Source of the DNA: Rubrivivax sp.
Lineage (GTDB): Bacteria; Pseudomonadota; Gammaproteobacteria; Burkholderiales; Burkholderiaceae_C
Length of the DNA stretch: 64,000 nt
NCBI GenBank assembly: GCA_027484825.1
Contig: JAIXSE010000021.1
Location: forward strand, 62,001-126,000
Reading direction: 5' to 3'
Shown here: in pieces, positions 1 to 64,000 of the stretch
Layout: each line of letters starts with the position of its first letter
Position numbering within the stretch: position 1 is the stretch's first letter
Position numbers and translations under genes: made by a program
The notes under the pieces: generated by a model
The model's input: the letters and a program-made list of their open reading frames with translations, nothing else
Database searches by the model: none
What the model was told of the DNA's origin: nothing

Positions 1-1128
1 CCCGACATGTACAACGCGCTGGACGTCGTCTCGCGCGAACTGGTGGGTTTCATCCCGTCCGTGTCGGCTGACATGACCTTCGAGCGCGCCGCCGTGGGCC
101 AACAGGTCCGCAGCCACGTTGCGCCGTCCGCGACCGCCACGGACATCACCCCCAACGTGACGCCGCCCGATGACGGTGAGCAGACCATCGGCAACACCGC
201 CATGACGATCCAGAAGGCTCGTCGTGTGCCGGTGCGCTGGAACGGTGAGCAGTCCCTCGGCCTGAACAACGGCGGTCCTGGCCGGCGCAACATCATGCGC
301 GACCAGTTCGCCCAGGCGATGCGCACCCTGGTGAACGAAGTGGAGGCCGACCTGGCCGGTCTGCATCTGTTCGCGTCCCGCGCCTATGGCACTCCCGGCA
401 CCACGCCTTTCGGCGTGACCGATGACTTCACCGATGCATCGGAAACCCTGCGCATCCTGAAGGACAACGGCGCTGGCACGGCCGACCTGCAGATGATCAT
501 CAACACTGCGGCCGGCGCCCGCTTCCTGGGCAAGCAGGTGCGTGTGGATGCACAGGGCACGGACTCGATTCTGCGTCAGGGCATCCTGCTGCCGACCACC
601 GGCTTCAACCTGCGCGAGTCGGCCCAGATCGTGACCTTCAACAAGGGCACCTCTGCGAGCTCCACCACCAACGCCACCGGCTATGCCGTGGGCGCCACGG
701 TGATCACGCTGGCCGCTGCCGGCACCGGCTCGATCCTGGCGGGTGATGTGGTCCAGTTCGCCGGCGACGCGAACAAGTACGTCGTGGCTTCGGGCGACGC
801 GAGCACCGCCGACGGCGGCACCATTACCCTGGCCGCCCCCGGCCTGCGCCAAGCTCTGCCGGCCGCCGCCACCGCCATCACGGTGCTGGCGACCTCCGCA
901 CGCAACATGGCCTTCCGCCGCGGCGCCATCGCCCTGGCCACCCGCGCACCGGCACTGCCGGAAGAGGGCGATTCGGCCGATGACCGCCAGATCATCACCG
1001 ACCCGCGCAGCGGCCTCTCGTTCGAAGTGGCCATGTACAAGCAGTACCGCCAGGTCCAGTACGAGATCTCTCTGGCCTGGGGCGTGAAGGCTGTGAAGCC
1101 GGAACACATCTCGCTGCTGCTGGGTTAA
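1..1128 (+). CDS. P22-type major capsid (coat) protein, 5' partial
   Basis: Major coat protein of the phage head. The visible 375 codons are open from the first base, in frame with a Pro-Asp before the first Met. The stretch YNALDVVSRELVGFIPSV resembles the N-terminal region of P22 gp5-like coat proteins (PF11651), in which a few residues precede it, so the true start is probably just outside the window. The middle has the family's ERAAVGQQVRSHV and TPPDDGEQTI segments. A Gly/Ala/Thr-rich part around codons 220-300 could be the inserted domain of P22-like coats. It is followed by a strong hairpin terminator. The fold assignment is from recognised motifs only. Confidence 0.85.
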   Translation, partial: PDMYNALDVVSRELVGFIPSVSADMTFERAAVGQQVRSHVAPSATATDITPNVTPPDDGEQTIGNTAMTIQKARRVPVRWNGEQSLGLNNGGPGRRNIMRDQFAQAMRTLVNEVEADLAGLHLFASRAYGTPGTTPFGVTDDFTDASETLRILKDNGAGTADLQMIINTAAGARFLGKQVRVDAQGTDSILRQGILLPTTGFNLRESAQIVTFNKGTSASSTTNATGYAVGATVITLAAAGTGSILAGDVVQFAGDANKYVVASGDASTADGGTITLAAPGLRQALPAAATAITVLATSARNMAFRRGAIALATRAPALPEEGDSADDRQIITDPRSGLSFEVAMYKQYRQVQYEISLAWGVKAVKPEHISLLLG

Positions 1129-1157
1129 TCCCCGGTCATCCACTTCAACCACCGCAA

Positions 1158-1186
1158 GGGCGGGGCCTCACGGCTCCGCCCTTTTT
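1158..1186 (+). terminator. Intrinsic terminator after the coat gene
   Basis: A ten-base GC-rich stem (GGGCGGGGCC with GGCTCCGCCC) closes a four-base loop and is followed by five T. It lies 30 bases after the coat stop. It would lower expression of the genes downstream relative to coat. Confidence 0.8.
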
Positions 1187-1204
1187 CACATCTGAGGTCA
1201 TCAC

Positions 1205-1372
1205 ATGCCCGAAACCATCAAGGTCAAGCCCTGGGGTCAAGACCAAGGCGACTTCGTCCTGATCAACAAGGACGACTTCAACCCCGAAGTGCACGAGCTG
1301 CTGGAGCCCAAGGCTGAAGAGAAGCCCGCCGGCCGCAAGCCCAAGGCTGCCGCCGAGCAGCCCGCCACCTAA
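1205..1372 (+). CDS. Small phage structural-region protein, 55 aa
   Basis: ATG at 1205 gives a 55-residue protein. It begins MPETIKVKPWGQDQGDFVLI and ends in a Lys/Ala/Pro/Glu-rich tail that should be disordered. Short proteins of this kind with a conserved head and charged tail are common after the coat gene in phages. I do not recognise a named family and assign no function. The GC-rich third positions match the neighbours. The start is the only ATG upstream of the conserved-looking part. Confidence 0.65.
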   Translation: MPETIKVKPWGQDQGDFVLINKDDFNPEVHELLEPKAEEKPAGRKPKAAAEQPAT

Positions 1373-1396
1373 CTCAAGCACAAGAAGGTCCTCGCC

Positions 1397-3148
1397 ATGC
1401 CGACCATCAGCCAAGGCGCCCCCGCCTATTTCTTGACTCTCGAAGCCGGGAATGTGCTCACCGTCGCGGCTGATGCCATCAGCATTGGTGTGCTTCGGAC
1501 CTATCCCACAACCGTTGGCGGCGAGGCGTCTGAGTCGGCGCCGATCGCGCCCGGCCAGACGATCACCAAGGGGCCGTTGCTGTCGCCCGCCCGCTATTGC
1601 ATCGAAGCGGTCAGTGGATCGATTCAGTATTCCATCGACAAGAGTTCTGGGGCCGCAGGTGGCGGCGTTGGCGGTGGGGCTGTCGCTGTGGAACAGTCTG
1701 CCAACCAGGTCATCGCCGCCGCGTCTGCCCTGAACTTCGGCGGCGGTCTGGCGGTGTCCGCTGCAGGATCGAAGGCGACGGTGCAGTTCACACCGCAGTC
1801 GATCGTCACTCCCCCCGGTGTCTCTGGAATCTCTGGGTACTCGGGCTATCGGCCTTTCGCATCCCCTCGCGAGACTGCGCCGCCGGTCGTTGGCTACCCG
1901 AGGCGGAAGAACCTGGCGACGTTCTTCAGCCCCACGTCGGTCAACACCGTCATCAACAGCGGCAATATCAGCGTCACCAGCGACTACACCGACCCGTTCA
2001 TTGGCGAGGCCTGGAACGCTTCAAACTCGTCTGCTGGCGGTGCTGCGACGAATGGCCAGTCCATGCGTGTGGGCTGGATTGCCAACTCTGATGTGGTGGT
2101 GGCCCGGGCAACTGCCATCACCAATGCCGACGACATCACCGGGAAGAACATCTACATCCAGCTGAAGCTGGTGTCCGGCGTCCCGCCCGATAACCTGCGG
2201 GTGCGCCTCTACACGGCCGGGCAGCTCGGCTCTACCAGCACCAACTACTGGCAGGCCGAAATACTGTACCCCCACGGCGGAACGCTGAAGACCGGTCAGT
2301 ACTGGCAGACGTTCGCCGTCCCTGCCGCCAACTTCACGGCTGTGGGGACACCCGGCGCGATCACCGGCATCGTCTCCGCCGGAGTGCAGGTTGTCGGCAC
2401 CAGCGCTGGCGCATTCCTGCTCGGCGACATCTTTTCCTGCCCGAACCTGCTGACGAAGGGCGCTGTGATCATTGGCTTCGATGACTGCCGGTCAGACACA
2501 TGGTTTGCGGCGGCTCGGACCATGGTGAACCGTGGGCTGGTAGGGGTCTGTTACCCGGGCGCAATTGCGAGCGTGATTCGAAGCAGCCCGGACGAGTTCC
2601 AGATGACGCTGAATCAACTCCGACGGATGCAGAACGACTACGGGTGGCAGATTGCATCGCAGGCCTGGGATTCGGAGAATCCCAACGACACCCTGCCTGA
2701 TTTCGCCGCCAAGATGAGCGCGATGAGGGCGTTCTATGAGGCTGAGGGCTTGCGGGGTGGTGCGGATGGAAGCTACTTCTCCAACGTGTCCCTCGGCTCC
2801 GCCCGCGATTACACCTTCCGCCAGTGCTTCCGAACCATGCGCTCTTACACCATCTGGAGTGCCGCACAGGTCGGATCCGTCCGCGCAGAGTGCACACCGA
2901 CCCCCGACCCCTACAACCTCCAGGCCTTCGGGGTGGACACCACGGTCCACACCGCGGCGCACATGCAAACGCTGGTGGATCAGGCGATCGCAAAGAAGGG
3001 GGTGATGCGCTTCATCTTCCACGGCATCACCGAGAGCAACGCCACTCTGGTGGGCCTGCTGGACTACCTCGACGCGCAACGGGCCAACGTGGATGTGATG
3101 ACCGAGGCGCAGCTTCAGGACCGCCAGCGGAACCTCGCATTCTCATAA
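1397..3148 (+). CDS. Phage structural protein with CE4 polysaccharide-deacetylase-like domain
   Basis: 583 residues. The N-terminal ~75 look like a small beta-rich phage domain and lead into a Gly-rich linker (GGGVGGG). A middle part (about 150-340) is Ser/Thr/Asn-rich. From about residue 350 it resembles NodB/CE4 polysaccharide deacetylases: IIGFDDCRSD at ~358-367 matches motif 1 (T/G-F-D-D), ADGSYFSN sits where motif 3 is expected, and FIFHGI near 540 matches motif 5. The His-x-x-x-His metal pair of motif 2 is not visible; the corresponding place reads SQAWD. Catalysis is therefore uncertain and the domain may only bind glycan. It sits between coat and neck genes rather than with the tail fibre, which is odd for a depolymerase. 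Confidence 0.65.
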   Translation: MPTISQGAPAYFLTLEAGNVLTVAADAISIGVLRTYPTTVGGEASESAPIAPGQTITKGPLLSPARYCIEAVSGSIQYSIDKSSGAAGGGVGGGAVAVEQSANQVIAAASALNFGGGLAVSAAGSKATVQFTPQSIVTPPGVSGISGYSGYRPFASPRETAPPVVGYPRRKNLATFFSPTSVNTVINSGNISVTSDYTDPFIGEAWNASNSSAGGAATNGQSMRVGWIANSDVVVARATAITNADDITGKNIYIQLKLVSGVPPDNLRVRLYTAGQLGSTSTNYWQAEILYPHGGTLKTGQYWQTFAVPAANFTAVGTPGAITGIVSAGVQVVGTSAGAFLLGDIFSCPNLLTKGAVIIGFDDCRSDTWFAAARTMVNRGLVGVCYPGAIASVIRSSPDEFQMTLNQLRRMQNDYGWQIASQAWDSENPNDTLPDFAAKMSAMRAFYEAEGLRGGADGSYFSNVSLGSARDYTFRQCFRTMRSYTIWSAAQVGSVRAECTPTPDPYNLQAFGVDTTVHTAAHMQTLVDQAIAKKGVMRFIFHGITESNATLVGLLDYLDAQRANVDVMTEAQLQDRQRNLAFS

Positions 3149-3157
3149 GGCACAGGC

Positions 3158-3652
3158 ATGGCACTGATCGTTGAATCCGGCGCCGGCCTGCCCGACGCTG
3201 AGTCCTACGCCAGCACCTCCTACGCGGACACCTACCACGCTGATCGTGGGAATGACGCATGGGCGGCGCTGACCGCGGCGAAGAAGGAGGCTGCCCTGCG
3301 CTTGGCCACCGAGTGGCTGGGCCAGCAGTACTCCGGCAACTGGCGGGGCTGCCGGGTGAAGGCCACCCAGGCCCTGGACTGGCCCCGCTCGGACGTGTGC
3401 ATTGACGGGGTGACGCTGGACTACACCAAGATCCCGCAGATCCTGGCCAGGGCCACCTGTGAACTGGCGCTTCGGGCATCCGCCACAAGCCTGACGAAAG
3501 ACGAAGGGCCTCAGGTCCAGTCTGTGACCGTGGGCCCCATTGAGCGGGTGTTTGCCGATGGCGCCCGCCAGCAAACGCGCTTCGCCGCGGTGGAGAACCT
3601 GATCCGCCCGCTGCTGAAGTCCTCCGGCGGCATCAAGCTGGTGAGGGCCTGA
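3158..3652 (+). CDS. Head-tail connector/adaptor, DnaT-like phage family
   Basis: 164 residues. The N-terminus MALIVESGAGLPDAESY, the YHADRGNDAW motif and the helix AAKKEAALRLATEWL match a phage family often annotated 'DnaT-like ssDNA-binding protein' (PF20557). Its position directly after the head genes, and before a stopper-like and a gp10-like protein, argues that it is a head-completion adaptor rather than a replication protein. It overlaps the next gene by one base (TGATG), consistent with translational coupling. Confidence 0.75.
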   Translation: MALIVESGAGLPDAESYASTSYADTYHADRGNDAWAALTAAKKEAALRLATEWLGQQYSGNWRGCRVKATQALDWPRSDVCIDGVTLDYTKIPQILARATCELALRASATSLTKDEGPQVQSVTVGPIERVFADGARQQTRFAAVENLIRPLLKSSGGIKLVRA

Positions 3653-4014
3653 TGAGCTTCGACTACAGCGAGATTGCGGGCGTTGTCCTGGAGCTGCTGG
3701 CTGAGTTCGGCGCCCCGGCGGTCCTGAAGGTCAAAGGCACATCCTCCGGCTACGACCCGGCCACCGGCACGGCCACGCCCACCTTCACCCCTTACCCCTG
3801 CACCGCCTGCAACACCCAGGCAGAGCGCAGCTATGTGGACGGCACGCTGATCGGGGAGGGCGCCCGCGTCTTCCTGGTGGCGCCCCAGGGTATCCCTGAG
3901 CCCAAGTCGGGGATGCTGCTCGCGTGGCAGGGGTCCGACTTCGCGGTGACGGTCTGCAAGCCCCTGGCCCCCGGCGGCGTGCCGGTGATGTACGAGCTGC
4001 AGGTCAAGGCATGA
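3652..4014 (+). CDS. Probable head-closure (stopper) protein
   Basis: 120 residues, mostly beta-strand in character, with a loop rich in Thr/Pro (ATGTATPTFTPYP) and the segment VFLVAPQGIPEPKSGMLLAWQG. The size, the fold character and the place between connector and gp10-like genes fit the head-closure/stopper proteins of siphophages. I know of no exact motif for this family, so the role rests mostly on synteny. Stop and next start overlap as ATGA. Confidence 0.6.
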   Translation: MSFDYSEIAGVVLELLAEFGAPAVLKVKGTSSGYDPATGTATPTFTPYPCTACNTQAERSYVDGTLIGEGARVFLVAPQGIPEPKSGMLLAWQGSDFAVTVCKPLAPGGVPVMYELQVKA

Positions 4015-4598
4015 AGTCCGGATGGTCCATCCCTCTGGATCGGCTGGTGGAGAAGGCGAAGGTGGATGTGGAGACCGTGGCCCGCAAGGCCACCCTCCAG
4101 CTTTTCCAGTCGGTGATCGAGTTGAGCCCGGTGGGCAACCCAGACCTGTGGAAGGCCAACCAGGGCCAGGTCTACAAGCGAGAGACCCACAACATCTTCG
4201 TCCAGGCGCTGAACGCTGACATCGCAGCGGATCCGCGCAGCTTCACCAAGTCGGGCAAGCAGAAGGTCCCCTTCGCCAAGACGAAGAGTGCCAAGGCCCT
4301 CCGGGCAGCGTTTCCCAACAAAGCCGGGAAGGGCTACGTCGGCGGCCGGTTCCGGGCGAACTGGAATGTCGCGGCAGGGACGCCGGACCGGACCACAACG
4401 GATGCCACACAGCGGGCCCGCTCGGACGCCGAGGCCCAGAAGGCGCTGTCGCTTGAACTGGGCGGCGTGATCTACATGACCAACTCGCTCCCCTACGCGA
4501 AACGCCTGGAGGACGGCTGGTCCAAGCAGGCGCCCACCGGGATGGTCCGCAAGTCGGCCATCCAGTTCGCCCGCTTCGTGAGGAAGAGCAAGCCATGA
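4011..4598 (+). CDS. HK97 gp10-like neck protein
   Basis: 195 residues from the ATG at 4011, which overlaps the previous stop as ATGA. An open frame extends further upstream, but coupling favours this start. The pattern LVEKAKVDVETVARKATLQLFQSVIELSPVGNPDLWK...GRFRANWNV...LPYAKRLEDGWSKQAPTGMV is typical of HK97 gp10-like proteins: an N-terminal helix, S-P-V-x-T/N-G/P, a R-x-N-W segment, and a final YA-x-x-x-E-G-x-S motif. It takes part in joining tail to head. Confidence 0.8.
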   Translation: MKSGWSIPLDRLVEKAKVDVETVARKATLQLFQSVIELSPVGNPDLWKANQGQVYKRETHNIFVQALNADIAADPRSFTKSGKQKVPFAKTKSAKALRAAFPNKAGKGYVGGRFRANWNVAAGTPDRTTTDATQRARSDAEAQKALSLELGGVIYMTNSLPYAKRLEDGWSKQAPTGMVRKSAIQFARFVRKSKP

Positions 4599-5020
4599 GC
4601 AACAAGATCATCCGCGCGGCATTCGAGACGCGGCTGGCCGCCTGGGCCGCCGCTCAGACTCCGCCGCTGCCGGTGGCCTTTGAAAACATCGACTTCACCC
4701 CGCCCGCCGCCGGCACCGCCTACGCCCGCTGCTTTCTCCTACCGGTGGACGAGGACACCGAGACGGTGGACATGCAGCACCGGGCCTACGAAGGGATCTT
4801 CCAGGTGACTCTCTGCATGCCGCTGGGGCAGGGCAACGGCGCCGCCGATGACCTGGTCGCATCCCTGCAAGCCGTCTTCAACCCCGCCGCGCCGCTGGTG
4901 CAAACCGGCCTGCGCATCTTCCTGACCCGGCCCCTGAGCCGCCGCTCCGGCATCACCGAGGACACCTGCTTCTCGGTGCCCGTCTCCTGCGCCTACCGCG
5001 CAGACACCTACCCCACCTGA
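4595..5020 (+). CDS. Tail terminator-like protein (DUF4128)
   Basis: 141 residues. The N-terminal helix with AFETRLAAWA, then PVAFENIDFTPP and Y-x-R-C-F-L-L-P, matches the DUF4128 / lambda gpU-like tail-completion proteins. The protein is expected to cap the tail tube at the head-proximal end. It overlaps the preceding gene (ATGA) and is the last gene before a strong hairpin, so it closes a transcription unit. Confidence 0.75.
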   Translation: MSNKIIRAAFETRLAAWAAAQTPPLPVAFENIDFTPPAAGTAYARCFLLPVDEDTETVDMQHRAYEGIFQVTLCMPLGQGNGAADDLVASLQAVFNPAAPLVQTGLRIFLTRPLSRRSGITEDTCFSVPVSCAYRADTYPT

Positions 5021-5046
5021 TTCCGCCCGTCTCGGGCATCGCAACC

Positions 5047-5071
5047 AAGCCGCCTTCGGGCGGCTTTTTCT
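5047..5071 (+). terminator. Intrinsic terminator before the tail tube gene
   Basis: An eight-base stem AAGCCGCC/GGCGGCTT around a TTCG tetraloop, then TTTC. It separates neck genes from the tail tube gene. A terminator or RNA-stabilising hairpin here would let the tube gene be expressed at its own level. Confidence 0.7.
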
Positions 5072-5090
5072 TTGTCTGAAAGGCACCGAT

Positions 5091-5735
5091 ATGGCCGTCT
5101 CGCTTCCCAACGGTTCGCAGATCTTCATCGCGTCTGGCTACGCGACTTCGAAGAACATGACCGCAATCACCAACGCCGTCGCCGCGGTCTCCACGCTGGA
5201 GGCTTCGCACGGAGTCGCCGTGGGCGATTACGTCGAAGTCACCTCCGGCTGGTCTCGCCTCACCGGCAAGATCCTGAAGGCCGGCGCCGTCTCCACCAAT
5301 GACGTGACCTGGCTGGGTCTGGACACCACCTCGACCTCTGCCTACCCGACAGGTCAGGGCGTGGGCTCGGTCCGGGAGATCAGCGGCTGGACCCAGCTCC
5401 TGCAGATCCTGAGCACCAGCTCCAACGGCGGTGAGCAGCAGTTCACCGAATACCAGCTGCTGGAGTCGGACTCGCAGCGCCGGATCCCCACCACCAAGAG
5501 CGCCGCCGGCCTCACCATCTCGGTGGCTGACGACCAGACGCTGGCCGGTTTCATCCTGGCGTCCGCCGCCAACGATGACCGCCTGCCGCGGGCCGTGAAG
5601 ATCGTCCTGCCGTCCGGCAAGGAGATTCTCTACAACGCCTACATCTCGCTCAACAAGACCCCGTCCCTGACGGTGAACGAGATCATGGCCTGCGAACTGA
5701 CGCTGTCGTTCGTCGCCGAACCGCACCGCGTCTAA
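5091..5735 (+). CDS. Major tail tube protein
   Basis: 214 residues with MAVSLPNGSQIFIASGY at the N-terminus. Beta-rich segments follow (VGDYVEVTSGWSRL..GKILKAG), then a C-terminal stretch SVAEPH-like (LTLSFVAEPHRV) typical of siphophage tail tube proteins. It polymerises as hexameric rings around the tape measure. The gene is flanked by hairpins on both sides, which fits the high copy number needed. The family call is from overall pattern and place just before the chaperone pair and tape measure. Confidence 0.8.
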   Translation: MAVSLPNGSQIFIASGYATSKNMTAITNAVAAVSTLEASHGVAVGDYVEVTSGWSRLTGKILKAGAVSTNDVTWLGLDTTSTSAYPTGQGVGSVREISGWTQLLQILSTSSNGGEQQFTEYQLLESDSQRRIPTTKSAAGLTISVADDQTLAGFILASAANDDRLPRAVKIVLPSGKEILYNAYISLNKTPSLTVNEIMACELTLSFVAEPHRV

Positions 5736-5740
5736 ACCCT

Positions 5741-5766
5741 GGGCCCGCCTGAGTGCGGGCCCTTTC
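5741..5766 (+). terminator. Hairpin after the tail tube gene
   Basis: GGGCCCGC and GCGGGCCC form an eight-base stem with a six-base loop, followed by only three T. It may be a weak terminator or an mRNA-stabilising element marking the end of the tube gene. Confidence 0.5.
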
Positions 5767-5782
5767 CATTGGAGCAATCCAC

Positions 5783-6112
5783 ATGACCGACAAGATCACC
5801 GTTTCGATCGAGCCCAATCCGACCTTCCGCAAGGAAGTCACCATTCCCGGCCCCGGCGGCCAGGCGCTCACCCTGGACCTGGAGTTCATCCGCCGCGACG
5901 AGGATGGCCTCAAGGAGTTCTCCACCGGTGAGAAGGCCAAGGAGCGCAGCAACGCTCAGGCGGTGCTGGACTGCGTGGCCAACTGGCACAACGTGGACGA
6001 ACCGTTCACGCCGGCGGCGGTTGAGCGGCTGGTCAAGAATTGGCAACGCGCCGCCGTGACGATCACCACCGCCTACGTGAACGAGCACTACTGGGCCCGC
6101 CTGGGAAACTGA
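5783..6112 (+). CDS. Tail assembly chaperone, short (gpG-like) form
   Basis: 109 residues from ATG 5783, preceded by GGAG at 5771-5774. The protein (TDKITVSIEPNPTFRKEV.. LDCVANWHNVDEPFTPAAVERLVKNWQRAAVTITTAYVNEHY) fits a phage tail assembly chaperone that coats the tape measure during tube polymerisation. Its last codons are CTG GGA AAC TGA, which contain a textbook slippery heptamer G GGA AAC at 6103-6109 directly before the stop. A -1 slip there continues into the next frame to give a longer form, as in lambda gpG/gpGT. Confidence 0.85.
   Translation: MTDKITVSIEPNPTFRKEVTIPGPGGQALTLDLEFIRRDEDGLKEFSTGEKAKERSNAQAVLDCVANWHNVDEPFTPAAVERLVKNWQRAAVTITTAYVNEHYWARLGN
6103..6109 (+). promoter_or_regulatory. 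Programmed -1 frameshift site (GGGAAAC)
   Basis: The heptamer is in the correct register for simultaneous slippage (zero frame CTG GGA AAC TGA; shifted frame GGG AAA CTG). It has the X-XXY-YYZ form and closely matches lambda's GGGAAAG. It lies immediately before the stop of the first chaperone frame and within a region where the -1 frame is open. It is strong evidence for a designed frameshift rather than two separate genes. Confidence 0.85.
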
Positions 6113-6441
6113 GGGAGGCCGGGCGGCGCCGGTACAAGAAGCCGCCCAAGGCGGCCGACTGGGAGCTCCTGGGCCTGACGGCCGATGAGGTCGCCGACCA
6201 GATCGGAATCAAGCTCTGGCCTGAGAACGTCGAGTCATATCTGCTGTTCTCTCGCCTGGATGACCAGTGGCTCATGAGCCCGGCAGGGCCCTACGCGCTC
6301 AGCGCCCAGGGCATCGAGTCAAGCCTGCGACTCATGGGGGTGCCCCGCCACCGGTGGCCCGCGCTCATCGACGACTTCAAAGCCCTCCAAGCCGGCGCCC
6401 TACAGGGCATGGCCGAGAACCAACCCAAAGCGCCCCAGTGA
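6109..6441 (+). CDS. Tail assembly chaperone, -1 frame extension (gpT-like)
   Basis: After a -1 slip at 6103-6109 translation would read LREAGRRRYKKPPKAADWELLGLTADEVADQIGIKLWPENVESYLLFSRLDDQW to the stop at 6439-6441, adding 110 residues and giving a fusion of about 219. The extension resembles the DUF1799-type phage tail proteins that follow a first chaperone. No good ATG with ribosome site starts this frame near its conserved part, so frameshift expression is the better explanation. A hairpin (about 6429-6454) spans the stop. Confidence 0.8.
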   Translation: MREAGRRRYKKPPKAADWELLGLTADEVADQIGIKLWPENVESYLLFSRLDDQWLMSPAGPYALSAQGIESSLRLMGVPRHRWPALIDDFKALQAGALQGMAENQPKAPQ

Positions 6442-6465
6442 TGGGGCGCTTCTCATTGCACGCTC

Positions 6466-9201
6466 ATGGCTGACGAAATCACCACCCTGGGTCTAGGCGT
6501 TGACACCTCGCAGGTGAAGACCGCCACCAAGGACCTGGACCAGATGGCCAAGTCCGGCGAAAAGGTCGAGACCGTCGCCGAGGCGCTCGAGCGTGCCATG
6601 GCGAATGCTGGCAAGGCCAGCGCCGCCTCCATGGCCAGCCTGGAGGCTGCGGTCCGCGACAACGTGGCCGCCACGCAGGCCCTGGCCGCCGCTATGGAGA
6701 AAGTCGGCACCTCCACCGAGCGGACCCGCACGCGCACGAAGGAGCAGACCAAGCAGACGGAGGACCTGGGCGCAAAGTCGAAGTACACCGCCCAGCAGAT
6801 GCAGCAGCTGAGCTTCCAGCTGAATGACTTCTTCGTGCAGGTGTCGTCCGGTGGATCGCCGCTGACCGCCCTGATCCAGCAAGGATCACAACTGACCGGG
6901 ACCTTCGGGGGCGTCAAGGGGACGTTTGAGGCGCTGAGCACCGTCTTCACGGCGTCCCGTCTCGCCATTGGTGCGACAGTGGGCGTCCTGGGGACGCTGG
7001 CAGCCGTCTACTACTCGGGTACTCAGCAAAGCGAGGCCTTCCGCAAGTCCATCATCCTGACCGGCAATGCGGCCGGCGTCACTGAGGGGCAGTTCAACGC
7101 CCTGGCCAAGAGTGTCGCAACCGCGGCCAGCGTGAGCACTGGGAGTGCCCGGGAGATCACCCAGGGCCTTGTGTCCAGCGGTCAACTCAACGGGGAGGCA
7201 CTGAACAAGACGGCGGAAGCGGCCCAGCTATTCGCCAAGGTCACAGGCGCATCCGCCGAAGACGTCGTGAAGAACTTCAGCTCCGCGGGTGACAGCATCT
7301 ATCGCTTCGCTCAGAGCCTGAACAAGAGCTACAACTTCCTCAGCGCTGAGCAGCTGAAGTACATCAAGCAGGCCGAAGAGCAGCAGAAGAGTGATGAGGC
7401 GATCGTCCTGGTGATGGGCAAACTGAGCGAGCGGCTTCAGACGGCCGCCGCCAACGTCGGTCTGCTGGAGCGTGCATGGAACTCCGCCAAGAAGGCGGCC
7501 GGGGACTTCTGGGACGCCGCCAAGGGCGTGGGCCGCGACTCCACCACGGATGACCTGATCGCCAACGCGGAAGCGCGCCTGAAGGCCTTGGACGAGCGCC
7601 GCTCAACCAACCCCGCTGCCACCGCTGCTCGCCGGGCCGCCATCCTCGCCGAGCTTGAGGACCTGAAGAAGGTCAAGCAGGTGACGGAGCAGACGGCGAA
7701 GGCCCAGGCTGACGGTGTCGAGGGTGAACGGGCAAAAGAGAAGGTCAACCAGCAGATTGAGGCATCTCTGGGGCGCCAGGCCAGATACAACAAGGCCATC
7801 GCCGAAGCGGTCGCGCTGGTGGACAAGGCGGGGCTCAAGGGCGACGACCGGACGCAGGCTCTGGCCAAGCTGACCAAGGGCATCAATGACCAACTTGATC
7901 CAGGCATTGATGCCGCCAAAGCGCAGTCCGGAATCGCATCGGTCCAGCGCACCTTGCAGACGCTCACCGCCTCCTATCAGGATGCCGAGTCGATCCTGGA
8001 GGCCACGCGCCAGGCGGGCCTGATCGGCGACAAGGAGTACTACGACGCCAAGACCGCCTTCCTGGACCTGTACCGCAGGGCCCAGGTGAAGGCCCTAAGC
8101 GACGAAAACGCGCTCCTCCAACAGGCGGCCAAGCGCGAGAACCTCACGACTGCCGAGCGGATCGGCTACCAGGACAAGATCAAGGACAACACGGCCCAGA
8201 TCGCGCAGATCAATGCCAAGGCGGCGGCGTCCACCCAGGCGCTGGGAATTCAGCAGACGGCAGCGGCGACCGCCATGGCGAAGGCCTATCAGGAGGCCCG
8301 TCAGTCCGCGCAGGACTACCTGGACACGCTGGTGCGGGCCCAGAACCGTGAACTGGCGCTGATGGGGGCAGGGGACCAAGAGCGCCAGCGCCAGTCCGGC
8401 CGCAACCAGATCTCCGACCGCTACGACCAGCAGGCCCAGCAGCTGGAGAACAACAAGACCCTGTCCCAGTTGCAGGGCCGGTGGACCACTGAATCGCAGC
8501 GCCAGTACGACCAGCAGCTGCAACTCATCAACGAGTTCAGGACCAAGGCCCTGTCCGCCTGGGACGACTACTACAGCGCCCGCCTTGAGAAGGAGAAGGA
8601 CTGGCAGGTGGGGGCGAGCGAGGCGCTGGCCAACTACAAGGCTGACTCCGAGAACGTCGCCAAGCAGTCTCAGCGTATCTGGGAGAACGCCGCTTCCTCC
8701 ATGGAAGACGCGATCCTCGACTTCGCCACCACCGGCAAGCTGAACTTCGCCTCGCTGGCCAACTCGATCATCCGCGACATGCTCCGGGTCGAAGCGCAGC
8801 GTGTGACCAGCTCGATCTTCAGCAGTGTCCTGGGCTACTTCACGGGCGGGACGGGCACAACGGCTGGCATCACCAGCAACACGACCCTGCCGAATGACCT
8901 GCGAGGCGGCCGCGCCATCGGCGGGCCGGTCTCCGCCGGCGGTGTCTACCGCATCAACGAGCAGGACCGGCCGGAGGTCGCGACCTTCGGCGGCAAGGAC
9001 TATCTGCTCACCGGCGGCCAGTCTGGCACCGTGCGGCCTGCCTCGGATTCGAGCAGCAACGGCGGGACCGTCGTCTTCCAAATCGCCTCCGGCGTGAGCC
9101 GGAATGAGCTCATGGCCCTCATCCCGACTCTGCGCAAGCAGATCCTCGCGGATATGACGGCCAAGCAGCGTCGCAACAGCATCGTGGGGAGTGGGGCCTG
9201 A
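6466..9201 (+). CDS. Tail tape measure protein
   Basis: 911 residues, alpha-helical and Ala/Gln/Lys-rich. The N-terminal part contains the lambda-type TMP_2 region (about 105-300: QQMQQLSFQLNDFFVQVSSGGSPLTALIQQGSQL, then a hydrophobic stretch near 165-185). Long coiled-coil stretches occupy about 330-720. The C-terminal lambda-TMP-C-like block (RIWENAASSMEDAILDF, NSIIRDMLRVEAQR) lies at about 735-800. The protein sets tail length and is ejected with DNA. At the roughly 0.15 nm per residue known for tape measures this predicts a tail of about 135 nm (inference). Stop and next start overlap (TGATG). Confidence 0.92.
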   Translation: MADEITTLGLGVDTSQVKTATKDLDQMAKSGEKVETVAEALERAMANAGKASAASMASLEAAVRDNVAATQALAAAMEKVGTSTERTRTRTKEQTKQTEDLGAKSKYTAQQMQQLSFQLNDFFVQVSSGGSPLTALIQQGSQLTGTFGGVKGTFEALSTVFTASRLAIGATVGVLGTLAAVYYSGTQQSEAFRKSIILTGNAAGVTEGQFNALAKSVATAASVSTGSAREITQGLVSSGQLNGEALNKTAEAAQLFAKVTGASAEDVVKNFSSAGDSIYRFAQSLNKSYNFLSAEQLKYIKQAEEQQKSDEAIVLVMGKLSERLQTAAANVGLLERAWNSAKKAAGDFWDAAKGVGRDSTTDDLIANAEARLKALDERRSTNPAATAARRAAILAELEDLKKVKQVTEQTAKAQADGVEGERAKEKVNQQIEASLGRQARYNKAIAEAVALVDKAGLKGDDRTQALAKLTKGINDQLDPGIDAAKAQSGIASVQRTLQTLTASYQDAESILEATRQAGLIGDKEYYDAKTAFLDLYRRAQVKALSDENALLQQAAKRENLTTAERIGYQDKIKDNTAQIAQINAKAAASTQALGIQQTAAATAMAKAYQEARQSAQDYLDTLVRAQNRELALMGAGDQERQRQSGRNQISDRYDQQAQQLENNKTLSQLQGRWTTESQRQYDQQLQLINEFRTKALSAWDDYYSARLEKEKDWQVGASEALANYKADSENVAKQSQRIWENAASSMEDAILDFATTGKLNFASLANSIIRDMLRVEAQRVTSSIFSSVLGYFTGGTGTTAGITSNTTLPNDLRGGRAIGGPVSAGGVYRINEQDRPEVATFGGKDYLLTGGQSGTVRPASDSSSNGGTVVFQIASGVSRNELMALIPTLRKQILADMTAKQRRNSIVGSGA

Positions 9202-9788
9202 TGGCGACCTTTGATCACCCGTCTTGGCTCAAGCCGCAGTCCATCGAATGGGCCTCAAAAAAGCGAGTCATTCAGTCTCGCAGCCCGGTCACAGGTGCGG
9301 TGGAGTCCATTGAACTGCCGGCCGAGCGCTGGCAGCTCACGGTCACCTATCCGCCGACGCTCTACAAGGATGCGGCTGCTGCGGAGGCCTTCTTCTCTCG
9401 CGTGGTGGGTGGTGTGGACCGCATCCGGATCTACAACTTCACCCGGCCCCAACCCAGGGGCACCATGCGCGGCAGCCCGACATTGGCCGCGCCGATCACG
9501 CGGGGCATGCAGTCCCTGCAGATCAACACCTTCGGGACGCTGGAGGCCGGAGACTTCTTCAAGATCGGCAACCAGGTCTTCCAGGCCTTTGACGCCGCAT
9601 CGCCCATCGGCGGCGTGATGACCGTGAACCTCGTTCAGCGGGTGAGGGTAGACACCGCCGCCGGCGCAGCGGTTCAGTGGGATAAACCGACCGCCCTGTT
9701 CATCATCCCGTCCGACTCCAATCGGGTGGCCTACGGTGGTGGGGTCATGGAGTCCTTCAGCCAAGAGTTTGATGAGGTGTACGCGTGA
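9201..9788 (+). CDS. Distal tail / minor tail protein
   Basis: 195 residues directly after the tape measure. SIEWASKKRVIQSRSPVTGAVESIELPAERWQLTVTYPP and a C-terminal segment with SFSQEFDEVY look like the distal tail-type minor proteins that start the tail-tip complex. The beta-rich pattern and position support this; the exact family is not recognised. The GTGA overlap couples it to the next gene. Confidence 0.65.
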   Translation: MATFDHPSWLKPQSIEWASKKRVIQSRSPVTGAVESIELPAERWQLTVTYPPTLYKDAAAAEAFFSRVVGGVDRIRIYNFTRPQPRGTMRGSPTLAAPITRGMQSLQINTFGTLEAGDFFKIGNQVFQAFDAASPIGGVMTVNLVQRVRVDTAAGAAVQWDKPTALFIIPSDSNRVAYGGGVMESFSQEFDEVYA

Positions 9789-10351
9789 GCGGGCGCAGCA
9801 TCAATGGCGCCGTCCAGGCGCTCTTTGGCTCACCGTTTGCGGCCGCCGTGTTCGTGGAGATGCAGCTGGACACCCCGCTCTACTTCTCCAACGCCGCCAT
9901 GGACATCAACTACGGCGGAAAGAGCTGGATTGGCGTGCAGCAACTGGCCGTGGAAGATGTCTCCGAAGGCGCCCAGCAGGCGGAGCAGCTGAAGCTGACG
10001 CTCCCGGCCGTGCCGAACACCTACCTGGGCCTGGCTCTGGGAACAAACATCCGCGGAAAGCGCATCTATCTGTCCCTGGGGATCATGCGTAGCGACGACC
10101 TGGCCATCCTGCAGATGGTGCCCTTGTGGTCTGGCCAGCTTGACCAGATGCCGGTTTCCTACGGCCCCGATGACGCCTCCATCTCTGTGACCGCTGAACA
10201 CAGCGCCGTGGCATATGCCCGGCCCAAGCCGTACCGCTACACGGATGCGGAGCAGCGCCGAATCTTCGGCGGTGACCGGTGCCTGGAATACCTGGTCAAC
10301 CAGGCGCAGACCGAGGACATCTGGCCCTCGAAGGAATTCTTCAAGAAATGA
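9785..10351 (+). CDS. Tail-tip protein, DUF2163-like
   Basis: 188 residues from GTG 9785, which overlaps the previous stop as GTGA. AAAVFVEMQLDTPLYFSNAAMDINYGGKSWIGV at the start, a central EQLKLTLPAVPNTYLGLAL segment, and the ending GDRCLEYLVNQAQTEDIWPSKEFF are like DUF2163 / baseplate-hub proteins located between distal tail and NlpC/P60 genes. It probably forms part of the tail-tip hub. It is coupled by ATGA to the next gene. Confidence 0.65.
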   Translation: MSGRSINGAVQALFGSPFAAAVFVEMQLDTPLYFSNAAMDINYGGKSWIGVQQLAVEDVSEGAQQAEQLKLTLPAVPNTYLGLALGTNIRGKRIYLSLGIMRSDDLAILQMVPLWSGQLDQMPVSYGPDDASISVTAEHSAVAYARPKPYRYTDAEQRRIFGGDRCLEYLVNQAQTEDIWPSKEFFKK

Positions 10352-10758
10352 CCAAACCCACCCGTTACCGCGACTGGCAAAGCCGGTTCGCGGACTTTGT
10401 CGCGTCCCGTGAGTCCGAGCCATTTGCGTGGGGCTCCAACGACTGCGCGCTTTTCGTGTGCGATGGCATCAAGGCGATCTCCGGCCAGGATCCGGCCGCC
10501 GACGTACGCGGCTATGGCAGCGCAATCGGCGCCGCTCGCGTTGTGGAGGCGCTGGGTGGGATGCCCGCCATCGGCGCTACCCGCTTCGGGGAGGAGATTC
10601 CACCGTCCATGGCGCAGGCCTGCGATGTTGGCCTTGCCGTTCTTGACGGCCGCGAAACCCTGGTCCTGTGCGGCGGCCGGGTTTGGCTTGGCCCTGGACC
10701 TGATCGCCTAGAGCGCCTTCCCCTGTCTGCTGTCTCCCGCGCCTGGAGGTGCTTCTAA
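10348..10758 (+). CDS. NlpC/P60-like tail-tip hydrolase (DUF6950-like)
   Basis: 136 residues from the ATG at 10348 (ATGA overlap with the previous stop). The motif FAWGSNDCALFVCDGI carries the Asp-Cys of NlpC/P60-like papain-fold proteins, with the Cys as likely nucleophile. The sequence resembles DUF6950, the usual gene before the host-specificity protein in this kind of phage. A cell-wall-cleaving role during DNA entry is inferred from family and place. Confidence 0.75.
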   Translation: MTKPTRYRDWQSRFADFVASRESEPFAWGSNDCALFVCDGIKAISGQDPAADVRGYGSAIGAARVVEALGGMPAIGATRFGEEIPPSMAQACDVGLAVLDGRETLVLCGGRVWLGPGPDRLERLPLSAVSRAWRCF

Positions 10759-13700
10759 TGCCGGCATTGATCATTGCAGCGGTGGCGTATTTCGCCGCCT
10801 ACGAGGCAGTCGCGCTTGTGGTTGTGGCGGCCCTGAACCTGTATCAGAACTACCGGGCACGCAAGAAGGCCAAGGACGCATACAACGCGAGCCTGCAAGA
10901 CCGCCTGGTCATGACCACCACAGTGGACCAGACGCGAGGCCGCGTCTATGGCCGCGCGCGAAGTGTTGACGGCGTCCTCTTCAAGGCAACCCGCGGGGAG
11001 TACCGCAAGTTCTACACGCTGATCATCGCAGTGGCTGGTCACGAGATCGATGGGCTTGAGGACATCTATTTCGAAGACACCCGCATCGAACTGGACGCCG
11101 ATGGCTATGTGACGACTGCTCCGTGGAGTGGTTACGCCGCAGACATCACACCGGACGCTGAGTTGACCCTTGACGCCGGTGGCAGCGTCACCTACGCCGT
11201 CACCGGGATTCAGATCGTCAGTGGGAACTTGATCGCAGCGGTCAAGGAGGCGGACGGGACCTACAACATCCTGCCAATCACTCCGATCGCTGGCAACCAG
11301 ATCCGAATCGATGCGGGGGCGGCCTACGCTGGCAAAAAGGTCTACCTCCAGAAGAAGAGCCTGAGCTCGCGCAAAAAGTGCCGGGTCCGCTTCTATAACG
11401 GTAGCGACGGGCAGGACCTGTCCAACGATCTCGCCACCGACTTCCCCGGGATGATCACGCCCGGCGCCCATCGATTCGCAGGCATCGCGCTGCTGCGCGT
11501 GGATATGGAGTACGACGAGGATGCTTTCGCATCAGGCGTGCCCAACCCAATCACGGTGTCTATGCGCGGCGCGAAGATCCTGGACCCTCGCGAGAACCAG
11601 GTACCCGACCCGTTCTTGAGCGGGGCCTCAGTCTCCGGGGGAGCGTTCGCCTACGGATGGAACCTCGAGTCTGCGGCCGGTGTGGTCGCGTCGGTGGTCG
11701 GAGTGGGAAGCGAGGACGGGCTCAACTTCGTCGATGTCCGTGTGGCCGGAACAGCTTCCGCCTCGGGCGGCTGGGCCGGTGTCGGCTTGAACCCTGCCAA
11801 CCGACCGGTAACAGGCGTCCCTCAGGTTTGGTTTGGCGGGATCTACTGCCGCAAGGTGTCGGGAAATGCCCCGAGCCTGCCTCGGCTTCAGATGGTCGGG
11901 GTGACTGCTGCCGGCGCTGCGACGGAGTCGGCAATCATTCCGAGCACCGCAGCGGTCCTGGGGCGCGCAGGGGTCAAGCAGTGCCGCGTCGCCGGGTCAG
12001 TTTCGCTGGCCAACACCAGCGCGACGAAGATCGACATGCGCTGCGGCTTCCAGCTCACCGCCGGGGAGACCTACGACGTCACCCTTCGCCTGGCGCTGCC
12101 GACCCTGTCGCGGAGTGCTGACGCCATCCGCTTCACCGAGAACCCGGCCCTGCATGCGCTGGACTGGTCCCTCTACAAGTGGGGCGGCGGCCGGAGCATG
12201 AGTGACATCCTGCTGGAGGATTTCATCGCAGCAGCCAATGCTTGCGACGTCTCGCATGACTTCGTGAGCGTCAATGGCGACGGCGTCACCATCACCAGTA
12301 CGCGCCCGATGTACCAGTGCGGCATCGTCTGCGAGACGGACCAAAACCCGCTCGATACGCTGTCCAGCATTTGCGAGGCGATGGCGGGCGACTACGCATG
12401 GCCTGGCGGGCAGCTTTCCGTCCGTGCCGGCACGTACTCCGCTCCGGTTGGCACCATTACCGCAGACTGGCTCAGTGATCGGGATTCCATCCAGATGGTC
12501 AAGGATGCGCCTCGGGCGGACCTGATCAACGTGATCACGCCGAGCATCGCCGACAAGGCAAACCGGTATGTGCCAGCGGCAATGCCGCGTGTTGTGGCGC
12601 AGGCTTACGTGGACGTGGATGGGGAGGAATACCAGGAGGAGCTGACCTTCGAGGGGGTCAACGATGCAGACCACGCGGCCCATGTGGCCAGCGTCATCCT
12701 GAAGGACGCCCGGGCCGCCAAGACCTATACGCTGCCCTGCAACCTGCGCGGCCTGCAGGTCCGTGTCTTTGACAACTGGACGGTCAACATCCCTGAGATT
12801 GGCCTCGCCAATGAGGTCATGCGATGCGTCGGCTGGAAGATCGACTTCCAGACCTGCACGGTGATGCTGACGATGAAGGCCACCAGCGCGGCGATCTTCG
12901 ATCCTGATGCGACCTTCAAGCGGTCGGATTCGCTACCCAACACGACAGCCCCGAACATCTACAACGTCGCGCCGGTGGGGGCCCTGACGATCACCAGCGG
13001 CACGAATGAGCTGCTGATGAGCGCCGACGGCACGATCACGCCGCGCATCAAGGTCACTTGGCCTGTGATCACTGACCAGGGCGTGGTGAGCGGTGGAAGC
13101 GTGACGGTGATGTTCAAGAACTTCATCGAAACGGCTTGGCGGTCCGTGACGGTGGCAGGCGATCAGAACGTCGCCTGGCTGGACGGCGTGGTGGAAGGCC
13201 AGGTCTATTCCATCTACGCCTTCGCTCGGAACCGGCTGGTGAAGGGGCTGCCGGGCGACCTTTATGCACACCGGTGCGTGGGGAAGACGCAGCCGCCCGC
13301 AACGCCGACTTTGACCTCGGTTGTCCAGCTGACCAGCGGCTCTGTCCGTATCCAGCGCAATCCCAGCACGGAGCTGGACTGGAGCCGTGGCGTCTACCAG
13401 TACAGCACCAACAGTGGATCGACCTGGAACCTCATGAGCGTGGCCCAGGACCGCAACGGTGCGGTCTGGGAGCCTACGGTCGCCGGGGCGCTTCAGTTCC
13501 GCGTGGCCGACGTGGACACCAGTGGGAACCTGGGCGCCTACAGCAACACGTTGGCGCTCATGGTGGCCCAGTCAATCGATCCCAGTGCGACGCTGTTCGC
13601 CAAACTGAATGTGACGACTTTCGCTGGCTCTGTTGACTACGGCGAGATTTACGTCCATGGGTTTTCGGGCAACGTCGCTGCGGATGTTGACGGGAGCATC

Positions 13701-15083
13701 TTGATCGGCACCACCCCGACGATCGTTCCCAAGGGCGTGATCGCAGCCAGCATTGGTCCGGCGGACACTTTCTTGGTATGGGATTCCAGCGGGTCAACTT
13801 TCGTCACGGCCTACGCCAGTCGGCGATATGTGCCGGCGCGGAAGAATGGGGCGCAGTGGCAGTACGACCGGGACGATCGCACCTGGGCGAATTTCACGCC
13901 GACCAGCACTATGTGGGTGATTGGTGTATCCACGTCCGGCAACAACGACAACGATACGTTGCCGGGTTTGATCCCTGGAGTAACGAACGCCGCAATGCTG
14001 AAATCTGCGCTGGGCTTGGAGGATGCAGCAGCGATTGGCATCAGCGGCGTGTGGAGTTTGGTGGGCGGGAGGACTCGCACTTACCGAGTCGCAGCGGGTG
14101 GTCAAGGCGCTAACCTTGCCGGGAATCTCCCCGTATCCCCCGCGTTGTATGACGCCGACACGGGTTCAGCTCTGTTGAACCAGGGGTCAATGTACCGCGT
14201 TGCGAAGATCAATCGGAAGACAAAAGTCGTGACCGACCTGGGGGCGTTCAACCAGTACTCTGCTGGTGACAGAGCATCCATGGCCGCCGCCCTCAACAGC
14301 ATCGACTACAACCACATCTGCGTTGTGTTCACTGTCGATGAGCCCTGGTACAACCGATTTGGTGACGGGCTGGAACAGGCCATGTACCGCAATGGCGCAA
14401 GCCGCGCGGTTTTCGGCTCCATGAACTTCCGCTACCGCGGCGCTTACATCCTGGTGGGCATTGGAGGTTGCGGCGAGGGGAATGGCGCGGAGGGATATGC
14501 GGGCTCGGTTGATTCCGACGTCAACGCATGGGTTGATGGCTCATTCCAGTTGACCGCCCAGGGTGCGCTCGCCGGTGTCACCCTGACACAGGGGGCCCGC
14601 ACCATCACGGATTACGGCTACGTCGGCACCAATGACATGGCCACCAATGCAGCCACGGACGTCTACACGGTGAATGGCGGCGGAGTGACGATCAGCGGCC
14701 TGAGTGGGGTCCAAGAGACGAACCTCTACTACACGGACGTGGTGTCCCTGACGTTTGTTGCATCCGCCAGCGGCACTGCCACTGTCACTGCTGACGGGAC
14801 TGGGATCATCACGACGCCTGCGAGTGGTGCCACTTCTGCCAAGTATGCGGTCCTCAATACCCGCATCAAGATCAACGACGTGACGCTGAACAGCAAGGCC
14901 GCCGCAGTGAACGAAGACATCGGTTATGGGGTCACCACTTACACCGCGTTCACACGTTCGCTGTCGTTCGCTGTGACTCAGGGAGTGAGTTACACGGTCC
15001 TGCTGCAGGCCCAGAAGCTGGATCCAAATGTGGGCACTGTCATTGACTCCGCTCTGCTGAAGGTCGAGGTGATCAAGCGATGA
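10758..15083 (+). CDS. Central tail-tip / host specificity protein (gpJ-like)
   Basis: 1441 residues. ATG at 10758 overlaps the previous stop (TAATG) and has GGAGG at 10745-10749; a GTG nine bases upstream is less likely. A short hydrophobic N-terminus precedes the hub part (GRVYGRARSVDGVLFKATRGEYRKFYTLIIAVAGHEIDGLEDIYFEDTRIEL), which is characteristic of gpJ-like proteins. A fibronectin-III-like segment (about 845-930) and a long Gly/Ser/Thr-rich C-terminal receptor-binding region follow. This is the largest gene of the prophage and the likely host-range determinant. Confidence 0.88.
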   Translation: MPALIIAAVAYFAAYEAVALVVVAALNLYQNYRARKKAKDAYNASLQDRLVMTTTVDQTRGRVYGRARSVDGVLFKATRGEYRKFYTLIIAVAGHEIDGLEDIYFEDTRIELDADGYVTTAPWSGYAADITPDAELTLDAGGSVTYAVTGIQIVSGNLIAAVKEADGTYNILPITPIAGNQIRIDAGAAYAGKKVYLQKKSLSSRKKCRVRFYNGSDGQDLSNDLATDFPGMITPGAHRFAGIALLRVDMEYDEDAFASGVPNPITVSMRGAKILDPRENQVPDPFLSGASVSGGAFAYGWNLESAAGVVASVVGVGSEDGLNFVDVRVAGTASASGGWAGVGLNPANRPVTGVPQVWFGGIYCRKVSGNAPSLPRLQMVGVTAAGAATESAIIPSTAAVLGRAGVKQCRVAGSVSLANTSATKIDMRCGFQLTAGETYDVTLRLALPTLSRSADAIRFTENPALHALDWSLYKWGGGRSMSDILLEDFIAAANACDVSHDFVSVNGDGVTITSTRPMYQCGIVCETDQNPLDTLSSICEAMAGDYAWPGGQLSVRAGTYSAPVGTITADWLSDRDSIQMVKDAPRADLINVITPSIADKANRYVPAAMPRVVAQAYVDVDGEEYQEELTFEGVNDADHAAHVASVILKDARAAKTYTLPCNLRGLQVRVFDNWTVNIPEIGLANEVMRCVGWKIDFQTCTVMLTMKATSAAIFDPDATFKRSDSLPNTTAPNIYNVAPVGALTITSGTNELLMSADGTITPRIKVTWPVITDQGVVSGGSVTVMFKNFIETAWRSVTVAGDQNVAWLDGVVEGQVYSIYAFARNRLVKGLPGDLYAHRCVGKTQPPATPTLTSVVQLTSGSVRIQRNPSTELDWSRGVYQYSTNSGSTWNLMSVAQDRNGAVWEPTVAGALQFRVADVDTSGNLGAYSNTLALMVAQSIDPSATLFAKLNVTTFAGSVDYGEIYVHGFSGNVAADVDGSILIGTTPTIVPKGVIAASIGPADTFLVWDSSGSTFVTAYASRRYVPARKNGAQWQYDRDDRTWANFTPTSTMWVIGVSTSGNNDNDTLPGLIPGVTNAAMLKSALGLEDAAAIGISGVWSLVGGRTRTYRVAAGGQGANLAGNLPVSPALYDADTGSALLNQGSMYRVAKINRKTKVVTDLGAFNQYSAGDRASMAAALNSIDYNHICVVFTVDEPWYNRFGDGLEQAMYRNGASRAVFGSMNFRYRGAYILVGIGGCGEGNGAEGYAGSVDSDVNAWVDGSFQLTAQGALAGVTLTQGARTITDYGYVGTNDMATNAATDVYTVNGGGVTISGLSGVQETNLYYTDVVSLTFVASASGTATVTADGTGIITTPASGATSAKYAVLNTRIKINDVTLNSKAAAVNEDIGYGVTTYTAFTRSLSFAVTQGVSYTVLLQAQKLDPNVGTVIDSALLKVEVIKR

Positions 15084-15610
15084 AGGAATACAGCTTCTAC
15101 GACCGGGAGACCGGTCTGTTCGCGGCCGGGTGCTTCGGCACCAACGATGAGGCCTCGCTGGCGCTGAACACGCCGGCGGGGCACGTCGCGGCGGAGGGGA
15201 GGTTCGACCACCTCAGCCAGCGGGTTGACGTGGCGGCGACTGCTTTGGCTGCGGACGGGGAGGGGCCTGTGGTGGTGGCCTACCAGCCTCCCGCCCCGCC
15301 TGACGACGAACTCAGGACCTGGGCCTGGGATGGCGAGTCAAAGCGGTGGAGGGAGCAGCCCACCCTCGAGGCGCTGCGCAACGCCGCCCGGGCGCCACTC
15401 CTGGCCAAGCTTCAGGAGATGGATGCGGCGCTGATCCGGCCCGCCGGTGAGATCGCTCAGGCCCAGGCGCTGGGTGAGCCGGTTCCGGCCGGTGCGCTGG
15501 CAAAGCTGCAATCCCTCAATGGGGCGAAAGCTGTCATTCGTCAGCAACTGGCAGCCATCACTGCTTCGCAATCGCCTGAGGAATTGAATAGCATTGATCT
15601 CACCGAATAG
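15080..15610 (+). CDS. Tail fibre-associated protein of unknown function
   Basis: 176 residues, coupled by ATGA to the gpJ-like gene. The N-terminal half (MKEYSFYDRETGLFAAG...) and the WAWDGESKRWREQPTLEALRNAARAPLLAKLQEMDAAL segment resemble proteins found after tail fibres, some of which assist fibre assembly. The second half is helical with probable coiled-coil. A chaperone role is inference from position. Confidence 0.6.
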   Translation: MKEYSFYDRETGLFAAGCFGTNDEASLALNTPAGHVAAEGRFDHLSQRVDVAATALAADGEGPVVVAYQPPAPPDDELRTWAWDGESKRWREQPTLEALRNAARAPLLAKLQEMDAALIRPAGEIAQAQALGEPVPAGALAKLQSLNGAKAVIRQQLAAITASQSPEELNSIDLTE

Positions 15611-15622
15611 GGAGAAGACGAA

Positions 15623-15754
15623 TTGAAGACTGTCATTGCGATTTTCATCACCGCCTTGCTGACCGCCTGCGGTGGCGGCGGGGACGACGACGGGCCACCC
15701 GACAAGGACATCGGGCGCCCGGACTGCAAAGCCGATCCGGCCTCATGTAAGTAG
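15623..15754 (+). CDS. Phage micro-lipoprotein, 43 aa
   Basis: TTG start at 15623 with GGAGAAG at 15611-15617. The peptide MKTVIAIFITALLTAC is a lipoprotein signal with lipobox L-T-A-C at residue 16. The mature part is only 28 residues (GGGGDDDGPP..DCKADPASCK) with two more cysteines. Small lipoproteins between tail and lysis genes in other phages (for example T5 Llp, phage-encoded Cor) can block receptors. A similar exclusion role is possible here but unproven. Confidence 0.7.
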   Translation: MKTVIAIFITALLTACGGGGDDDGPPDKDIGRPDCKADPASCK

Positions 15755-15816
15755 CATGGCGTAAATGCCACGTTCCTAGCAAACCGGCGCCGAAGGCTGT
15801 ATCCTTCGGGCTGTTC

Positions 15817-15848
15817 AAGGCTCACCCTCAATGCTGGGGGTGGGCCTT
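15817..15848 (+). terminator. Hairpin terminator before the lysis cassette
   Basis: AAGGCTCACCC pairs with GGGTGGGCCTT (one G-U) around a ten-base loop, followed by T residues. It separates tail genes from holin. A second small hairpin (CGAAGG..CCTTCG) lies just upstream at about 15791-15808. Confidence 0.55.
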
Positions 15849-15893
15849 TCGTCTTTCTGGCGCCGTGCGCCGCACCACAAACAGGGTCACTCC

Positions 15894-16142
15894 ATGAGCG
15901 ACAACACTGGCGGCGCGGGGAGCGCCTTCGAGGCGGCAATGGCCGCCAGCGGCAGCAAGGTCACCTACAGCGGCGCGGGCGCCGCGGTGGCCGGCGGGCT
16001 GAGCTCCAATGACCTGGTGGCCATCATCGGCCTGCTGATCGCGGCGGCGGGCTTCGTCGTCAACTGGTACTACAAGCGCAAGCACTACCAGCTCGCAGAG
16101 CGCGAGTCCGCGGCCCGGCGGGGGTTCTATGACGAAGGGTAA
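15894..16142 (+). CDS. Holin (HP1-like, single obvious TM)
   Basis: 82 residues from ATG 15894. A Gly/Ala-rich N-terminus is followed by one clear membrane segment (SNDLVAIIGLLIAAAGFVVNWYY) and a strongly charged tail (KRKHYQLAERESAARRGFYDE). The layout resembles the phage holins of the HP1-like group. The gene overlaps the endolysin gene by 14 bases, the classical lysis arrangement. It should set lysis timing. Confidence 0.8.
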   Translation: MSDNTGGAGSAFEAAMAASGSKVTYSGAGAAVAGGLSSNDLVAIIGLLIAAAGFVVNWYYKRKHYQLAERESAARRGFYDEG

Positions 16143-16587
16143 GGCACTCGCTGGCGCCGCAGTGGCCGTGCTGGCCCTGGCCGCGCCGGTGGTAATGCGG
16201 TTCGAAGGCCTTCGGCCTGAGCCGTACCGGGACCCGGTTGGCATCCTCACGGTCTGCTATGGCGAGACGCACACCCAGATGCGGACCTACACGCCGCAGG
16301 AGTGCCGAGACATGCTGTCCGGCTCGCTGGCCGACCACTGGGAAAAGATCGCCGCGTGCGTACCGGCTGACGCCCCGGACCGCGTGAAGGCGGCCTCCCT
16401 GTCATTCGCCTACAACGTCGGCCCGGCCGCCTTCTGCGGCTCCACCATGTCCCGCAAGCTGATGGCCCGCGACTATGCGGGCGGATGTGCGGAGCTGTCC
16501 CGATGGACCTATGCCGGCGGCCAGCAGTTGCCCGGCCTGGTGAAGCGCCGAGCGGCCGAGCGGGCGCTGTGTGAAGGACGAGCATGA
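16129..16587 (+). CDS. SAR endolysin, GH24 lysozyme (R21-like)
   Basis: 152 residues. The N-terminal hydrophobic segment rich in Ala/Val/Gly (ALAGAAVAVLALAAPVV) looks like a signal-anchor-release sequence. The lysozyme catalytic triad is E26, D35 and T41 in the stretch beginning FEGLRPEPYRD. Later SFAYNVGPAAFCGST and ELSRWTYAGG match GH24 endolysins. It hydrolyses peptidoglycan after release from the membrane. Confidence 0.9.
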   Translation: MTKGKALAGAAVAVLALAAPVVMRFEGLRPEPYRDPVGILTVCYGETHTQMRTYTPQECRDMLSGSLADHWEKIAACVPADAPDRVKAASLSFAYNVGPAAFCGSTMSRKLMARDYAGGCAELSRWTYAGGQQLPGLVKRRAAERALCEGRA

Positions 16588-17027
16588 CCGAAAAAGCCAG
16601 CAACCCGAAGGACGCCATCGCATCCAACAAGCTACCGCTGCATCTGGTGTCGCCCATCGTGAAGGCCTATCAGGCGATCGCGCACTTCCTGGGCAACGTG
16701 AAGTACGGCGCATGGAACTTCCGCGCCGCCGGCGCCCGGGCCTCCGTCTACAAGTCGGCGCTCGAGCGCCACGTCGATGCATGGTGGGAAGGGCAGGAGC
16801 TTGACCCGGTGGACGGCACGCCACACCTCGCCAATGCGCTTGCTTGCCTGAACATCCTCATCGAAGCCAAGGAGATGGGGAAGTTGGAGGACGACCGGCC
16901 GCCCAGCAACGCTCCCGCACTGGAGCGCCTGCGCGCCGAGTTCGAGGCCCTGATGCCGAAGATCCGCGAGCGCTACGCGGACAAGAACCCCAAGCACTAC
17001 TCCATCGCCGACACGGAGGCCCCATGA
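16584..17027 (+). CDS. dATP/dGTP diphosphohydrolase-like protein (PF18909)
   Basis: 147 residues. NPKDAIASNKLPLHLVSP, a helix with GNVKYGAWNFR, then ALERHVDAWWEGQELDPVDGTPHLANALACLNILIE are the hallmarks of the phage dATP/dGTP diphosphohydrolase N-terminal family (formerly DUF5664): a MazG-like all-alpha fold with acidic and His residues for metal. The predicted activity on purine dNTPs is from the family. It lies inside the lysis gene block, between endolysin and spanin genes, which is unusual. Start overlaps the endolysin stop (ATGA). Confidence 0.75.
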   Translation: MTEKASNPKDAIASNKLPLHLVSPIVKAYQAIAHFLGNVKYGAWNFRAAGARASVYKSALERHVDAWWEGQELDPVDGTPHLANALACLNILIEAKEMGKLEDDRPPSNAPALERLRAEFEALMPKIRERYADKNPKHYSIADTEAP

Positions 17028-17356
17028 GCATCCTCATCGCCTGCGGGCTGGCCAGCTTCGTGTTCGTGGCCCTCTTCACCTGGCGGGCCTACACCCGTGC
17101 GCCCGGGCCCGGCCAGTCTCCGCGCAGTGCCATCGCTGAGGCGTGGGTGAACATCGCGGTGGGCTTCGGCTTCAACTTCTTCGCGAACTTCGCCATCCTG
17201 CCGCTGATCGACGCGCACCCGACTGCCGCCCAGAACTTCTGGATTGGCTGGATCTACACCGCGGTCTCCATCGTCCGCCAGTACGCGATCCGCCGGTGGT
17301 TCAACGCGCACCTGGTGGCGATCTCGCGGCGACTGGCCGGGGAGGGCGGTTCGTGA
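17024..17356 (+). CDS. Phage membrane protein, DUF7220-like
   Basis: 110 residues from the ATG at 17024 (ATGA overlap). It has an N-terminal TM, then QSPRSAIAEAWVNIAVGFGFNFFANFAILPLI, a second TM, and QNFWIGWIYTAVSIVRQYAIRRWFN as a third. This pattern (SxxEAxxNxxVGF...IGxxYTxVSxxRxYxxRRxF) is typical of a widespread phage membrane family. The function is unknown; its place next to holin, endolysin and spanins suggests a lysis accessory role. Confidence 0.75.
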   Translation: MSILIACGLASFVFVALFTWRAYTRAPGPGQSPRSAIAEAWVNIAVGFGFNFFANFAILPLIDAHPTAAQNFWIGWIYTAVSIVRQYAIRRWFNAHLVAISRRLAGEGGS

Positions 17357-17703
17357 GCCCCTATGCCGCCCTGGGCGTGGCTCTGGCCTTCGTCGCCGCT
17401 TATGGGGTGGGGCGCCTGGATGGCGCACGCCTGGAGCGCGCCGAGCAGGACCGCGCCGCTCTTGCGGTCGAGGCGGCGGCGAGGGAAGGGCGCGAGGCCA
17501 CGGCCAAGGCCATCTCATCCATCCGAGTCCAAAACACAACCATCCAGCAGCGGCTGGAGAGGGAGGTCCGACGTGAACCGGTCTACAGCGATCCTGGCTG
17601 CCGCCTCACTCCTGGTGGGCTGCGCGACCTCAACGAAGCCCTCACCGGTACCGGAGCGGTCCCAGGTGGTGGCGGCGTGCCCGCCTCTGACGCCTCTCGA
17701 TGA
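17353..17703 (+). CDS. Inner-membrane spanin (Rz-like)
   Basis: 116 residues from GTG 17353 (GTGA overlap with the preceding stop). One N-terminal membrane helix (YAALGVALAFVAAYGVG) precedes a long Glu/Arg/Ala-rich coiled coil (RLERAEQDRAALAVEAAAREGREATAK..). Tail residues include RLTPGGLRDLNEAL. This is the layout of i-spanins. The partner o-spanin is encoded in the +1 frame within its 3' half, as in lambda Rz/Rz1. Confidence 0.8.
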   Translation: MSPYAALGVALAFVAAYGVGRLDGARLERAEQDRAALAVEAAAREGREATAKAISSIRVQNTTIQQRLEREVRREPVYSDPGCRLTPGGLRDLNEALTGTGAVPGGGGVPASDASR

Positions 17704-17791
17704 CGACACGATGGGCGGCCTGGTGCTCAAGCTGCAGCAGGTGGCTGGCCAATACCGCGAATGCCGCGCCGCGGCCCTGAGGGAGAAGTGA
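17573..17791 (+). CDS. Outer-membrane spanin lipoprotein (Rz1-like), nested gene
   Basis: 72 residues from GTG 17573, with GAGGGAGG at about 17559-17566. The signal STAILAAASLLVGC has the lipobox L-V-G-C. The mature part is Pro-rich (STKPSPVPERSQVVAACPPLTP) like Rz1 proteins. The gene starts inside the i-spanin gene in another frame and runs 88 bases past its stop. The two proteins should form the complex that disrupts the outer membrane. Confidence 0.82.
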   Translation: MNRSTAILAAASLLVGCATSTKPSPVPERSQVVAACPPLTPLDDDTMGGLVLKLQQVAGQYRECRAAALREK

Positions 17792-17979
17792 TGAACGACA
17801 GGACCTGCAGCGACTGCAAGCACTACCGGCCGGCGCCAACCGACTGCGCCACGGTGGCGGAATACGGCGAGTGCCGGGCCCACCCGCCCACCGTGGTGGT
17901 GATCGAGGATGAACCGGTGTCGGAGTTCCCGGCCGTCAACGCTGACGAGGGGTGCGGCGAGTGGGAGCCGAAGCAATGA
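17791..17979 (+). CDS. Small Cys-rich phage protein, possible zinc binder
   Basis: 62 residues from the ATG at 17791 (TGATG overlap with the o-spanin stop). Cysteines at CSDCKHY, DCATV, GECRAHP and GCGEW are spaced as in small zinc-ribbon phage proteins. Function unknown. It is coupled by ATGA to the next gene. Confidence 0.65.
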   Translation: MNDRTCSDCKHYRPAPTDCATVAEYGECRAHPPTVVVIEDEPVSEFPAVNADEGCGEWEPKQ

Positions 17980-19148
17980 CGCCGCAAGAGTTCGACCTGC
18001 TGGCCGAGTTCGCTACGGCCCGCGAGCGGGAGGTTTTGGAAGCCGTCGTGCTGCACGGCACCCAGCGACGGGCGGCCGAGGCGCTGGGCGTCAGCAAGAG
18101 CGCCGTCAGCAACGCCTTCGACCAAGTGCGCAAGCGGGCGGCCCGAAAAGGCCATGCCCCAGGCCACTTCGTCAGCGGCGTGGCGCCGGGCTACCTCATG
18201 GGGAAGGTGACGGTCCAGCGTGCCAAGAGCGGAGAGGTGGAGCGGACCTGGGAGCGGCAGTCACCGGACCTGGCCGCACAGCAGGAGGCGCTGCGCGCTG
18301 CCTTCGACGCCATGGCCGCCCAACTCCCTCGCGTGAAGCCCATTCGGCCCCCTGCCATCACCCACGAGCATCTCTGCAATACCTACACGCTCACGGACTG
18401 CCACATGGGCATGCTGGCGTGGCACAAGGAGGGCGGGGCGGACTGGGACGTCGGCATCGCCGAGCGCACGCTGTCGGGAGTGTTTGAGCACATGGTCCGG
18501 AACGCACCCAAGGCGTCCACCGGCATCGTGGCTCAACTGGGCGACTTCCTCCACAGCGATGGCCTGTTGCCGGTCACCCCGACATCTCGCCACGTGCTGG
18601 ACCAGGATGGGCGCTTCGAGAAGATCGTGGGGGCGACCATTCGAGTGTTGCGCCGCACCGTGGACCACGCGCTCGGACACCATGACCGCGTGGTGGTCCT
18701 GATGGCCGAGGGCAATCACGATTTGGCCAGCTCGGTATGGCTGCGGGCCATGTTCAAGGCTCTCTATGAGCACGAACCACGCGTCGAGGTGATCGATTCC
18801 CCGCTGCCCTACTACGTTCATCAACACGGCCAGACCATGCAGGGCTTTCACCACGGCCACCTGAAGAGGAATGAAGACCTGCCCCTGCTCTTCGCTGCCC
18901 AGTTCCCAAGGGTCTGGGGGAGCACGGTGAAGCGGTACGCCCACACCGGTCACCGCCACCACGGCGAGGAGAAGGAGCACTCTGGCATGACCGTCATCCA
19001 GCATCCTACGGTCGCTGCGCGTGATGCGCATGCATCTCGTGGAGGTTGGCTGGCCGAGCGCCAAGCGACGGCGATGACCTTCCACGATCGGCACGGGCTG
19101 GTGGCGCGGAATACCGTCACCCCTGAAATGCTGGCCGAGGTGGCCTGA
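17976..19148 (+). CDS. HTH-metallophosphoesterase fusion protein
   Basis: 390 residues. Residues ~10-50 form a helix-turn-helix (AREREVLEAVVLHGTQRRAAEALGVSKSAVSNAFDQVRKRA) like those of sigma-4/transposase-type regulators. From ~135 a calcineurin-like metallophosphatase follows with its motifs in order: DCHMG (D141, H143), GDFLH (~190), GNHD (~246-249), HGH, and GHRHH near 325. It could act on nucleic acid at sites selected by the HTH, but substrate and role are unknown. It follows the lysis genes in the same transcription direction. Confidence 0.75.
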   Translation: MTPQEFDLLAEFATAREREVLEAVVLHGTQRRAAEALGVSKSAVSNAFDQVRKRAARKGHAPGHFVSGVAPGYLMGKVTVQRAKSGEVERTWERQSPDLAAQQEALRAAFDAMAAQLPRVKPIRPPAITHEHLCNTYTLTDCHMGMLAWHKEGGADWDVGIAERTLSGVFEHMVRNAPKASTGIVAQLGDFLHSDGLLPVTPTSRHVLDQDGRFEKIVGATIRVLRRTVDHALGHHDRVVVLMAEGNHDLASSVWLRAMFKALYEHEPRVEVIDSPLPYYVHQHGQTMQGFHHGHLKRNEDLPLLFAAQFPRVWGSTVKRYAHTGHRHHGEEKEHSGMTVIQHPTVAARDAHASRGGWLAERQATAMTFHDRHGLVARNTVTPEMLAEVA

Positions 19149-19150
19149 CC

Positions 19151-19390
19151 ATGCGCTCCAACTGCCTCATCTGGGCCCTGTGTGCCTGGTGGAGGCTGCG
19201 CCGGCGGCATGCGTGCCACTTGGCGGTGCGAGGCAGCCGGTGGGGGCCGTTCCCGCACTTCAGCCTGATGATCCGGCGCCGGGATGGCGCTTTCCGATGT
19301 GTGAGCTTCAAGCCCTCGGCGCCAAGGCCGAAGGGCCTGCCACCTCCGCTGTTCCTGGGCCGCATGCGGTGGGGCGACCGCTCCCCGTGA
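19151..19390 (+). CDS. Small basic phage protein, 79 aa
   Basis: 79 residues starting two bases after the previous stop. MRSNCLIWALCAWWRLRR.., RGSRWGPFPHFSLM and PPPLFLGRMRWGD resemble a family of short basic phage proteins with an N-terminal N-C-L-I-W-A-L motif and a C-terminal F-x-G-x-x-R-x-G-D. Function unknown. Confidence 0.6.
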   Translation: MRSNCLIWALCAWWRLRRRHACHLAVRGSRWGPFPHFSLMIRRRDGAFRCVSFKPSAPRPKGLPPPLFLGRMRWGDRSP

Positions 19391-19396
19391 TTTCTC

Positions 19397-19442
19397 TGTA
19401 ATACGGAAAAAGTCATTGCATTCCGATTTATTCCGTATTACA
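19397..19442. promoter_or_regulatory. Operator-like inverted repeat TGTAATACGGAA over a promoter
   Basis: Two perfect 12-base arms, TGTAATACGGAA at 19397-19408 and TTCCGTATTACA at 19431-19442, are separated by 22 bases in the most AT-rich part of the prophage. A sigma-70-like promoter (TTGCAT at 19416-19421, 17 bases, TACATT at 19439-19444) overlaps the right arm. The layout suggests a phage repressor or antirepressor target controlling the gene at 19491. Confidence 0.6.
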
Positions 19443-19490
19443 TTGAAATCCATGGATCGCACGGTGCGGTCCAGCAAACGGGAGAGCAAC

Positions 19491-19847
19491 ATGGCACGAT
19501 TCGGCGATGAACTGGCAGCAACCGCACAGGCAGGCTACGCACGCACTCGCGCGGACTACGCTGCATCCATCGGTCGGGTGGTTGTCCATGGGAGCGGGTT
19601 CCCTGCTGAACCTCGGGTGCAGGAGGCCGTCGCCCAGGCGATGCGTGAGCGCATCCCGGCGGAGGCCGAGGGATTCCTCAGCCCTGTGGCCAATCTGGGC
19701 AATGCAGACGAGCTCTCGAAGGCGCGGGATGTTGTGACGCGCCTTCTGCAAGACGCTGCTGGGTCGAGTGGCACCTACCGCTGTGAGGTGATGATCGGCG
19801 GCCATGCTGTGCGCAGTTTTCACCCGGCGTGGGATGCGCTCGCGTGA
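19491..19847 (+). CDS. Phage protein of unknown function, 118 aa
   Basis: ATG at 19491 preceded by GGGAGAG; an upstream in-frame ATG would place the start inside the operator region and is less likely. The sequence MARFGDELAATAQAGYARTRADYAASIGRVVVHG.. ends TYRCEVMIGGHAVRSFHPAWDALA. No motif recognised. It is the first gene behind the inverted-repeat operator and is coupled by GTGA to a small DNA-binding-like gene, so the two form their own small operon apart from the late genes. Confidence 0.65.
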   Translation: MARFGDELAATAQAGYARTRADYAASIGRVVVHGSGFPAEPRVQEAVAQAMRERIPAEAEGFLSPVANLGNADELSKARDVVTRLLQDAAGSSGTYRCEVMIGGHAVRSFHPAWDALA

Positions 19848-20035
19848 GCGGCCAGATCGAACAGCCGAAGCGCCGGGGGAGACCCCCCGGCACAGGTGGC
19901 CCTGTGCTTGAGCCTGACGCACGCGGGGAGGTTGTCTCCATGCGGGTGTCTGGTGCGGAGCGCCGCGCAAAGCTTCGCCGCCTCGGGAGAGAGTGGTTGG
20001 AGCGGGCGATCGATCAGGCCGCCGAGCCGACCTGA
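19844..20035 (+). CDS. Small AT-hook / RHH-like protein, 63 aa
   Basis: GTG at 19844 overlaps the previous stop (GTGA). The N-terminus carries KRRGRPPGTGG, an AT-hook-like R-G-R-P core. It is followed by EVVSMRVSGAERRAKLRRLGREWLERAIDQA, which has the strand-helix-helix look of ribbon-helix-helix proteins (VSMRVSGAERAKL...). A DNA-binding role is likely from these features; the target is unknown. Confidence 0.6.
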   Translation: MSGQIEQPKRRGRPPGTGGPVLEPDARGEVVSMRVSGAERRAKLRRLGREWLERAIDQAAEPT

Positions 20036-20048
20036 CGGCCGCCGGCCC

Positions 20049-20480
20049 TCACAACCTACCGGCCCGAATTGCCGCGTTGACGCCCAGGCGCTCAATCGCC
20101 GCCTCAGCGGCCCCCACATCCTCCGGCTCCCGGTAGCCGCCAACCCCCAGCAGCCCCGACCGGTCCATGCAGACCGCATAGACGCCCGGGGTCAGCTTGA
20201 CGCGGGAGCCATGTTCCTGAATGCGATCCAGGCGGGCCCGCTCGGCGTCAATCCGCGCCCGGGCCTGTGATCCAGGCCGGAGGGCGGGCGGTGCGCTCAT
20301 GGCATCGTCTGCGCCCGGCTCGCGGCGCCAGTGTGCGCACCCGGTGCGGGGCGTGGCCACCATCGGGACGGCCCTGGGGTTCAGGCAGGTCCCGTGGGAG
20401 TTCTCCGCCATGAGGTATCCGAACCAGTGGCAGTGCCAGCAGGGGCGCTGGGCGGCGCTGAAGATGTGTGAACCGGTCAT
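20049..20480 (-). CDS. Cys-rich phage protein under a LexA-type box
   Basis: 143 residues, the only minus-strand gene of the visible prophage. The N-terminal half has Cys/His spaced as CWHCHWFGYL..HGTCLNP..TGCAHWRREPGADD, a pattern I associate with small phage proteins of unknown function. The C-terminal half is helical with ARARIDAERARLDRI. A 16-base LexA-like box lies two bases upstream of the ATG, with no clear ribosome site, so the mRNA may be leaderless or an internal start may be used. Convergent with the preceding genes; stop 14 bases from their end. Confidence 0.65.
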   Translation of the reverse strand: MTGSHIFSAAQRPCWHCHWFGYLMAENSHGTCLNPRAVPMVATPRTGCAHWRREPGADDAMSAPPALRPGSQARARIDAERARLDRIQEHGSRVKLTPGVYAVCMDRSGLLGVGGYREPEDVGAAEAAIERLGVNAAIRAGRL

Positions 20481-20481
20481 G

Positions 20482-20497
20482 CTGTGTATTTATACAG
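20482..20497 (-). promoter_or_regulatory. SOS box (CTGT-N8-ACAG)
   Basis: CTGTGTATTTATACAG on the plus strand fits the LexA consensus with both CTGT/ACAG ends intact and an AT-rich centre. On the minus strand it contains TATAAA, a good -10 element, facing the Cys-rich gene that starts two bases away. LexA binding here would block that promoter until DNA damage. Confidence 0.75.
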
Positions 20498-20625
20498 TCT
20501 TTGGACCGAACGGGGGGCGATTTGACCCTCTAACGCATCGAGCGGAACCCGCATGAACAAACGGGCTGTTTCTGGCGGAAGCGTTAGAGAAAAACGGCTG
20601 GAAGCCCCGCCGTTGCTGGATTGTT

Positions 20626-20677
20626 CACCTGCTTTGGGAGCAGAGGGTCGCGAGTTCGAATCCCGCCGCCCCGACCA
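20626..20677 (+). repeat. attR: tRNA-Pro(TGG) 3' fragment
   Basis: From the anticodon arm to CCA the sequence reads as a tRNA-Pro: loop TTTGGGA with anticodon TGG, T-loop TTCGAAT, acceptor strand CGCCCCG, A, CCA. The matching 5' half (acceptor CGGGGCG, D-arm) is absent upstream. A 3' tRNA fragment at a phage/host junction is the usual attR of a tyrosine integrase. One T-stem A-C mismatch may mark drift. Confidence 0.8.
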
Positions 20678-20697
20678 ACTTATTCTTGATAAGTCAT

Positions 20698-20735
20698 TGA
20701 GCCGCAAAGGAAATTTCCTTTGCGGCTCATTTTTT
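20698..20735 (+). terminator. Perfect-hairpin intrinsic terminator
   Basis: A 16-base perfect inverted repeat (TGAGCCGCAAAGGAAA with its complement) is followed by six T. It lies 20 bases after the tRNA fragment and is probably the original terminator of the host tRNA-Pro gene, now cut off from its promoter by the prophage. Confidence 0.85.
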
Positions 20736-20785
20736 ATGGCCGCGCTGGGTGCCTTTGCAGGCATCCAGCAGGGCTCGCGCTGGAG

Positions 20786-20974
20786 CTACTTCTTCAGGAA
20801 CTTGCGCAATACGGCGATCACGATGACGCCGATAAAGATGTAGCCGAACACCCTCCCGGCCGAATGACCCTTCTCGTAGGCTTCACTGGTGGAGTCGACC
20901 TGCGCGAAAACGGCGGCGGGGAGCAGTGCCAGTAGCGAGAGTGCGATGCTCTGGATTGACAAACCATGCTTCAT
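20786..20974 (-). CDS. Small exported membrane protein, 62 aa
   Basis: A signal-like N-terminus (MKHGLSIQSIALSLLALLPAAVFAQ) is followed by a short polar stretch, then one TM helix (GYIFIGVIVIAVL) and a basic end (RKFLKK). GAGGAACG precedes the ATG at a good distance. Function unknown. It is the first host gene right of attR and lies downstream of, and codirectional with, the chemoreceptor gene at 21124-22686. Confidence 0.65.
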   Translation of the reverse strand: MKHGLSIQSIALSLLALLPAAVFAQVDSTSEAYEKGHSAGRVFGYIFIGVIVIAVLRKFLKK

Positions 20975-21123
20975 TGATCGTTCCTCGGACGCCTCTTTGA
21001 AGGTGTTGAACTTGATGGTTGCCGGGGCGCATTCGTGCGGCGTCCTCCGCGGCCCGGCCTCTCACATTCTCTCCGGATCGTGAAAGGCGGTGCCGCAATA
21101 TTCGCATCTCGCGGTGAGCGTGC

Positions 21124-22686
21124 TCAAGCCATCGCGGGCACTTGCAGCTTGAACACGGACACGTTCCCCACCAATTGCTCCGCCTGAACCTTCAGGCTTT
21201 CCGCAGCGGCGGCACTTTGCTCCACCAGCGCGGCGTTCTGCTGCGTGACCTTATCCATCTGGCTGACCGCTTCGCCCACCTGGAAGATGCCCGAGCTCTG
21301 CTCCTGGCTGGCGGTGCTGATCTCCGCCACGATGTCATTCACGCGGCGGATCGAATCCACAATCTGGCCCATCGTTGTGCCCGCATGGTCCACCAGTGCA
21401 GTGCCCTGTTCCACCTGGGTCACGCTGTTGTGAATGAGGGATTTGATTTCCTTGGCGGCTTCGGCACTGCGCTGCGCCAGGGTCCGCACCTCGCCGGCGA
21501 CCACCGCAAAGCCACGGCCCTGTTCTCCCGCCCGAGCGGCTTCCACGGCCGCATTCAGGGCCAGGATATTGGTCTGGAACGCAATGCCGTCAATGACGCC
21601 GATGATGTCGCCGATCTTGCGGCTGCTCTCGCTGATGCCCTGCATCGTCGCCACCACCTTGCCCACCACTTCCCCGCCTGCAGTGGCCACCTGGGTCGCC
21701 GTCTGTGCCAGTTGATTGGCTTGCTGCGCATTCTCTGCATTGTTGCGGACGGTCGTGTTGAGCTGTTCCATCGTGGCCGCCGTCTGCTGCAGGGCGCTGG
21801 CTTGTTCCTCAGTGCGCTGGCTCAGGTCCTGATTGCCTTGGGCAATCTGGGCGCTGGCCGTGGCAACGCTCTCGGAATTGGCTCGCACGCCGGACACGAC
21901 GGTCGCCAGACTTGTTTGCATGCGCGCCACATTGGCCAGCACGCTGGACGTGTCGGATTGGGCTGCTTGCAGGGAACAGCTCAGATCCCCGTCCGCGACT
22001 CGCGCGACCGCTGCGGACAATGCATCGGGTTCCGCCCCCAGAGCCCGGCGCAGGCTGCGTGACAGCGACCAGCCCACGAAGCCCCCCACCATCGCCATCA
22101 AGAGCGCCAGGGTGAACATGATGACGGCGCTGGACCGTGCCGTCTGATCGGCGCTCTTGGCCAGTGCGTCGGCGATGCCCTGCTGCATGGCTTTCGATTG
22201 CTCCACGGCCTCAAACAGCGGGCCCTGCAAGGGCACGACCTTGGACATCAAAAGATTCCCGGCGGCGGTCTTGTCACCGCTGGCGGCGAGCCGGATGACT
22301 TCGTCCAATGCAGCGTTGTAGACCGGTCGCTGTTCGCTGATGGCGTTGAGCAGCTCTCTCCCTTTGGGGAGCTTCACTGTCTTGTCCAGTTTGGCCAGCA
22401 GGTCCTGATTACTGGCCCGGAGTTCCGCAATCTTCTTCTTTTCGCTCTCGACAAACGACGCCTCTGCATTGATGACGCAGTTGCGTGCATGTCGGCCGAT
22501 GGACTGCATGTTGTCCCTGATGGCGCTGAACTGCGCGACTTTGGCCATTCGATTGGTCGCTAGCTCATCGATGTCGGTGCTGAGGGCGTTGAGCTTGATG
22601 ACGGCCACAGTGACGCTGGCGATGCCAAGGGTCACGATCACGCCGAATCCCAGGGCGAGGCGCTTACCGACGGTCAATGTCTTCAT
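21124..22686 (-). CDS. Methyl-accepting chemotaxis protein (4HB-type)
   Basis: 520 residues. TM1 (about 10-30), a periplasmic helical bundle, TM2 (VIMFTLALLMAMVGGFVGW, about 190-210), HAMP, then a long cytoplasmic signalling domain with the conserved hairpin tip ([43 protein letters not shown]). It sends ligand information to CheA/CheW. No CheR-docking pentapeptide is seen at the C-terminus. A similar receptor is divergently encoded 338 bases away. Ligand unknown. Confidence 0.93.
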   Translation of the reverse strand: MKTLTVGKRLALGFGVIVTLGIASVTVAVIKLNALSTDIDELATNRMAKVAQFSAIRDNMQSIGRHARNCVINAEASFVESEKKKIAELRASNQDLLAKLDKTVKLPKGRELLNAISEQRPVYNAALDEVIRLAASGDKTAAGNLLMSKVVPLQGPLFEAVEQSKAMQQGIADALAKSADQTARSSAVIMFTLALLMAMVGGFVGWSLSRSLRRALGAEPDALSAAVARVADGDLSCSLQAAQSDTSSVLANVARMQTSLATVVSGVRANSESVATASAQIAQGNQDLSQRTEEQASALQQTAATMEQLNTTVRNNAENAQQANQLAQTATQVATAGGEVVGKVVATMQGISESSRKIGDIIGVIDGIAFQTNILALNAAVEAARAGEQGRGFAVVAGEVRTLAQRSAEAAKEIKSLIHNSVTQVEQGTALVDHAGTTMGQIVDSIRRVNDIVAEISTASQEQSSGIFQVGEAVSQMDKVTQQNAALVEQSAAAAESLKVQAEQLVGNVSVFKLQVPAMA

Positions 22687-23024
22687 GGGAGGTCTCTAGG
22701 GTGAAGTTGTAAGGAAATGGAACTCCCTGTCAATGTATGAAAATATCAGTTATGTCAGATGTGAAAAAGTCACATGCATCACTTTTGAAGCGCGCATCAG
22801 GCGTCAGAATCGCTGCGTGAAGCGCTGGAGATCAAGGCTTGGAACCGACCTGCTGGCCTCTATGGCAGGGATTTTTAAGGCTCAAAGGCGAGTTGTTTGA
22901 TCAGCTCACTTGGCACAAAGTTCTGATGCAAAGTTATCAGTTGACTCTAATTGACGGATTGTGGAAATGAAAAAATAGAACACAATTGAGCCATTGAAAT
23001 CATTTCGATCAAATCGGAGGCCTC
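22687..23024. other. Divergent intergenic region between two chemoreceptor genes
   Basis: 338 bases, AT-richer than the surroundings. It holds the minus-strand promoter candidate and, for the plus-strand gene, a possible TTGACG at 22951-22956 with a weak -10 near 22974. No gene, tRNA or clear repeat is visible. Confidence 0.6.
22706..22733 (-). promoter_or_regulatory. Candidate sigma-70 promoter of the minus-strand chemoreceptor
   Basis: On the minus strand TTGACA (22728-22733) and TACAAC (22706-22711) are 16 bases apart, with a leader of about 13 bases to the ATG at 22686. No sigma-28 element was noticed in the region. Confidence 0.4.
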
Positions 23025-24572
23025 ATGAAATCCCAACTTGGCGTCGGCGCAAAGCTCGCCGGAAGCTTCGCCCTGGTGTTGCTCATGCTGATCGGTCTGG
23101 GCATCACTGCCGTGGTCCAGCTGGCGCATGTGAATGACGTGGCGGAAGACATGCAGACCAACTGGTTGCCTTCCACCCGGCAGGTCGGGCAGATCGCGCA
23201 GTCGGTCGGCCGCTATCGCATCCGGGAGTACCGGATCCTGATCACTGAGGCCGACAAGATGGAGTCCGTGCTCGGAAAGTTGAAGGAGTCGAGAGATACC
23301 GTCGATAAGGCCATCGCCGGTTATGCGCCGCTGGTGAGTTCCGACATGGAAGGTCGCAAGTACAAGGAAGTCGAGGCGCTCTGGAAAAAATACCTGGAGC
23401 GTGCCGATCCACTGAAAGCCGCTGCGCTGGCAGGGGACCAGGCGCAGGCGAAGAAGCTGGTGACGGTGGATGGACTGGCGACGTATGACCAACTCACCAA
23501 GGCCATGGACGACTTGGTTGAGATCAACATGAACGGCGCTCAGCAAGCAGCGGATCTGGGCGCCAGCATCTACAAGACCGGCAGGATCACCGTGATGGTC
23601 GTCAGTCTGCTGGCCATTGTGGTGGGCAGTTTCTGTGCGTTTCTGATTACCCGCGGCATCACTCGGCCGCTGGCGGAGTCTGTCCAACTGGCGGAGACCG
23701 TTGCCTCCGGTGATCTCACCGTTTCGCTGAACGTGCGCGGCACGGATGAAGTGGCTCAGCTCCAACTGGCCTTGCTGCGCATGGTGGACCGGCTCAAAGG
23801 CGTGGTGTCCCAGGTGCGTGATGGTGTGTCTGCTGTCTCAGGCGCGTCCAGCCAGATTGCCGCTGGCAATTCAGACCTGTCCTCGCGGACCGAAAGCACC
23901 TCGGCCAACTTGCAGCAGACGGCCTCCAGCATGGAGCAGTTGACCGGCACCGTGTCCCAGTCGGCCGACACCGCGCGTCAGGCCAACCAGATGGCCGCCA
24001 GCGCCGCTGAGGCCGCCCAGAAGGGCGGGAAGGCGGTGGGGCAGGTGGTTGAGCGCATGCGTGAAATCAGCGAATCTTCGCGCCGCATCAGCGACATCAC
24101 CAGCACCATCGATAGCATCGCGTTCCAGACCAACATCCTGGCGCTCAATGCCGCGGTGGAAGCGGCTCGTGCCGGTGAGCAGGGCCGAGGGTTTGCTGTG
24201 GTGGCCAGCGAAGTGCGCACCCTGGCGCAGCGCAGCGCGGTGGCGGCCAAGGAGATCCGCACCCTCATCGACCAGTCGGTGACCACGGTCCAGGCGGGGT
24301 CCTCCGATGTCGCTCAAGCCGGTGAGGCCATGGGCATGATCATGACCGGCGTCAATCGTGTCACCGACCTGATGGGGGAAATTGCCGCCGCGAGCAGCGA
24401 GCAGCGGGATGGCATCAACCAGGTCAATCAGTCCGTGGCCAACCTGGACCAGATGACCCAGCAGAACGCAGCTTTGGTGGAGGAGTCGTCCGCCGCCGCG
24501 GCGTCGCTGCGGGACCAGGCGGCGCGCCTGGCGGAGGTGGTGTCGGTCTTCAAGGTGAGCCTGGCGGCTTGA
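23025..24572 (+). CDS. Methyl-accepting chemotaxis protein (4HB-type)
   Basis: 515 residues; ATG preceded by CGGAGG. TM1 ([19 protein letters not shown]), a periplasmic four-helix bundle (about 35-185), TM2 ([19 protein letters not shown]), HAMP, and a signalling domain with the tip [43 protein letters not shown]. The C-terminus has no CheR-binding pentapeptide. The cytoplasmic half closely resembles that of the divergent receptor, the periplasmic half much less. Ligand unknown. Confidence 0.94.
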
Positions 24573-24588
24573 GCCGGAGGAAGGGGCC

Positions 24589-25065
24589 TCATGGGCCCAC
24601 AGCGGCCGCCTCTTCGGGGGCGGCTTCTTCCTGCACCGTGGACTTCCATCCCCTGGGGCCAGCCGTGGCAACGATCTTCTGGTGAATGAGCCGCTCCACT
24701 TCCATCACGCGGTGGAAGGCATCGCGCAGCGGTTCGTCTCCGCGCGCGTGGGAGAGGTAGCACAGCCGGATGAGCGCGTCGTTGGCCTTGGGCACTTTGC
24801 CGTGGCGCTCCCACAGGCTCACCGCCTGCTCGCTGACGCCCTGGGCCTTGGCGAGCGCGGACTGGGACAGGCCCATCTGCACCCGCAGGAAGCGGAATTC
24901 CTTGCCCGACAGACGCGCCGGCTTGCTGACGATGCGCTGCGCCAGCAGCGCCAGCAGCTCGTCCGCATTTGCCACGGAGACGGCCGTGCCGTAGGGGGTG
25001 TCCTTGGCGGTGTAGCCATTGGCCAGCCAGACGTTGTCCAGCCCGCATTCGGTGTAGTGATACAT
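24589..25065 (-). CDS. Antitoxin-type XRE regulator (MqsA-like)
   Basis: 158 residues. The N-terminal region (MYHYTECGLDNVWLANGY..TPYG..V) matches the MqsA-like family commonly paired with DUF4258 proteins. The middle is an XRE helix-turn-helix (LRVQMGLSQSALAKAQGVSEQAVSLWERHGKVPK). It is the second gene of a two-gene unit, 13 bases after the DUF4258 gene, the toxin-first order known for MqsRA and HigBA. It should neutralise its partner and repress the shared promoter. The C-terminal tail is Glu/Ala-rich. Confidence 0.78.
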   Translation of the reverse strand: MYHYTECGLDNVWLANGYTAKDTPYGTAVSVANADELLALLAQRIVSKPARLSGKEFRFLRVQMGLSQSALAKAQGVSEQAVSLWERHGKVPKANDALIRLCYLSHARGDEPLRDAFHRVMEVERLIHQKIVATAGPRGWKSTVQEEAAPEEAAAVGP

Positions 25066-25078
25066 CAGCGTTTCTCCT

Positions 25079-25381
25079 TCAAGCCATCACAGTGATCACG
25101 ATGAGGTCCGGCTCATCGTCCGACAAGGCCACGCAGGTGGTCAGGTCTCGCTCGGCCCCCCACCAGTTCATCCGACAGACGAGGTGTCCGGTCTTGACAT
25201 CCAGCTCGGGCGGCGTGCGAAGGTGGCCCCGTCGCAGGCATTCGAGAACCTCGGCCATGGATACCTTTCGTTCAGCCATGCGTTGTTTCGCATGAGTGGT
25301 CAGAAAGACCTGCTCCGTGCGAGTGGCATGGGTGCGGATGTGGCGTTGCAACTGCTGCAGCGAAAGCCGGGTCAGGCTCAT
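25079..25381 (-). CDS. DUF4258 putative toxin
   Basis: 100 residues. FLTTHAKQRMAERKVSMAEVLECLRRGHLRTPPELDVKTGHLVCRM..LTTCVALSDDEPDLIVITVM follows the DUF4258 pattern (T-x-H-A-x-x-R-M-x-x-R). These are small proteins related in fold to RelE/MqsR RNases. Toxicity is inferred from family and from pairing with an XRE antitoxin-like gene. The promoter region carries a perfect palindrome just upstream. Confidence 0.72.
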   Translation of the reverse strand: MSLTRLSLQQLQRHIRTHATRTEQVFLTTHAKQRMAERKVSMAEVLECLRRGHLRTPPELDVKTGHLVCRMNWWGAERDLTTCVALSDDEPDLIVITVMA

Positions 25382-25388
25382 GGCTGCA

Positions 25389-25407
25389 ACCCATAAAAAT
25401 TATGGGT
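25389..25407 (-). promoter_or_regulatory. Palindromic operator/-10 of the toxin-antitoxin unit
   Basis: ACCCATAA and TTATGGGT, perfect eight-base arms with a three-base spacer, lie 7 bases upstream of the DUF4258 start and include CATAAT as a -10-like element on the minus strand. This fits autoregulation by the XRE protein. It overlaps the stop of the upstream acyltransferase gene. Confidence 0.6.
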
Positions 25408-26524
25408 CCAATGGTAAGTGATTTTTCCACTTCCGTGAAGGTGGTGCGGCATGTTGGGCATGAGGCAGGCTCCGCGCCGTCCCTCGCCGCGCCGGCTTCT
25501 CGCCGAGCGCCCAGTGGCCGTAGGGCATGCGGCGCAACGCCGCCGTCAAGGCGATGGAGCCTGCCAGCCCCGCCAGCAGGCCTGCTGTCAGCAATACCGC
25601 CAGATCCTGCACCTGCATCGCCTTGAGCAGCATTCGGGCGCCCGCCGTGAAAACGGGATGGAACAGATAGATGCCAAACGACCAGGTGCCCACCCAGGCC
25701 AGCCAGCGTGCCTCGGGCTGCAGTCGCAGCAGCAGCAGGCACAGGCACACACTGACCACCAGGCGCTGCAGGCCCGGATGGTTGTCTGTCGGCGCATCGA
25801 TCAAGGCCCACAGCAGAATCAAACCACCAATGACCGCGAGCAGCAGGGCAGGCGTCCACCGGGGCCCTGCGCGATGCAGCTCAAAACGCTGAGCCGCCAC
25901 ACCCAGCAAAAAGAACGGCGCCAGATAGGCCGCACCATTCAAGCCAAAGTAGACCGGCAGGCGGCCCCAGCAATGCAGCGCGGCGGCCAGCAGCCAGATC
26001 GTCCAGAAACCGCGGGGCGTCGAGAGCCACCCCAGTCGCTCCAGCACGGCCGTGGCAATGAAGATGATGAACAGCGCCTCAAGAAACCAGTAATGCGCCA
26101 CCGGCACCGTGTGCAGCAGCCACCAGTTGTAGTCGCCCTCGTTGTTGGTGCCCTGGGTCAGGTTCTGCAGCAAGGCAAAGCCCGTCCCCACCACCAGCAT
26201 CGGCAGCAGCAGGCGGCGTGTCTTGCCGATGGCAAAGGGCGTGATGTCGCCGGTCAATGGCCGTCGTGCATACACCATGCCGGAGAGAAACGAGAACAGC
26301 GGCATGCGCACCAGAGCCAGCCAGTCATTGAGCTGGCTGGCCAGATGCTCATCCGGCAGCCTCAATCCGGTGTTGCTGCTGTCGCCAATGACGTGATAAC
26401 CCACCAGCAACAGGCAGGCAAAACCACGCAGCGTATTGATCGACAGTCCACTGGACAAACGGCGCTCCTGAAGGCGAGTCAGCGTGAGGAAGGCAATGAC
26501 GCTTGTCATGCCTCCTGCCAACAT
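25400..26524 (-). CDS. Acyltransferase 3 family membrane protein
   Basis: 374 residues with about ten hydrophobic segments. NTLRGFACLLLVGYHVIG near the N-terminus carries the catalytic His of acyltransferase-3 (OafA/NodX-like) proteins. RMPLFSFLSGMVYARRP is the usual F-F-x-x-S-G-like motif. Such proteins transfer acyl groups to surface glycans or to lipids; the acceptor is unknown. ATG at 26524 is preceded by AGGA; a second Met five codons later is possible. Confidence 0.85.
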   Translation of the reverse strand: MLAGGMTSVIAFLTLTRLQERRLSSGLSINTLRGFACLLLVGYHVIGDSSNTGLRLPDEHLASQLNDWLALVRMPLFSFLSGMVYARRPLTGDITPFAIGKTRRLLLPMLVVGTGFALLQNLTQGTNNEGDYNWWLLHTVPVAHYWFLEALFIIFIATAVLERLGWLSTPRGFWTIWLLAAALHCWGRLPVYFGLNGAAYLAPFFLLGVAAQRFELHRAGPRWTPALLLAVIGGLILLWALIDAPTDNHPGLQRLVVSVCLCLLLLRLQPEARWLAWVGTWSFGIYLFHPVFTAGARMLLKAMQVQDLAVLLTAGLLAGLAGSIALTAALRRMPYGHWALGEKPARRGTARSLPHAQHAAPPSRKWKNHLPLDP

Positions 26525-26674
26525 TCATCCTAGTCGCGCGCCTTCATGCCCAATGCGCAATGCAGGGGACAGGCGGTACGTCACCCGCACCCGTAAGCCG
26601 TACAGCCCCGCCCATTGAAGCATTCAAGGCCGCTTATGTGCGGTGGCCCTCATCGCAATGTGCGCTGCCTCACC

Positions 26675-29122
26675 TCAGAACGACAGGCGTGCCCGCGCGT
26701 AGTAGTAGGCGCCATTGAATCCAATCGGCGACAGCACGTCATACGGGAAGTTGCCGTAGTAGGCGATATCGGCGGTGGACCGACTCGGATAACGGTCGGT
26801 CGCATTCAGCGCGCCCAGGCTCAATGTCAATGCGCGAGTGACTTGCCACTGCCCTTCAAGATCCAATTGCCAGACCGCCCCATAGGTCTGTGTCGGCGTG
26901 AAGCCGTCACCAAAATCGAACACGCGGGTGGTGCTGCCGTGCCGGGTCGCTCGCGCCAGAAGGGCCCATTCGCCGCGCTGCCATTGCGCGGTGAAGATAT
27001 GGCGCTGGCGGGGAGACGCCGTGGTCAGCGTGTTGATCTCCTCCAGCCCCACGTCCGCATCCGCATGTGCCCGCACGGTGGTCTTGGCGTAGGCCGCCGC
27101 CCACGACAGCTTGAGCTGACCGCCCAGTCCTGCGCCTGTCCACTGCGTCACCAGGTCGGCGCCGCGCGTGCGGGTGTCCACCGCATTGGTGAAGAAGTTG
27201 ACCCCTTGCACGCCCACCACGCCAAATTGCGACGCCAGCTCATCCGCCAGTCCGTCGCGACTGATGCGCTGGGAGAGGGTGATGCGGTTGTTGACGCGGA
27301 TGGTGTAGGCGTCCAGCGTGGTGGACCAGTCCTTGGCCGGCTGCCACGTCAGGCCCAGGCTCGCATTGCGAGAGCGTTCGGCCTTGAGCGCTTGGGCGCC
27401 GAGGTAGCGACCGATGTCGCTGTCCGCAGGCACTGTCTTCACCTGGCTGAGGGTGCCGCCGTCGCCGCGGTCGGTGACGGTGAAGCTGAAACCACGCTGC
27501 GCCAGCGAAGGCGCGCGGAAGTTGCTGGAGAGTGCGCCGCGCAGCGCGAGGTCCTGCGTCAGCGCCCAGCGGCTCGATACCTTGGCCGTGGTGGCGTTGC
27601 CGAAGTCGCTGTAATGGTCGTGGCGCAAGGCGGCTTCGGCCTCCCATTCACGGCTCAGGTGCGCGCTCAGATCGGCATAGGCACCAACCACGCGGCGTGA
27701 CAGGCGGGCCGCGTCACCAGGCTGCAGGCCTGGGCCCGCCTGGGCGCCCGCCGGGCCATCGAAGCTGCCGACCGCGTAGGACGCTGCGTCCCCGGCCCCG
27801 GTGGCGAAGCGCTCTTCGCGCGCATCCAGCCCCAGCGCCAGCGTCGCCGGGCGGGACAGGCCGGGCAGGGCCACCGCGCGGGTCAGGTCGAGATTGGCGC
27901 CGGTCAGCCGGCTGCTGAAATCCCCGAGATGAAAGCGCGTCGGGCTGGCCTCGCCCAGCGACACGTTCAGCGAGCGCTGCACGCCATAGTCGAAGTCATT
28001 GCGGCCGTGGTTGAGGGACAGGTCGTAGTCCCACTCCCCCCAGCCACCCCGCAGGCCTGCAGCCAGCTGAAGGTCGCGATTGTGGCCGGTGGTCTCGGGC
28101 CGGTAGCCGTCGGGATAGACGGTCTTGAGGTTGGCGCTGCTGTCGGGATAGCGGAAGTAGGCCGCCCCCACCGAGCGCCGCTCCTGCCAGGTCCCAAAGG
28201 CATAGACCTGCTGGTCGGCCGACAGGTCGACCGCACCATTGAAGAATGCCTGCCATTGCCGGGTGGCCGGCTCACCGGCGGCGTAGTTGCGCCGCCCCAC
28301 GGTGGCGAGGTTGTCCGGGGTGCTGTCTTCCCAATCGGGGAGCTGGTCCAGGCCGCTGCGGTTGGTGGCGTTGCGATGCAGACCTTCCAGGCCGGCGCGA
28401 AGGAATCCCTTCTCTCCCAGCGCAAAGCCATGGGTGAGGCTGGCGGATTGGGTCTGGCCGTCGTTGAGAGTGCGGCCGGTCGGGGCGAAATCGGTGTGGA
28501 ACAGGCCGGCTTCGGTGCTGATCTCGGTGCCGGTGCGACGGTCGTCCAGGATGATGTTGACCACCCCGGCGATGGCGTCGGATCCGTACTGGGCGCCGGC
28601 CCCGTCCCGCACCACCTCGATGCGCTGAACGGCCGACAGCGGGATGGTGTTGAAGTCCACCGGGTTGGTGCCCTTGCCGGTCTTGGATTCCAGATTCACC
28701 AGGGCCGACGTATGGCGACGCTTGCCGTTCACCAGCACCAGGACCTGGTCCGGTGACAGCCCGCGCAGCTGCGCCGCACGCACATGGTCGGCACCGCCGG
28801 AGTTGGACTGGCGGGGGAAGTTGAAGGACGGCAGCAAGGCCTGCAGCGCGGCGGCCAGCGTGCCGTCCGGGCCGGCAGCGCGCAGCACCTCGTCGCGGCT
28901 GAGCACGTCCACGGGCACCTGGCTGTCGGCCACGGTGCGGTCCTTGGCGCGGGTGCCGGTGACCAGCACCGGGTTGAGGCCCTGGGTACTCGGCTCCGCC
29001 GTGGGGCTGGGCGCCGGTGGCGGGGTCTGTGTCTGGGCCTGGGCCTGGGCCTGGGCCATCACGGCGCCGCCGTCCAGCAGCAGGGTCAGGCAGGCGAGGG
29101 TGATCGGTCGGAGCTGGCGCAT
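26675..29122 (-). CDS. TonB-dependent outer-membrane receptor
   Basis: About 815 residues from the Met at 29122, chosen because MRQLRPITLACLTLLLDGGAVMAQA is a signal peptide; an in-frame Met 33 codons upstream would hide it. The plug domain (NPVLVTGTRAKDRTVADSQVPVDVLSRDEVLRAAG, later VEVVRDGAGAQYGSDAIAGVVNIIL) and the long beta-barrel ending in a C-terminal Phe (ARLSF) are typical. There is no N-terminal signalling domain. The ligand is unknown. The mature N-terminus carries an Ala-Gln repeat from a 6-base tandem repeat. Confidence 0.92.
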   Translation of the reverse strand: MRQLRPITLACLTLLLDGGAVMAQAQAQAQTQTPPPAPSPTAEPSTQGLNPVLVTGTRAKDRTVADSQVPVDVLSRDEVLRAAGPDGTLAAALQALLPSFNFPRQSNSGGADHVRAAQLRGLSPDQVLVLVNGKRRHTSALVNLESKTGKGTNPVDFNTIPLSAVQRIEVVRDGAGAQYGSDAIAGVVNIILDDRRTGTEISTEAGLFHTDFAPTGRTLNDGQTQSASLTHGFALGEKGFLRAGLEGLHRNATNRSGLDQLPDWEDSTPDNLATVGRRNYAAGEPATRQWQAFFNGAVDLSADQQVYAFGTWQERRSVGAAYFRYPDSSANLKTVYPDGYRPETTGHNRDLQLAAGLRGGWGEWDYDLSLNHGRNDFDYGVQRSLNVSLGEASPTRFHLGDFSSRLTGANLDLTRAVALPGLSRPATLALGLDAREERFATGAGDAASYAVGSFDGPAGAQAGPGLQPGDAARLSRRVVGAYADLSAHLSREWEAEAALRHDHYSDFGNATTAKVSSRWALTQDLALRGALSSNFRAPSLAQRGFSFTVTDRGDGGTLSQVKTVPADSDIGRYLGAQALKAERSRNASLGLTWQPAKDWSTTLDAYTIRVNNRITLSQRISRDGLADELASQFGVVGVQGVNFFTNAVDTRTRGADLVTQWTGAGLGGQLKLSWAAAYAKTTVRAHADADVGLEEINTLTTASPRQRHIFTAQWQRGEWALLARATRHGSTTRVFDFGDGFTPTQTYGAVWQLDLEGQWQVTRALTLSLGALNATDRYPSRSTADIAYYGNFPYDVLSPIGFNGAYYYARARLSF
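29033..29056. repeat. Hexanucleotide repeat (CTGGGC)4 inside the receptor gene
   Basis: Four exact copies encode Ala-Gln repeats just after the signal peptide of the TonB-dependent receptor. The unit is a multiple of three, so copy changes would keep the frame. Confidence 0.8.
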
Positions 29123-29325
29123 GGGGTGAACGGTGTGAGCAAAAGCAGTGACGGTGAAAGGCCGCAAGCCTACCGAGTCGACGCAGGAAACCCCGGGTTT
29201 GGCTTCAGATGTCTTGCTCATAAGCTCATGCCGTGGCGGCGCTGCGACGCCGCAGTGATCCGAAGGCCGTGATTGACCGTACGATCGCGCGCCGCCACCG
29301 CTTCAGTGGCTTCCCTCCCGCTCCA

Positions 29326-30747
29326 ATGACCGTTCCAGACCCCGCCGCCTCGTCTTCCTCCGCACCCAGGGGGGCGCCAGCGTCGGCAGGCGTCGAAGCG
29401 GTCGCGGGAGCCCAACCCCGTCGCATCCTGGACGTGAAGCATGCCGTGGCGCTGTGCGTCGGCATGGTGGTTGGGGCCGGCATCTTCAAGACCTCGCCGA
29501 TGGTGGCCCAGGCGCTGAGCAGCCCCTGGGAGCTCTACATCGCCTGGGCACTGGGCGGTGTGCTGTCCGTCATGGGCGGGCTGTGTTTTGCCGAACTCGC
29601 CGCCGCCTTCCCGGATGCCGGCGGGGACTATCACTTCCTGCGCCGCGCCTATGGCCATCGGCTGGGCTTCCTCTTCGCCTGGTCGCGTTTTGCGGTCATC
29701 CACACCGGCTCGATGGCCCTGCTGGGTTTTGTCTTTGGCGACTATCTGGCGCAGGTGGTGGACCTGTCGCCCTGGTTGGGGCCGTATGCCAGCGCCTGGA
29801 TGGCGGGCGGGCTGATCGTGCTGCTGACCGGGCTCAACCTGCTGGGTGTGCAGGTGGGCCTGGGCACCCAGCTGGGCCTGACCAGTCTGGTGCTAGCCGG
29901 TTTGGTGCTGCTGGGGCTGGGGGCGGGTGTCCAGCAAGGGCTGGAGCTGCCGCCCGCGATGCCGCACACGGGCGCCGCGGTGCCGGACTGGGGCCTGGCG
30001 ATGGTGTTCGTCTTCCTGGCCTACGGCGGCTGGAGCGATGCGGCCACGCTCTCGGCGGAAATGAAGGACGAGCGACGCGGCATCGTGCGTGCGCTGCTCA
30101 TCGGCTTGGGGCTGGTGCTGGGTCTGTATCTGCTGGCCAACTGGGCCTATGTGCGGGTGCTGGGGTTGTCCGGCCTTGCGGCGAGCCCGGCACCGGCGGC
30201 GGATCTGATGCGCATCGTCTTCGGTCGTGGTGCGGAGCTGCTGATGGTGGGTGTGGTGACCCTGACGGCGCTGTCGGTGATGAATGCCATCCTGATCGCC
30301 GGTCCACGCACCACCTATGCCGCCGCGCGGGACCTGGCGGCGGAGTGGCATCTGGCGCGCTGGAATGGCCGCCGCGGCACGCCCAGCGCGGCGGTGGTCG
30401 CCACCAGTGCGGTGGCGCTGGTGCTGGTGGCCTTTGGCGCAGTGACCCGGGGCGGTTTCTCCACCATGGTCGACTACCTCTCGCCGGTCTATTGGTTCTT
30501 CATCACGCTCAGCGGCCTGGCGGTCATCGTGCTGCGTCGCAAGGAGCCCGAGCGCCTGCGGCCGTTCCGGGTGCCGCTCTATCCGGTGCTGCCGCTGGTG
30601 TTCAGCGCTTGCAGCGCCTATGTGCTGTGGTCCAGCCTGATCTACGTGAAGGCCGGCGCCATCGTCGGGGTGGTCGTGCTGGCGGTGGGCGCGCTGATGT
30701 TGTGGGGGCACGGTCGCTGGGCGTCGGCTCGTGCGGCCCGTCGGTGA
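29326..30747 (+). CDS. APC-family amino acid permease
   Basis: 473 residues from ATG 29326; an in-frame Met at 29233 would add a basic stretch with no clear role, so the start is uncertain. About twelve TM segments. RILDVKHAVALCVGMVVGAGIFKTSPMVA is the first helix with the G-A-G-I-F substrate motif of the APC/LAT-like superfamily. YGGWSDAATLSAEMKDERRGIVRAL matches the conserved TM6/loop of these transporters. The substrate is probably an amino acid or related amine. Confidence 0.85.
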   Translation: MTVPDPAASSSSAPRGAPASAGVEAVAGAQPRRILDVKHAVALCVGMVVGAGIFKTSPMVAQALSSPWELYIAWALGGVLSVMGGLCFAELAAAFPDAGGDYHFLRRAYGHRLGFLFAWSRFAVIHTGSMALLGFVFGDYLAQVVDLSPWLGPYASAWMAGGLIVLLTGLNLLGVQVGLGTQLGLTSLVLAGLVLLGLGAGVQQGLELPPAMPHTGAAVPDWGLAMVFVFLAYGGWSDAATLSAEMKDERRGIVRALLIGLGLVLGLYLLANWAYVRVLGLSGLAASPAPAADLMRIVFGRGAELLMVGVVTLTALSVMNAILIAGPRTTYAAARDLAAEWHLARWNGRRGTPSAAVVATSAVALVLVAFGAVTRGGFSTMVDYLSPVYWFFITLSGLAVIVLRRKEPERLRPFRVPLYPVLPLVFSACSAYVLWSSLIYVKAGAIVGVVVLAVGALMLWGHGRWASARAARR

Positions 30748-30940
30748 TGCTGACGGAGGCCGCCTGAAGCCGCCTGAGACCGGATCCATCGGTCCTTCAC
30801 GTCCCTCGGGCGGGTGACTTCGGTTTTTCGGAAGTCTCTTCGCGGGGAAACCGATGGGCCGATCGGGCCGCTGTCACGGCCACTTCATGAAGTCTTCCGA
30901 GACTGCGCCGCTTGGAAACAGTCCTTTGCGGAGACTTCAC

Positions 30941-33145
30941 ATGAGCACCTTGCCCGGTACCTGCCCAGCCCCGAACGAATATGACGAAGACACCATCGTC
31001 AACCCGTCGGCCAACCCGACGTTTGCCGATGTGCTGACGGCTCGCCTGAGCCGCCGGGTGGCGCTCAAGGGCGGTATCAGCACCACAGCCGCCGCGCTGC
31101 TGGGCGGCTCGATCCTGACGGCCTGCGGCGGTGATGGCGGGGATGACACCCCGGCTCCGGCCCCCGCTCCCGCACCGGCGGCTGCGCCCAAGATCGGCTT
31201 CACCGCCGTGGCCAAGAACAAGAACGACCTGGTGACGGTGGCCGAGGGCTACAACGTCAGCATCCTGCATGCGCTGGGCGACCCCATGCACTATGGCGAC
31301 GAGTCGTGGAAGGACGACGGCAGCGAAACCGCCGACTCCTACAACCGCCGCATCGGTGACGGTCACGACGGCATGTACTACTTCGGGCTGTCGGACACCG
31401 GCACCTACCAGGCGGACCGTTCCGATCGCGGCCTGCTGGCGGTGAACCACGAATATGTCGTGGCCCCCTACGTCCTGCATCCGGCCGGCCGCAGCGCAGG
31501 CGCCACCCGCAATGCGACGGAAGTGGAAAAGGAAATCTACGCCCACGGTGTGAGCATTGTGGAAGTCAAGCGCACCAATGGCGTCACGGCCATGGTTCGC
31601 GGCTCCAGCTACAACCGCCGCGTGACGTCCGCCACCACCATGGATTTCACCGGTCCGGCCCGTGGCCATGCGCTGCTGGCCACCAAGTTCAACCCCGCCG
31701 GCCAGCAGACCCGCGGCACCAACAACAATTGCGCCAACGGCTACACCCCCTGGGGCACCTACCTGACCTGTGAGGAGAACTACCTCAACGTCATCGGCCG
31801 CGCGGCGGGCGACGACGCCCTGCGCAGTGCGAAGGACATCGCCAGCCTGAACCGCTACGGGCTGCCGCAGAACCGCAAGAGCCCCTATCTCTGGGACACC
31901 GCAGGCACCGCAGACCTGTTCGCCCGCTGGAATTCGTCGGTGACCGGCGCCACCAGCGCGGACGACTATCGCAACACCATCAACACCTTCGGCTGGGTGG
32001 TGGAAATCGACCCGTTCGCCCCGACCTCGACGCCGGCCAAGCGCACGGCGCTGGGCCGCTTCAACCACGAAGGGGCCTGGCCGGCTCCCGCCGTCGTGGG
32101 CCAGCCGATCGTCATCTACATGGGTGACGATTCGCGCAACGAGTACATCTACAAGTTCGTGTCCAAGGCCCTGTGGGACGCCGCCGACGTGGGCAAGGGC
32201 ATGGCCGCCGGCGCCAAGTACCTGGACGAGGGCACCCTGTATGTGGCCCGCTTCAATGCGGACGGCAGCGGTGAATGGCTGGAGCTAACCTACGGCAAGA
32301 ACGGCCTGGACGCCACCAATGCGGCCTATCCGTTCGCCGACCAGGGGGACGTGCTGGTCAATGCCCGCCTGGCCGCCGACAAGTTGGGCGCCACCAAGAT
32401 GGACCGTCCGGAATGGGGCTCGGTGCATCCGAGCACCCGTGAGGTCTACATGACCCTCACCAACAACAGCAACCGTGTGGCCACCACCGCCACGCCGACG
32501 GGCAGCCAGCTCAAGCCGGACGCCGCCAACCCGCGCTACTACGAAGACCTCAAGGGCACGACCTCGCAGAAGGGCAACCCCAACGGCCACATCATCCGCT
32601 GGCGCGAGAACGGCACCGACGTGACCAAGCTGAACTGGGACATCTACCTGTTCGGCGCCCAGGCGGACGCCGCCTCGGACGTGAACCTGTCGGGCCTGAC
32701 CGACGTGAACGACTTCTCCAGCCCGGACGGCCTGTACTTCGACAAGCGCGGCATGCTGTGGATCCAGACCGACGACGGTGCCTACACCGACATCACCAAC
32801 TGCATGATGCTGGCCGCTGTGCCGGGAAAGGTGGGGGACGGTGGCGTGGCGGTGGCTGCGGGCGGCACCAGCACCATCAAGGGCGCCAATGCGACTGCCG
32901 ATACCGTGCGCCGTTTCCTGGTCGGTCCGAAGGAATGCGAGATCACCGGCATTGCCATGACGCCTGACAACAAGACGCTGTTCTTCAATGTCCAGCATCC
33001 CGGCGAAGAGACCACGCCCGACTGGGCCGCCGCCACCTTCGGCAGCTACTGGCCGGCCAATCAGGCCGATGCCAATGTGAAGAAGCGCCCGCGCTCGGCC
33101 ACGGTGGTCATCACCAAGAAGGACGGCGGCGACATCGGTCTTTGA
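30941..33145 (+). CDS. phoX: PhoX-type alkaline phosphatase, Tat-exported
   Basis: 734 residues from ATG 30941, preceded by GCGGAGA. The N-terminus carries a twin-arginine signal: LSRRVALKG (R38, R39) followed by a hydrophobic stretch and a possible lipobox LTAC at C62, then an Ala-Pro linker. The body (SDTGTYQADRSDRGLLAVNHEYVV, NNNCANGYTPWGTYLTCEENYLNVIG, DEGTLYVARFNADGSGEWLEL, MTPDNKTLFFNVQHPGE) is of the PhoX/DUF839 family, Ca/Fe-dependent phosphatases that release phosphate from phosphoesters outside the cytoplasm. No convincing pho box was found. A hairpin follows the stop. Confidence 0.88.
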   Translation: MSTLPGTCPAPNEYDEDTIVNPSANPTFADVLTARLSRRVALKGGISTTAAALLGGSILTACGGDGGDDTPAPAPAPAPAAAPKIGFTAVAKNKNDLVTVAEGYNVSILHALGDPMHYGDESWKDDGSETADSYNRRIGDGHDGMYYFGLSDTGTYQADRSDRGLLAVNHEYVVAPYVLHPAGRSAGATRNATEVEKEIYAHGVSIVEVKRTNGVTAMVRGSSYNRRVTSATTMDFTGPARGHALLATKFNPAGQQTRGTNNNCANGYTPWGTYLTCEENYLNVIGRAAGDDALRSAKDIASLNRYGLPQNRKSPYLWDTAGTADLFARWNSSVTGATSADDYRNTINTFGWVVEIDPFAPTSTPAKRTALGRFNHEGAWPAPAVVGQPIVIYMGDDSRNEYIYKFVSKALWDAADVGKGMAAGAKYLDEGTLYVARFNADGSGEWLELTYGKNGLDATNAAYPFADQGDVLVNARLAADKLGATKMDRPEWGSVHPSTREVYMTLTNNSNRVATTATPTGSQLKPDAANPRYYEDLKGTTSQKGNPNGHIIRWRENGTDVTKLNWDIYLFGAQADAASDVNLSGLTDVNDFSSPDGLYFDKRGMLWIQTDDGAYTDITNCMMLAAVPGKVGDGGVAVAAGGTSTIKGANATADTVRRFLVGPKECEITGIAMTPDNKTLFFNVQHPGEETTPDWAAATFGSYWPANQADANVKKRPRSATVVITKKDGGDIGL

Positions 33146-33558
33146 TCGAGCGCAGTGCTTCATTCGATCGGGGCCGCACGCGGTCCTGATCGGCGCCGAT
33201 GCCTGATGACGGGCCAGTGTCTGCGGACGCTGGCCCGTTGTGCCTTGAAGCGGGGGTGGCCGCCCTGATCTGTTGGTTGTCGGGAGACATCCGCGTATGG
33301 ATCCTTCAATCTTGCAGTGGGCATCCCTATTCTTTGTGTGAGTGATCCCCTCATGTGATACATTCGGGTGCATAGATTCGCACAAGACCGTTCTTCCAAG
33401 GTCTTATCTGCAGCCCCGCCGGGTCTTCACAGACCCCTTCGCGAGCGGCTCGCTACAGCTTCACCCCCTGCTGATTGCTCTTGAGTGTGTCTGTCTCCGC
33501 TACCGCCAGGTGGCGCAGCGGAGTGTTCCCATCCATTCCAAATCAATAAGGAAACATC
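33146..33558. other. Intergenic region and cold-shock leader
   Basis: 413 bases without a protein gene. It contains the phoX hairpin and a promoter-like pair TTGTGT (33334-33339) and GATACA (33357-33362) with 17 bases between, implying a leader of about 190 bases before the cold-shock gene. Long structured leaders are typical of cspA-type mRNAs; I did not fold it. No other gene is evident. Confidence 0.5.
33209..33239 (+). terminator. Hairpin after phoX
   Basis: ACGGGCCAGTGT pairs with ACGCTGGCCCGT (one G-U) around a six-base loop about 60 bases after the phoX stop. The T-tract is weak (TTGTGCC), so termination efficiency is uncertain. Confidence 0.5.
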
Positions 33559-33771
33559 ATGACGACTCAACAAGGCACCGTGAAGTGGTTCGACGACGGC
33601 AAGGGCTTCGGTTTCATCACCCCGGCCAATGGCACCAAGGACCTCTTCGCTCACCACAGCGAAATCCGCAACAACGGCGGCTTCCGCACGCTGGCTGAAG
33701 GCGCTACCGTGGAATTCGAAGTCAAGGAAGGCCCCAAGGGCCTGCAGGCGGCCAACATCCGCCAGCTCTGA
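33559..33771 (+). CDS. Cold-shock protein (CspA family)
   Basis: 70 residues with the RNP1 motif KGFGFITP and RNP2-like DLFAHHSEI of the cold-shock OB fold. [15 protein letters not shown] is diagnostic. It binds single-stranded RNA/DNA and acts as an RNA chaperone. The ATG is preceded by AATAAGGAAACATC with AAGGA at a good distance. It is followed 175 bases later by an IF-1 gene. Confidence 0.96.
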
Positions 33772-33946
33772 GCCTTCGTCGGCTTCACCGCGTGGGGCGC
33801 GGTTCATCGCCCTGGCATCTGAAACCGCGTTAGACGGTTCCAGCCGATCCAACGTTCATTGAATTGGTCTGTTTTGTTTTGGACGTGCAGCGGAATTCGT
33901 TCCGCAGGCCACTAGACGGACAGGCCCACACCAAAAAAGGACCCCA

Positions 33947-34213
33947 ATGGCAAAAGAAGAGCTGATCGAGATGCGCGGCACCGTGAATGAGGTGCTGCCG
34001 GACTCCCGTTTTCGCGTCAAACTCGAAAACGGTCATGAAGTGATCGCCTATACAGGCGGCAAGATGCGCAAGCATCACATCCGCATCCTGGCGGGAGATG
34101 CCGTGACGCTGGAACTGTCGGTGTATGACCTGTCCAAGGGTCGTATCACCTTCCGTCACCTGGAACGTCGTGGTGGCCCGCCGAGCGGCAATGGTGGTGG
34201 CGCGCGTCACTGA
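33947..34213 (+). CDS. infA: Translation initiation factor IF-1 (paralogue type)
   Basis: 88 residues. [70 protein letters not shown] is a full IF-1 OB fold. It is slightly longer than the usual 72 because of a Gly/Pro-rich tail ([13 protein letters not shown]). Betaproteobacteria often have a second infA beside a cold-shock gene, separate from the ribosomal-protein copy; the surroundings here fit that. A strong terminator follows. Confidence 0.93.
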
Positions 34214-34265
34214 CCACGGATGTTGATGGCGGTTCCTGGGTTCACACCCGGCACCGCCCCCAAAG

Positions 34266-34292
34266 AAAAAGCGGCTCATGCCGCTTTTTTTT
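34266..34292 (+). terminator. Intrinsic terminator after infA
   Basis: AAAAAGCGGC-TCAT-GCCGCTTTTTTTT: a stable stem with A-tract and T-tract on either side, usable in both directions. It separates infA from the convergent DUF481 gene. Confidence 0.85.
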
Positions 34293-34327
34293 CGTCCCGA
34301 TGGCTGAGGGGCCCAGGCCCGTGCGCC

Positions 34328-35167
34328 TCAGTCGATCCGGAAGGAGACACCGGTGATGAACAGGGTGTCTCCCTTCTTCAGGCCCGGGCCCGGGTTGCTG
34401 TCATACCGGTGCGACACCGTGGCCGTCAGGCTGAGACGCTTGGTCATGGCCACCGACAAGGCGGTATCGAAGGTGGCCCGAAATTCCCCGCTGTCCCGCA
34501 GGTCCGGCAGGTACGACAGCTTCTGCCGGAAGGTGGTGGTCTCGGAGAATTTGTGGGTGGACTCTTCGGCCAGCAGCACTTCGGTGTTGCTGCGCCGGGT
34601 GCGGTAGCTGCCGTCATCCTGCAGTTCCGGATTCAGGTAGCGCTCCTGGGTGTAGCCCACACCGGCGGAGACATCGAAGGTGAGGTCGTCGCGCCGGATC
34701 AGGTGATAACCCAGGCCGCCGCCCACCGACCCGCGCACGGACAGGTTGGCCGGCTCATCCCGCAGGGCATCGAGCTGACCGAAGCCAAACACCTTGTCGT
34801 TCAGATCGCGCTGGTAGGCGAGCCCGGCTGAGAGGCGCTTTTCCGCTTCCGTTTCCTCGTTGTCTACATACAGGCCGCGCCCGTTGAGGGTGAGCTTGTC
34901 GCTGGTCGTGGCCTTGACGGCTTCGCCGCTGAGATTGACGGTGGTGGAGTTGCTGTTGCCCGACGCCACGCTGGCGCCCGCGGTGAACAGGGCCCGCCAC
35001 TGACCGTCGTTCTTGACGGTGACCTGGGCCCAACTGACCTGTGGGGCCGCGGCGAGGCAGGCGACGGCGAGGCAGGCGGAGGCGAGGCGGGCAGGGGAGA
35101 GGCGGGCAGTGGCGAGGTGCGGGGTGGCGAGGCGGGGGGAGGCGAGCGGCAGGCGCGACGTCTGCAT
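34328..35167 (-). CDS. DUF481 outer-membrane beta-barrel protein
   Basis: 279 residues. From about residue 48 (AQVTVKNDGQWRALFTAGASVASGNSNSTTVNLSGEAVKAT) it matches the YdiY/DUF481 family: salt-induced or poorly characterised outer-membrane proteins. It ends with the final strand GVSFRID. AAGGA precedes the ATG. The signal peptide is unusually long and made of repeated L-A/P-R-L-A units from an imperfect tandem repeat in the DNA. It is transcribed divergently from the betaine transporter operon. Confidence 0.8.
   Translation of the reverse strand: MQTSRLPLASPRLATPHLATARLSPARLASACLAVACLAAAPQVSWAQVTVKNDGQWRALFTAGASVASGNSNSTTVNLSGEAVKATTSDKLTLNGRGLYVDNEETEAEKRLSAGLAYQRDLNDKVFGFGQLDALRDEPANLSVRGSVGGGLGYHLIRRDDLTFDVSAGVGYTQERYLNPELQDDGSYRTRRSNTEVLLAEESTHKFSETTTFRQKLSYLPDLRDSGEFRATFDTALSVAMTKRLSLTATVSHRYDSNPGPGLKKGDTLFITGVSFRID
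35053..35152. repeat. Imperfect minisatellite in the DUF481 signal-peptide coding region
   Basis: Degenerate GGCGAGGC-type units repeat through about 100 bases and encode LASP/LATP/LATA-like steps in the leader. The hydrophobic character of a signal peptide is kept. Confidence 0.65.
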
Positions 35168-35695
35168 GGTGAATCCTTGCGTGAGTGAGAACGCGGCCTT
35201 TTGGCAAGCTCCGCTCCCGCGGTGCGCACAAAGACCTCGCAGCCGGACGCGTACGGGGCCTGTGTTAAGGTGTCGACATGCAAGCGGCTCATGCTGCCTT
35301 GCAAAACCCTCGCACCGTTCGCATCCCTTGTGTGCGGTCTTCGTCCGGTTTTGTCCCGTCTTTGTCCTGAGCGGTCAGACGGCGCATCGAATCCGGGCAC
35401 GGTGCAGGAACTCCCGCCGCCGGGCCCTGAGGTCCGGCACCTCCAGCCGGCCCATGGCCGGCCCCATGCCACGCCAGGCTCCTCCAGTCCGCGCCCCTTG
35501 ACCAGGCCCGCTGGCTGCACCGTGAGCCCCGGCGGGTGCTGGTTTCAGTGAGATGGGGTCAGTGCCCGTCGGCCGCCGTTGAGGCCGCTGGACGCCGCTG
35601 TGCGCCCGACAAAGTGACTCCCTGACGGATGGCGTGATCGCTGCCGCGCTGCGTGCGCCGGCACGGATTCATCCCGCACAGAAGGAGTTTTGGCC
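35168..35695. other. Divergent intergenic region upstream of the betaine transporter
   Basis: 528 bases between the DUF481 and ATP-binding genes. Short open frames exist but have no recognisable protein character or ribosome site. A ribosome site AGGAG lies at its end for the transporter. No promoter could be chosen with confidence; osmotic control would be expected of such a system but no site for it is recognised. Confidence 0.5.
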
Positions 35696-36982
35696 ATGGC
35701 GACAGGCATACTCATCGATCACGTATTCAAGGTCTTCGGCGACGCGCCGGAGCAGGCGGTGGCACTGGCCCGGGAGGGCCTGACCAAACAGGAGATCCTG
35801 GCCCGCACAGGTCAATCCATCGGGGTGTTTGACGCCAGCTTCGAGATTCAGGCGGGAGAGATCTTCGTGATCATGGGGTTGTCGGGGTCCGGCAAGTCAA
35901 CGCTGGTGCGGCTGCTCAACCGCCTGATCGAGCCCAGCGCCGGACGCATCGTGATCAACGGGCAGGACATCAACACCCACTCCCCCCGGCAGCTTCGGGC
36001 GCTGCGACGCAAGGACATCAGCATGGTGTTCCAGTCCTTTGCGCTGATGCCGCACATGACGGTGCGGGACAACACCGCCTTCGGGCTGGAGCTGGCCGGC
36101 GCCGACCGCCAGCATCGTCTGGCGCAGGCCGATCTGGCCCTGGCGCAGGTGGGTCTAGCTGGCTGGGGTCACAAGTACCCCGACGAACTCTCCGGCGGCA
36201 TGCAGCAGCGGGTGGGGCTGGCGCGGGCGCTGGCGTCGGACCCCTCCATCCTGTTGATGGACGAGGCCTTCTCCGCGCTCGATCCCATCATCCGCACCGA
36301 GATGCAGTCGGAACTGCTCCGGCTGCAGCAGGTCAAGCGCCGCACCATCGTCTTCATCTCGCATGACCTGGACGAGGCCATGCGCATCGGCGACCGCATC
36401 GCCATCATGAAGGACGGGCAGGTGGTGCAGGTGGGAACGCCGGATGAGATTCTGCGCAGCCCCGCCGACGATTTTGTGCGCAGCTTCATCCGGGGTGTGG
36501 ATACGGCGGCCGTGTTCAAGGCGGCCGACATTGCCCGGCAGCCGCTCACGCTGGTGGCCGAGCACAGCACCCGCGGTGCCCGCGCCGGGCTCAAGACGCT
36601 GGAGGACCAGGACCGGGAGTTCGCGCATGTGGTCAGCCCGTCCCGGCACTATCTCGGCACTGTCTCCGCCGACAGCCTGCGCGCCGCGCTCGACGGCCAT
36701 GTCGGGCCGCTGGGCTTGCAGCATGCGTTCATCGAGGGCCTGACGCCGATTCCGTCCGAGGCACCGGTGGCCGAGCTGTTCGGGCAGGTGGCGCAGGCAC
36801 CCTGCGGAGTGCCGGTGGTGGATACGGACGGACGATTCCGCGGGGCCATCTCGAGGACCACGCTGCTGAAGTTCCTGGACCGGGACACCCCTCCGATCGA
36901 GCCGCCAACGCGCACGGATGCCGGCGAGCCGGCCCCGATGGCGCTTTCCGCCGCCTCGGCCACAGCCGCCGTTCACCATTGA
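35696..36982 (+). CDS. proV: Glycine betaine/proline ABC transporter ATP-binding subunit
   Basis: 428 residues from ATG 35696 (AGGAG eight bases upstream; a TTG two codons earlier is also open). It has Walker [10 protein letters not shown] at 61-69, signature LSGGMQQR at about 164-171 and Walker [13 protein letters not shown] at about 185-196. The N-terminal insertion with [20 protein letters not shown] and the C-terminal CBS-like pair ([25 protein letters not shown]..; [23 protein letters not shown]) are typical of ProV/OpuAA. The CBS part may sense ionic strength. It is followed 16 bases later by the fused permease/binding protein. Confidence 0.93.
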
Positions 36983-36998
36983 TCGCCAAGGAGGTCTG

Positions 36999-39278
36999 AT
37001 GCATTCCACCGTTCTCACTGCCTGGGCCGCCCAGCCTGCTTCGGCCGCTGCAGTCGCTTCAACCGCTTCGGCAGCTTCGGCCATTTCAGCACGTGCGTCG
37101 GCTTCTGTGCCTGCGCCCGCGGCGCTCGACCCCTGGGAGGCGATCTCCCAGGCGCCGGACCCATCCGCCACCGCTGCCTGGCTGGACTCGCCAGCGCAGG
37201 CGGCCGCCGCTGCAGACCCTCACACCGCAGCCGCCGCCGGCCATGGCCTGGCGGACACCCTGCAGCAGCTGTTCAGCGGCTCGCTGCCCATCGAGGCCTG
37301 GATCAACACCGGCCTGGGCTGGGCCGTCGCGCATGGGCGTCCGTACTTCCAGACGCTGCGCCTGCCCATCGACGCGACGCTCGACGCGGTGCAGGGACTG
37401 CTGACGTTTCTGCCCCCGATGGCCATGATCGCGCTCATCGGACTGCTGGCCTGGCAGTTCGTGGGGCGCCGGCTGGCCATCGGCACCGTCATCGCCCTGG
37501 CCCTGGTCGCGATGCTGGGCATCTGGCCGGAGGCGATGGTGACGTTGTCGCTGGTGCTCACCTCCCTGGTTTTCTGTCTGCTGGTGGGCCTTCCACTGGG
37601 CGTGTTGCTGGCCAGCAGCGAACGGGCGGAGCGGCTGATGCGACCGGTGCTGGATGCCATGCAGACGACACCGGCATTCGTCTATCTGGTGCCGGTGGTG
37701 ATGCTGTTTGGCATCGGCAACGTGCCCGGTGTCATCGTCACGATTGTGTTTGCCCTGGCGCCGCTGGCACGGCTGACCAATCTGGGCTTGCGGCAGGTGC
37801 GGTCCGATCTGGTCGAGGCGGCCCGCGCCTACGGTGCGTCGCCGTGGCAGATGCTGTGGAAGGTCAAACTGCCGCTGGCCATGCCGTCCATCATGGCCGG
37901 CATCAATCAGGCGCTGATGCTGTCGCTGTCGATGGTGGTCATCGCGTCGATGATTGCGGTGGGGGGCCTTGGGCAGATGGTGCTGCGCGGCATTGGCCGT
38001 CTGGATATGGGGCTGGCCACGGTGGGCGGCATTGGCATCGTGATCCTGGCCATTACGCTGGATCGGCTCACCCAGGCGCTGGGCCAGCCGGCACGCGCGG
38101 CCGGTCGGCATTGGTGGCAGCGCGGGCCGATCGGGCTGGTCCGCGCCGGCCTGAAGCTCTTGCTGCCGGTCACGCTGGTGGGCGCCAGTGCCATCGCCGC
38201 AGCGCAGGCACCGTCGGCGCCCCAGACGCCCCAGACGCCCCGAACGCCCCTGACGCCGGCCCAAGTACAAACGCAGACCCAGACCGGCGCAATCGCCGGA
38301 CCTGCAAGCAAGGCAGAGGCGCCTGCATCGACGCTGCCCGGCAAAGGCATCACCGTTCAACCGCTCAAAAGCTCACTGGCCGAGGAAGCCTTCCAGACGC
38401 TGCTGGTCTCCCGTGCGCTGGAGAAGCTGGGCTACACCGTGCTGCCGATGAAGGATCTGGAGCCCGCCACCGAGCATCTGGCGATTGCCAACGGCGACGC
38501 CACCTTCATGGCCAGTCACTGGCGCCTGCTGCATCAAGACTTCTACCGCAACAGCGGAGGCGATGCGCGACTGGTGCGCTTCGGCCCCTATGCACAAGGC
38601 GCGGTCCAGGGCTACCTGATCGACCGCAAGACGGCCCAGGCCCACCACATCACCCGTCTGGACCAGCTTCGTGACCCGGCCATCGCCCGCCTGTTCGACA
38701 CCGACGGCGACGGCCGCGCCGACCTGACCGGCTGCAATCCCGGCTGGGGTTGCGAGGGCGCCATCGAGCATCATCTGGATGCCTACCAACTTCGCAGCAC
38801 GGTGACCCATCGCCAGGGCAGCTACACCGCCTTGATGGCCGACACCCTTTCGCGCTTCAAGCAGGGCAAGCCCATCCTCTACTACACCTGGACGCCGTAC
38901 TGGGTCAGTGCGGTGCTCAGGCCGGGGGCGGAGGTGGTGTGGCTGCAGGTGCCGTTCTCCGCGGCCAAGGACGGCACGACGGACACGCAGCAAGCCAACG
39001 GCAAGAACTACGGCTTTGCCGCGGACCAGCAGGAGATCGTCGCCAACCGCGACTTCATCCAGCGCAACCCGGCCGCGGCGACACTGTTCGAGGTGATGCG
39101 TCTGCCGATCTCCGACATCAATGCGCAGAACCTGCGGATGAATGAAGGGGCCGCATCGGAGCGTGACATCGCACGCCACACGGACGGCTGGATTCGTGTC
39201 CATCAAGCCCTGTTTGACAGCTGGCTTGCGCAGGCGCGGCGCAGCGCGGCCGCCCCCGCCTTGCCGGCTCAGCGCTGA
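36999..39278 (+). CDS. Fused betaine ABC permease and substrate-binding protein (ProW-ProX)
   Basis: 759 residues from ATG 36999 with GGAGG just upstream. Residues ~1-130 are Ala-rich, ending in the ProW-like [16 protein letters not shown]. The permease domain at ~133-360 ([65 protein letters not shown]) is the conserved ProW coupling region. A Pro/Thr/Gln-rich linker at ~395-445 leads to a ProX-type binding domain (~447-745: [52 protein letters not shown]). The membrane topology must place the C-terminal binding domain outside. The 3' end overlaps the convergent regulator gene by ten bases. Confidence 0.88.
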
Positions 39279-40060
39279 CCGCCGTCCTCCAGCTTGCGGG
39301 CATACACCGCCAGCACAATGCGCTCGGAGTGGACCAGGTATTCGTTCAGCCGCGCCGAGGCCTTGGCGAAGTCTCCGGCCTCGGCCAGATCCAGAATCTC
39401 CCGGTTCATGTCTACATAGGGCGCATGCAGGAATTCCGCATCCCGCAGCAGCCCGAAGGCCAGCCGCAGTTCCGCCAGCACCTGCGCGAACAGTGTGTTG
39501 AGCCGTTCACTGTCGGCCAGTTCCACGATGCCCATGTGGAAGGCCATGTTGGCGGTGCCCACGGCCACCCAGTCGGCCCGGTCCCGGGCTTGGAGCGCCT
39601 GCTCCACCGCCTGGCGCATGTGCTTTTTCGCCGGATGCCGCGGGTAGGCCTGCGCCAGCGCCTGGCATTCGATCAAGCGCCGTACGCGGTAGATGTCGAT
39701 GATGGCGGCCATGCTGGGCACCGACACAAACACCCCGCGATTGGGTTCATGCCGCAGCAGGCCGTCCTTGGTGAGCCCCCGGAACACCTCCCGCAGCGTG
39801 TTGCGGGAGATGCCCAGTTGCTCCGCCAGCGCCTGCTCTGACAGGCGTTGACCGGGCGCGAATGCGCCGGCCGTGAGCATCTGGCGAAGCTGCTCGGACA
39901 CCCGGTCGGTCAGAGGCTGGGTGCCTGGCGGCGGGGCGGCGTCCGTGGCCACAGCAATGGCGTGGGCGGCTGCAGGGGCCGCGGGGGCAGTGGGGGCAGT
40001 GGGGGCTGGCGAGGGCGCGGGGCGCGCAGGGGCTGAGCGACGGGATTTTGGCGTGGGCAT
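39269..40060 (-). CDS. GntR-family (FCD/FadR-like) transcriptional regulator
   Basis: 263 residues. After an Ala/Pro-rich N-terminus of about 50 residues, a winged helix ([60 protein letters not shown]) leads to an FCD ligand domain ([17 protein letters not shown]..; D..FH at about 160; [22 protein letters not shown]). It is transcribed divergently from the 5-oxoproline operon, with a perfect palindrome between them, so it probably represses that operon until its ligand appears. The start is uncertain. Confidence 0.88.
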
Positions 40061-40154
40061 GGCGGTCGCATTCTCCCTGCCGCGCGCACCGTTTGTCGAT
40101 CAGTCCTGCGGGTTTGCACCAAGGCGTGGATGAGTTTGATGGGGCAGTATGACG

Positions 40155-40173
40155 TGGATTGTTCAACAATCCA
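40155..40173. promoter_or_regulatory. Palindromic GntR-type operator
   Basis: TGGATTGTT-C-AACAATCCA is a perfect 9-1-9 palindrome of the T-x-G-T-x-x-A-C-x-A kind bound by FCD-type GntR regulators. It lies 95 bases before the regulator's start and 62 bases before the first transporter gene of the 5-oxoproline operon. Confidence 0.75.
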
Positions 40174-40234
40174 TTTGGATTGCCCTTCATTCGGGTCCGC
40201 GAGGACCCCGCCCAACGGCAGGAGCGCAGACATC

Positions 40235-40996
40235 ATGACCCCCGATCCCTCCCTCTGGCCCCTGCTCGGGGTGGCCGTGATCATCCTGGGCTTTGTGCTG
40301 CGCTTCAATCCGCTGGTGGTGGTGGCGCTCACCGCTGTTGTGACCGCGGTCGCGGCCGGGTTTCCGGTGCAGAAGGTGCTGGCCACGCTGGGCACCGGCT
40401 TCATCAAGACGCGCAACCTGCCGCTGATCCTGCTCTTGCCGCTGGCCGTGATCGGCCTGCTGGAGCGGCATGGACTGCGGCAACATGCGCAGCAGTGGAT
40501 TGCACGCTTCCAGTCGGCCACGGCCGGGCGCCTGCTCATCGTCTACCTGGCCGCCCGGCAGTTGACCGCAGCCATCGGCCTGACCAGCCTGGGTGGGCAT
40601 CCGCAGATGGTGCGGCCGCTGCTGGCCCCGATGGCGGAGGGCGCGACCGAAGCGCGCCTGGGGCCGCTGCCCGATCGCATCCGCCACCGCCTGCGCGCCT
40701 ATGCCGCCGCCACCGACAACGTCGGGCTCTTTTTCGGGGAAGACATCTTCGTGGCCTTCGGCGCCGTGGTGCTGATGACCACCTTTCTTCATGAGGCCGG
40801 CATCGACGTGGAGCCCCTCCATGTGGCGCTGTGGGGTCTGCCGACCGGCATCTCGGCCTTCCTGATCCATGCCTGGCGTCTGCGCCGGCTGGATGCGTCC
40901 CTCAAGCGCGAATTGGACCAGCCGCGGCCAGCGGTGGAGACGGCAGCCTCCGGCAGCTCGGCCGGCATCGTGATCCCCGGCAGCAAGGAGTCCTGA
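40235..40996 (+). CDS. 5-oxoproline transporter, DUF969 subunit
   Basis: 253 residues from ATG 40235 (GGAG upstream at 40220-40223). About six hydrophobic segments with VVVVALTAVVTAVAAGFPVQKVLATLGTGFIKTRNLPLILLLPLAVIGLLERHGLRQHAQQWI. DUF969 proteins occur next to DUF979 and 5-oxoprolinase genes and are regarded as subunits of a 5-oxoproline uptake system. The stop is two bases before the DUF979 start. Confidence 0.85.
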   Translation: MTPDPSLWPLLGVAVIILGFVLRFNPLVVVALTAVVTAVAAGFPVQKVLATLGTGFIKTRNLPLILLLPLAVIGLLERHGLRQHAQQWIARFQSATAGRLLIVYLAARQLTAAIGLTSLGGHPQMVRPLLAPMAEGATEARLGPLPDRIRHRLRAYAAATDNVGLFFGEDIFVAFGAVVLMTTFLHEAGIDVEPLHVALWGLPTGISAFLIHAWRLRRLDASLKRELDQPRPAVETAASGSSAGIVIPGSKES

Positions 40997-40997
40997 C

Positions 40998-41954
40998 ATG
41001 ACGCTCTCCCTGGATCTGCTCTTCACCCTGGCCGGCCTGCTGCTGGCGGCCGTGGCGGTGATGACGCTGCTGGACGGCAGCCACCCCAAGCGCTGGACCA
41101 CCGGGCTCTTCTGGGGCCTGTATGCGGTGATGTTCCTGGCGGGCCATCTCGTGCCGCCGGAATGGGTGGGCGCCGGCGTGCTGTTGATGGCCCTGCTGGT
41201 GGGGCTGCGCGGCGTCGGGCCGGGCCAGCTTCAGTTGCCTTCCGCAGCGGCATGCGCCGCCAGTGCGCGTCGTCTGGGTCATCAGCTGTTCGTGCCGGCC
41301 CTGGCCATTCCGCTGCTCACCATGGCGGGCACGCTGTCGGCCAAGCATCTGATCGTGGGCGGCCTGCCGTTGATCGATCCCAAGAATGCAACCCTCGTCA
41401 GTCTGGGCCTGTCCTGCGTCATTGCATTGGGCCTGGCCTGCTGGCTCACCCGGGAGACGCCGGTGCAGGGCGTGCGCGAGGCCCGTCGCCTGATCGACGC
41501 CCTGGGCTGGGCCCTGGTGCTGCCGCAGATGCTCGGCATGCTGGGGCTGGTGTTCTCGGATGCGGGCGTGGGCAAGGCGGTGGCGCATGTCACCACCAGC
41601 ACCATCAACATGGACTTCCGTTTTGTGGCGGTCACCGTGTATGTGGTGGGCATGGCGCTGTTCACCGTCATCATGGGCAACGGCTTTGCGGCTTTCCCGG
41701 TGATGACGGGCGGTGTGGGCGTGCCGGTGCTGGTGGGCGTCTACCATGGCGACCCCGCGGTGATGGCCGCCATTGGCATGCTCTCCGGCTACTGCGGCAC
41801 GCTGATGACGCCGATGGCCGCCAACTTCAACATCGTGCCTGCGGCCCTGCTGGAATTGCCCGACAAGAATGCGGTGATCCGCGTGCAGGTGCCCACCGCG
41901 CTGATCTTGCTCGCGGTGAATGTGGTGCTGCTTAACCTGCTCATGTTCCACTAG
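40998..41954 (+). CDS. 5-oxoproline transporter, DUF979 subunit
   Basis: 318 residues with about nine membrane segments. NGFAAFPVMTGGVGVPVLVGVYHGDPAVMAAIGMLSGYCGTLMTPMAANFNIVPAALLELPDKNAVIRVQVPTA is the conserved core of DUF979 proteins. Paired with the DUF969 protein immediately upstream and followed by PxpA, it is the second part of the proposed 5-oxoproline transporter. Confidence 0.87.
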   Translation: MTLSLDLLFTLAGLLLAAVAVMTLLDGSHPKRWTTGLFWGLYAVMFLAGHLVPPEWVGAGVLLMALLVGLRGVGPGQLQLPSAAACAASARRLGHQLFVPALAIPLLTMAGTLSAKHLIVGGLPLIDPKNATLVSLGLSCVIALGLACWLTRETPVQGVREARRLIDALGWALVLPQMLGMLGLVFSDAGVGKAVAHVTTSTINMDFRFVAVTVYVVGMALFTVIMGNGFAAFPVMTGGVGVPVLVGVYHGDPAVMAAIGMLSGYCGTLMTPMAANFNIVPAALLELPDKNAVIRVQVPTALILLAVNVVLLNLLMFH

Positions 41955-41968
41955 AGAGGCCCTGACCC

Positions 41969-42733
41969 ATGAACATCGACCTGAACAGTGATCTCGGCGA
42001 AAGCTTCGGCGCCTGGCGCATGGGCGACGACGCCGCCATGCTGGCGGTGGTCAGCAGCGCCAATGTGGCCTGCGGCTTTCATGCGGGGGACCCGGCCGGC
42101 ATTTTGTCGACCCTGCGCGCGGCCGCATCTCGCGGAGTGAGCGTCGGGGCCCACGTGTCCTATCCGGACCTGGTGGGTTTTGGACGGCGCAACATGGACA
42201 TGGCCAGCGCCGATCTGCAGGCCAGCGTCATCTACCAGATCGGCGCCTTGCAAGGGCTGGCTGCCGCCGCCGGCACGCGGGTACGTTACGTCAAGCCACA
42301 CGGCGCGCTCTACAACTTCATCGCCCATGACGCGCGCCAGGCCGCCGATGTGATGGCTGCGGTGAAAGCGGTCGACGCGTCGCTGGGCCTGGTGGTGCTG
42401 GCCGGTTCCGCGTTGGCGGGCTGGGCGCGAGAGGCCGGACTGCGCACCGTGGAGGAAGCCTTCGCCGACCGCGGCTACCGGGCCGACGGCAGCCTGGTGC
42501 CGCGCAACCAGCCAGGCGCAGTGCTGCATGACCCCGAAGCGGTTGCCGAGCGCATGCTGCAACTGGCGAGGGACGGCACCGTCACGGCGGTGGATGGCAG
42601 CGTGGTGCGGGTGCGGGCGGAGTCCATCTGCGTTCATGGCGACAGCCCCGGCGCAGTGGCCATGGCACAGCGGGTGCGAGAACGGCTGACCGCGGAGGGT
42701 ATTCGCATCGCGGCCTTCATGGACCTTGCATGA
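41969..42733 (+). CDS. pxpA: 5-oxoprolinase subunit PxpA
   Basis: 254 residues of the LamB/YcsF family. [42 protein letters not shown] is diagnostic, with [13 protein letters not shown] and VKPHGALYN following. PxpA works with PxpB and PxpC to hydrolyse 5-oxoproline to glutamate with ATP. The stop overlaps the next start (ATGA), so the PxpBC fusion is translationally coupled. Confidence 0.95.
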
Positions 42734-44568
42734 GCACGCCGCCCGTCAATGGCGCCATGCGCCTGCTGCCCGCCGGGGACGCGGTGCTGGTGGAGCTGGC
42801 CGACCTGTCGCAGACGCTGGCGCTGCTGGCCTCGCTGCGGGCGGATCCGATCCCGGGCGTGACGGAGATCGTGCCCGGGGCGCGCACGCTGCTGCTCATC
42901 CTCGATGCTGAGCGTCTGCTGCGCGACGCAGTGCCTGAAGAGGGCGGCGACAGTCTGACAGTTGGACAGGCCGAGAGGCACACCGAAGGGCCGCTTCAGG
43001 CGCCGCGTGAAAGCTTGGCGCAACCAGTGGCGCAACCAGTGGCGCAACCAGTGGCGCAACCCGTGGCGCAATCAGTGATCCAAGCCGTGTCGCGAGCGCT
43101 CGCCGGACGGTCGCTGGTGCCGGTTGAGAGCGCTGCCGGCGCCTGTGTCGAGATCCCGGTGCATTACGACGGTGAAGACCTGGCCGAGGTGGCCGCTCTG
43201 CTTCAGATCACGCCGCAGGACGTCGTTCGCCGCCACACCGGCAGCGATTGGTTTGTCGCCTTCACCGGCTTCGCTCCCGGCTTTGCCTATCTGACCGGTG
43301 GGGACGAGCTGCTGCGCACGCTGCCCCGTCGCAGTTCTCCGCGCACCCGAATCCCAGCGGGCGCCGTGGCAGCCGCTGGCGGGTTCAGCGGCGTGTATCC
43401 GAAGGCCAGCCCGGGCGGCTGGCAGTTGCTGGGCCAAACGCTGACGCCGATGTGGGATGTGCAGCGCGACCCGCCCGCGCTGCTGCAACCTGGGCAGCGG
43501 GTGCGATTCGTGGATGCCGGGCCCCGCGCGGCGTTGGTGGGCCGTGGCGAAGTCGGCCAGCCCGACATCGCCCGCGTCGATATCACCCCTGCCGTTATCG
43601 CCAGCACGCAGGGCCCTCGGGCTGATGTCGTTGAGGCTGCAGCCGACGTGGCAGCCGCTGCCATCGAGATCGCCCAGCCGGGTCTGCAAGCGCTGCTGCA
43701 GGACCTGGGCCGTCCTGGACAAGCCGGGCAGGGCGTGTCCGCCTCCGGCGCGATGGACCGACGCTCGCTCAAGGCCGCCAATCGCCTGGTCGGCAATCCG
43801 GAAGACGAGGCCTGCATGGAGGTGTTGCTCGGCGGCTTCGAGGTGATCAGCCATGGCGACCTGGTCGTGGCCGTCACCGGTGCGCAAGGTCCGCTCCAAC
43901 TGATCGGGCCCGATGGGCGCAGCCACAGCGTTGACCGTCACACGCCGCTGGCCCTGTCACAGGGAGACCGGCTGCGACTGGGGGCTCCCATTGCCGGTGT
44001 CCGCAGCTATGTGTCGGTGCGTGGGGGAGTGGCCATCCCAGCGGTGCTGGGCAGCCGGTCCTACGACGCCCTGGCAGACGTGGGCCCCGCCCCCCTCAAG
44101 GCCGAAGACCGCCTGACGATTCGGCCCATCCGCCACGCCGCCGTGGTGGGACATCCCGAAGCAGCCTGGGCTCAATTCCCCCGGCCCGGCGACGAGGTGC
44201 AGATCGATCTGTGCCTGGGCCCCCGCGCGGACTGGTTCACCCAGGAAGCGCTGACCACGCTGGTGTCCCAGCCCTGGACGGTCACCCCGCAATCCAACCG
44301 CGTCGGCCTTCGGCTGCAAGGCGACACCGCCCTGACCCGAGCGGTGAACTCCGAGCTCCCCAGCGAAGGCACGCCGCTGGGGGCCCTGCAGGTGCCCGCC
44401 AACGGCCAGCCGGTGCTGTTCCTGGCCGACCATCCGCTGACGGGCGGTTATCCCGTCATCGCCTGCGTGGCGCCCTGGCACCTGGACCTCGCCGGTCAGC
44501 TGCCGGTGGGCGTGCGGCTGCGTTTCCGGGTGGTGCGCGGCTTCGAGCCGCTGACCGTCCCAGCATGA
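42730..44568 (+). CDS. pxpBC: Fused 5-oxoprolinase subunits PxpB and PxpC
   Basis: 612 residues. The PxpB/KipI part spans about 1-290 ([41 protein letters not shown]; then [58 protein letters not shown]). The PxpC/KipA part spans about 310-612 ([13 protein letters not shown] [35 protein letters not shown]). An insertion between the halves of PxpB (about residues 78-125) contains a five-unit AQPV repeat. Both domains resemble the carboxyltransferase part of urea carboxylase, which matters because a biotin carboxylase gene follows. Confidence 0.93.
43016..43075. repeat. 12-base tandem repeat inside pxpBC
   Basis: Five units of TGGCGCAACCAG, the first three nearly exact, encode A-Q-P-V repeats at residues ~96-116. 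The unit keeps the frame. It occupies a surface linker between two parts of the PxpB fold. Confidence 0.85.
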
Positions 44569-44583
44569 ATCCGAGGTGAGTCC

Positions 44584-46404
44584 ATGCCCATCAAGAAAGT
44601 TCTGATCGCCAACCGGGGCGAGATTGCTGTGCGCATCATCCGCGCCTGTGCCGACTACGGCGTGCGCTCCGTTGCGGTGTATGCGGACCCGGACCTCCAT
44701 GCCCTGCATGCCGGCCTGGCGGATGAAGCCTACGGTCTGGACGGGCATCGTCCCGCCGACACGTATTTGTCCATCGACAAGCTGCTGGCTGCGGCCCGTC
44801 GCAGCGGCGCGGACGCGGTCCATCCCGGCTACGGCTTCCTGTCGGAGAACGCTGCCTTCGCCCGTGCGGTGCTGGACGCCGGCCTCACCTGGATCGGCCC
44901 GCCGCCGTCCGCCATCGAGCAACTGGGGGACAAGGTGTCCGCCCGGCGCCTGGCGATGGAGGCCGGAGCACCGCTGGTGGCCGGATCACCCGGGCCGGTG
45001 GACAACGCCGACCAGGTGCTGGCCTTCGCCCGGCAGCATGGCCTGCCGATTGCGATCAAGGCGGCCTTTGGGGGCGGTGGCCGCGGCATGAAGGTGGTGT
45101 GGAAGCTGGAGGACGTGGCCGAGCAGTTCGACTCCGCCGTCCGGGAAGCCACCGCCGCATTCGGTCGCGGCGAGTGCTTCGTGGAGCAGTTCCTGGACCG
45201 GCCCCGCCATGTGGAGGCGCAGGTGATGGCCGACAGCCAGGGCCAGGTGGTGGTGCTGGGCACGCGGGACTGCTCGCTGCAACGCCGCAACCAGAAGCTG
45301 GTGGAAGAGGCGCCCGCACCGTTCCTGACGGACGAGCAGCGCGAGCGCATCCACCGTGCTGCCCGGGATGTCTGCCGACGTGCGGGCTACGTCGGGGCGG
45401 GCACGGTGGAGTTCCTGCTCAGCAGCACCGGTGCGATCTCTTTCCTGGAGGTCAACACGCGGCTGCAGGTCGAGCATCCGGTCACCGAAGAGACCTGCGG
45501 CCTGGACTTGGTGGTGGAGCAGCTGCGCATTGCTGACGGGCTGCCCCTCACGCTGACCGAAACGCCGGTGCCGCGCGGTCATGCCATCGAATTCCGCATC
45601 AATGCGGAGGATGTGGGACGCGGCTTCCTTCCGGCGCCGGGTCCGGTGACCGTGTTTGAGGCGCCCTCGGGGCCGGGGGTGCGGGTGGACACGGGCGTGG
45701 TGTCGGGCTCGGTCGTGCCTGCGGCGTTTGATTCGTTGATGGCCAAGCTCATCGTCACCGGCGCCACGCGGGAACAAGCCCTTGCCCGGGCCCGTCGCGC
45801 GCTGGCCGAGTTCCGGATCGAAGGCGTTCCCACCGTGCTGCCGTTCCATCGTGAGGTGCTGCGCCATGCCGACTTCACGGCCAGCGACGGCTTCAAGGTG
45901 CATACGCGCTGGATCGAGACCGACTTCGCCTCAGCGCTGGCGGCCGCCACGCGGGTGGAGCCGGTGGCGCAGGCGCCGCTACGGCAGTGGACGATCGAGC
46001 TGGACGGCAGGCGTGTTCGCCTGGGCTTGCCGGCGGATCTGCTGAGCGGGCTGGCGGCGGGGGCTTCGGCTGTCGGCGGCGCTGGTGTGCAGGGAGGAAC
46101 TGGCGGGACTTGCGACCCAAGCGGGTCCGGCCTGTCCACGGCGTCCGGCGAAGGCAGGTCCGGCGACTCCGGCGCCACCGATGCGGCGCACGACCCCTCA
46201 GCGGTCGAGGCCCCCATGAGTGGCCTGCTGCAAGCCTGGAAGGTCGAGGACGATGCGCAGGTCGAGGCGGGGCAGCTCATCGCCGTGCTCGAGGCGATGA
46301 AGATGGAGACGCAGGTGCTGGCGCATCGCGCTGGCCGCGTGACCCACCTGGCGGAGGCAGGCGCTCCGGTGTCGGCAGGCAGCCCACTCGCGCGGATTGC
46401 CTGA
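44584..46404 (+). CDS. Biotin carboxylase fused to BCCP
   Basis: 606 residues. The biotin carboxylase domain (1 to about 450) shows [17 protein letters not shown], the Gly-rich ATP loop FGGGGRGMK, and the catalytic [14 protein letters not shown]. After a Gly/Ser/Ala-rich linker (about 490-540) a biotin carrier domain ends the protein, with biotinyl Lys573 in [11 protein letters not shown]. It is like the alpha subunit of acyl-CoA carboxylases but shorter, and no carboxyltransferase subunit gene lies nearby. It follows pxpBC by 15 bases in the same operon. A role with PxpBC, analogous to urea carboxylase, is proposed; a role in acyl-CoA carboxylation is the alternative. Confidence 0.92.
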
Positions 46405-46409
46405 GGGGT

Positions 46410-47528
46410 TTAGAGCGTCCTCAAGAAGGCCTCCAGGTCCTGCAATTCGCGGGCATTGAGCTGGATCGGCCGGATGAGCGGCGACGGCGGAATGGCCATG
46501 AGTCCCTGGGCATTCTTGGGAGGCTGGGGCATGCCGGCGTTGTAGCTCTCGAGGACACCGCGCAGCGTCGGCGTGATGCCGTTGTGGAAGTAGGGCGCGG
46601 TGCGGGCAATGCCCCGCAGCGACGGCGTGCGGAACGCCCCCGCATCCTCGGGCCGTCCGGTCGTCCCCTGGCGCCCCAGGTCTTGCAGACGGCGCCCCAG
46701 TGCGCTCATGCCGATCTGGTGGAACTCATGCTGGGTGAACTGTGGGCCGCTGTGGCAGTTCATGCAGCGGGCCTTGGTGCGGAACAGATGCAGTCCGCGG
46801 ATCTCCTGGTCGCTCAAGGCGGCCGTTTGACCTTCGATGAAGTCGTCAAAGCGGGTGCGCGGGGCTTCAATGCGGCGCTCGAACGCGGCCAGCGCCTTGC
46901 CCAGTCGGCTCAGCGTGACGGCGTCATCCCCGAACACGTCCTTGAAGCGCCGGGGATAGTCGGTCTCGCGGGCGAGTCGCTGCTGGAGGGCCTGAAGGTC
47001 CATCGCCATCTCCACCGGATTGGCAATCGGCATCAGGGCCTGGCTCTCCAGGTCGGCGGCGCGACCGTCCCACATCAACTGCGGCACAAAGGCCACGCCC
47101 ATCAGATGCGGTGTGTTGCGCGGCCCCGCCTGCGCATCTTGTCCCAGGGCGAGCCGACGGCCGTCGGAGAAGCCGAGGTGAGGCGCATGGCAGCTGGCAC
47201 AGCTGAGGGTTCGATCCCGCGACAGTCGGGGGTCGAAGAACAACTGCTCCCCCAGCGTGACCAGTGTGGCAGGGACAGCCGGCAGCGCCGGACGCGGGCT
47301 GAGTTCCTCCCATCGGACCCCCGCATCCACCTGGGCCGCCGGCCAGCCGCTGCGCGGGCCGCGATAGGCCTGGGTCACGTCGTCGCTGGCTGCCGCACTT
47401 GGCGGGCTGCTCTTCGGGGACGCTCGGCCGCTGGGCCCGATGTCTTCAGCCATGCCCGCGTTCGCGGCCCACAGCAGCCCCGTGGCCAGGGCTGCGCGCA
47501 AGGTCCTGCCCAGACGCTCAGAACTCAT
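46410..47528 (-). CDS. Di-heme cytochrome c peroxidase (MauG/MbnH-like)
   Basis: 372 residues with a signal peptide (LRAALATGLLWAANAGMAE). Two heme c sites: CASCH at 110-114 and CMNCH at 255-259. LGEQLFFDPRLSRD, NTPHLMGVAF..MWDGRAADL and FRTPSLRGIARTAPYFHNG are conserved in the bacterial cytochrome c peroxidase/MauG family. It acts in the periplasm. Its start lies inside the 3' end of the TonB-dependent receptor gene (11-base overlap), so it is co-translated with it. It may oxidise the receptor's ligand or a partner protein rather than just remove peroxide. Confidence 0.9.
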   Translation of the reverse strand: MSSERLGRTLRAALATGLLWAANAGMAEDIGPSGRASPKSSPPSAAASDDVTQAYRGPRSGWPAAQVDAGVRWEELSPRPALPAVPATLVTLGEQLFFDPRLSRDRTLSCASCHAPHLGFSDGRRLALGQDAQAGPRNTPHLMGVAFVPQLMWDGRAADLESQALMPIANPVEMAMDLQALQQRLARETDYPRRFKDVFGDDAVTLSRLGKALAAFERRIEAPRTRFDDFIEGQTAALSDQEIRGLHLFRTKARCMNCHSGPQFTQHEFHQIGMSALGRRLQDLGRQGTTGRPEDAGAFRTPSLRGIARTAPYFHNGITPTLRGVLESYNAGMPQPPKNAQGLMAIPPSPLIRPIQLNARELQDLEAFLRTL

Positions 47529-50508
47529 AACCCACCTCCAGCGCCACGCTGCGACCGCGCTCGTAAGTGGCGTAGGTGTCGCTGACGGTGCTTGTGTTCT
47601 TGCGGTTGGTGAGGTTCTCGAGTGTCAGCTTGACTTGCAGGCGCTGGTCGCCCCGCACCCGCGGTTCCCAATGGATCACCGTATCGATCGCCAGGGAGCG
47701 TGGCAGGTTGGTGCGCTCATAGACATCCACCGTGGTGCCTTGATAGTCGGTCGTGCCGTTCTTCAGCATCTGCTGATAGCGGTCGCGGATGCGCAGCAGG
47801 TGGCTGACCGTGAGGTGGTAGGCCGGCAGGCTGCTCATGGCGCCTATACGCAAGGTCCACGGGCGGTTGTAGTTGTCCGCCGGCATGTCGGAATAGCGGA
47901 TGAACTGGCCGTCGTACTGGATGATGGCGTCGTCGAGTTTGTCGGTGGAATAGGTGTCGCCATAGGTGCTGTAGTTGGACCGCACATCGCTTTTGTTGAC
48001 CGCCAGCCACCAGCGGGTGGCCACCGGACCGGTCTTGAAGGCGGTGGCGCTGGACCAGCTCAAGGTCCAGTCGCGGGTCTTGCTGCGGCCGTCATTGGTG
48101 TAGACGTAGCAGCTGTTGCCGTTGCAGTCGGTCTGTTTGCTGACGATGCGCTTGATGACCTGGTCCTTGCCGTCCCGCTGCGTCACCCGCAGGCTGAGCG
48201 GGCCGCCCAGCCAGGCGGGCGCGAACACCAGACCGGCGGTGAGCTCGTCGTCATAGGGGGTCTTCATTGTCTCCAGGCGATTCAAGGGAAGCGCTTGCGT
48301 GCCGGTGCCCCAGGTCAAGGTGCCGCTGCGGGTCTGGGTGACCAGCAGGGTGTGGATCTTTTCCTGCAAGGCGTAGGCAAACAGGCTGCGACCGTAATAG
48401 CGGTTGGCGCCGGCATCGATCAGCCAGGTCGGGTTGGGCTGCCAGCTCAGGGCCATGCGCGGACCCAGATCGAACTGGTCGGTGAGCGTGTCCCGATCCG
48501 CTCGGACACCGGCGCGGAGATTGAAATCGCGCCAGCGGATGTCGTCTTCCACAAAGGCGCTGTAGGACTCGCTCTGCAGCCCGAAACTGCCCGCGTTGTA
48601 CGTCATCAGCCGGGTGAAGTATTGGCCGACCTTGCGGTTGATGCTGGGCGTGGCGGAGCAGGCCTCGGTGTCCTGCGTGCCGTCGGCGCGCTGGCAGCGC
48701 GAGAGGGCGCCGGTGGTGGGGAGGTTGGCTACGGTCAGGTAGTAGCGCTGCGCCTTCAGTCGGTCGTAGCTGGCGTCCTGCCGGCGCAGTTCCACGCCGG
48801 TGGAAACACGGTGCTGCGTCGCGCCGATCGCCACTGCCTGGAAGGCGCCCTTGACCTTGTAGGCCAGCGTCTTGAGGCGCTGGTCGACATCGCCCCATGC
48901 GCCTTCACCGCTGGTGGGCGTGCTGTCGGTGCTGTCGCCCCAGTTCTTGTCGGTGGACCAGCGCCAATTGCGGTAGTAGTCGGCATCGCTGCGACGGGAT
49001 TGGTCGGAGCTGCTGTAGGACAGCTGCTGCGTCAGCAGGACTGGCTCGAACCGTGATTCCCAGCGACCCGAGAGCGTCAGACCTCCGCTTTGCAGGGTGT
49101 AGTCGCTGTTGCGGAAGTTCTCGATGAAATACCGGTTGTCCGACGGCGCGTAGACCAGACTGAGGTCGGCGCGATGGATGCTGCCGGTGGGCTTGAAGTC
49201 GGTCTTGAGCGCCAGGGTGTCCTGACGGCGCTGCTGCGTGACTTCACGGCTTTCGGTGCTGCCGTCGTTGTCCGTGCTGAAACGGCGCAGCGGAATGTCC
49301 GACTGCCGACGCACGGCGCTGAGCAGCACGCCCCATTCCTCGGTGGGGCGCATCTCCAGCGTGGTCTTGTAGGTCCATTTGCGAAAGCGCGGCTGCATGT
49401 CCGCATTGGAAGACGCTTCGAACGCCTCGCGACGGGCCGGATCGATGAAGACGTGGGTCCAGTCCGAGGACGTGTAGCCCACCGCCACACTGCCGCCAAA
49501 GCGCTTGCGCGCGGCGCACAGACGTGCATCCACCACGCCACCGGTGAAGCGGCCATACTCGGCGGAGATGTTGGCGTCCCGCACTTCGATGTCGCACAGG
49601 ATGCTGCTGTCGACTGCCAGCGCCTGCGAAGCGCCTGGGACGAACTCCGGGCTCTCGGTGGTGATCTTGAGGCCCGGGTCCAGGTCATTCATGGCCGAGA
49701 CGCCGTCCAGCAGGATCTGGTTCTGATAGGGCTTGGAGCCGTGGATCGAGATTTCCGCCGGAGCGATTTCGCCGCCGGTGTAAGAGGACAGCTGCGACTC
49801 GCTGTACTGGATGTTCGGGTTGAGTTTGAGTTGGCTGGTCAGGTCCCCGTTGATCGCCGGCAGGTTGCGGATCATGGCGCGGTCGAGGCGGTCCACGGTG
49901 GGCAGAGGTCGGCCTTGCACGGCCACCATGGGCAGGCGCTGCAGTCGCAGCTCGGGCGAGTCTTCATCGTCGGTGATGGCGGTCTGGGAAGACGTCGGCC
50001 GGCGCCGGATCATCACGCCGCCGGCGCTGGACGGCTGGGCCTCAAAAGGCGTTCCGGCCAACAACACCTTCAGGCCCGCCATGACGTCATATTGGCCGTT
50101 CAAGGCCTGGCTGCGAAAGCCGTTCACCGCGGCGGCATCGAACACCAGCACCACCCCGGCCTCTGCAGCGAAACGGTTCAGGGCCTCGGCCAGCGGCGAG
50201 GCGGGCAGATCGTAACGGGGGGCGGGCGCGGTGCGCGGCGCAGCGGATGGCTGACCCGCTGCGGCGCCAGCGGCCTGGGCCGACAGCACGCCGGCGCCCA
50301 GCAGGGCGGCCAGTAGCGGTCGAAGCAGCGGCCGAAGCAGCGTAGAAGGCAGCGTGAGGGGCAGCGTACGGGGCAACGCAAGAAGCGGCGCCAAAGGCAG
50401 CCCGGCAGTCCCTGTGCCGGGCAAGGCTGCGCCGCGTCGCCGCACCGTTGGAGCGCCTGGGCGGGAGGGCAGGTCGGGGCGGGGCAGGGGATGGCGAAGT
50501 CGGTTCAT
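47518..50508 (-). CDS. FecA-type TonB-dependent receptor with signalling domain
   Basis: 996 residues. A long repeat-like leader rich in Leu/Pro/Arg (LPLAPLLALPRTLPLTLPSTLLRPLLRPLLAALLG) precedes the signal cleavage region. An STN signalling domain (about 100-165: LAEALNRFAAEAGVVLVFDAAAVNGFRSQALNGQYDVMAGLKVLLAGT) interacts with the FecR-like protein. Plug (RNLPAINGDLTSQLKLNPNIQYSESQLSSYTGGEIAPAEISIHGSKPYQNQILLDGV) and a barrel ending in GYEF follow. It should import a metal chelate with TonB and signal its presence to the cognate sigma factor. Confidence 0.9.
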   Translation of the reverse strand: MNRLRHPLPRPDLPSRPGAPTVRRRGAALPGTGTAGLPLAPLLALPRTLPLTLPSTLLRPLLRPLLAALLGAGVLSAQAAGAAAGQPSAAPRTAPAPRYDLPASPLAEALNRFAAEAGVVLVFDAAAVNGFRSQALNGQYDVMAGLKVLLAGTPFEAQPSSAGGVMIRRRPTSSQTAITDDEDSPELRLQRLPMVAVQGRPLPTVDRLDRAMIRNLPAINGDLTSQLKLNPNIQYSESQLSSYTGGEIAPAEISIHGSKPYQNQILLDGVSAMNDLDPGLKITTESPEFVPGASQALAVDSSILCDIEVRDANISAEYGRFTGGVVDARLCAARKRFGGSVAVGYTSSDWTHVFIDPARREAFEASSNADMQPRFRKWTYKTTLEMRPTEEWGVLLSAVRRQSDIPLRRFSTDNDGSTESREVTQQRRQDTLALKTDFKPTGSIHRADLSLVYAPSDNRYFIENFRNSDYTLQSGGLTLSGRWESRFEPVLLTQQLSYSSSDQSRRSDADYYRNWRWSTDKNWGDSTDSTPTSGEGAWGDVDQRLKTLAYKVKGAFQAVAIGATQHRVSTGVELRRQDASYDRLKAQRYYLTVANLPTTGALSRCQRADGTQDTEACSATPSINRKVGQYFTRLMTYNAGSFGLQSESYSAFVEDDIRWRDFNLRAGVRADRDTLTDQFDLGPRMALSWQPNPTWLIDAGANRYYGRSLFAYALQEKIHTLLVTQTRSGTLTWGTGTQALPLNRLETMKTPYDDELTAGLVFAPAWLGGPLSLRVTQRDGKDQVIKRIVSKQTDCNGNSCYVYTNDGRSKTRDWTLSWSSATAFKTGPVATRWWLAVNKSDVRSNYSTYGDTYSTDKLDDAIIQYDGQFIRYSDMPADNYNRPWTLRIGAMSSLPAYHLTVSHLLRIRDRYQQMLKNGTTDYQGTTVDVYERTNLPRSLAIDTVIHWEPRVRGDQRLQVKLTLENLTNRKNTSTVSDTYATYERGRSVALEVGYEF

Positions 50509-50556
50509 GGTTCGGTGCGTATCACTGACCCATGAAGGCCGAACGAGACCGGCAAA

Positions 50557-50594
50557 AGGACAACGGACAGGACGGTGGGCGCGAAATTTTTTTG
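50557..50594 (-). promoter_or_regulatory. Possible ECF-sigma promoter of the receptor gene
   Basis: In the 88 bases before the receptor an A-tract with AAATTT and, about 20 bases on, TGTCCT-like motifs appear on the minus strand. FecI-type sigma factors use an A-rich -35 and TGTCC-like -10, but the spacing here is not canonical. Confidence 0.25.
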
Positions 50595-50596
50595 TA

Positions 50597-51649
50597 TCAG
50601 CGCGGCCGCAGCACCAGACCTTGGCCCTGTCGCTCCAGCCGCAGCCCCCATTGATCGGCCACTGTGGCCAGTGAGCGCTGGGGATCGGCGGTCAGGAAGC
50701 TGCCCGAAATCCGTAAGCCGGCGATGGAGGCGTCGCAGGACAAGGGCATGCCCGACTGCACCGACAGCCGCTGCAGGACCTGGGACAGCGGCTGGTCCAT
50801 GGCGACCAGCACGCCGCGGGTCCAGGCCACATCAGCAAAGCCTGCCGGCCCTGCGGCGTCATGGCCACCTTTGAAGAACCGCAGACGCTGGCCGGTGTCG
50901 ACACGGACCGGGACCTGGGTGCCCGTCGGCAGCACCAACACCGCATGCGTCTGCACGGCCACCACCGAGGCGGTGTCTTCTTGCACCAGGGTCAGTCGTG
51001 TCCCCAGCGGCGTCACGTCGCCGTCCCGCGTCCGCACGGTCAGTGGGCGATGGTGGGGATCGGTGCCCGTCTGCAGTTGCATGGCCCCTTGCGACAGATG
51101 CAGCATCCGCCGTGAGGCGCTGTAATCGATGCCCAGACGCGATTCGGGACCCAGCAGCAGATGCCCGCCATCGGGCAGCGTCCACTCGCGGCGTTGCCCT
51201 GCGCCGGTCACGATCCACTCCACGGAGGAGGTCTCGCGCGTCCAGGCACGGTAGAAGAAGCCGCCCATCACCACCGCACCCAGGGCGCCCAGCCCGGTCA
51301 GTGCACGACGGCGGTCCCTCTTGCGCGGCTGATGCTGCGAGGCGCGGGCAAGCGTGTCGCTGCGGTCTGCGGGCTCCATGCCTTCAGTGCGTTCGGTGAG
51401 GTCGCCGCAGTCCATTCGCTCCATACGAGCCGGCATGAGCGACAAGGTCTGCCTCGCCCGGGCCGGTGTCTGCGCCAGCAAGTGCTTCAAGCGCTCCACC
51501 CGATCCCAGGCCTGCCGGTGTTCGGCCGCATCTTCATACCAGCGCTGCCAGCCTTGGCGGTCGGCGTCGCTGGCTGCGGCGCTGCTCAGGCGCAGATGCC
51601 AGTCGGCCGCCTCCGATAGGTGCTTCGGCGTCACAGCTGCATCAGACAC
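50597..51649 (-). CDS. fecR: FecR-family anti-sigma/sigma regulator
   Basis: 350 residues from GTG 51649, which overlaps the sigma factor gene by 19 bases. The N-terminal cytoplasmic part (EAADWHLRLSSAAASDADRQGWQRWYEDAAEHRQAWDRVERL) is the FecR N-domain that binds the sigma factor. One TM (ALTGLGALGAVVMGGFFYRAW) and a periplasmic FecR domain (EWTLPDGGHLLLGPESRLGIDY; VRTRDGDVTPLGTRLTLVQ; LSVQSGMPLSCDASIAGLRISGSF) follow. It relays the receptor's signal across the inner membrane. Confidence 0.93.
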   Translation of the reverse strand: MSDAAVTPKHLSEAADWHLRLSSAAASDADRQGWQRWYEDAAEHRQAWDRVERLKHLLAQTPARARQTLSLMPARMERMDCGDLTERTEGMEPADRSDTLARASQHQPRKRDRRRALTGLGALGAVVMGGFFYRAWTRETSSVEWIVTGAGQRREWTLPDGGHLLLGPESRLGIDYSASRRMLHLSQGAMQLQTGTDPHHRPLTVRTRDGDVTPLGTRLTLVQEDTASVVAVQTHAVLVLPTGTQVPVRVDTGQRLRFFKGGHDAAGPAGFADVAWTRGVLVAMDQPLSQVLQRLSVQSGMPLSCDASIAGLRISGSFLTADPQRSLATVADQWGLRLERQGQGLVLRPR

Positions 51650-52137
51650 TGGACCACCGCCTTGTGCATGTACTTCTTGACGCTGCTGACCGACACGCCC
51701 AGATGCTGGGCAATCTGCGCATGGTCCCAGCCTTCCAACTGCGCCAGCAAGAAGGCCTCGCGCACCTTGGGGCCGAGCCCGTGCAGCAGGCGGTCCAAGG
51801 TGAGCAGGGTCTCCATCAGCACGGCATGCTCCTCCGGCGAGGGATGCATGGCTTCGGGCAGGGCGGCCAGCGCCTCCAGATAGGACCGCTCCAGGTCCTG
51901 GCGCCGGAAATGGTCCACCACCAGGCCGCGGGCGATGGTCGCCAGATAGGCCCTGGGCTGGGACAAGGCCGGCGGTTGGTCGCCGCCCTGCAGCAGCCGC
52001 ACGAAGGTGTCGTGCATGAAGTCGACCGCCCGGTCGGAGCAGGTGCCCAGACGGCGGCGCAGCCAGTCGGTGAGCCAGGACCGGTGCTCGCGGTACAGGC
52101 CTTCATGGCTGAGGACGGCAAGGTCGGCGCTGCTCAT
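51631..52137 (-). CDS. fecI: FecI-type ECF sigma factor
   Basis: 168 residues. Region 2 (EHRSWLTDWLRRRLGTCSDRAVDFMHDTFVRLLQGG) and region 4 (LPPKVREAF-like GLGPKVREAFLLAQLEGWDHAQIAQHLGVSVSSVKKYMHKAVVQC) match the iron-starvation subfamily. AGGAG precedes the ATG at 52137. A Fur-like box overlaps its promoter about 200 bases upstream. It should transcribe the downstream receptor/peroxidase genes when FecR is triggered. Confidence 0.93.
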   Translation of the reverse strand: MSSADLAVLSHEGLYREHRSWLTDWLRRRLGTCSDRAVDFMHDTFVRLLQGGDQPPALSQPRAYLATIARGLVVDHFRRQDLERSYLEALAALPEAMHPSPEEHAVLMETLLTLDRLLHGLGPKVREAFLLAQLEGWDHAQIAQHLGVSVSSVKKYMHKAVVQCLMQL

Positions 52138-52326
52138 GGCAGACGCTCCTGACGACGATGCTCAGCGAGCAGCGCGACGGTCAGGCGGGAACACAGCTTC
52201 GCACCGGCAGGAGGCCGGTCCGGGAGGCGCAGGCAGGGCATGACGGGGTCCGAGACGGCAGATCACAACGAGGCCTCCGGCTGGACCGCTTCTGACATGC
52301 GACGGTTGGCTGTGCCCAAACGCCCG

Positions 52327-52359
52327 ATTGTAGATGAGAAGATAAGAACGGTTCTCATC
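52327..52359 (-). promoter_or_regulatory. Fur-like box over a promoter of the fecI operon
   Basis: GATAAGAACGGTTCTCATC at 52341-52359 resembles betaproteobacterial Fur boxes of the AATGAGAATGATTCTCATT kind. On the minus strand TACAAT (52327-52332) is a good -10 placed so that the box covers the -35 region. A second overlapping half-site, GATGAGAA, lies at 52333-52340. Iron repression of fecI is the expected result. Confidence 0.6.
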
Positions 52360-52405
52360 TTCGTGGCTTGAATGAGGGATCGGCGCAACGCTGGCTTGGT
52401 CTGGA

Positions 52406-52425
52406 CTGAGCTGAGCTGAGCTGAG
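52406..52425. repeat. Pentanucleotide repeat (CTGAG)4
   Basis: Four exact tandem copies followed by a near copy CTGGG, upstream of the Fur-like box and downstream of dctM. It is non-coding; copy changes could move the spacing of upstream elements, but no effect is known. Confidence 0.75.
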
Positions 52426-52470
52426 CTGGGCCACTGTAGGGTGGCCCGGGCCGGGCAAGGCGGCAGCGGC

Positions 52471-53772
52471 TCAGCCCGCGCTCGGCGTGAACAGGCTGGG
52501 CAGCCACAGCGACACCGCTGGCACATAGGTGACCAGCAGCAAGGTCGCCCCCAATGCGCCATAGAACGGCAGGATGGACCGCATCACCTGGCCCACCGAC
52601 ACCCCGCCGATGGCGCAGCCCACGAACTGCGTCACGCCGACGGGTGGCGTGTTGAGCCCCAGGGCGCAGTTGATCAGCATCACGATGCCGAACTGCACCG
52701 GATCCATGCCGAACTGCGCGGCGATGGGCAGGAAGATCGGCGTGCAGATGAGGATGGTGGCGGCCATGTCCAGGAAGGTGCCCAGCACGAACAGCAGCAC
52801 ATTGATCATCAGGAAGATGACCCAGGGCTCGGAGCTGATGGACGTCATCAGCTCACCGGTCTTCTGCGGCACTTCATACAGCGCCATGAAGTAGCCGAAG
52901 GCCGAGGAGATGCCGATCAGGAACAGCACCACGCCGGTGGTCTTGCAGGCCTTGGCGCAGGCCTTGAGAAAGTGCTCCCAGCTGAGGCTGCGATAGGCCA
53001 GCACCGTCACCAGCAGGGCCCAGAACACGGCGGTGGCGGCCGACTCCGTCGCGGTGAAGATGCCGGAGAGGATGCCCGCCAGGATGATCACCACCACCAG
53101 CAGCCCTGGCAATGCACCCAGCCAGGCCGCCAGCACTTCCCGCCATCCCGGGAAGCGCCCATGCGTGCTGTAGCCGCGCTTGACCGCCACATAGTAGGCC
53201 GCCGCCAGGTTGCAGACCGTGAGCAGCAACGCAGGAAGGACACCGGCCAGTATCAGGCTGAACACACTCACCGACGCAATGCCGGTGGTGGCCAGGGTGA
53301 AGATGATGAGGTTGTGAGAGGTGGGCATCAGCGCGCCCACCAGCGCCGCATGGGTGGTCACGTTCACCGCGTAGTCGGCGTCGTAGCCTTCCTTCTTCAT
53401 CAGCGGAATCATCACCGAGCCCATGGCCGACACATCGGCCAGCGGAGAACCCGCCACGCCGCCAAACAGCGTGCAGCCCAGCACATTGCTCATGCCAAGG
53501 CCGCCGCGCACATGGCCCACCAGGGCATTGGCAAAGCGCACGATGCGGTCTGCAATGCCGCCGTAGAGCATCAGCTCGCCGGCAAAGATGAAAAACGGAA
53601 TGGCCAGGAAGGAGAAGACCTGCATGCCGCCGACCATCTTCTGGAAGACCACCGCAATCGGCAGGCCGGCCGCAACAATGGTGGCCACCGAGGCCAGGCC
53701 GATCGAAAACGCCACCGGCACGCCCAGCACCAGCAGCACCGAAAAACTCACCAGCAGGACCGTCAGTTCCAT
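52471..53772 (-). CDS. dctM: TRAP transporter large permease (DctM)
   Basis: 433 residues with about twelve TM segments. LGVPVAFSIGLASVATIVAAGLP, FAGELMLYGGIADRIVRFANALVGHVRGGLGMSNVLGCTLFGGVAGSPLADVSAMGSVMIPLMKKEGYD and NCALGLNTPPVGVTQFVG are the classic DctM motifs. It is the sodium-driven channel of the three-part transporter. The 5' end overlaps dctQ by ten bases. Confidence 0.95.
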   Translation of the reverse strand: MELTVLLVSFSVLLVLGVPVAFSIGLASVATIVAAGLPIAVVFQKMVGGMQVFSFLAIPFFIFAGELMLYGGIADRIVRFANALVGHVRGGLGMSNVLGCTLFGGVAGSPLADVSAMGSVMIPLMKKEGYDADYAVNVTTHAALVGALMPTSHNLIIFTLATTGIASVSVFSLILAGVLPALLLTVCNLAAAYYVAVKRGYSTHGRFPGWREVLAAWLGALPGLLVVVIILAGILSGIFTATESAATAVFWALLVTVLAYRSLSWEHFLKACAKACKTTGVVLFLIGISSAFGYFMALYEVPQKTGELMTSISSEPWVIFLMINVLLFVLGTFLDMAATILICTPIFLPIAAQFGMDPVQFGIVMLINCALGLNTPPVGVTQFVGCAIGGVSVGQVMRSILPFYGALGATLLLVTYVPAVSLWLPSLFTPSAG

Positions 53773-54335
53773 GAGGGCACCACCTCTTCATGGCGGATCA
53801 GGGCCACGATGTGTTCAATGGAGAAGAGCGCGATCAGCACGCCTGCGATGACCAGGGCGAGATAGTCCAGACCCACCGGCACGCCCAGCATCGGATCGAG
53901 TTCATCCCACTTGAGGCGGGTCCAGGTCCAGCCGCTCCAGGTCATCAGAGCGCCGAACAGGCCCACCAGCGCGTGGATCAGCAGCTCCAGCCTCAGCCGC
54001 CACGCCTCGGGCAGCAGCACCGCCAGGGACTCCAGACCGATATGGCCGGCATCCCGCACGCCCACGGCCACGCCCAGCGCGGTGACGTAGAGCACCAGCT
54101 GCAAGGCCAGGCCCTCGGTCCAGGTGGGCGTGTCGTTGAAGACATAGCGGCCCACCACTTGCACCTGCACCGCCAGGATGATGGCCACCAGCATGACAAC
54201 GGCCGCCATCAGGCTGAGCTTGGACAGCCAGGCGCAGAGCCGGGTGTAGGGATGCCGCGCCGAAGCGCTCTTGGAAGCGAGGGATGGCATCGCGGCGGCG
54301 CTGTGGGAGGCCGCGTGGGGGCTGGAGACACTCAT
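53763..54335 (-). CDS. dctQ: TRAP transporter small permease (DctQ)
   Basis: 190 residues from the Met at 54335, which overlaps the dctP stop as ATGA; the upstream open frame is only an extension into dctP. Four TM segments with [47 protein letters not shown], the DctQ W-x-E and R-x-x-x-H signature. It joins DctM in the inner membrane. Confidence 0.92.
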
Positions 54336-55378
54336 GGTGTGTCCTGCACGGCCTTGACCAGGCGCTGCAGGTCCGGCGTGTTGATGAACCGGGCATAGAC
54401 CGGCGCCATGGCCGCCTTGAACGCGGCTTTGTCCACGTCGGTGACGATCACCGAGCCCGCCTTCTGCACCAGCGCGCGGTCCTTGGCCTCCTGCTCGTCC
54501 CACTTCTGCCGCTGAAAGGCGACCGATTCCTTGGCGGCGGCGCGGAACAGGTCCTGATCAGCCTTGGAGAGCTTGTCCCACACCAGCTTGGACATCAGCA
54601 GCATCTCCGGCGCCATCGAATGCTCGGTGAGCGAGAACACCTTCACCGCCTCATAGTGCTTGAAGCCGGCATACGAGGGGATGTTGTTCTCGGCGGCGTC
54701 GATCAGCCCGGTCTTGAGGGCGGTGTAGATCTCGCTGGTGGGCATGGGCGTGGCGTTGGCCCCGATGGCCGCAGCAATGGCCACCCACAGCTCGGACTGC
54801 TGCACCCGGATCTTCAGTCCCTTGCTGTCCGCCAGTGAGCGGATGGGTTTCTTGGCGTAGATCGAGCGGGAGCCGCTGTCATAGAACGCCAGGCCGATCA
54901 TGCCCTGCGACTCGCATCCCTTGAGGATCTCGTCGCCAATCGGGCCATCCAGCACCTTGCGCATGTGGGCGACCGACTGGAAGAGGAAGGGCATGGTGGG
55001 CACCAGGCTCTTCGGGCAGATCGAGTTGAGTGAGCTGATGTTCACCCGGTTCATCTCCAGCGCGCCGATCTTGAGTTGATCCAGCGTCTCCTTCTCGGTG
55101 CCCAGGGCGCTCTTGTTGAAGACCTTGATCTTGTATTTGCCGGCGCTGCGCTGACTCAGCCATTCGCTCATGTGCTTGACGGCGGCCACCGTGGGGTAGT
55201 CGTCGCTGTTGTGCACATCGGCGGAGCGAAACTCGACCGCCAGGGCGGGCCCTGCGGCGAGCACGGTGGCCGCCACCGCCAGGCCGGCGCGCAGCCATCG
55301 GCGCAGGTGTTCTGGCCGTTTGGCGACGGCCACAGGGCAGGGCGCCGCTTGAGTCATTTGCATCATGCTTGTCTCCAT
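54332..55378 (-). CDS. dctP: TRAP transporter substrate-binding protein (DctP)
   Basis: 348 residues with a signal peptide ([21 protein letters not shown]). [65 protein letters not shown] and [49 protein letters not shown] are DctP signatures; R in the second segment binds the carboxylate. Next to a uronate dehydrogenase gene, the likely substrate is glucuronate or galacturonate. Confidence 0.93.
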
Positions 55379-55410
55379 GGTTCTTGTTGGAATGGCACCA
55401 GCTCTCAGGC

Positions 55411-56238
55411 TCAGGCCGGCGGATCAAAGGGTCCGATGCCCAGGAAGCTGCCGCCCTGCAAACGGGCCATCAGACTTCCCTCGGGAAACACCTTGTCCGC
55501 CACCTCGGCGCGCCAGCGCTCGGCGCTGTCCTGCGGCCGGTAGCCAAGCTGGGCCCAGCCGGCGTCGTTGTGCCACCGGTCCGGGTTGTCGGAGATGGCG
55601 TAGGTGACCAGGCAGCCGACATCCGGGGTGCGCAGGGCCGCCGTGACCAGGCTGAACAGGTCCCGCGGACTGATCCAGGTGGACAGGGCGCGGCGGTCGG
55701 GCGGCTCCGGTAGGCAGGTGCCGATGCGCAGGCAGACGGATTCCACCCCGTATCGATACCAATACAACTGCGCCATGCCTTCGCCGAACAGTTTGGTGAC
55801 GCCGTAGTACCCATCCGGACGCGCCGGGTCGCTGGGGTCCAGCAACTGGCCCTGCGGATAGCAGCCGGTGACATGGTTGGAGCTGGCGAACACCACGCGC
55901 CGGGTGCCGGCCAGCCGGGCGGCTTCATACAGATGGAAGACCCCGTCCAGGTTGGCGCGGGCCATCTGCTCGAACGGCGCTTCCACGGAATGGGCCCCGA
56001 GGTGCACCACCGCATCGACCCCTTCCAGCAGGCGCTGCACCGCTGCTCGATCGGTCAGGTCGCAGGGGTGGTCCTGCTCGTGGGCGGCCAGCGGGCCATT
56101 CAGAGGGAAGCGGTCGCTGAGGATCAGTCGGCGGCAGATGCCGCCCAGTGGCGCCCGCAGCATCTTGCCAAGCGTGCCGGCGGCGCCGGTCAGGAGCACG
56201 GTGCCCATCACAGGGGCGTCTGAGGAGGAAACGGTCAT
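55411..56238 (-). CDS. udh: Uronate dehydrogenase (NAD-dependent)
   Basis: 275 residues of the extended SDR fold. Rossmann motif [10 protein letters not shown] at 18-27, catalytic Y145-x-x-x-K149 in [10 protein letters not shown], and the Udh-like [36 protein letters not shown]. Udh oxidises glucuronate/galacturonate to the aldarolactone. It is 32 bases upstream of dctP in the same direction, so uptake and the first oxidation step are encoded together. The rest of the pathway is not in the window. Confidence 0.9.
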
Positions 56239-56420
56239 TTGTGATTTTTAAAACAGCGTTTCGGACCAGTATCCGCAAGCCGGGCAGATCCAGCAACTGG
56301 CAAGTGCCCTGGGGTTAATGCGGGGGCTTGGGATGCTGCAATGCAGCAATGAAGAGGCAAGATGGCGCTTTCCCCTGCATGCGGGCGAGCCACCTGCCCC
56401 GGCCGATTGGAGGCTTCTGA

Positions 56421-57500
56421 ATGCTGGACCCCGACACAAAGCGGTATGCGGTGCTCGACGGTATGCGCGGTGTGGCTGCGCTGTGCGTGGCCGTGCTGCA
56501 TGCCAGTCAGTTGCTCAAGCTCGGCTACAAGCCTTTTCATGCCTCGCTGGCGGTGGACTTCTTCTTTTGCCTGAGCGGCTTCGTGGTGGCCTTTGCCTAT
56601 GACCGCAAGCTGCCGGGCATGTCGATCCAGCGCTTCTTCGCGGTCCGGTTGATTCGCCTCTACCCAATGATTGCGCTGGGCATTGCGGTGGGCGCCGTGG
56701 TGCTGCTGCTGGCCTTGATGCGGGGCGACCTGGCCTGGAAGCAGACCCTGCTGCTGATCGCGTCAGCCTTTGTGCTGATGCCCATGGGCCTGCGGTATCA
56801 ATTTCAGGCGTATCCGGTGAACAACCCGATCTGGTCGCTGTTCTTCGAGCTCGTTGCCAATGCGGCCTATGGCCTGCACACCAAGTACGGACAGCCGCTG
56901 AGGCCGGGGGCCGTGGTGGCCGTGGTGGGCGCACTGGGCGTGGCGCTGGCGGGTGCGGTGCTGCTGCAGCACGGCGTCGATCCGATCGGATTCGATGGGC
57001 CACGCAACTTCGTGCTGGGTATCGTGCGGGTGGCCTTTCCGTTTGTGGTGGGCATGTGCATTTGCCGAAGCGGCATTCATCGCCGGCTGCCGAAGGTGCA
57101 CTGGATGCTGCCGATGCTGGTGCTGCTGGCCGTGCTGATGTGCCCCTGGTGGCGCCATGAGCCGGTGTTTGACCTGATCTGCCTGCTGGTGCTGCTGCCG
57201 CTCATCGTGGCCTTTGGCGCCTCGGCGGATGTGCAGCCTCACAGCCTCAGCCTGCGCGGGCTGGAGTGGCTGGGGGCGTTGTCCTACCCGTTTTATCTGC
57301 TGCATGAGCCGCTGCTGCGCCTGGCGCGGGATCTGGGCATCACCGACGTGCCCAGGCCGATGCTGGCCCTCCTGTCGCTGCTGCTGGCGACTGTGCTCGC
57401 GCAACTGGCCCTGAGCCTGTATGACGAGCCGCTGCGTGCGGCCCTGATGCGGCGACTGCGCCGCACGCCCGTCGCCGCCGGAGTGCCGCAGCGCGCGTGA
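56421..57500 (+). CDS. Acyltransferase 3 family membrane protein
   Basis: 359 residues with about ten TM segments. YAVLDGMRGVAALCVAVLHAS contains the R-G and catalytic His of the family, and FFFCLSGFVVAFAYDRKL is the second conserved motif. LGALSYPFYLLHEPLLR is the conserved segment near the last TMs. The acceptor is unknown. It is divergent from the uronate operon. GAGG lies in the upstream region but the exact ribosome site is unclear. Confidence 0.87.
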   Translation: MLDPDTKRYAVLDGMRGVAALCVAVLHASQLLKLGYKPFHASLAVDFFFCLSGFVVAFAYDRKLPGMSIQRFFAVRLIRLYPMIALGIAVGAVVLLLALMRGDLAWKQTLLLIASAFVLMPMGLRYQFQAYPVNNPIWSLFFELVANAAYGLHTKYGQPLRPGAVVAVVGALGVALAGAVLLQHGVDPIGFDGPRNFVLGIVRVAFPFVVGMCICRSGIHRRLPKVHWMLPMLVLLAVLMCPWWRHEPVFDLICLLVLLPLIVAFGASADVQPHSLSLRGLEWLGALSYPFYLLHEPLLRLARDLGITDVPRPMLALLSLLLATVLAQLALSLYDEPLRAALMRRLRRTPVAAGVPQRA

Positions 57501-57762
57501 TGCGCGCCGGGAACCCGTACTCGCGTGTAAACAAGCGTGGTGGCGCCGTGTCCCATCGTGATCGGCAGCCTTGCCCTCGCACATCCAGGCGATTTGGCTT
57601 CTGAAAGTAAGGGGAAACCCTTGTTATCCGGCGATGTCAGGTCCATGACGGACTGGGACAATGCGCGCTGTTTTTTGTTTCAAAAGTACGTCCTGTCTGG
57701 TCACGAGCCTGAACCGGGACATCACGAAACATCGAAGAAGCTTCGGAGAAGGATCGAGCAGC

Positions 57763-59748
57763 ATGGCGCTACAGCACTTGACGGACGAACAGGTCCGCAC
57801 CTGGACGCGGGCCCAAAAAGACGAGTGGTGGTTCAAGAACGTCTTTCGCGGTGACATGGCGCAGCTGTCGCTGCGCTCCGGCCTGACCGGGTTCATTCTG
57901 GGCGGCATCCTGGCCGCCACGTCGCTGTACATCGGCGCCAAGACCGGCATCAGTGTGGGCGTGGGGCTCACGTCGGTGATTCTGGCGTTTGCCATGTTCC
58001 GTCTGCTGAATCAGATGGGCTGGGCCGACGACTACACCATCCTTGAGAACAACTGCACCCAGTCGATCGCCACGGCGGCCGGCTATGTGGTGACGCCGCT
58101 GATCTCCAGCCTGGTGGCCTACATGCTGGTGGTGGATCGCATCATCCCGTGGTGGCAGATGATGATCTGGATGATCCTGATCTCGATCACCGGCGTGCTG
58201 GTGGCCTTCCCGATGAAGCGCCGTTTCATCAATGAAGACCAGCTCCCGTTCCCGGAAGGGCGCGCCTGCGGCGTGGTGCTGGACTCGCTCTACACCGGTC
58301 AGGGCGGCGAAGGCCTGTACAAGGCGGCGCTGCTGGCCAAGGTGGCCGGCCTGGCCGCGTTCTACCAGGCCATCGTCAGTGACGGCTGGATGAAGCTGAT
58401 CCAGTTCAAGCTGCTGCGCATGGACCAGTGGGCCGGCATGAAGGAGCCCTGGACCTTCCATGAACGCCTGGACCAGTACTACTACAGCTGGGCCGTGAAG
58501 GCCGATGCCTGGATTCCCAAGGTCATGGGTGTGGACTTCCGCGTGCTGGGCCTGCGCCTGACGCTGGACGTGGCCATGCTGGGCGTGGGCGGCCTGATGG
58601 GCATTGCCGTGGCCACCAGCTGCCTGCTGGGCGCGTTTGTGAACTTCGCGGTGCTGGCGCCGATCATGATCAACGCGGGCGACATCGTCCAGCGCGTGGG
58701 TCCCAATGGCGCGATCATTCCCATCTCCCGCGTGGAGATCGTGAACCAGTGGTCGATGTGGTGGGGCGTGGCCATGATGGTGGCCGGTTCGGTGACCAGC
58801 CTGCTGGCCAAGCCCGACATCTTCACCAATGCGTTCAAGTCGCTGACCAACCGCAACAAGAACAAGGACAAGGGTCCGGACCTGCTGGCCCACATTGAAG
58901 TGCCGCTGTGGGTGTCCTACATCGGTGTGCCGGTGTTTGGTTTCCTGTCGGCCTGGACTGGTCACGTGTTCTTCGGCGTGCCGATGATGCTGGCGCTGGT
59001 GTCGCTGCCGCTGATCTTCGTGCTGACGGTGATCTGCACCAACTCGATGGCGCTGACCTCCTGGACGCCGACCGGTGCGCTGTCCAAGATCACCCAGTTC
59101 ACCATGGGCGCGATCGACCGCAGCAACCCGGCTTCCAACCTGGTGCCTGCGGGCATGACGGCGGAAATTGCCTCCAATGCGGCCAACCTGCTGTCCGACA
59201 TCAAGCCGGGCTACATGCTGGGCGGCAAGCCGCGCCATCAGGCCATCGGCCATGTGATCGGCATCTTTGCGGGCGTGCTGGCCTGCGTGCCGCTGTTCTT
59301 CCTGCTGTTCGTGCCGAAGAATGCCGAGGGCGTGCGCTCGACGGCCTCCATCATTTCCGACCAGTTCGCCATGCCGGCGGCGGTGCAGTGGAAGGGTGTG
59401 GCCGAGATCATCGCCAACGGGCTGCACAGCCTGCCCGCGTCGGCGCTGATCACGATGGGGCTGGCCGCTGCGGCTGCGGTGATCATCGAGGTGCTGCGTC
59501 TGGTGACGCGCGGCAAGTTCCCGCTGTCGTCGGTGTCGATCGGCCTGGGCGTGGTGCTGCCGCCGGAGTCGACCTTCGCGATGTGGATCGGCGCGATGAT
59601 CTTCTTCGTGGCTGCCAAGGTCTACAAGACGCCGGGTACGGCTGGCTGGCGCCGCTGGGTGGACGGCTGTGAGCCGATCTGCGCGGGCCTGATTTCGGGC
59701 GCGGCGCTGATGGGCATCGGCAACGCCATCGTCAATGTGCTGATCTGA
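57763..59748 (+). CDS. OPT-family oligopeptide/metal-complex transporter
   Basis: 661 residues from ATG 57763, chosen because MALQHLTDEQVRTWTRAQKDEWWFKNVFRGDMAQLSLRS is a typical start and AAGGA is upstream. About fourteen membrane segments. GFILGGILAATSLYIGAKTGISVGVGLTSVILAFAMF, NNCTQSIATAAGYV, FPEGRACG and PAGMTAEIASNAANLLSDIKPGYMLGGKPRHQAIGHVIG are conserved in bacterial OPT proteins. Substrates in this family are oligopeptides or metal chelates. A hairpin follows at 59758-59780. Confidence 0.92.
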   Translation: MALQHLTDEQVRTWTRAQKDEWWFKNVFRGDMAQLSLRSGLTGFILGGILAATSLYIGAKTGISVGVGLTSVILAFAMFRLLNQMGWADDYTILENNCTQSIATAAGYVVTPLISSLVAYMLVVDRIIPWWQMMIWMILISITGVLVAFPMKRRFINEDQLPFPEGRACGVVLDSLYTGQGGEGLYKAALLAKVAGLAAFYQAIVSDGWMKLIQFKLLRMDQWAGMKEPWTFHERLDQYYYSWAVKADAWIPKVMGVDFRVLGLRLTLDVAMLGVGGLMGIAVATSCLLGAFVNFAVLAPIMINAGDIVQRVGPNGAIIPISRVEIVNQWSMWWGVAMMVAGSVTSLLAKPDIFTNAFKSLTNRNKNKDKGPDLLAHIEVPLWVSYIGVPVFGFLSAWTGHVFFGVPMMLALVSLPLIFVLTVICTNSMALTSWTPTGALSKITQFTMGAIDRSNPASNLVPAGMTAEIASNAANLLSDIKPGYMLGGKPRHQAIGHVIGIFAGVLACVPLFFLLFVPKNAEGVRSTASIISDQFAMPAAVQWKGVAEIIANGLHSLPASALITMGLAAAAAVIIEVLRLVTRGKFPLSSVSIGLGVVLPPESTFAMWIGAMIFFVAAKVYKTPGTAGWRRWVDGCEPICAGLISGAALMGIGNAIVNVLI

Positions 59749-59757
59749 CCGTGACCC

Positions 59758-59780
59758 GCCGCCAGCCGAGCGCTGGCGGC
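59758..59780 (+). terminator. Hairpin after the OPT transporter
   Basis: GCCGCCAGC and GCTGGCGGC form a nine-base stem with a five-base loop. There is no T-tract, so it may be a weak terminator or an mRNA end-protecting element. Confidence 0.45.
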
Positions 59781-59835
59781 ATGGCACAATTGCGGCCCTC
59801 TGCCGGCATGGGAATGCCGGGGGGCCTGATGCATT

Positions 59836-60632
59836 TCAGGCGCTGATGTGTCTGTCTGCCCGTAGCTCAACTGGATAGAGCAGCTGCCTTCTAAGCAGCA
59901 GGTCGGGGGTTCGAGTCCCTCCGGGCAGGCCAGAATTTTTTCTTGTAATCAATGGCTTAGAGGAATTCTCGGATTCCTGGGGAAGCGCCAGGGGAGAATT
60001 CGCTATCGCCCCTTCCAATTTGCCCATCTCCACCGCGTTCTGGCCGCCGTCGATCCACTTCGCATAGGTCGTCAGGAACATCTGAATGGTGTGGCCCATC
60101 TGCTTGGCGGCGAATGCCGGCGTCACGCCTGACATCAGCATGATCGTGGCATAGGTGTGCCGGGTTTCGTAGGGGCTCCGGTACCGGATGCCCAGACGGC
60201 GAAGTGCTGGACGCCAGTACATCTCCCTCGGCGGCTCGTCGTCGGTGAATCGCTCGCCGGTGCGAGGATCCAGAAAGATGAAGCCGTCTTTCGAGCTCAT
60301 CAGGCTGTGGGCCTTCATCGCCTGCAGCGCCTGACGCGATCTGCTGTTCAGAGACACCGTCCGGGCGGTACTGGTCTTGGTCCTGTCCTCGTGCTCCCCC
60401 AACACAATCACCTCGCTCACGACGAAGTGGTCAAGGCGCCAATCCACGGAGCCCCAGCGAAGCGCCAGGCTCTCGCTCGTGCGATAGCCGGTGAAGAACT
60501 TGAACTCGAAATAGAGCGCGATCTGGGGCGCGTAATGCTTGCGCAGGTCCTTGGAGGATCAGCTCCACCTCTTCCAGGCTGAATGGGTCTGGGAGCGGGT
60601 GATGGTGCTTTGACGGCTTGGTTACCGCCACC
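59836..60632 (-). pseudogene. Tyrosine integrase remnant, frameshifted and 5'-truncated
   Basis: The C-terminal ~200 residues (GYRTSESLALRWGSVDWRLDHFVVSEVI.., YRSPYETRHTYATIMLMSGVTPAFAAKQMGHTIQMFLTTYAKWIDG) keep the catalytic Arg, R-H and Tyr of phage integrases. One extra base near 60549-60553 breaks the frame; upstream, the other frame continues with HHPLPDPFSLEEVELIL. The N-terminal DNA-binding part is missing and is replaced by exonuclease sequence. The 3' end reads through the tRNA-Arg, as in site-specific insertions. Confidence 0.85.
59856..59932 (+). tRNA. tRNA-Arg (anticodon TCT)
   Basis: 77 bases that fold as a full cloverleaf: acceptor CTGCCCG with CGGGCAG, D-arm GCTC..GAGC, anticodon stem GCTGC/GCAGC with loop CTTCTAA, T-arm with TTCGAGT, then G and an encoded CCA. 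An integrase remnant on the opposite strand reads into its 3' end, so it was the attachment site of an element. Confidence 0.96.
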
Positions 60633-61172
60633 GACATCCGGCATTGCACGGTGGGCATCGTGGTGCACCCGGCCGGTGAAGTGCGCCAGCGCCTCCGACA
60701 GATTGGGCTGCTTGATGCTCCTCCCGCGTTCGCTCACGGCGCCTTCGAGCTGCTTGGAGCGGTTGGCGGTGCAGTAGGCGGGTGCAGCTTTCCAGTCGTC
60801 GGCCAGCGCGTCGTCGTGGAGCAGCCGCTTGATGGCAATGCGGCCAATCCGGCAGTCGAACGACTCGACGTGGGGCACTCGTTCATTGGAGGCCGACCAC
60901 AGGGCCAGCAGCGCCGCGAGTGCGACATACTCCGGCACGCCGACCTGCAGGGCGTGCTCGGTCATGATCCCGTGCAGTGCGGACACGTCCTCCGGGATGG
61001 CCCAGCCATCCGGCCGGATCGTCAGATCCAGCATGGCCATCGTGGTGCGCGTGTCCACGTCCAGCAACTTGGCGGCGAGTTGCACGATGTGGGGCTGGCC
61101 AGGGTCGCCGCTGGGCGGGCTGTAGAGGGGGAAACCGGTGGTCTCGAAGTCGTAGAAGAGTTTGAGGTTCAT
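60633..61172 (-). pseudogene. DEDD 3'-5' exonuclease, 3'-truncated
   Basis: About 180 recognisable residues: Exo I FYDFETTGFPLYSPPSGDPGQPHIVQLAAKLLD, a middle ESFDCRI (Exo II region), and Exo III HHDAHRAMPDV. After V180 the similarity stops and, in another frame, integrase sequence begins. The open frame itself runs on to 60417 through unrelated residues. It is a phage-type exonuclease cut by a deletion. Confidence 0.8.
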
Positions 61173-61208
61173 GGTGGGTGCACTCGGTGGGTTCTGTAGG
61201 AAGGTCGA

Positions 61209-62099
61209 TCAGATGTGGCAGTCGACCACCGTGAGCAGCGTGTCCTCCGGCAGTGCATCGAGCATCGTGTTCACTTTGAGATTCCAGTCTTCCTGGCTCG
61301 CCCGGTCGGTGGACATGCCAAACCAGCCATCGCCTTTAGCGGCCCACCGTCCGTCGGCCACGATCGCGTAGAGCACCGTTGCGCTGTCGCGTGCGCACTG
61401 GACGAAGTCGCCGCGAGAGGCTGCATACCGGTCCAGATCGTGGAAAGGATGATCGAACACCTTTCGCATGGCCCGCACCGCAGGCTGCTCGTCATATGCA
61501 GCGCGAGCGGCGTCGATGTCGCCTCCGTGGATGACGTCGCGCATGTGCACCCAGCAGACCCAGTCTGCCCCTTGCCGAGCTGCAAATGCTTTGTCCCACT
61601 CCGCAGCCGCCACCACGCCAGCGTCGTCTCTCATGCCTGCGAAATCCACCGCGCCAACGGTTGCAATGTCGGCGCGCCCAGCACCGTCGCTAGCGCAGAA
61701 GCCCATAAATCCACGCTCCCCCAGCGTCCCTTGTGCCCCCGGCTTGAGCTTCAGGCCCCCCACCATCCACCAATCCCAGGTGTTGCGCGGGTTGGTGCGA
61801 TCCACCGCTTTCACCAACTCGCCGTCTCGAACGATTGCGTACCCGTACTTGTGCTCGCATTCGTCGCCGATCTTGTTGACCTCTGATTCGTTGGCGACGA
61901 CTTTGTCTGCCAGGCCGTGACGGTTGAGCGCTTCGTTCAAGGGCAGAGGGGTCTCGCCAGTCATGAGGGCCAGAACTTGATCCGTGATGTCCACGTCTTG
62001 AACGAATTGATCGTTTCTACCGGTGCTTTCAAACTCGTGATAGGGCGCCAACTGCTTTTCGATGTCGTTGCCGATGACGAGGACTCCAAAGTGACTCAT
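61209..62099 (-). CDS. Phage protein of unknown function, 296 aa
   Basis: MSHFGVLVIGNDIEKQLAPYHEFESTGRNDQFVQDVDITDQV at the N-terminus is typical of a widespread phage family of unknown function. The middle reads VDRTNPRNTWDWWMVGGLKLKPG, and the end FDHPFHDLDRYAASRGDFVQCARDSATVLYAIVADGRWAAKGDGWFGMSTD. The full length seems intact, unlike its neighbours. No enzymatic motif is recognised. Confidence 0.7.
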   Translation of the reverse strand: MSHFGVLVIGNDIEKQLAPYHEFESTGRNDQFVQDVDITDQVLALMTGETPLPLNEALNRHGLADKVVANESEVNKIGDECEHKYGYAIVRDGELVKAVDRTNPRNTWDWWMVGGLKLKPGAQGTLGERGFMGFCASDGAGRADIATVGAVDFAGMRDDAGVVAAAEWDKAFAARQGADWVCWVHMRDVIHGGDIDAARAAYDEQPAVRAMRKVFDHPFHDLDRYAASRGDFVQCARDSATVLYAIVADGRWAAKGDGWFGMSTDRASQEDWNLKVNTMLDALPEDTLLTVVDCHI

Positions 62100-62198
62100 G
62101 TGGTTCTCCAGTGATCGTTGATTGAGAGGGAAAGTTCGTGAATTTGTTGGGGTGGACCGAGTCTTTGCCGTTGCCGGATGCGACAGGCCCAGCGTTGA

Positions 62199-62834
62199 TC
62201 AGGCAGCCTCGGCCAGCGCTTCCACCACGCCGCACCGGATCCAGTGGGCGCTGATGAGTGGGTCGAGGTCGGCGGGTGCTTCGCGCAGCGTCGCGAAGAT
62301 CAGGCAGGTCTGCAGCTCGCCGGCGTCGGCCAGGATCGTCAGCCAGGCCAGCGCGTCGGATCGGCCCTTGGCGTCGAGCACGTCGTAGCGGTCCAGCAGC
62401 AGGAATTGCAAGCCAGAGAGATGGCTGATGGCCTCGGCGAGCATGGCGTCCGCGCGCCAGCGCTCGGACTCGCTGAGCAACTGATAGGGGCGGCCGTCGG
62501 CGGTGCGAATCGCCATGTCCTGACCCACAATCAGGCGCATCCATTCCGTGTCCACCGCCGACTGGGCCAGGCGCGCATTGAAGGGACCCATCGCCTCGCT
62601 CAACAGCTCGCCTGGGATTCCATCGGGAGCCAGCGCCTTCGCACAGGCATCCCAGGCCACGACGTCCGCATGGTGCTCTGCGGCCTCGCGGGTTTTCTTC
62701 TCGGCGGTATCGGCGGTATCGGCGGTCATCGCGATGGCCACGCTCACCGGCGTTCCCAAGAGCGAGTTTGTGCGATGCCTGCTGGAGCGAGCGCTGTTTG
62801 GCGAGTTCAACGTCATGCGCCGCAGTGTCGCCAT
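62199..62834 (-). pseudogene. Phage SMC/RecF-like ATPase, C-terminal remnant
   Basis: The recognisable part starts near 62729 (TADTADTAEKKTREAAEHHADVVAWDACAKALAPDGIPGELLSEAMGPFNARL). It includes an ABC-signature-like LLSESERWRADAMLAEAI and Walker B FLLLDRYDVLDAKGR. The N-terminal half with Walker A is missing. At its 5' end a 9-base tandem repeat and a convergent fragment mark a probable deletion junction. It resembles the ATP-binding proteins found near exonucleases in related phages. Confidence 0.7.
62701..62727. repeat. 9-base tandem repeat at a deletion junction
   Basis: Three tandem copies of TCGGCGGTA (last one altered) at the break between the ATPase remnant and the plus-strand RHH-like fragment. 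Such repeats can mediate slippage or recombination. Confidence 0.7.
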
Positions 62835-62892
62835 CCGTGGGCGGGCGCGGCAATGGGAGCAAAGCCCGGCGGGTGATCGGGGGGGAGTGTGA
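62734..62892 (+). pseudogene. RHH-like protein fragment, 52 codons
   Basis: MATLTGVPKSEFVRCLLERALFGEFNVMRRS looks like the second half of a phage ribbon-helix-helix or Arc-like protein (x-V-P-K-x-E-F-V-R-x-L-L-E). The expected N-terminal strand is absent. Its stop overlaps the start of the HNH gene (TGATG), which supports it as a former real gene. Confidence 0.45.
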
Positions 62893-63407
62893 TGGCACGC
62901 CCGGGCATTCGCACCATTGACGACCTGCGGCAGCGATCACTGGTTGATCGGGTGACCGGCTGCTGGCGCTATCTGACGCCAACCGGAAATCCGATTCTGT
63001 GCCTGTAGTACGGACCGGTGGGGGAGCACCTGTCGATCGGCCAGGTCATCGCGCACCTGGTCACCGGCGCGCTACCTGAACCCGGCCAGGTCTGGCACCG
63101 CACCTGCAGGACTGCGGGCTGCGTCAATCCGGCCCACCGCTGCTGCGGTAATCGCAGCAGCCAGATGCTCAGCGCGGGCCTCGTGCGAAGTCCCCTCACG
63201 CGCGCCCGGATCGCCAAGGCCAAGCGTGAGCGGTCCAAGCTGACCCAGGAGGGTGTGCGGGCGGTAAGGGTGGAGCAGGGCACACTCGCCCAGATCGCCG
63301 GGCGGCATGGGATCTCGCTCGCCTCAGCGTCGAAGATCCGCCGCGGTGAGCAGCGGCCAGAGCTCGCGGCGCCCGCCAGCAGCGTGTTTAGCGGGAGGCC
63401 TCAATGA
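62892..63407 (+). pseudogene. HNH-type phage protein with in-frame amber codon
   Basis: DRVTGCWRYLTPTGNPILCL, then TAG at 63006-63008, then in the same frame YGPVGEHLSIGQVIAHLVTGALPEPGQVWHRTCRTAGCVNPAHRCCGNRSSQM: the HNH_3-type layout (C-W-x-Y at the start, W-H-x-x-C..C-V-N-P-x-H). The C-terminal half has a helix-turn-helix-like RVEQGTLAQIAGRHGISLASASKIRRG. Either a decayed gene or one needing a suppressor; a GTG at 63018 could give a short C-terminal product. Confidence 0.65.
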
Positions 63408-63736
63408 ACGGCGTGGACTGGCTGGCCCAGCGAATCATGGCCACGGCCAACGCCGACATGGCCACGAGTTCAGAGGAAGCGCTGCGGTTCAATCCTCGCC
63501 CGCCGGGCGTCATTCGGGACGGCAGTGCAACGCAGGCCGTGCTGTTGCACCTGCAGAGGTACCCGGGCCGCTATTTCCACCGTGCCCAGATCGTCACCGC
63601 CACCGCGCGCACCGAGCGGGCCGTGGACTGGGCGCTGATTTTTCTGCGGGCGCAGCGGCGCATCCAGGTGGTGGAGGACATCCAGCGCAATCCCAGGTAC
63701 TTCCGGTATGGCATCGCAAAGGACGGCGAAGCATGA
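63404..63736 (+). CDS. Small winged-helix-like phage protein, 110 aa
   Basis: ATG overlaps the previous stop (ATGA). The C-terminal two-thirds (ATQAVLLHLQRYPGRYFHRAQIVTATARTERAVDWALIFLRAQRRIQVVEDIQRNPRYFRYGIAK) look like a winged helix. Function unknown. It seems intact but ends exactly where an IS fragment begins, so its 3' end could have been altered. Confidence 0.55.
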   Translation: MNGVDWLAQRIMATANADMATSSEEALRFNPRPPGVIRDGSATQAVLLHLQRYPGRYFHRAQIVTATARTERAVDWALIFLRAQRRIQVVEDIQRNPRYFRYGIAKDGEA

Positions 63737-63879
63737 AAACACGATGTGGGCAGCACCGCACCATCAACGCCGGGCTCGCCTTCTACAACCATTCGAGGCT
63801 ACATTCGGCGTTGGGCTATCTCAGCCCGATGCAGTTCGAGCAGCGCTGGCTGGGGGCGCAGTGCAAACCTGCCGCCTGA
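63733..63879 (+). pseudogene. IS3-family transposase C-terminal fragment
   Basis: The last ~38 residues (INAGLAFYNHSRLHSALGYLSPMQFEQRWL) are the conserved end of IS3-type OrfB (Y-N-x-x-R-x-H-x-x-L-G-Y-x-x-P). The DDE catalytic region is absent and no complete insertion sequence or clear terminal repeat is visible. Confidence 0.75.
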
Positions 63880-63889
63880 TGATCGGTTT

Positions 63890-64000
63890 ATGCACTCCGA
63901 TTTCCAGGGGCAACCTCACCATCAATCGGCTGATCTCCGCAGCCTGGCCGGGCGGCGGCAACTGCACGTTGTCAAAGAGCTGCGCGCCATGGGTCTGGAA
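63890..64000 (+). CDS. Possible partial gene at the window edge
   Basis: 37 open codons from an ATG (MHSDFQGQPHHQSADLRSLAGRRQLHVVKELRAMGLE) run off the window. Composition is coding-like but no family or ribosome site is recognised, so this may be chance. Confidence 0.25.
   Translation, partial: MHSDFQGQPHHQSADLRSLAGRRQLHVVKELRAMGLE

What the first reader, a model, noticed from the sequence alone, without database searches (positions are those of the whole stretch)
40235..46404. 5-oxoproline operon as a split urea-carboxylase-like biotin enzyme
The operon joins a transporter, PxpA, a PxpB-PxpC fusion and a biotin carboxylase with its own biotin carrier domain, but no acyl-CoA carboxyltransferase. 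KipI/KipA-like domains (PxpB/PxpC) are homologous to the carboxyltransferase part of urea carboxylase, in which biotin carboxylase, carboxyltransferase and carrier are one chain. The set here thus holds all three functions and could carboxylate the lactam nitrogen of 5-oxoproline before ring opening, a biotin-dependent route not described for the classical ATP-only PxpABC.
Basis: partly seen in the sequence, partly recalled or inferred. Interest (0 to 1): 0.72.

Follow-up and report, generated by a model that had tools for sequence, protein, structure and literature searches.

The report
Biotin-coupled pyroglutamate utilisation operon
A bacterial operon for using pyroglutamate carries its own biotin enzyme beside the ring-opening enzyme, and comparison with other genomes suggests that the two belong together as an overlooked type of this enzyme that probably opens the ring after adding CO2 through biotin.

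Summary
In detail: 40235-46404 encodes DUF969-DUF979 (probable 5-oxoproline transporter), PxpA, a PxpB-PxpC fusion and a biotin carboxylase with carrier domain (Lys573). The pairing is not chance: 12 of 12 fused PxpBC among 100 surveyed loci stand beside BC-BCCP, and 74 of the 80 kept BC-BCCP relatives follow PxpBC. The BC is of the AccA3 lineage. MSMEG_0435, on the window's side of the PxpC tree, was solved bound to the AccA3-containing carboxylase of M. smegmatis (PDB 9yx5). The own genome shows no unpaired biotin-dependent acyl-CoA carboxyltransferase. The operator core at 40157 equals the tested site of PxpR, the 5-oxoproline sensor of C. glutamicum.

Best reading: a biotin-coupled PxpABC. 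BC charges biotin, PxpBC passes CO2 to 5-oxoproline, PxpA opens the ring, CO2 leaves. Pairing and pathway are well supported; carboxylation is inferred. Against a urea-carboxylase copy: its general-base Lys aligns with Arg here, and neither CT nor BC groups with urea carboxylase. Some relatives lack a local BC and may borrow one. My library searches found no paper on this, but few hits were opened; 9yx5 is prior evidence for the pairing.

The parts
39269..40060 (-). GntR/FCD regulator, divergent; likely counterpart of C. glutamicum PxpR
   Evidence: PF00392 E 5.4e-18, PF07729 E 1.4e-14; position like pxpR in PMC13274462
40155..40173 (.). Perfect 9+1+9 palindrome TGGATTGTTcAACAATCCA, putative PxpR operator; core GATTGTTCAACAATC at 40157-40171
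   Evidence: palindrome; only match in the window with up to 2 mismatches, mean 0.00 in 100 shuffles; same core as the tested PxpR site agattgttcaacaatct
40235..40996 (+). DUF969 protein, half of a probable 5-oxoproline transporter
   Evidence: C. jejuni cj0552-4 mutant (which also lacks DUF2891) loses use of 5-oxoproline (passage of PMC12795558)
40998..41954 (+). DUF979 protein, other half of the transporter
41969..42733 (+). PxpA (LamB/YcsF), 254 aa; carries V63 typical of this class
42730..44568 (+). PxpB-PxpC fusion, 612 aa, carboxyltransferase-like; PxpB part 42781-43485, PxpC part 43732-44529
43327..43329 (+). Arg200 codon, aligned with general-base Lys1605 of K. lactis urea amidolyase
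   Evidence: alignment; the neighbour Arg201 is the alternative
44584..46404 (+). Biotin carboxylase with C-terminal biotin carrier domain, 606 aa, AccA3-type
46204..46398 (+). Biotin carrier (BCCP) domain, residues 541-605
   Evidence: PF00364 E 1.2e-13
46300..46302 (+). Codon of biotin-accepting Lys573 (EAMKMETQ)

Best explanation
A 5-oxoproline uptake and degradation operon whose 5-oxoprolinase is a biotin-coupled variant of PxpABC. Step 1 (family knowledge, motifs intact): BC uses ATP and bicarbonate to carboxylate biotin on Lys573. Step 2 (inferred): the BCCP domain docks on PxpBC, which acts as carboxyltransferase and passes CO2 to 5-oxoproline, most likely to the ring nitrogen. Step 3 (inferred): N-carboxylation activates the lactam; PxpA hydrolyses the ring, giving N-carboxyglutamate, which loses CO2 to give glutamate. 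Bicarbonate is thus recycled and ATP pays for ring opening. Expression is released when the GntR regulator binds 5-oxoproline (by analogy with PxpR). In Actinobacteria related PxpBC proteins may lack a BC of their own and probably borrow the shared AccA3.
For: Co-occurrence: 12 of 12 fused PxpBC in 100 surveyed loci have BC-BCCP; 74 of 80 kept BC-BCCP loci follow PxpBC. Joint lineage: class III PxpC one clade in the largest tree (97/80), BC with AccA3-type chains at 100/100, PxpA one clade (0.911) with V/I63 in 89 of 90 loci, against P in all 62 aligned class I rows. Physical precedent: 9yx5 holds AccA3, PxpC and PxpB homologues, and MSMEG_0435 falls on the window's side of the tree (100/99). 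Own genome: only BC without an acyl-CoA partner and only CT_A_B protein. Pathway: exact PxpR operator core; at most 1 mismatch in 34 of 90 class III loci, 0 of 71 class I, 0 of 17 class II, 0 of 90 shuffled class III; transporter; pcp in Eleftheria and a 'putative hydro-lyase' on a Klebsiella plasmid in related operons. Other PxpBC lineages stand with BCs of another (AccC-like) lineage. It fits P. putida component A, 64 + 51 kDa, with 5-oxoproline-dependent ATPase (passage of PMC8453981): ten Pseudomonas class III loci give 60.6-62.1 and 55.6-57.6 kDa.
Against: No assay. Urea carboxylase's general base Lys1605 is Arg in 46 of 46 class III and 97% of 71 class I rows, so the chemistry is not simply urea carboxylase's. 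71 of 100 surveyed PxpBC loci show no BC in the fetched stretch. C. glutamicum needs pxpTABC for growth on 5-oxoproline; that paper names no biotin carboxylase and cites assumed phosphorylation. Five actinobacterial loci I opened have PxpBC without a BC (Tsukamurella fused and also without PxpA; Nocardia, Nonomuraea, Embleya, Streptomyces); two of those, Nocardia and Nonomuraea, also lack the operator. 9yx5 shows binding only; it may be regulatory. Class III is not resolved as one clade in trees 87 and 103, nor firmly for BC (78/52). The 51 kDa chain of P. putida fits 56-57 kDa only roughly.
Confidence: 0.7

Rival explanations
1. Classical ATP-only PxpABC does the ring opening by phosphorylating 5-oxoproline; the BC-BCCP protein binds PxpBC but serves control, for example PxpBC tunes a biotin carboxylase or is tuned by it, as KipI (a PxpB homologue) is named for inhibiting a kinase.
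For: PMC13274462 cites assumed phosphorylation by PxpB and PxpC and reports no biotin need; 71 of 100 loci show no local BC; 9yx5 is a bound complex whose role is not stated in its title.
Against: BC and biotin motifs are intact; the gene follows PxpBC in 74 of 80 kept loci; BCs of different lineages stand with different PxpBC clades.
Confidence: 0.17
2. BC-BCCP plus PxpBC carboxylates another amide, lactam or urea-like compound in the same catabolic setting, and PxpA then handles that product; 5-oxoproline is only an inducer or one of several substrates.
For: The homologous carboxyltransferase of urea carboxylase acts on urea; a Tsukamurella locus has the operator and PxpBC without PxpA; a Rhizobium operon adds DUF1989.
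Against: Exact operator of a 5-oxoproline sensor, probable 5-oxoproline transporter, PxpA in 90 of 91 class III loci scored, pcp next to the BC gene in Eleftheria.
Confidence: 0.1
3. The BC-BCCP is a stray acyl-CoA carboxylase alpha subunit that pairs with an AccD elsewhere.
For: Its nearest non-pxp relatives are AccA3-type chains with an acyl-CoA carboxyltransferase upstream (6 of 80 loci, all from the Geodermatophilus/Blastococcus group).
Against: In the own genome the biotin-dependent acyl-CoA carboxyltransferases found have BC partners, and the remaining PF01039 match is biotin-independent malonate decarboxylase beta; 74 of 80 kept loci are with PxpBC.
Confidence: 0.03

Closest known systems
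M. smegmatis long-chain acyl-CoA carboxylase with MSMEG_0435-MSMEG_0436 bound (PDB 9yx5)
   Same: AccA3-type BC-BCCP together with PxpC/PxpB homologues; MSMEG_0435 is on the window's side of the PxpC tree
   Different: There AccA3 is part of an acyl-CoA carboxylase; here a dedicated copy is in the oxoprolinase operon. I saw the entry's title and chain names only, no paper.
Classical PxpABC 5-oxoprolinase (E. coli YbgJK, B. subtilis YcsF/KipI/KipA)
   Same: PxpA, PxpB and PxpC homologues; same pathway by inference
   Different: PxpBC fused and in another clade (YbgK falls with class I); BC-BCCP attached; PxpA V63 instead of P
C. glutamicum pxpTABC with PxpR (PMC13274462; abstract, discussion and passages seen)
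   Same: Divergent GntR regulator and identical 15-bp operator core
   Different: Other transporter (PxpT), no BC gene named; whether its PxpBC is of the window's clade was not tested
Urea carboxylase / urea amidolyase (K. lactis, 5i8i, 3va7)
   Different: Functions on separate chains; Lys1605 aligns with Arg; BC and CT of other lineages; PxpA in place of allophanate hydrolase
P. putida 5-oxoprolinase components A and B (older biochemistry, seen only as a passage in PMC8453981)
   Same: Component A of two chains (64, 51 kDa) with 5-oxoproline-dependent ATPase, component B (82 kDa) for ring opening; masses near BC-BCCP, PxpBC and a PxpA trimer
   Different: No sequence known to me for that enzyme; identity is a guess

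Membership tests
PxpABC 5-oxoprolinase | PxpA, PxpB and PxpC homologues in one operon | tested here: met
PxpABC 5-oxoprolinase | NCBIfam equivalog cut-offs for PxpB and PxpC | tested here: not met
   PxpC_5OPro 173.9 against 500, TIGR00370 133 against 145.55; the broader TIGR00724 is met (244.7 against 230.2). PxpA meets the subfamily model NF003814 (379.9 against 226)
[quoted passage not shown]
   needs an assay; operator and transporter point to the substrate
Urea carboxylase | BC, CT and BCCP in one chain of about 1200 aa | tested here: not met
   three functions on two chains; TIGR02712 far below cut-off for both
Urea carboxylase | General-base Lys in the KYNPART motif | tested here: not met
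   Lys in 22 of 22 urea carboxylases compared, Arg200 here
Urea carboxylase | CT domain in the urea carboxylase clade | tested here: not met
Acyl-CoA carboxylase alpha subunit (AccA3 type) | AccA3-lineage BC-BCCP chain | tested here: met
Acyl-CoA carboxylase alpha subunit (AccA3 type) | Acyl-CoA carboxyltransferase partner | tested here: not met
   none in the operon, none found unpaired in a genome 95% complete
Biotin-dependent carboxylases in general | Intact biotin carboxylase motifs and biotinyl-lysine motif | tested here: met
   (roles of the motifs recalled)
Biotin-dependent carboxylases in general | Carboxyl transfer to an acceptor | not testable with these tools
   acceptor inferred

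The most novel reading that the evidence does not exclude
The whole PxpB/PxpC family, also where no BC gene is nearby, is a biotin-dependent carboxyltransferase that borrows a housekeeping biotin carboxylase and carrier; the 'ATP-dependent' prokaryotic 5-oxoprolinase would then be a carboxylation-coupled lactamase in general, and the early enzymology on P. putida 'component A' was done on such a biotin enzyme.
Probability: 0.2. Interest if true: 0.92.

Novelty: new variant of a known kind. Interest (0 to 1): 0.73.

Why it matters
It would add a new acceptor (a lactam, probably its nitrogen) to biotin-dependent carboxylases, explain how a stable lactam is opened, and give a reason for the M. 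smegmatis complex 9yx5. It would also correct annotations: such genes appear in these calls as 'acetyl-CoA carboxylase', 'allophanate hydrolase', 'KipI family sensor histidine kinase inhibitor' or 'urea amidolyase'. For example, a Lactiplantibacillus pentosus paper reads an extra BC/BCCP as an acetyl-CoA carboxylase copy useful for lipid synthesis, separately from the pxpB and pxpC it also finds specific to that group (passages of PMC12427679), while a L. plantarum plasmid holds pxpB, pxpC, BCCP and BC in one cluster. The claim is directly testable in soil bacteria.

Tried and rejected
Rejected: urea-carboxylase descent of the CT or BC; an unpaired acyl-CoA carboxyltransferase in the own genome; the Lys1605 column as support for urea-carboxylase chemistry (class III and class I both have Arg).

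Papers: searches of the held library showed no paper on a biotin-coupled PxpABC, but few hits were opened. From 5 and 10 I saw the abstract, discussion and passages of PMC13274462 and passages of PMC8453981, PMC12427679 and PMC7642360, not PMC10448178. The two hits of 17 and the five of 75 were not opened. Of 138 hits of 39 only 20 were listed, and only PMC8453981 was seen. The hits of 9 and 82 (PMC11001197, PMC6327441, PMC4222082) were seen as passages. One search had no hit. The 2017 PxpABC paper is not held.

Replaced steps: loci were first read on the wrong strand or frame (and four of five proteins in 35), replaced by 36 and 37. A first PxpB alignment cut the domain short and a second stopped with an error; one search replaced them, and its printed positions are 5 too high.

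Limits: the survey is of the own phylum, 299 genomes, 135 with a match; of 107 listed non-urea-carboxylase rows I fetched 100; unlisted rows were not seen. 'No BC' means none in the fetched stretch (about 7 kb each side, or to the contig end). On plasmids I opened 6 of 40 listed records and 4 of 60 listed, by my own choice. L162 (cut contig) was dropped from PxpB, PxpA and operator counts, and one class I row (116 aa) from tree 77. Class III was thinned to 31, 35, 16 and 14 rows in trees 77, 78, 87 and 103, and to 46 and 45 rows. Operator sites were the best per locus; not each lies just upstream of the operon (e.g. L165, L178, L232), and one mononucleotide shuffle per locus was the control. 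Gene starts behind the gaps and the PxpBC masses are rough.
Full report
What is there. The window (62001-126000 of contig C35 of an unnamed 5.66 Mb genome) holds at 40235-46404 five genes on the + strand: DUF969, DUF979, PxpA, a PxpB-PxpC fusion and a biotin carboxylase with a C-terminal biotin carrier. PxpA and PxpBC overlap in ATGA and the BC gene starts 15 bp after PxpBC. A GntR/FCD regulator is divergent (39269-40060). The biotin lysine is residue 573. The usual BC motifs are intact (their roles are recalled).

Is the BC gene a partner of PxpBC? (1) Survey. PF02626 was searched in 299 genomes of the phylum; 135 had a match. I fetched 100 of the 107 listed non-urea-carboxylase rows. By protein search 71 have separate PxpB and PxpC and no BC in the stretch (class I); 16 have separate PxpB and PxpC and a BC without carrier domain (class II; a candidate carrier ORF was found in 8 of the 16, and marks one more in L065); one has separate PxpB and PxpC with a BC-BCCP fusion (L102, counted below with class III); 12 have fused PxpBC, each with BC-BCCP (class III, the window's type). 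Fisher test, fusion against BC: 4.9e-8. (2) Reverse. In 74 of 80 PxpC lies upstream on the same strand (in L162 cut by the contig end), with an estimated gap of -4 to 72 bp in 68 of 74. The other 6 (Trujillonella, Geodermatophilus, Blastococcus and kin) have an acyl-CoA carboxyltransferase instead. The 74 span alpha-, beta- and gammaproteobacteria and Actinobacteria. (3) Own genome. Four BC genes: AccC, two acyl-CoA types and the window's. PF01039 matches: one about 1 kb from one BC (PccB/PccA-like), one about 8 kb from another (MccB/MccA-like), AccA and AccD (read by eye), and a malonate decarboxylase beta, biotin-independent. The Pcc and Mcc names are inferred. PxpBC is the only CT_A_B protein. 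So the window's BC is the only BC without an acyl-CoA partner in a genome 95% complete.

Lineages. In a tree of the CT_A_B domain (115 rows) class III is one clade (97/80), next to a fused PxpBC of a Tsukamurella plasmid, and the two are cut off from the rest at 100/100. In two smaller trees Tsukamurella and the Arthrobacter-type class III rows are not resolved. Class II falls in several places; its largest group, with two class I rows, is sister to urea carboxylase plus L117 (100/93). In the BC tree (82 rows) class III BCs group with the AccA3-type acyl-CoA carboxylase chains (100/100), while class III alone is weak (78/52). Class II BCs group with the own genome's AccC (93/82; the only AccC included), and urea carboxylase BCs stand apart. 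So CT-like PxpBC seems to have been joined to BCs of different origin more than once. PxpA of class III is one clade (0.911, 45 of 45 rows, FastTree). Residue 63 is P in all 62 aligned class I rows and 93% of 15 class II rows, but V or I in 89 of 90 class III loci by motif (exception Cryobacterium L232, P; the motif was found in 44 of 62 class I PxpA, all P).

Physical precedent. The BC-BCCP matches in the PDB first AccA3 (E 7.4e-219), then 5mlk (1.4e-216), then other BCs (6.6e-140). One AccA3 entry, 9yx5, also holds 'allophanate hydrolase subunit' 1 and 2, the PxpB and PxpC homologues. Its title is 'Structure of the long chain acyl-CoA carboxylase complex from Mycobacterium smegmatis with MSMEG_0435-MSMEG_0436 bound', released 2025-11-26. 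MSMEG_0435 falls on the window's side of the PxpC tree (100/99), E. coli YbgK with class I and K. lactis urea carboxylase with urea carboxylases. Four further actinobacterial loci without a BC (Nocardia, Nonomuraea, Embleya, Streptomyces) fall at the base of the same side; V63 is present in 3 of the 4 (no motif in the fourth). An Arthrobacter plasmid has fused PxpBC with BC-BCCP. Reading: this PxpBC lineage works with AccA3-type BC; some Actinobacteria may share the housekeeping one, while others carry a copy in the operon. That these Actinobacteria have AccA3 is general knowledge, not tested here (one search failed).

Pathway. The GntR-DUF969 spacer has a perfect palindrome, TGGATTGTTcAACAATCCA. 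Its core GATTGTTCAACAATC is identical to that of the C. glutamicum PxpR site agattgttcaacaatct; mutated or deleted sites gave 6.5-fold higher pxpT reporter output, and PxpR binds 5-oxoproline with a KD of 726 nM (PMC13274462: abstract, discussion and passages). In the window it is the only match with up to 2 mismatches, mean 0.00 in 100 shuffles. With at most 1 mismatch it occurs in 34 of 90 class III loci (window included), 0 of 71 class I, 0 of 17 class II (16 of the survey and a L. plantarum plasmid) and 0 of 90 shuffled class III; with at most 2 in 65 of 90, 4 of 71 (2 of 71 shuffled), 0 of 17 and 2 of 90. It is exact at the Tsukamurella PxpBC and with 1 mismatch at Embleya and Streptomyces, but absent at Nocardia and Nonomuraea (best 5 mismatches). 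So many operons of this type probably answer to 5-oxoproline. DUF969/979 are supported as transporter by a C. jejuni mutant of cj0552-4, which also lacks DUF2891 (passage of PMC12795558). Eleftheria has pyroglutamyl peptidase just after the BC gene; Streptomyces has it beside DUF979. A Klebsiella plasmid has a 'putative hydro-lyase' between PxpA and PxpBC, and ORFs of similar place and length lie there in a Pseudomonas and a Pararhizobium locus; that this family includes D-glutamate cyclases is recalled.

Mechanism. Shown by calls: composition, conservation, lineage, an operator match; by a deposited structure: binding of homologous proteins. Inferred: that carboxybiotin is used by PxpBC, that 5-oxoproline is the acceptor, that N is the site, and that PxpA opens the carboxylated ring. 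The chemistry is plausible because an N-carboxy lactam should be more easily hydrolysed and the product carbamate loses CO2. Against a plain copy of urea carboxylase: K. lactis Lys1605, the likely general base (passages of PMC5770610; located), aligns with Arg200; Arg in 46 of 46 class III and 97% of 71 class I rows, Lys in 22 of 22 urea carboxylases and 11 of 17 class II.

An old enzyme may be this one. A passage in PMC8453981 says that P. putida 5-oxoprolinase has component A, a hexamer of dimers of 64 and 51 kDa chains with 5-oxoproline-dependent ATPase, and component B of 82 kDa for ring opening. In ten of the eleven Pseudomonas-titled class III loci BC-BCCP is 60.6-62.1 kDa, PxpBC 55.6-57.6 kDa (open frame) and PxpA 26.5-27.4 kDa, three of which make about 81 kDa. 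Six-by-six assembly is known for biotin-dependent carboxylases (abstract of PMC4673880 in the listing). This is suggestive only. From memory, that group reported a trapped intermediate read as phosphorylated, which would count against; not checked.

Verdict. The idea of a biotin-dependent oxoprolinase is supported as to pairing and pathway, open as to chemistry, and not supported as to urea-carboxylase descent. I file it as a new variant of PxpABC. The literature searches cover only the held library and few hits were opened; subscription papers and any paper behind 9yx5 could not be seen.

Noticed in passing
L151 5779-7338 (Tsukamurella plasmid): Fused PxpBC with the exact operator and an MFS transporter but neither PxpA nor BC beside it.
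   Followed up: partly
L117 6015-9660: Separate PxpB, PxpC and BC whose PxpC is sister to urea carboxylase; perhaps a split urea carboxylase.
   Followed up: no
class II loci such as L065, L066, L069, L083, L085: A second biotin-linked type: separate BC and short carrier (EVMK motifs), PxpC sister to urea carboxylase; in L065 and L085 PxpB has a urea-carboxylase-like KY..PRT motif. May act on another substrate.
   Followed up: partly
L152 5794-12068 (L. plantarum plasmid): pxpB-pxpC-BCCP-BC-hydro-lyase-pxpA-NRAMP on a mobilizable plasmid; similar genes are read as an extra acetyl-CoA carboxylase in PMC12427679.
   Followed up: partly
L150 1-1110 (Klebsiella plasmid): A second biotin-related gene ('biotin/lipoyl-containing protein', BC-like, cut by the stretch) lies beyond an IS1 transposase near the class III operon.
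   Followed up: no
window 46410-51649: Next to the operon: a MauG-like di-haem protein, then frames that look like a TonB-dependent receptor and a FecR-like protein (the last two by eye).
   Followed up: no
window 35690-39278: Looks like a glycine-betaine type ABC importer, with permease and binding protein in one 786-aa frame (by eye).
   Followed up: no
L127 6183-11268: A class I pxpBC locus with an acyl-CoA carboxyltransferase gene about 1.7 kb downstream.
   Followed up: no
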